Of a stretch of 15,649 bases of DNA, positions 1 through 15,649 are shown piece after piece. Location of the stretch: assembly GCA_019308705.1 (NCBI GenBank), contig JAFDHW010000040.1:1-15649 (forward strand), written 5' to 3'. The translations under genes and the position numbers were made by a program. A model generated the notes under the pieces. That model ran no database searches. It worked only from the letters and a program-made list of their open reading frames with translations, and had not been told where the DNA came from. Each line of letters starts with the position of its first letter. The stretch's first letter is position 1. This stretch comes from Deltaproteobacteria bacterium (GTDB lineage Bacteria; Desulfobacterota; Desulfobacteria; Desulfobacterales; Desulfatibacillaceae).

Positions 1-1
1 C

Positions 2-361
2 CGCAAGGCGGCGGAACAGGGATATGTGAATGCCCAATTCAAGCTTGGTCTGGCGTATTTCCTTGGCCAGGGCGTTTCCCAGGACTACGCACAAGCTGCC
101 CAATGGTTCCGCAAGGCGGCGGAGCAGGGTTTGCCAGAGGCGCAATTCATTCTTGGTGTGGCGTATCTCCATGGCCTGGGCGTTCCCCAGGACTACATCC
201 AAGCCCACATGTGGCTGAACCTTGCCGCCAGCCAGGGAATGAAAAAAGCCGCCGAAGATCGCGATAAGCTTTCCCAAAAAATGATCCCCGAGCAAATCGC
301 CAAAGCCCAAAAACTCGCGGCCGAGTGGTGGGAGGCGCACAAAGCAAAGGATGCTAAATAA
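2..361 (+). CDS. Sel1-repeat (TPR-like) protein, C-terminal part; 5' end outside the window
   Basis: Open from the left edge, with 119 residues visible before the TAA at 359-361. It contains Sel1-like repeats of 36 residues: the block RKAAEQG occurs twice (from residue 1 and again about residue 37), each followed by the A-Q-F-x-L-G-x-A-Y-x-x-G-x-G-V-x-Q-D-Y signature. The repeat also shows in the DNA, where a near-identical stretch starts at 1 and again at 109. The last repeat runs into a final half-repeat (AHMWLNLAASQG) and a charged helix, the usual ending of this family. Sel1 repeats form alpha-solenoid scaffolds for protein-protein contact; many bacterial members are secreted or periplasmic, but the signal-peptide region is not in view. 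The partner and role cannot be read from this fragment. It is separate from the aro-trp operon: a strong hairpin and a new promoter lie between them. Confidence 0.9.
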   Translation, partial: RKAAEQGYVNAQFKLGLAYFLGQGVSQDYAQAAQWFRKAAEQGLPEAQFILGVAYLHGLGVPQDYIQAHMWLNLAASQGMKKAAEDRDKLSQKMIPEQIAKAQKLAAEWWEAHKAKDAK

Positions 362-378
362 CCTAAATCCGCGGGCGG

Positions 379-401
379 CCCCGGCAACTCCGTTGCCGGG
401 G
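379..401 (+). terminator. strong hairpin after the Sel1 gene, probable terminator without U-tract
   Basis: A perfect 10-bp stem (379-388 with 392-401, CCCCGGCAAC / GTTGCCGGGG) with a 3-base loop lies 17 bases after the Sel1 stop codon. No T-run follows, so it is not a textbook intrinsic terminator. It could be a weak or Rho-assisted terminator, or a 3'-end stabilising structure. Nothing else recognisable lies between it and the promoter at 525. Confidence 0.55.
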
Positions 402-524
402 CGCGAAGCGCAATAGGATGGTTTTCCATGGCCGTGTATCCTGGATGGTGGATTTGGCGATGGCGGTTGGTGAAGGGCCGGGGGTGCTGGCGGGGGATGG
501 TTTGAGAGGGCGCGAAAATAGTTC

Positions 525-553
525 TTGACATGACCAACCCCAGGCCGTATTCA
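525..553 (+). promoter_or_regulatory. sigma70-type promoter of the aro-trp operon
   Basis: A consensus -35 TTGACA (525-530), an exact 17-base spacer and a -10 TATTCA (548-553, 5 of 6 matches to TATAAT if the fourth T is scored as a mismatch only once; TATTCA differs at positions 4 and 6 in strict scoring). The expected start is about 7 bases downstream of the -10, at or next to A561, which is the first base of the leader-peptide ATG. I see no TrpR-like palindrome overlapping the promoter, so control appears to be by attenuation alone. Confidence 0.78.
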
Positions 554-560
554 GGCATTC

Positions 561-644
561 ATGAGGTACGAACCGATTCATAACGCCTTTGGCGCGAACA
601 ACTGGTGGTGGTGGAACATGGTGCGGGTGCGCCCACGTTCCTAG
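561..644 (+). CDS. trpL: trp operon leader peptide with four tandem Trp codons
   Basis: A 27-codon reading frame, ATG at 561 and TAG at 642-644. The peptide begins MRYEPIHNAFGANN, then has four consecutive TGG codons (603-614, residues 15-18), then NMVRVRPRS. A run of regulatory codons in a short leader ahead of biosynthetic genes is the hallmark of ribosome-mediated attenuation. A ribosome stalled at 603-614 would occlude RNA strand 1 (604-626). A ribosome reaching the stop codon would sit on strand 2 (631-650). No upstream in-frame ATG exists before the TGA at 531. The only Shine-Dalgarno-like bases before the ATG are AGG at 553-555, which would not be transcribed if the start is at 561, so the mRNA may be leaderless. 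An alternative is a non-AUG start (ATT at 576) behind the GAGGT at 563-567; this would keep the Trp run. Confidence 0.9.
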   Translation: MRYEPIHNAFGANNWWWWNMVRVRPRS

Positions 645-650
645 TCCACC
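604..650 (+). promoter_or_regulatory. attenuator 1:2 (pause / anti-antiterminator) hairpin
   Basis: Bases 607-611 (GGTGG) pair with 646-650 (CCACC). Bases 613-617 (GGAAC) pair with 637-641 (GTTCC). Inside, 621-623 pair with 634-636 and 625-626 with 632-633. The 5' strand is the Trp-codon run itself. Forming this hairpin ties up strand 2 and leaves strand 3 free for the terminator. The pairing was worked out by eye; no folding energy was computed. Confidence 0.7.
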
Positions 651-675
651 GGGACAGACATAGGAAACCGCGGGC
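631..675 (+). promoter_or_regulatory. attenuator 2:3 antiterminator hairpin
   Basis: Bases 638-643 (TTCCTA) pair perfectly with 661-666 (TAGGAA). The helix continues outward, past a 2-base bulge (667-668), as 636-637 with 669-670 and, after one mismatch, 631-634 (GCCC) with 672-675 (GGGC). That gives about 12 base pairs. It consumes most of strand 3 (666-676), so it excludes the terminator. Its strand 2 overlaps the 3' side of the 1:2 hairpin, so it also excludes that one. Confidence 0.7.
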
Positions 676-698
676 CGCCCGGCCCGCGGTTCTTTTTT
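666..698 (+). terminator. trp attenuator (3:4 intrinsic terminator)
   Basis: A perfect 11-bp stem, AACCGCGGGCC (666-676) with GGCCCGCGGTT (681-691), with a 4-base loop (GCCC), followed by CTTTTTT (692-698). It starts 22 bases after the leader-peptide stop and ends about 95 bases before aroF. Together with the Trp-rich leader peptide and the competing 2:3 pairing it makes a complete attenuator. The terminated product would be an RNA of about 138 nt. Confidence 0.93.
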
Positions 699-700
699 GG

Positions 701-733
701 AGCCGCGGGGAATTTTCCCTGGCGGCTTTTTTT
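701..733 (+). terminator. second intrinsic-terminator-like hairpin in the leader
   Basis: AGCCGC (701-706) pairs with GCGGCT (722-727). The stem continues as 707-711 with 716-720 past a single bulged G721, closing on a 4-base loop. A run of seven T (727-733) overlaps and follows the stem, then G and TTTT. It begins 3 bases after the U-tract of the attenuator. A competing perfect 10-bp hairpin (717-726 with 740-749) would break it. Confidence 0.65.
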
Positions 734-749
734 GTTTTCGCCGCCAGGG
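717..749 (+). promoter_or_regulatory. hairpin competing with the second terminator
   Basis: CCCTGGCGGC (717-726) pairs perfectly with GCCGCCAGGG (740-749) around a T-rich 13-base loop. It shares its 5' strand with the 3' side of the terminator-like stem at 701-727, so the two cannot form together. It may act as an antiterminator of the second hairpin, or simply protect the aroF mRNA 5' end. Confidence 0.55.
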
Positions 750-792
750 CACGGAGCCGCACAACAAGAGACAAACAGGGAGGAAGCCCGAC

Positions 793-1824
793 ATGCTGGT
801 GGTCATGGCAAAGAACGCGACAAACGAACAGATAGCCGGGGTTCAGGATGCCGTCCGCGCGGCGGGGTTCACGCCCCGGCCCATTCCCGGCGGGGAGCGG
901 GTGGCCATCGGCATCCTGCACAACCAGGGGCCCGTGGACCCATCGCTGTTCTCCTCCCTGCCCGGGGTTTCCCACACCATCCCGGTCACCAAGCCCTTCA
1001 AGCTGGTGAGCCGGGAGTTCAAGCACGAGGACACGGTGGTGGACGTTTCCGGCGTGCCCGTGGGAAACGGCCATTTCACCCTCATCGCCGGCCCCTGCGC
1101 CGTGGAGAGCGAAAAGCAGTGCCTGGCCATCGCCAGGGCGGTCAAGGCCGCGGGCGCGGGCATTTTCCGGGGCGGCGCGTTCAAGCCCCGCACCTCGCCG
1201 TACTCCTTCCAGGGCCTGGGCGAGGAAGGCCTGAAGATCCTGGCCAAGGTGCGCGGGGAAACCGGCATGCCCGTGGTCACCGAGGCCCTGGACACGGCGG
1301 TGTTCGACCTGGTGGAAGCCTACGCGGACATGGTGCAGATCGGCGCGCGCAACATGCAGAACTTTTCGCTTCTGCGCCGGGCCGGGCAGTCCAGGAAGCC
1401 CATTCTGCTCAAGCGCGGCATGTCCTCCACCATCGAGGAATGGCTCATGGCCGCGGAATACATCCTGGAGGGCGGAAACACCGCGGTGGTGCTCTGCGAG
1501 CGGGGCCTGCGCACCTTCGCCATGCACTCGCGCAACACCCTGGACCTCTCCGCCGTGCCCGTGGTGCAGAAGGAAAGCCACCTGCCCGTGATCGCGGACC
1601 CTTCCCACGCGGCCGGGGTGGCGGCCCAGGTGCCGCCCTTGGCCCGGGCCTCCGCGGCCATCGGCGTGCACGGGCTCATGATCGAGGTCCACGACCACCC
1701 GGAAAAGGCCCTTTCCGACGGCGGCCAGAGCCTTTTGCCCGGGCAGTTCGCGGCCCTGGCCAACCAGATGCGCGCCATCCACGAACTGTTGGACCGGCAG
1801 GGCGCGGAAACGGGGGCCCAATGA
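793..1824 (+). CDS. aroF: 3-deoxy-7-phosphoheptulonate (DAHP) synthase, Thermotoga/AroF-beta type
   Basis: A 343-residue cytoplasmic enzyme that condenses phosphoenolpyruvate and erythrose 4-phosphate to DAHP, the entry step of the shikimate pathway. Residues 1-75 form the small ferredoxin-like regulatory domain (MLVVMAKNAT...) of the type I-beta family. The barrel follows with LIAGPCAVES (97-106), FKPRTSPYSFQG (130-141), GARNMQN (184-190), KRGMSSTIEEW (207-217), CERGLRTF (235-242), IADPSHAAG (267-275) and GLMIEVH (294-300). The metal ligands C102, H272, E298 and D309 fall at the positions known for the Thermotoga maritima enzyme. ATG793 is chosen because GGGAGG lies 9 bases upstream and the N-terminus aligns with that family. 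Its stop overlaps the trpE start (ATGA, 1821-1824). It is the first gene after the attenuator, so its expression should follow Trp-tRNA supply. In this family the N-terminal domain usually mediates feedback by an aromatic amino acid; which one cannot be read here. Confidence 0.97.
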   Translation: MLVVMAKNATNEQIAGVQDAVRAAGFTPRPIPGGERVAIGILHNQGPVDPSLFSSLPGVSHTIPVTKPFKLVSREFKHEDTVVDVSGVPVGNGHFTLIAGPCAVESEKQCLAIARAVKAAGAGIFRGGAFKPRTSPYSFQGLGEEGLKILAKVRGETGMPVVTEALDTAVFDLVEAYADMVQIGARNMQNFSLLRRAGQSRKPILLKRGMSSTIEEWLMAAEYILEGGNTAVVLCERGLRTFAMHSRNTLDLSAVPVVQKESHLPVIADPSHAAGVAAQVPPLARASAAIGVHGLMIEVHDHPEKALSDGGQSLLPGQFAALANQMRAIHELLDRQGAETGAQ

Positions 1825-3308
1825 AACTTTCCGCTTTTCCGGACAAGGCCGAATTCCTGGACATGGCCGAAAAGGGCTCCGTGGTGCCCGTGTGCGTGGA
1901 GATCCTGGCGGACACGGAAACCCCGGTGTCGCTGCTCATGAAGCACCAGGACAGCAGCGGCCCGATGTTTCTCCTGGAGAGCGTGGAGGGCGGGGAGCGC
2001 TGGGGCCGGTACTCGTTTTTGGGTACCCGGGCAAAGTACGAGGTCAAGGTGTTTCCCGAAAGCGTTTCCATTTCCGGCACCAGGGGCGAAGAGAGGATCG
2101 AGCATGGCGGGAACCCCACCGCGGCCCTGCGGGACTTCATGGCCCGGTTCATCCCCGTGGCCCAGCCCCGGCTGCCAAGGTTCTGGGGCGGGCTGGTGGG
2201 GTATCTCTCCTACGAGGCGGTCTCGTTCTTCGAGCGCATCGAAAACCGGCTGCCAAGGGACGAACCCCTGGCCCACTTCCTGGTCACGGGCGACCTGTAC
2301 GTGTTCGACAACCTGCGCCACACCCTGACACTGGTTTCCCACGCGTTTCTGGATAACGGCGAGAACCCCGAGGCCCAGTACGACAAGGCCGTGGAGAGGC
2401 TTTGCGCCATGCGCGGGGCCCTGGACCGGCCCGTGCCCCGGCCGGACGCACCCCGGGCCGAACCCGGGCTTGTGCCAAGGGTGGACCCGGAGGACTTCAG
2501 ACAGCGGGTGAAGCGGGTCAAGGAGTATATCCGCGCGGGCGAGATCATCCAGGCGGTCATTTCCCAGTCCTTCGGCCTTTCCCCGGTCGTGGACCCCGTG
2601 GCCCTGTACCGCGCCCAGCGGTACGTGAACCCCAGCCCGTACATGTTCTTTCTGCGGACGGGGGATATGTCCCTGGTGGGGTCCTCGCCCGAGACCATGG
2701 TGCGCCTGGAGAGCGGCACGGCCACCTTGCGGCCCATCGCGGGCACCCGGCCCCGCGGCGCGGACCAGCAGGCGGACCGCGCCCTGGCGGACGAGCTGTT
2801 GGCGGACCCCAAGGAACGGGCCGAGCACCTGATGCTGGTGGACCTGGGCAGGAACGACCTTGGCCGGGTGGCGGCCACGGGCACCGTGCAGGTCACGGAC
2901 CTCATGGTGGTGGAACGCTACTCCCACGTCATGCACCTGGTTTCCAACATCAGCGCGGAGCTGGACGAGGGAAAAGACGGGTGGGACCTTTTGGCCGCCA
3001 CCTTTCCCGCCGGGACCCTTTCCGGCGCGCCCAAGGTGCGGGCCATGGAGATCATCACGGAAATGGAGGACGAGCCCAGGGGCCCCTACGGCGGCGCGGT
3101 GGGCTACGTGTCCTTCACCGGCAACATGGATCTGGCCATTACCATCCGCACGGCCGTGGCCAAAAACGGAAGCATCGTGGTCCGGGCCGGGGCGGGCATC
3201 GTGGCGGACTCGGACCCGGAGTCCGAGCGCGTGGAGTGCGTGAACAAGGCCAGGGCCATCGAGCGGGCCATGCGCCTGGTGTGCGGCGAGGGGAGGGAGA
3301 CGCCATGA
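1821..3308 (+). CDS. trpE: anthranilate synthase component I
   Basis: A 495-residue large subunit of anthranilate synthase. It converts chorismate plus ammonia (delivered from TrpG) to anthranilate and pyruvate, the first committed Trp step. The N-terminal domain carries LLES (51-54), the region where Trp binds in feedback-inhibited TrpE proteins. The C-terminal chorismate-binding domain shows GSSPETMVRLE (287-297), RPIAGTRPRG (304-313), HLMLVDLGRNDLGRVA (336-351), RYSHVMHLVSNI (366-377), FPAGTLSGAPKVRAMEII (395-412) and YGGAVGYVSFTGNMDLAI (423-440). TLSGAPKVRAMEII and the intact N-terminal domain favour TrpE over PabB, and the trp-operon setting supports this. The length is normal. The start overlaps the aroF stop by 4 bases and the stop overlaps the trpG start by 4, so translation is probably coupled on both sides, which suits a 1:1 complex with TrpG. 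Confidence 0.98.
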   Translation: MKLSAFPDKAEFLDMAEKGSVVPVCVEILADTETPVSLLMKHQDSSGPMFLLESVEGGERWGRYSFLGTRAKYEVKVFPESVSISGTRGEERIEHGGNPTAALRDFMARFIPVAQPRLPRFWGGLVGYLSYEAVSFFERIENRLPRDEPLAHFLVTGDLYVFDNLRHTLTLVSHAFLDNGENPEAQYDKAVERLCAMRGALDRPVPRPDAPRAEPGLVPRVDPEDFRQRVKRVKEYIRAGEIIQAVISQSFGLSPVVDPVALYRAQRYVNPSPYMFFLRTGDMSLVGSSPETMVRLESGTATLRPIAGTRPRGADQQADRALADELLADPKERAEHLMLVDLGRNDLGRVAATGTVQVTDLMVVERYSHVMHLVSNISAELDEGKDGWDLLAATFPAGTLSGAPKVRAMEIITEMEDEPRGPYGGAVGYVSFTGNMDLAITIRTAVAKNGSIVVRAGAGIVADSDPESERVECVNKARAIERAMRLVCGEGRETP

Positions 3309-3892
3309 TCCTGGTCATCGACAACTACGACTCCTTTACCTACAACCTGGTCCAGTACCTGCGCATGCTCGGCGAGGAGGTGCTGGTGAAGCGGAACGAC
3401 GAGATCTCCGCACAGGGCGCGATGAACACGGCGCCGGACCGCATCGTGATTTCCCCGGGCCCGGGCGGCCCGGAAAGCGCGGGCGTCACCCTCAAGCTCA
3501 TCGAAAAGGCCGCGGGCAACATCCCCATCCTGGGCGTGTGCCTGGGCCACCAGTGCATTGCCCACGCCTTTGGCGGAACCATCGTTTCCGCCAAATCCCT
3601 CATGCACGGCAAGACCTCCATGGTGGAAGCGGACGGCAAGGGGGTGTTTTCCGGCATCAAGTCCCCCTTCCAGGCCATGCGGTACCACTCCTTGGCCGTG
3701 GAGGAGGCCACCCTGCCGGACTGCCTGGAAATCTCCGCCCGGGCCGAGGACGGGGAGATCATGGGGCTGAGGCACCGGGAGTTTTGCGTGGAGGGAATCC
3801 AGTTTCACCCCGAGTCCATCATGACGCCCGCGGGAAAGCGGATGCTCAGGAACTTCTGCCGCATGGACGGTCATCAACCAAAGGAAGGATGA
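3305..3892 (+). CDS. trpG: anthranilate synthase component II (glutamine amidotransferase)
   Basis: A 195-residue class I glutamine amidotransferase that hydrolyses glutamine and channels ammonia to TrpE. It opens MILVIDNYDSFTYNLVQYL, typical of TrpG/PabA. The oxyanion-loop motif is PGPGGPESAG (51-60). The nucleophile is C79 in GVCLGHQ, and the triad is completed by H168 and E170 in GIQFHPES. It is free-standing, not fused to trpD or trpE. It overlaps trpE by ATGA (3305-3308), and trpD begins 4 bases after its stop. In many bacteria TrpG also serves PabB in folate synthesis; whether this one does cannot be told from the window. Confidence 0.98.
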   Translation: MILVIDNYDSFTYNLVQYLRMLGEEVLVKRNDEISAQGAMNTAPDRIVISPGPGGPESAGVTLKLIEKAAGNIPILGVCLGHQCIAHAFGGTIVSAKSLMHGKTSMVEADGKGVFSGIKSPFQAMRYHSLAVEEATLPDCLEISARAEDGEIMGLRHREFCVEGIQFHPESIMTPAGKRMLRNFCRMDGHQPKEG

Positions 3893-3896
3893 AACC

Positions 3897-4901
3897 ATGT
3901 TCACCGACACCCTGAAAAACCTGGTCGACCGCCGGGACCTGGACGAGGAGCAGGCCAATGCAGCCATGGACGCCATCATGTCCGGCAAGTGCACCGACGC
4001 CCAGATAGGCGCATTTCTGGCCGCCATGGCCGCCAAGGGCGAAACCTTTGCCGAACTGGCCGGCGCGGCCCGGGCCATGCGCAAAAAGGCGGCCCGGATC
4101 CAGGCCACCTCCGGCGTGGTGGTGGATACCTGCGGCACGGGCGGGGACGGGGCCCACACCTTCAACATCTCCACCACCGCGGCCTTCATCGTGGCCGGGT
4201 GCGGGGTCACGGTGGCCAAGCACGGCAACCGCAGCGTCAGTTCCAAGTGCGGCAGCGCGGACGTGCTGAAGGCGTTGGGCGTGCGCCTGGACGTGGCCCC
4301 GGAAGTGGTGGAAGAGGCGGTGAACGAAATCGGCATCGGTTTTTTGTTCGCCCCCACGTTCCACGGCGCCATGCGCCACGCGGCCGGTCCCAGGAAGGAG
4401 CTTGGCATCCGCAGCATCTTCAACATGCTGGGTCCCCTCACCAACCCGGCCGGGGCCAACTGCCAGGTCCTGGGCGTGTACGCGCCCCAGTTCGCCGAGG
4501 CCTTGCGGCTTCTGGGGGCCAAGCGGGCCTTCGTGGTGCACGGCCACGACGGGCTGGACGAAATCACCGTGTGCGGCAAGACCCGGGTATCGGAGCTTTC
4601 CGGCGGCATGATCAGGACCTACGACCTGGACCCGGAAACGCTGCTGGGCCGGACCTACGATTCCCCGGAACTTTCCGGCGGCGGGCCAGAGGAGAACGCG
4701 GGCATCACCCGGGAGGTGCTTTCCGGCAAACCCGGCGCGCGCGCCGACGTGTGCGTGATCAACGCCGCCGCCGCCTTGGTGGCTGCGGGAAAGGCGGAGG
4801 ACTTGGCCGATGGGGTAAAGCTCGCCCGGGAATCCATCGCCGGCGGCGCGGCCATGGACAAGCTGGAAAAGCTGGCTTCCTTCACGTGGGAGAATGCGTG
4901 A
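3897..4901 (+). CDS. trpD: anthranilate phosphoribosyltransferase
   Basis: A 334-residue enzyme that transfers phosphoribose from PRPP to anthranilate, giving N-(5'-phosphoribosyl)anthranilate. The helical N-terminal domain (about 1-70) is followed by the PRPP-binding glycine-rich loop DTCGTGGDGAHTFNIST (77-93) and KHGNRSVSSKCGSADVL (108-124), both diagnostic. Further on are GPRKELGIRSIFNMLGPLTNPA and VVHGHDGLDE. The start at 3897 follows the trpG stop by 4 bases and has AAGGAAGG (3881-3888) as Shine-Dalgarno. The stop TGA is at 4899-4901. The length matches the family. It is the last gene before the 258-base gap and so ends the first coupled block of the operon. Confidence 0.98.
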   Translation: MFTDTLKNLVDRRDLDEEQANAAMDAIMSGKCTDAQIGAFLAAMAAKGETFAELAGAARAMRKKAARIQATSGVVVDTCGTGGDGAHTFNISTTAAFIVAGCGVTVAKHGNRSVSSKCGSADVLKALGVRLDVAPEVVEEAVNEIGIGFLFAPTFHGAMRHAAGPRKELGIRSIFNMLGPLTNPAGANCQVLGVYAPQFAEALRLLGAKRAFVVHGHDGLDEITVCGKTRVSELSGGMIRTYDLDPETLLGRTYDSPELSGGGPEENAGITREVLSGKPGARADVCVINAAAALVAAGKAEDLADGVKLARESIAGGAAMDKLEKLASFTWENA

Positions 4902-5159
4902 GAAAATCCAGGGGGAAAGCCGTTTCGGGAATTCCCCGGGCTTTTCCAAACTTTCGGTTTTCTGCTGGCATGTTTTCGGGTTAAAATTGGTTGTTTTTGT
5001 CCTTGGTAAAGGACCTTCTGCAGGAACAACCTTCCGAAATCGGCCACAAAGGCCCGATCAGCCAGGACCGGCAAACCGAGCCGTTTTTTGGGAAAGGGGG
5101 TGTGGGGAACCTCTTTTCCCACCAAAAAGTTTCCCCCACGAAACCGACCAGGAGGCCGC
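4902..5159 (+). promoter_or_regulatory. structured 258-base gap between trpD and trpF
   Basis: This is the only large gap in an otherwise overlapping operon, and it holds no supportable gene. It contains several hairpins. An outer stem GGTTGTT (4989-4995) / AACAACC (5025-5031) encloses GTCCTT / AAGGAC (4999-5004 / 5009-5014). ATCGGCC (5039-5045) pairs with GGCCCGAT (5051-5058) with one bulge. CGGC / GCCG (5069-5072 / 5080-5083) is followed by six T (5084-5089), a weak terminator-like element. An 8-bp stem with one G-U pair runs 5102-5109 / 5115-5122. A lone -10-like TAAAAT (4982-4987) has no good -35. An internal promoter, a processing site or a second attenuator are all possible; none is proven. 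No Trp-codon run is present. Confidence 0.45.
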
Positions 5160-5813
5160 ATGGGCGTGCAGGTCAAGATTTGCGGGATCACGACTCCGAA
5201 CCAGGCGATTGCCTGCGTGGAGGCCGGGGCGCATGCCCTGGGGGTGGTGTTTTATGCGGAAAGTCCACGCTGCGTGGGGCCGGAGGCGGCCCGTCAGATA
5301 TTGGAAGCCGCGGGGCGGTCCATCCGCCGGGTGGGCGTGTTCGTGGACGAGCCCGGGGACATGGTGTTGGAACGGGCAAAGGAGCTTGACCTGGATTTCG
5401 TCCAGTTGCACGGGTCCGAGCACCCCGAGGTGGTGGCGGCCCTGGAGAACGCCGGGGTGCGCGTGATCAAGGCGCTTTTCGCCAACAAAAGCCCGGAGTT
5501 CGCGGACGCGGACAAGTATGAGGCCACGGGATTCTTGCTGGAAAGCGCCGGGGGCGAGCTTCCCGGGGGCAACGCCATGGCATGGGACTGGTCCGCGGCC
5601 AGGGGAGCCGGCGCGGGCAGGCCCGTGGTGCTGGCCGGGGGATTGAACGCGGACAACCTGGCCGAGGCCGTGGCTGCGGCCGGGGTATCCGCGGTGGACG
5701 TGTCTTCGGGCGTGGAACGGGCTCCCGGAGAAAAGGACGTGGAAAAGATACGAGCCTTCCTGGCCGCGGCAAAAGTCTGCCCGGCCGGCAAGGGCGAGGG
5801 GATATTCAAATGA
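5160..5813 (+). CDS. trpF: phosphoribosylanthranilate isomerase, with a variant catalytic acid
   Basis: A 217-residue single-domain beta/alpha barrel that catalyses the Amadori rearrangement of phosphoribosylanthranilate to CdRP. The start [11 protein letters not shown] carries the catalytic cysteine (C8). VQLHG (81-85), [11 protein letters not shown] (156-166) and AVDVSSGVE (178-186) are the standard barrel and phosphate-binding motifs. AGGAGG (5150-5155) lies 4 bases before ATG5160, and no earlier start gives family-like sequence. One departure stands out. The motif usually read as LLD...GG(T/S)G..FDW here reads FLLES (125-129) and [10 protein letters not shown] (135-144), so the position of the general-acid aspartate is E128 and the TG of the loop is NA. 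It is free-standing, not fused to trpC. It opens the second coupled block: its stop overlaps the trpB start (ATGA, 5810-5813). Confidence 0.95.
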
Positions 5814-7018
5814 ACGTCGGCGATTTGTCCCGGATGCCGGACGCCCGCGGCCACTTTGGCCCCTACGGCGGCCGGTACGTGGCGGAAACCCTCATGCCCG
5901 CGCTCCTGGAGCTGGACGAGGCTTATGCAACGGTGCGGGAGGACGGGCAATTTCAACAAGCATTAAAGGACTTGTTTTCCTCGTACTCCGGGCGGCCCAC
6001 GCCGCTTTTTTTTGCCGGCCGGCTCACGGAGAAGGCGGGCGGGGCCAAGATTTATCTGAAGCGCGAGGACCTGGCCCACACGGGCGCGCACAAGATCAAC
6101 AACACCTTGGGCCAGGCGCTTTTGGCCCGGTGGATGGGCAAGAACAAGCTCATTGCGGAAACCGGCGCGGGCCAGCACGGGGTGGCCACGGCCACGGCCG
6201 CGGCCTTGTTCGGCATGGAGTGCAAAATCTTCATGGGCACCGAGGACGTGCGGCGCCAGGCGCCCAACGTCTCCCGCATGGAGCTTCTGGGGGCCCAGGT
6301 GGTGCCCGTGGACGCGGGGTCGTCCACCTTGAAGGACGCCATGAACGAGGCCATGCGCTACTGGGTGGGGGCGGTGGAGGACACCTACTACGTCATCGGG
6401 TCCGTGGCCGGGCCGCATCCCTATCCTCAGATGGTGCGGGACTTCCAGCGCGTCATCGGCGACGAGGCCAGGGAGCAGATTCTTGCCGCCGAAGGAAGGC
6501 TGCCGGACCTCTTGGTCGCCTGCGTGGGCGGCGGGTCCAACGCCATGGGGCTTTTCTACCCCTTTGTGAACGACGGCGTGGCCATGGTGGGGGTGGAGGC
6601 CGGCGGGATGGGCGTTTCCACGGGCAAGCACGCCGCCACCCTGGGCGCGGGGTCCGTTGGCGTGCTTCACGGGTCCAAGTCCTACGTGCTGCAGGACGAG
6701 CACGGCCAGATCAAGGAGGCCCACTCCATCTCCGCGGGCCTGGACTACCCGGGCGTGGGGCCGGAACACTCCCTGTTCAAGGACCTGGGCGTGGCCGCCT
6801 ACGTGTCCGTCACCGATGACGAGGCCCTGGACGCGTTCCACGCCCTGGCGCGGGCCGAGGGCATCCTTCCGGCCATGGAAAGTTCCCACGCCCTGGCCCA
6901 GGCCATGAAGGAGGCCGCGAACCGGCCAAAGGAGCAAGTCATCCTGGTGAACCTCTCCGGCAGGGGGGACAAGGACCTGTCCATTGTCATGGAAAACCGG
7001 AAAGGCATTGTGCCATGA
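5810..7018 (+). CDS. trpB: tryptophan synthase beta chain
   Basis: A 402-residue PLP enzyme that condenses indole with serine to form Trp, acting with TrpA in an alpha2beta2 complex with an indole tunnel. It is TrpB1-type, the partner of TrpA, with the start [19 protein letters not shown]. The PLP lysine is K95 in HTGAHKINN. The catalytic glutamate E117 lies in ETGAGQHG, and the PLP-phosphate loop GGGSNAMG is at 240-247. [17 protein letters not shown] and LSGRGDKD are further signatures. The length is that of the canonical form, and the long extension typical of TrpB2 is absent. The start overlaps the trpF stop and the stop overlaps the trpA start, both by ATGA. This coupling fits the obligate 1:1 subunit ratio. 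GAGGGG lies about 9 bases before the start, inside trpF. Confidence 0.98.
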
Positions 7019-7806
7019 GCCGCATATCCCATACCTTCGAGAAGCTTTCCGCGCGCGGGGAAAAGGCCCTGGTGGCGTTCCTTTCCGCGGGCGATCCGGA
7101 CCGGGAGCGCTCCATGGCCGCCATCCGGGCATTGGTGGAAGGCGGCGCGGACGTGCTGGAGCTGGGGGTGCCGTTTTCCGACCCCACGGCGGACGGCCCG
7201 GTGATCCAGCGGGCCAGCCAGCGGGCGCTTTCCGCGGGCATGACCCTTCCCGGCGTGCTTTCCATGGCCGGGGAGATCCGCGCCGAGTTCCCGGACCTGC
7301 CCGTGGTGATCTTTTCCTATTACAACCCCATCCTGTCCATGGACGGCCGGTTCCACGCCGAGGCTGTGGCCGCGGGCGCGGACGGGCTTCTGGTGGTGGA
7401 TTTGCCTGTCGAGGAGTCCGACGAGCTCACCGGCTCCTGGGACGAGGGCCTGGACTTCATCCGGCTGGTGGCCCCCACCACGCCCAAAGAGCGCATGAAA
7501 GCCATCTGCGAGAAGGCCTCGGGGTTCGTGTACCTGGTTTCCATGACCGGCGTCACGGGCTCGGAGGGGCTCAAGCAGGAGGTCGCGGCCACGTGCGCCC
7601 GGGCGGTGAAATCCGTGACCGGTCTTCCCCTGTGCGTGGGGTTCGGAGTGTCCACGCCGGAGCAGGCCGGGCTTCTTTCCCGCGCCGCGGACGGCGTGGT
7701 GGTGGGCAGCGCGTTCTGCAAGATGCTGGAGCAGGGCGCTGCCCCGGATGAACTGCGGGATTTTGCCGCGTCCTTGAAACAGGGCATGAAGGAATCCGGC
7801 AAATGA
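7015..7806 (+). CDS. trpA: tryptophan synthase alpha chain
   Basis: A 263-residue beta/alpha barrel that cleaves indole-3-glycerol phosphate to indole and glyceraldehyde 3-phosphate, feeding indole to TrpB. The catalytic pair E49 and D60 is intact in the block [19 protein letters not shown] (47-65) and carries the same numbering as in enteric Trp[25 protein letters not shown] and [10 protein letters not shown] are conserved substrate-loop and phosphate-binding motifs. The start overlaps the trpB stop (7015-7018) and the stop overlaps the trpC start (7803-7806). Neither the sequence nor the length is unusual. Confidence 0.98.
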
Positions 7807-8600
7807 GCGGGATTCTGGACATCATCCTGGATCACAAGAAGCAGGAGGTGGAAGCAGCCCGCATCCGCACGCCCCTGGCGGACCTGAAACAAAAGGCCCT
7901 GGACAGGGAACCGGGCAGGGGGTTCTCCCTGCGGCTGAAGGAGCCGGGCCGGTTCGGGGCCAACATCATCGCGGAGATCAAGCGGGCGTCGCCCTCGGCC
8001 GGGAGCATCCGGGCGGACCTGGACGCGGGGGCCCAGGCCGGGGCCTACGAGCGCGGCGGGGCCGAGGCCCTTTCCGTGCTCACGGACCAGCGGTTTTTCT
8101 CCGGCACGCCGGAAGACCTCCAGGCCGCCCGGGCCGCGTGCCTTTTGCCCGTACTGCGCAAGGATTTCATCGTGTCCGAGTACCAGGTGTGGGAATCCGC
8201 GGCCATGGGCGCGGACGCGGTGCTGCTCATCGTGCGCGCCCTGGACCCGGGGTTTTTGCGCCACGCGCTTTCCCTGTGCGCGGAGGTGGGCCTGGACGCC
8301 CTGGTGGAGGTGCACGGCGAGGAGGAACTTCAAACCGCGCTGGACGCGGGCGCGGCCCTTTTGGGGGTGAACAACCGGGACCTTTCCACCTTCACCACGG
8401 ACCTGGCCGTGACCGAGCGCATAGCCGCGCTGGTCCCGCCGGCCGTCGCCCTGGTGGCGGAAAGCGGGGTGAGCGAACGGGCGCACATCACCCGGCTGCT
8501 TTCCGCCGGGGTGCACAACTTCCTCATCGGCACCGCCCTGGCCGGCCACCCGGACCCGGCCGCCAAGCTGGCGGAGCTTCTGGGGAGAGCGGGGCAATGA
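7803..8600 (+). CDS. trpC: indole-3-glycerol phosphate synthase
   Basis: A 265-residue barrel enzyme that closes the indole ring, converting CdRP to indole-3-glycerol phosphate with loss of CO2 and water. The key residues are visible in order: E58 and K60 in IIAEIKRASPSAG, K120 in LRKDFI, E169 in LVEVHGE, N190 in GVNNRDL, and E220-S221 in VAESGVS. These correspond to the known catalytic and binding set of the family. It is a single-domain protein, not the TrpC-TrpF fusion of enteric bacteria. Its place after trpA, rather than next to trpD or trpF, is not the common order. It overlaps trpA upstream and aroB downstream, each by ATGA. Confidence 0.98.
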   Translation: MSGILDIILDHKKQEVEAARIRTPLADLKQKALDREPGRGFSLRLKEPGRFGANIIAEIKRASPSAGSIRADLDAGAQAGAYERGGAEALSVLTDQRFFSGTPEDLQAARAACLLPVLRKDFIVSEYQVWESAAMGADAVLLIVRALDPGFLRHALSLCAEVGLDALVEVHGEEELQTALDAGAALLGVNNRDLSTFTTDLAVTERIAALVPPAVALVAESGVSERAHITRLLSAGVHNFLIGTALAGHPDPAAKLAELLGRAGQ

Positions 8601-9625
8601 AGGAATACGTGGTCCGCGGCCTGTTGGGAGACTCCCGCGTCCTGGTGGGCGAATCCCTGGACAGCCTGGCCGCGCTTTTGCCCGAGCGGGGCGTGCTCCT
8701 GGTCACGGACGAGAACGTGGACCGGCTCTACGGGGACAGGCTGCCGGATTTTCCCAAGATGGTGCTCCCTCCCGGCGAAGCCGAAAAAACCCTGGACACG
8801 GCCCGGGAAGTGTACAGGCGGCTGGTTCGGCTGGAAGCCGGGCGCGACTGGTTCCTCTGCGGCGTGGGAGGCGGCGTGGTGTGCGACCTTGTGGGGTTTG
8901 TCGCCTCCACCTACGTGCGGGGCATGGGGTTCGGGTTCTGCGCCACCACGCTTTTGGCCCAGGTGGACGCCTCGGTGGGCGGCAAGAACGGGGTGAACTT
9001 CGAAGGCTACAAGAACCTGGTGGGCGCCTTCAACCAGCCCCGGTTCGTGGTGTGCGACCCGGCGGTGCTTGCAACCCTGCCGGAAGAGGAAGCGGCCTCG
9101 GGCCTGGCCGAGGTGGTCAAGCACGCGGCCATCGCGGACCCGGACCTGTTCACGTTTCTGGAGGAAAACGCCCGGGAGGCCAGGGGCCTTGCCCCCGAGG
9201 CCGTGTTGCGTATGGTGGGAGACTCCGTGCGCATCAAGAGCGCCGTGGTGAGCGAGGACGAGCGCGAGGCCGGCAGGCGGAAGGTCCTGAACTTCGGCCA
9301 CACCCTGGGCCATGCCCTGGAGAAGGCCGCCGGGGTGAGCCACGGGTACGGCGTGTCCGCGGGCATGGCCGCCGCGGCCCGGCTTTCCGTGGACATGGGC
9401 CTGCTGGCGGAAGAGGAGGCCCGGCGGCTGGAAAACCTGCTTTTGTCCCTGGGCCTGCCCCTGTCCCTTTCCGCGGACCGCCGGGCCGTGGCCGACGCCC
9501 TGTTGCGGGACAAGAAGCGCGCCGGGGATACCCTGGACTATGTGCTGCTCTCCGGCCTGGGTACCGCCGTGGCGCGTCCCGTGCCCGTGAAGAAGCTTCT
9601 CGCCCTTTTGGGGCTTGACAGTTGA
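8597..9625 (+). CDS. aroB: 3-dehydroquinate synthase
   Basis: A 342-residue NAD- and metal-dependent enzyme converting DAHP to 3-dehydroquinate, the second shikimate step. Visible motifs are the NAD-binding GVGGGVVCDLVGFVASTYVRG (split at about 89-109), TTLLAQVDASVGGK (117-130) with NGVNF, and NLVGAFNQP (140-148). The zinc ligands are E172 (GLAEVVKHA), H235 (LNFGHTLGHALE) and H249 (SHGYG). The usual VIGDLAGF is VVCDLVGF here, a mild change. The start overlaps the trpC stop (ATGA, 8597-8600), so it belongs to the operon. It closes the operon opened by aroF, the enzyme that makes its substrate. No clear intrinsic terminator follows; the next recognisable signal is the promoter at 9641. Confidence 0.97.
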   Translation: MKEYVVRGLLGDSRVLVGESLDSLAALLPERGVLLVTDENVDRLYGDRLPDFPKMVLPPGEAEKTLDTAREVYRRLVRLEAGRDWFLCGVGGGVVCDLVGFVASTYVRGMGFGFCATTLLAQVDASVGGKNGVNFEGYKNLVGAFNQPRFVVCDPAVLATLPEEEAASGLAEVVKHAAIADPDLFTFLEENAREARGLAPEAVLRMVGDSVRIKSAVVSEDEREAGRRKVLNFGHTLGHALEKAAGVSHGYGVSAGMAAAARLSVDMGLLAEEEARRLENLLLSLGLPLSLSADRRAVADALLRDKKRAGDTLDYVLLSGLGTAVARPVPVKKLLALLGLDS

Positions 9626-9640
9626 TTTCCTTCTCCCTCC

Positions 9641-9669
9641 TTGACCCGCTTCCAAGGTTTTCCTATAAA
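9641..9669 (+). promoter_or_regulatory. sigma70-type promoter of the efflux operon
   Basis: TTGACC (9641-9646), a 17-base spacer and TATAAA (9664-9669): each hexamer differs from consensus at one position. The start should lie near 9676, giving a 5' untranslated region of about 100 bases before the ATG at 9779. It lies 15 bases after the aroB stop, so the efflux genes can be expressed independently of Trp control, although read-through from aroB is possible. Confidence 0.78.
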
Positions 9670-9683
9670 GAACGTCTGCTCGG

Positions 9684-9728
9684 CATGGGAATCTAACGAA
9701 TTGTTTTGGCATTAAATAGTTTCCCATG
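9684..9728 (+). promoter_or_regulatory. 8-bp inverted repeat in the efflux 5' untranslated region
   Basis: CATGGGAA (9684-9691) and TTCCCATG (9721-9728) are perfect inverted copies separated by 29 A+T-richer bases. Lying just downstream of the predicted start, it could be a regulator-binding site or an RNA stem, or possibly part of the end of the aroB transcript. No regulator gene sits nearby to decide. Confidence 0.4.
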
Positions 9729-9757
9729 GGGCCGGTTTCTTTTCTCCCACATTTTTG

Positions 9758-9773
9758 CCTCCCCTGGAGGGGG
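9758..9773 (+). promoter_or_regulatory. Shine-Dalgarno of the adaptor gene, inside a small hairpin
   Basis: The strong ribosome-binding site GGAGGGGG (9766-9773) lies 5 bases before ATG9779. CCTCC (9758-9762) can pair with GGAGG (9766-9770) over a 3-base loop, which would mask the site. The short stem could tune translation; it could also be chance in G+C-rich DNA. Confidence 0.45.
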
Positions 9774-9778
9774 TTTTC

Positions 9779-10786
9779 ATGCGATACGTCGCGCTTGCGC
9801 TGGCCGCCTTCCTGGCCTTTGCGGCAGGGGGCCGCGCCCAGGACCTCGTGGTCCGCGAGGCCTATCAGGACGCCACCCTGTCCGGCTACACCCGGGCGGA
9901 CACCACCATCACCCTGTCCGCCGAGGTCTCGGGCCGGGTGGTGGCCGCCAACTACGACATGGGCGACCGGGTGGGGGAGGGCCCGTTCTACGAGATCGAC
10001 GACACCTTCATCACCTTCCAGGTGCGCGCGGCCAAGGCGGCCCTGGAAGCAACGGAGGCGGCCTTAAACAGGGCCAAGTCCATGGAAGCCTACCTGCATA
10101 AGGAATACCTGCGCATCGAAAAGCTCCACGAGGGCGACCGGGCCAGCGAGGTGAAACGGGACGCCGCCAAGCAGGAGTGGGAGCAGGCCCGGCTGCAGAT
10201 CCAGGCGCTTTCCGCGGAAAAGAAGGCCCGGGAGGTGGACTTGGCGCGCCTTGTGGAGCAGCGTGCCCGGTACGACGTGTACGCGCCCATCGGCTACACG
10301 GTGGTGCACCGGCTGGTGGAGCCGGGCGAGGTGGTGAACCCCCAGGTGCCGCTGGCCCGGGTGGGGGATTTCAACACCCTGGTGGTTCCCATGTGCTTAA
10401 CCAGCCAGGAGCTTGCCGCGGTCAGGGCCCTGGGCGAAACCTTTGAGGCAAACCTGGAGGGCCAAACCGCCACGGTGTCCATCTACCGGGTGAACCCGGA
10501 GTTCAACGAGACCACCCGCAAGCGCTGCCTGGAGCTTCTGATCCAGGATTACCCCGGAGAACGCCTGGGAGGATTGAAGCTTTCCTTTGCCGTTTCCGTG
10601 AAGGCCGAGGGCGTGCTGGTGCCCAAGGCGGCCGTGCAAAGCCGCTATGAAAACCCCCGGGTGCAAACCGCGGACGGAAAGACCGTGAACCTTCTGGTGC
10701 TGGGCGAGTCCGGCGATTACCTGCTGGCCGCCGAGGACCCCCGCCTTCCCGTGGGCGCGAAACTTGCGCCGGCCGGCAACCCCTAG
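9779..10786 (+). CDS. RND efflux periplasmic adaptor (membrane fusion protein)
   Basis: A 335-residue HlyD/AcrA-type adaptor that links the RND pump to the outer-membrane channel across the periplasm. A Sec signal peptide is clear: MRYVALALAAFLAFAAGGRA, cleaved probably before QDL. There is no lipobox cysteine, so unlike AcrA it is probably not lipidated. The first lipoyl half is about residues 40-75 (TITLSAEVSGRVVAANYDMGDRV split over this stretch). A long charged helical hairpin follows (about 80-165). The second lipoyl half (YAPIGYTVVHRLVEPGEVV) comes at about 172-190, then beta-barrel and membrane-proximal segments. At 335 residues it is short for the family. ATG9779 is preferred over in-frame alternatives because of the GGAGGGGG 5 bases upstream and the signal peptide directly after it. 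The permease starts 12 bases after its stop. The substrate cannot be inferred. Confidence 0.93.
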   Translation: MRYVALALAAFLAFAAGGRAQDLVVREAYQDATLSGYTRADTTITLSAEVSGRVVAANYDMGDRVGEGPFYEIDDTFITFQVRAAKAALEATEAALNRAKSMEAYLHKEYLRIEKLHEGDRASEVKRDAAKQEWEQARLQIQALSAEKKAREVDLARLVEQRARYDVYAPIGYTVVHRLVEPGEVVNPQVPLARVGDFNTLVVPMCLTSQELAAVRALGETFEANLEGQTATVSIYRVNPEFNETTRKRCLELLIQDYPGERLGGLKLSFAVSVKAEGVLVPKAAVQSRYENPRVQTADGKTVNLLVLGESGDYLLAAEDPRLPVGAKLAPAGNP

Positions 10787-10798
10787 CAGGAAGCATCC

Positions 10799-13700
10799 AT
10801 GAAGCCCCTGGTCCGCTTCACCCTCGCCCAGACCGTGTTCATCAACGTGATCTTCGTGGTCCTGGTGGTGGCGGGCGTGTTCGCGCTTTTCTCCTCGCCC
10901 ATGGAGAACCTGCCCGAAGTGGACATGGGCGTGGTGTTCGTGCGCACCAACTATTACGGCGCATCCGCCGAAGACGTGGAAAAGCTGGTCACCTCCAAGA
11001 TCGAGGAGGCCCTGGAGGACATGGACTCGGTGGAGTACATCGAGTCGCACTCCTACCGCAACTACTCCTCCGTGAAGGTCAAGTTCCTGGACGACACGGA
11101 CTACCCGGACCTCTACGACGAGATTCGGTTCCGCATCCTTTCCGTGAAAAAGGAGCTCCCCCCCGGGGCCGAGGACCCCACCTTCCTGCACATCGACACC
11201 CACGAGTGGATGCCCGTGATCGTGGTCCACGTAGCGGGCGACGTGCCCCACACCACGCTGAGGCTTCTGGCCGAGGAGCTTAAAACCCGCATCCTGGCCG
11301 TGGAAGACGTGCGCTCCGCGGAGCTGAGAGGCAAGTTCGACCGGGAGTTCCACGTGTCCCTTTCCCCGGAGAAACTCCGCGCACACGGGGTCACCTTCGG
11401 CCAGGCGGCCCGGGCCATCGCCAGCGCCAACACCAAGATCCCCACCGGCCGGTTCGAGACCCAGGGCACGGAGTTCATGCTGGACGCGGGCAAGAAGCTC
11501 ACCAGCCAGTCCGAGGTGCTTTCCATCGTGGTGAAAAAGGACGGGGACGGGAACTTCGTGCGGGTGAAAGACCTGGTGACCTCGGCGCGGCTGTCCTACC
11601 GCGATCCGTTCACCATCTACTCGGTGAACGGCAAGGACGCGCTCCATTTGTGGGTGACCAAGGAGAAGTCCGGAAACGCCCTGGACATCTCCGAAAAGGT
11701 GAAGGCCGTGGGCGAGGCGTTCGGCCGCCAGCACGAAAAGGACGGCATCTCCGTGGTGTTTTCCAACGACTCCACCATCGAGATCTCCGATTCCCTGAAC
11801 ACCCTGGGCGGCAACCTCATCCTGGGCATGATCCTGGTCACCGCGGTGCTGTGGATGACGCTGGGCTTTAGAAACGCCATGTTGACGGCCATCGGCATCC
11901 CGTTCTCGTTTCTGTGCACCTTCCTGGTCATGCGGGCCACCGGGCTTTCCCTGAATACCATCACCCTGTTCTCCTTCGTGCTGGTCACGGGCATCATCGT
12001 GGACGACGCGGTGATTATCATGGAGAACTCGTTCCGGCACCGGCAGATGGGCAAGGGCCGGCGCCAGGCCGTGGTGGACGGCACCGCCGAGGTCATGATG
12101 CCCGTGGTGGCCTCGGCGCTCACCACCGTCGTGGCCTTTCTGCCCATGCTCATCATGACCGGGTACTTGGGCGACTTCTTCTCCTATGTGCCAAAGACCG
12201 TCACCTTCGCCCTGTTGGCCTCGCTTTTGGAGGCTTTGTTCATCCTGCCCGTGCACATCCTGGACTGGGGGCCCAAGAAGCTGCCCGAGGACGTGGTGAG
12301 TGACGAGGAAGACCCCTACCACCACCTGCGGACCGGCCCCTTTGCGCCCCTGTGGGTGGTGTACCGCCGGTTGGCGTCCTGGCTTCTGGACCACAAGGCC
12401 GTGGCCATGGCGCTTGCACTGGGGTTGTTTTTCGCCGCGGTGGTGCCCCTGGGCCTGTCGCTTTCCGGCAAGGTGCCCCTGATCCGGTCCCAGTTTTTCC
12501 CCTCCAACTACTTCCGCTACCACGTGACCCTGGACATGCCTCTCGGCACGTCGCTCACCGCCACGGACCAGGCGGTGCGCGCGATTTCGAAGTTCATCAT
12601 GGGCATGGGGCCGGGGCAGGCCCAGGCCGCGGTGGGCACCGCGGGCATGTACGAGCAGGAGGACTACCAGATCCGGTCCGGCGATTACTACGGCCAGGTC
12701 GTCGTGACGCTTCCCCATGAAGGGAAACGGGATTTCCCGGAGAACCCGAAAAACGACCCCATGGTCCACCTGGATTACGTGCGCAGGCAACTGGACGCCT
12801 TTGTGGCAAAGAACTGGCCCCAGGGCGGGAGGCCGGTGGTGCGGCTGTTCGAGGAGCAGGTGGGGCCGCCCTCGGGCAAGCCGGTGAACATCCGGGTCAC
12901 GGGAACCACCATGGAAAGCGCCCTTGCGGCCGCGGATTTTCTGGAGGCCTACATGCATTCGTCGCCCGAGCTTGCCGACGTGTTCGGGGTGGAGGACGAC
13001 CGGCCGGATTCCCAGAAGACGGTGGTCTACACCGTGGACCAGGACGCGGCCTACGAGTACGGCATCGACCCGTCCATGGTCACCTCGGTCCTTGCCGGAG
13101 CCCTGTCCGGCTACCCGGCGGGCATGTTTCGGGCCGTCGACGAGGAGGTGCCCCTCATGGTGCGCGTCGCCCGCACCAGGGACCCGGCCAACATGTCCCT
13201 GGCCGGTTTCTCCCTGCCCGCGGACGTGCTGAACCTCCCCGTGGTGGAGCACGCGGCCGCGCCGGTGTACGTGAAGGACCTGGTGAACATCCAGTACATC
13301 CCGGAGTCCACGGTGAAGAACCGCTACGAGGGCAAGCCCACGGTGACCATCACCGCGGACATCAAGGAAGGCTCGCACCTGTCCACGGCCCGGACCCAGC
13401 TTCTGTTGTCCAAGCACTTCGAGGCCAACCAGGAGAAGTTTCCCGGCGTGTCCCTGTCCTGGGCCGGGGAGTTCGAGGCCACCCAGAAGAGTTTCAATTC
13501 CCTGTATCTCGCCTTTGTCGTAGCGGTGCTGGCCATCTACATGATCCTGGCCTCCCAGTTCAACGACTATTTCCAGCCGGTGATCATCATCTCCGCGGTG
13601 CCCTTCGCCCTCACCGGCGTGGTGTTCGGGCTCATGCTCACCCGCACGGTGTTCACCGTGGGGTCCATGATGGCCATCGTGGGGCTTACCGGCGTGGCGG

Positions 13701-14032
13701 TGAACAACTCGCTGTTGCTCATCGATTTCATGAACAAGCGCTTAAAGACCGGCAAGAGCCTGCGGGACGCGGTCATGGAGTCCTGCGCGGCGCGGCTTAG
13801 GCCCGTGGTCATCACCACGGTGACCACGGCGCTGGGCCTGTTGCCCATGGCCATCGGCATCCCCTCCAAGAGCATCTCCTGGGCGCCCATGGCCGTGGCC
13901 TTCGTGTCGGGCCTGTTTTCCGCCACCCTGCTTTCCCTGCTCATGGTGCCGGTGCTCTACGAGATCCTGGAGGACCTGCGGGCGAAGCTGGGCTTGTCCA
14001 CCGTCCAGTCCGAAGGCGCAGGAGGGTTGTGA
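10799..14032 (+). CDS. RND-family efflux permease (AcrB/HAE-like)
   Basis: A 1077-residue inner-membrane pump, the energy-using part of a tripartite exporter. The topology is that of the family: TM1 at about 11-31, a large periplasmic loop, a TM2-6 bundle at about 335-487, TM7 at about 534-553, a second large loop, and TM8-12 at about 902-1055. The proton-relay pair D402-D403 is present in TM4 (GIIVDDAVIIMEN), showing a proton-driven transporter. In TM10 the lysine of AcrB (K940) is replaced: the segment reads GVAVNNSLLLIDF, with N969-N970 at that place. The TM8-9 signature MILASQFNDYFQPVIIISAVPFALTG (split) is typical of hydrophobe/amphiphile exporters and unlike metal pumps such as CusA. 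The start has CAGGAAG (10787-10793) upstream. Its TGA shares one base with the ATG of the outer-membrane gene. Substrate unknown: drugs, bile-like compounds, lipids or solvents are all possible. Confidence 0.95.
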   Translation: MKPLVRFTLAQTVFINVIFVVLVVAGVFALFSSPMENLPEVDMGVVFVRTNYYGASAEDVEKLVTSKIEEALEDMDSVEYIESHSYRNYSSVKVKFLDDTDYPDLYDEIRFRILSVKKELPPGAEDPTFLHIDTHEWMPVIVVHVAGDVPHTTLRLLAEELKTRILAVEDVRSAELRGKFDREFHVSLSPEKLRAHGVTFGQAARAIASANTKIPTGRFETQGTEFMLDAGKKLTSQSEVLSIVVKKDGDGNFVRVKDLVTSARLSYRDPFTIYSVNGKDALHLWVTKEKSGNALDISEKVKAVGEAFGRQHEKDGISVVFSNDSTIEISDSLNTLGGNLILGMILVTAVLWMTLGFRNAMLTAIGIPFSFLCTFLVMRATGLSLNTITLFSFVLVTGIIVDDAVIIMENSFRHRQMGKGRRQAVVDGTAEVMMPVVASALTTVVAFLPMLIMTGYLGDFFSYVPKTVTFALLASLLEALFILPVHILDWGPKKLPEDVVSDEEDPYHHLRTGPFAPLWVVYRRLASWLLDHKAVAMALALGLFFAAVVPLGLSLSGKVPLIRSQFFPSNYFRYHVTLDMPLGTSLTATDQAVRAISKFIMGMGPGQAQAAVGTAGMYEQEDYQIRSGDYYGQVVVTLPHEGKRDFPENPKNDPMVHLDYVRRQLDAFVAKNWPQGGRPVVRLFEEQVGPPSGKPVNIRVTGTTMESALAAADFLEAYMHSSPELADVFGVEDDRPDSQKTVVYTVDQDAAYEYGIDPSMVTSVLAGALSGYPAGMFRAVDEEVPLMVRVARTRDPANMSLAGFSLPADVLNLPVVEHAAAPVYVKDLVNIQYIPESTVKNRYEGKPTVTITADIKEGSHLSTARTQLLLSKHFEANQEKFPGVSLSWAGEFEATQKSFNSLYLAFVVAVLAIYMILASQFNDYFQPVIIISAVPFALTGVVFGLMLTRTVFTVGSMMAIVGLTGVAVNNSLLLIDFMNKRLKTGKSLRDAVMESCAARLRPVVITTVTTALGLLPMAIGIPSKSISWAPMAVAFVSGLFSATLLSLLMVPVLYEILEDLRAKLGLSTVQSEGAGGL

Positions 14033-15327
14033 TGAAGGCTGTGCATCTGCTGGTTTCGGCCCTGGCGGCCCTTCTGGCCCTGGCCCCGGCGGCTTGGGGC
14101 ATCACCAGGGACCAGGCCGTAAAATACGCCCTGGAACACTCCGACGAGCTGGCCGCCAGCCGTCACGAATCCGAGGCCCTGTCCGCCCAGGGCCGCCAGG
14201 CCGCGTCCATCGCCTGGCCCCACGTATCCACCCAGGCCGGATACAACGAGCTGGACACCAACGCCCCGGCGTTTCCCAACCCCCTGTTAAACCCGTGGTT
14301 CTTCCCGGAGCGGGACATCTCCGCCAAGGTGCAGGCCAGCCAGGTCCTGTTCGCCGGGTTCCGCGTGCTGAACAGCCTGAAGCTGAAAAGCTCCCTTTAC
14401 GAGCAGGCAACCCTTTCTTACGACGCCTCCCGCCGGGGGGTGGTCCGCAGGGTCAAGGACGCCTTCGACTCCGTGCTTCTGGCCCGCGCCTCCCTGGAGG
14501 TGCTCCGGGACCGCGCCGAGCAGGCGCAGGCGGAATTCCAGGACGCCAAGGACCTGTACGACGCCGGGATGGTGACTTCCCTGGACGTGCGCCAGGCCCG
14601 CCTGGCCTTGAACACCACGCAGATGGCCGTGCGGGAGGCCCAGGCCGCCCTTGACACCGCCATTACGGGCTTCAACCAGCTGATAGGCCGCCCGCCCGGG
14701 GAGGAGCCCCTGGTGCCCGAGGGTGACCTGTCCGAAACGCCCGAGGTCGAGTTGCTGGTGGACGCGTTGTTTTCCAGCCTCGAGTCTTGGAATTTCCCGG
14801 ACGTGGACCTTGCCCGCACCAGGGAGAAAAGCGCCCTTTACCAGAAAAAGGTCGCGGGGGGCAGGCTCTTCCCGGAGGTGGCAGCCGTGGGAACGGCGGA
14901 AACCTCGGGCCAGGAGTTCGACGAGATGTACGAGTCCTGGACCGCGGGGATAAACCTCAAGTGGGATATTTTCGACGGAGGCCTGATCTGGGCGCAAAGG
15001 GCCGAGGCCGCCGCCCGGCACAAGAGGGCGAGCGCCGGGGTATCGGCCGCCAAAAAGGAGATCGTCGCGGCCGTGCGAAGGATCCGCGCAAACCTTGACG
15101 GGGTGAACGCACGCATCGGCTTGGCCGAGGAGACGGTGAAGCTTTCGGAGCAGAACTACCAGGACGCCCGTGGCCATTACCGCGCGGGCACCATCACCAT
15201 CACACGGCTGGGCGAATTTTCCGTGGCCTGGGCCCAGGCCCGGTTTTCCCTGCTCTCCCTGTACCGGGAAAAGCGCGCCCTGGCCGCGGAGGCCGCCTAC
15301 CTGCTGGGCAGCGCCCGATCCCTTTGA
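14032..15327 (+). CDS. TolC-family outer-membrane efflux channel
   Basis: A 431-residue outer-membrane factor that provides the exit duct of the tripartite pump. A Sec signal peptide (MKAVHLLVSALAALLALAPAAWG) is followed by ITRDQAVKYALEHSDELAASR, the usual start of the mature OEP fold. Two OEP repeats are visible. The first has helices at about 115-215 with DLYDAGMVTSLDVRQARLAL. The second has helices at about 315-425 with NYQDARGHYRAGTITITRLGE. The pairing of A-G-x-x-T-x-x-x-(V/L) motifs is characteristic. No lipobox cysteine is present, so it resembles TolC rather than the lipidated OprM/NodT type. ATG14032 is chosen because GGAGGG (14021-14026) lies 5 bases upstream; a GTG sits one codon earlier. 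It overlaps the permease stop by one base (TGATG). Confidence 0.94.
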   Translation: MKAVHLLVSALAALLALAPAAWGITRDQAVKYALEHSDELAASRHESEALSAQGRQAASIAWPHVSTQAGYNELDTNAPAFPNPLLNPWFFPERDISAKVQASQVLFAGFRVLNSLKLKSSLYEQATLSYDASRRGVVRRVKDAFDSVLLARASLEVLRDRAEQAQAEFQDAKDLYDAGMVTSLDVRQARLALNTTQMAVREAQAALDTAITGFNQLIGRPPGEEPLVPEGDLSETPEVELLVDALFSSLESWNFPDVDLARTREKSALYQKKVAGGRLFPEVAAVGTAETSGQEFDEMYESWTAGINLKWDIFDGGLIWAQRAEAAARHKRASAGVSAAKKEIVAAVRRIRANLDGVNARIGLAEETVKLSEQNYQDARGHYRAGTITITRLGEFSVAWAQARFSLLSLYREKRALAAEAAYLLGSARSL

Positions 15328-15415
15328 GGGTTGTCCGCGTTGGAGTTTTTCGCTCCTGTGGTACAAATCGCTTTTTGCTTTTCAGGACGCATGCCCGGTT
15401 TCGATGGATAGAGCC
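15328..15415 (+). other. short intergenic region after the efflux operon
   Basis: These 88 bases lie between the outer-membrane channel gene and the PAS protein. No convincing intrinsic terminator is visible; GGAG / CTCC with a T-rich loop (15342-15356) is too short. A poor promoter-like pair, TTGGAG (15340-15345) and TACAAA (15362-15367) at 16 bases, is the only candidate signal. Confidence 0.3.
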
Positions 15416-15649
15416 ATGAAAGATATGCCCTGGGGCGTCGGCAGGCGTTCCGCCCCGGAGGAAATCCGGACCGCCGCGAACCTGGTGGGCTGCCACAGGT
15501 TCTTCCGCGAACTGGCCGACAGCCTGTCCAACCCCCTTGTGGTGCTGGATGAAAACCGCCAGATCGTGTTTGCAAACGCCCGGTTTCTGGAAACCATGGG
15601 TGCGGAAGACCTCCTTGCCTGCCTGGGGCTTCGGCCGGGAGAGGCCCTG
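15416..15649 (+). CDS. PAS-domain protein, N-terminal part; probable sensor, runs off the window
   Basis: A frame open to the right edge, 78 residues visible. After a short polar start (MKDMPWGVGRRSAPEEI) comes FFRELADSLSNPLVVLDEN, then RQIVFANARFLETMG and LGLRPGEAL. This is the opening of a PAS sensory fold: the helix before the first strand, P-L-V-V-L-D, and the I-V-F-A-N-A turn. Such a domain at the N-terminus most often belongs to a histidine kinase, a diguanylate cyclase or a sigma54 activator; the output domain is outside the window. The start is uncertain: ATG15416 has a weak GGA 7 bases upstream, while an in-frame ATG at 15404 has no site. No signal peptide or membrane segment is seen so far, so the protein may be cytoplasmic. 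Confidence 0.75.
   Translation, partial: MKDMPWGVGRRSAPEEIRTAANLVGCHRFFRELADSLSNPLVVLDENRQIVFANARFLETMGAEDLLACLGLRPGEAL

Follow-up and report, generated by a model that had tools for sequence, protein, structure and literature searches.

A putative six-strand tryptophan attenuator with two terminators ahead of an aroF-led trp operon

The leader preceding the aroF-trpEGDFBAC-aroB operon in the window (the whole 15,649-nt stretch of DNA analysed) is quite probably a ribosome-mediated Trp attenuator in which a single leader peptide would govern two intrinsic terminators, T1 and T2, through a cascade of six pairing strands. The sequence parts are present and recur in relatives, and the pairings 3:4, 5:6 and 4:5 covary. 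From these parts we infer a promoter, leader translation, ribosome stalling, termination at both T1 and T2, and an order of folding. With Trp-tRNA plentiful, the ribosome would reach the stop codon and cover strand 2, and 3:4 (T1) would form; consumption of strand 4 in T1 would leave strand 5 free for 5:6 (T2), and the polymerase would face two stop signals. With Trp-tRNA scarce, the ribosome would stall on the Trp codons at 603–614, 2:3 would form and T1 would fail; the freed strand 4 would then capture the emerging strand 5 before strand 6 exists, T2 would fail in turn and the operon would be transcribed. Such a cascade rests on the order of synthesis, because equilibrium folds return to T1 plus T2 and favour 4:5 in the unstarved state as well.

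Profile search of the window placed one run of genes behind the leader, all on the forward strand: aroF (793–1824, DAHP synthase type I-beta, above the cut-offs of NF006421 and TIGR01361), trpE (1824–3308, top matches to TrpE models, with TIGR00564 at 504.6 bits, just under its cut-off of 517.7), trpG (3305–3892, TIGR00566, start taken from the match), trpD (3897–4901, TIGR01245), trpF (5166–5813, NF002298 at 195.1 bits, just under the cut-off of 215), trpB (5813–7018, approximate start, TIGR00263), trpA (7015–7806, TIGR00262), trpC (7803–8600, NF001377) and aroB (8591–9625, 3-dehydroquinate synthase, putative start, TIGR01357). Among titled records, AroF comes closest to those of a Proteobacteria bacterium MAG (82%) and Desulfatibacillum (71 and 69%). 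On the same strand 3' of aroB, at 9782–15327, lie RND efflux adaptor-, permease- and TolC-like genes, all under model cut-offs.

Read directly from the forward strand, TTGACA at 525–530 is the likely −35 hexamer of the leader promoter, with a candidate −10 hexamer, TATTCA, 17 nt past it at 548–553; a consensus promoter scan reported neither of the two. Of the 88 aroF leaders described below, 78 have an exact TTGACA 25–190 nt 5' of the first Trp codon, whereas the adjoining upstream stretch contains one in 4 of the 88. The leader peptide ORF claimed at 561–644 in the earlier note was confirmed by reading the frame: MRYEPIHNAFGANNWWWWNMVRVRPRS, 27 codons from the ATG at 561 followed by the stop codon TAG (642–644), with the presumed sensor, four consecutive TGG codons, at 603–614. 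This run is the single match in the window and was present in 1 of 200 shuffles; hence it is improbable by chance. The ATG has no Shine-Dalgarno sequence. If TATTCA is the −10 element, the ATG would lie at, or 1–2 bases from, the transcription start, and a leaderless RNA may be the template for the peptide.

Control by a T-box, by TRAP or by a repressor, with the Trp run arising by chance, is extremely improbable. No supporting point was found for it, and Rfam release 15 gave zero matches over the leader (525–735) at E≤1. In 12 related loci no family exceeded its gathering score, and the three unrelated matches in or near the leader stretch (rli61, ar35 and GlmZ_SraJ) were weak, below gathering score and taken as chance. 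Against such control also stands the recurrence of the Trp codons and of the 2:3/3:4 pairing across 29 families. The lone Rfam match in the whole window at E≤1, at 4083–4130, is weak and unrelated.

The region 525–740 folds at −93.2 kcal/mol, compared with −75.8 ± 4.7 kcal/mol in 200 shuffles (z −3.7). Helix coordinates, all on the forward strand, were taken from constrained folding. Hairpin 1:2 (602–652) pairs 602–608 with 646–652 and 613–617 with 637–641. The antiterminator 2:3 (624–681), for which complementarity was also found in relatives, has a core of 638–643/661–666 and extensions 624–629/676–681, 631–634/672–675 and 636–637/669–670. T1 (3:4, 666–698), identified by folding, terminator calling and covariation, pairs 666–676 with 681–691 and is followed by the U-tract CUUUUUU at 692–698. 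The hairpins proposed earlier at 607–650, 631–675 and 666–691, together with a U-tract, were thus essentially right, 2:3 being longer than had been described, and the stop codon does lie in strand 2 as claimed. In predicted folds, the RNA without a ribosome adopts 1:2, a ribosome at the stop codon gives T1 plus T2, and masking of the Trp codons gives 2:3. At the T1 decision point with the ribosome stalled, 3:4 (−40.1) is predicted to be better than 2:3 (−36.3); since 3:4 is the more stable there, 2:3 has to win by forming earlier. With a stalled ribosome and RNA to 712–716, 2:3 (with 4:5) reaches −54.8 versus −44.4 for 3:4, and with RNA exposed to 727 the minimum fold is again T1 plus T2.

A second terminator, T2 (5:6, 700–733, forward strand), was identified by folding, terminator calling and covariation, with stems 700–706/722–728 and 707–711/716–720 and a U-tract at 727–733. 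The 3' arm of T1 is complementary to the 5' arm of T2 over 10–11 bp, G-U included, giving a second antiterminator 4:5 (683–709, forward strand) of 683–693 with 699–709, supported by folding and covariation. Its predicted strength is −18.4 kcal/mol versus −10.4 kcal/mol for the control pairing 3:6, and the window element thereby has the two features that we propose to define the class, namely two terminators and a 4:5 stronger than 3:6. The attenuator had been called complete in the earlier note; its listed parts are present, but T2 and 4:5 had been overlooked and there are two terminators, not one. Two separate sensors, as in a tandem riboswitch or tandem attenuator, were not found in the window leader, and there is no room for a second one because T2 begins 8 nt past the T1 stem.

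When the ribosome sits at the stop codon and the RNA ends at 712–718, equilibrium pairing prefers 4:5 over T1 (0.60 and 0.82), T1 regaining the lead at 726 and beyond. At equilibrium 4:5 alone is therefore not starvation-specific, since it is favoured with the ribosome at the stop codon too. It can have no effect on T1, because strand 5 is synthesized after the U-tract of T1; its evident use is against T2. Within 721–745 of the window, GGCGGC of strand 6 is also able to pair with 740–745, and this helix is present in the stalled-ribosome fold; it could form only once T2 had been passed.

In relatives, an aroF search at E≤1e-120 found 133 places in 132 of 291 genomes of the order, of which 4 with under 250 nt upstream were left out and 129 kept. 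Of these 129 upstream regions, 88, spread over 29 of 35 families, contain a Trp-rich short ORF with an intrinsic terminator behind it, and the other 41 do not. Trp-rich was set by rule (WW, or two W within four residues) rather than by a computed chance rate. The 2:3 duplex beats the shuffle mean in 77/88 leaders and in 27/29 family means, and reaches p≤0.05 singly in 40/88; in an alignment, both sides have changed at 9 of the 11 pairs of 3:4. The comparison of homologous leaders thus favours the proposal that an aroF-led trp operon is preceded by a ribosome-mediated Trp attenuator, as the Trp run, 2:3 and 3:4 all recur.

In at least 32 of the 88 leaders, from 16 families, another terminator was called no further than 150 nt from the first Trp codon; the remaining 56 gave one terminator only. 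The 32 tandem leaders are a lower bound, since a second hairpin was missed in L096 by the U-tract rule (it is seen by eye) and in L123 because of the 150-nt limit. Outside the order, in the same phylum, 12 of 42 aroF upstream regions contain two terminators, and 4:5 beats 3:6 in 9 of these 12 tandem pairs; in L250, L256 and L269, all from one family, 3:6 is slightly stronger than 4:5.

Whether T2 belongs to the regulated device bears on a further explanation, namely that T1 alone is regulated and T2 is an independent fail-safe or a duplicated copy, with 4:5 a by-product of shared terminator sequence. We consider this unlikely. A constitutive T2 placed 3' of T1 would shut the operon during starvation, which argues against a fail-safe. 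As to a copy, T1 and T2 are indeed alike, and 3:6 is the stronger pairing in L250, L256, L269, in L121 and L191 from within the order, and in L325, a locus found by the covariance model described below. Nevertheless, 4:5 is the stronger of the two in 30 of the 32 tandem aroF leaders, in 16/16 family means and in 20/20 tandem leaders of ADTH synthase (see below); T2 is therefore not simply a copy of T1. A 4:5 duplex is predicted in all 32 tandem leaders (−9.4 to −22.0 kcal/mol, interrupted in some by a mismatch or bulge), and T2 detection made no use of 4:5. Its mean is −15.8 kcal/mol for matched strands, −12.7 for strands across families and −8.1 for shuffled strand 5, and when each family was represented by a single leader, 0.04% of 5000 permutations matched the real pairing.

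We aligned 28 sequences (alignment A1), comprising 27 of the 32 tandem aroF elements and the element of the ADTH synthase locus of the same genome. In this alignment 90.3% of the cells of 5:6 and 90.6% of those of 4:5 are paired, 8 of 12 pairs of 4:5 have changes on both sides, and the 4:5 covariation score was equalled by 0 of 500 shuffles, as against 63 of 500 for the control 3:6, these fractions not being probabilities where sequences are related. The control is 71.7% paired, a value equalled by 23 of 500 shuffles and above that of slid versions (at most 50.2%), as expected given that some likeness of T1 and T2 predicts it. A copy would also fit poorly with the pairs at columns 33/70 and 35/68, where 4:5 is kept by G-U and 10 and 23 of the 28 sequences leave the corresponding 3:6 positions unpaired. 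Among 301 other terminators in control stretches around 21 of the 32 tandem leaders, 8 had 5' arms pairing equally strongly with strand 4 and 8 had 3' arms pairing equally strongly with strand 5, the threshold being −10 kcal/mol for these terminators and −8 kcal/mol for T1 and T2. Besides the aroF leaders, the control stretches held four tandem pairs within 40 nt, one of which is the 1:2 hairpin with T1 and another of which (L224) precedes a second aroF-like gene. At this locus (L224:1050–1475) the gene is 56% identical and is preceded by two terminators and, by eye, the leader HFYYGRFF.

The earlier note further held that Trp-tRNA charging would gate the whole shikimate pathway. A classical single-terminator trp attenuator exerting such control through aroF has the following in its favour: AroF heads the operon, aroB stands at its end, and AroF is the sole DAHP synthase found in its own genome (assembly of 2.84 Mb in 500 contigs, 95.7% complete), in which PF00793 matched AroF and one more protein, a KDO8P synthase, and PF01474 gave no match. 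It is nonetheless very unlikely, given T2 and 4:5 and a second possible route to dehydroquinate in the same genome. PF01959 identified one dehydroquinate synthase II, whose gene is flanked by that of an ADTH synthase (TIGR01949) and that of a prephenate dehydratase, the latter also matching chorismate mutase more weakly; judged by homology, ADTH synthase and dehydroquinate synthase II may together form that route. Upstream of the ADTH synthase gene in this cluster (L217/L282, contig C63) are a Phe/Tyr-rich leader, MHRVFAGGFYFGGYYFYATGLPAGARCG, and two terminators, with 4:5 at −16.7 and 3:6 at −15.7. Gating of the whole pathway by Trp thus lacks support, failing on anatomy because the second entry sits behind a Phe/Tyr-rich leader.

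ADTH synthase was found in 150 of the 291 genomes of the order, and leaders were examined at the best 30 loci. An aromatic-rich short ORF precedes a terminator in 26 of these (L300 being doubtful), and two terminators lie within 30 nt in the 20 whose 4:5 was compared with 3:6 above. As far as gene and leader content can tell, this suggests Trp control on one entry to the pathway and Phe/Tyr control on the other.

The residues before the Trp run may vary with operon content. Over the 88 aroF leaders, the two positions before the run are enriched 4.9-fold for Phe and 8.8-fold for Tyr relative to the rest of the leaders; Asn is enriched 2.2-fold, and the values for Leu, Ile and Val (1.0-, 0.5- and 0.9-fold) show no enrichment. 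The Phe/Tyr excess could result from a constraint for U-rich RNA and not from sensing, though the values for Leu, Ile and Val speak against this. Phe or Tyr precedes the Trp run in none of the 8 leaders of the window's family (two have Phe one residue further up) and in 51 of 80 leaders of other families (Fisher p 0.0006, uncorrected for relatedness). The gene behind aroF is trpE in 6/6 stretches of the window's family (L218–L223); no trpE was detected in the 14 stretches from other families, though some of these break off shortly past aroF. These data fit Trp sensing by leaders of aroF-headed trp operons and mixed aromatic sensing in the other cases, a contrast that comes from one clade.

A covariance model of T1 plus T2, trained on a set to which the window element and the ADTH element of the same genome belonged, ranked these two first in that genome. 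The third and fourth matches (C293 and C262) lack an aromatic leader and resemble ordinary terminators at gene ends, and the sixth (C315) also has no aromatic leader. The fifth (L316, C169:10261–10332, E 0.02) consists of a leader, MVGAYYFGFRYFGYFRFRKSARGGA, containing YYFGFRYFGYFRF, and two terminators before a paaK-like gene (TIGR02155, 641.2 bits, cut-off 646.3). We examined 17 loci from model matches, 4 from the same genome and 13, hand-picked away from aroF, from 20 relatives. Behind the relatives' matches are: 1) a trpE-like gene in L325, L330, L342, L344, L350 and L351, of which L344 alone is above the TIGR00564 cut-off and some are cut by the locus end; 2) trpC in L331; 3) a class I-alpha DAHP synthase gene in L343 and L345; 4) a paaK-like gene in L352; and 5) by sequence, an ADTH synthase gene in L334 and L349; L347 carries no gene assignment. 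An aromatic-rich leader is present at 12 of the 13, L325 lying too close to the contig end to judge. When 12 model matches were re-measured, 10 had two callable terminators and 4:5 exceeded 3:6 in 9 of these, L316 included; 3:6 was favoured in L325. The model is silent on his, leu and ilv leaders because it was trained on aromatic leaders.

On balance we lean towards the view that double-terminator attenuators form a widespread family that wires the aromatic amino acid metabolism of this phylum, with a single stalled ribosome opening both terminators through 2:3 followed by 4:5. Fitted with codons for Trp, for Phe/Tyr or for a Phe/Tyr/Trp mixture, the device would tie the non-homologous DAHP synthase/AroB and ADTH synthase/dehydroquinate synthase II routes to different aminoacyl-tRNAs, the leader codons following operon content: in aroF-headed trp operons the Trp run would stand without neighbouring Phe/Tyr, whereas other leaders would often be mixed. 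It suggests that bacteria with two unrelated shikimate entries could split control by amino acid.

Known trpL attenuators follow the strand scheme 1:2/2:3/3:4 with one terminator, and textbook trp attenuation has a single final terminator; in the enterobacterial his leader, strands A–F alternate and the last hairpin alone is a terminator. The his leader, for which two alternative structures are described, resembles the present one in having alternate pairings over more than four strands, but here both 3:4 and 5:6 are terminators. In the passage on trpL of E. coli and C. glutamicum, a leader ORF with Trp codons and termination controlled by Trp-tRNA are described, as proposed here (PMC11802643). 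The first structural gene behind trpL is trpE instead of aroF, and a 4:5 pairing onto a second terminator is not known there. The C. glutamicum aroR-aroF leader likewise places a leader-peptide attenuator ahead of a DAHP synthase gene, but with a Phe-Tyr-Phe leader, and the passage makes no mention of a second terminator or of trp genes following aroF (Neshat 2014, as reviewed in PMC11802643).

Two terminators or attenuation steps in one leader have precedents. According to the passages concerned, the rimP-leader has a second terminator in tandem, but the extra one lies upstream with its own potential antiterminator, and no leader peptide is mentioned (PMC2965389). The mgtCBR leader holds tandem attenuators, that is, more than one attenuation step, but with two leader ORFs, two independent signals and stem-loops unlike intrinsic terminators (PMC3641672). 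Tandem THI elements of Desulfovibrio, as excerpted, put two terminators in series, one for each of two sensors (PMC545781), whereas here one sensor would serve both. For the D. vulgaris cluster aroA'-aroB'-pheA-aroF-tyrA-trp, a predicted upstream attenuator was listed in 2005, also ahead of ADTH-route genes, with neither a leader peptide nor a second terminator given in the passage (PMC1173090). Coupling of two terminators by 4:5 is not described in the passages on rimP, mgtCBR, Desulfovibrio THI, C. glutamicum aroR or D. vulgaris, and no double-terminator amino acid attenuator was seen among titles and abstract openings of the open-access literature. Judged by these passages, we rate the 4:5-coupled double terminator as new within ribosome-mediated attenuation. 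One sensor driving two terminators could lower the off state yet leave the on state open, and the cascade would show an RNA switch passing its decision downstream.
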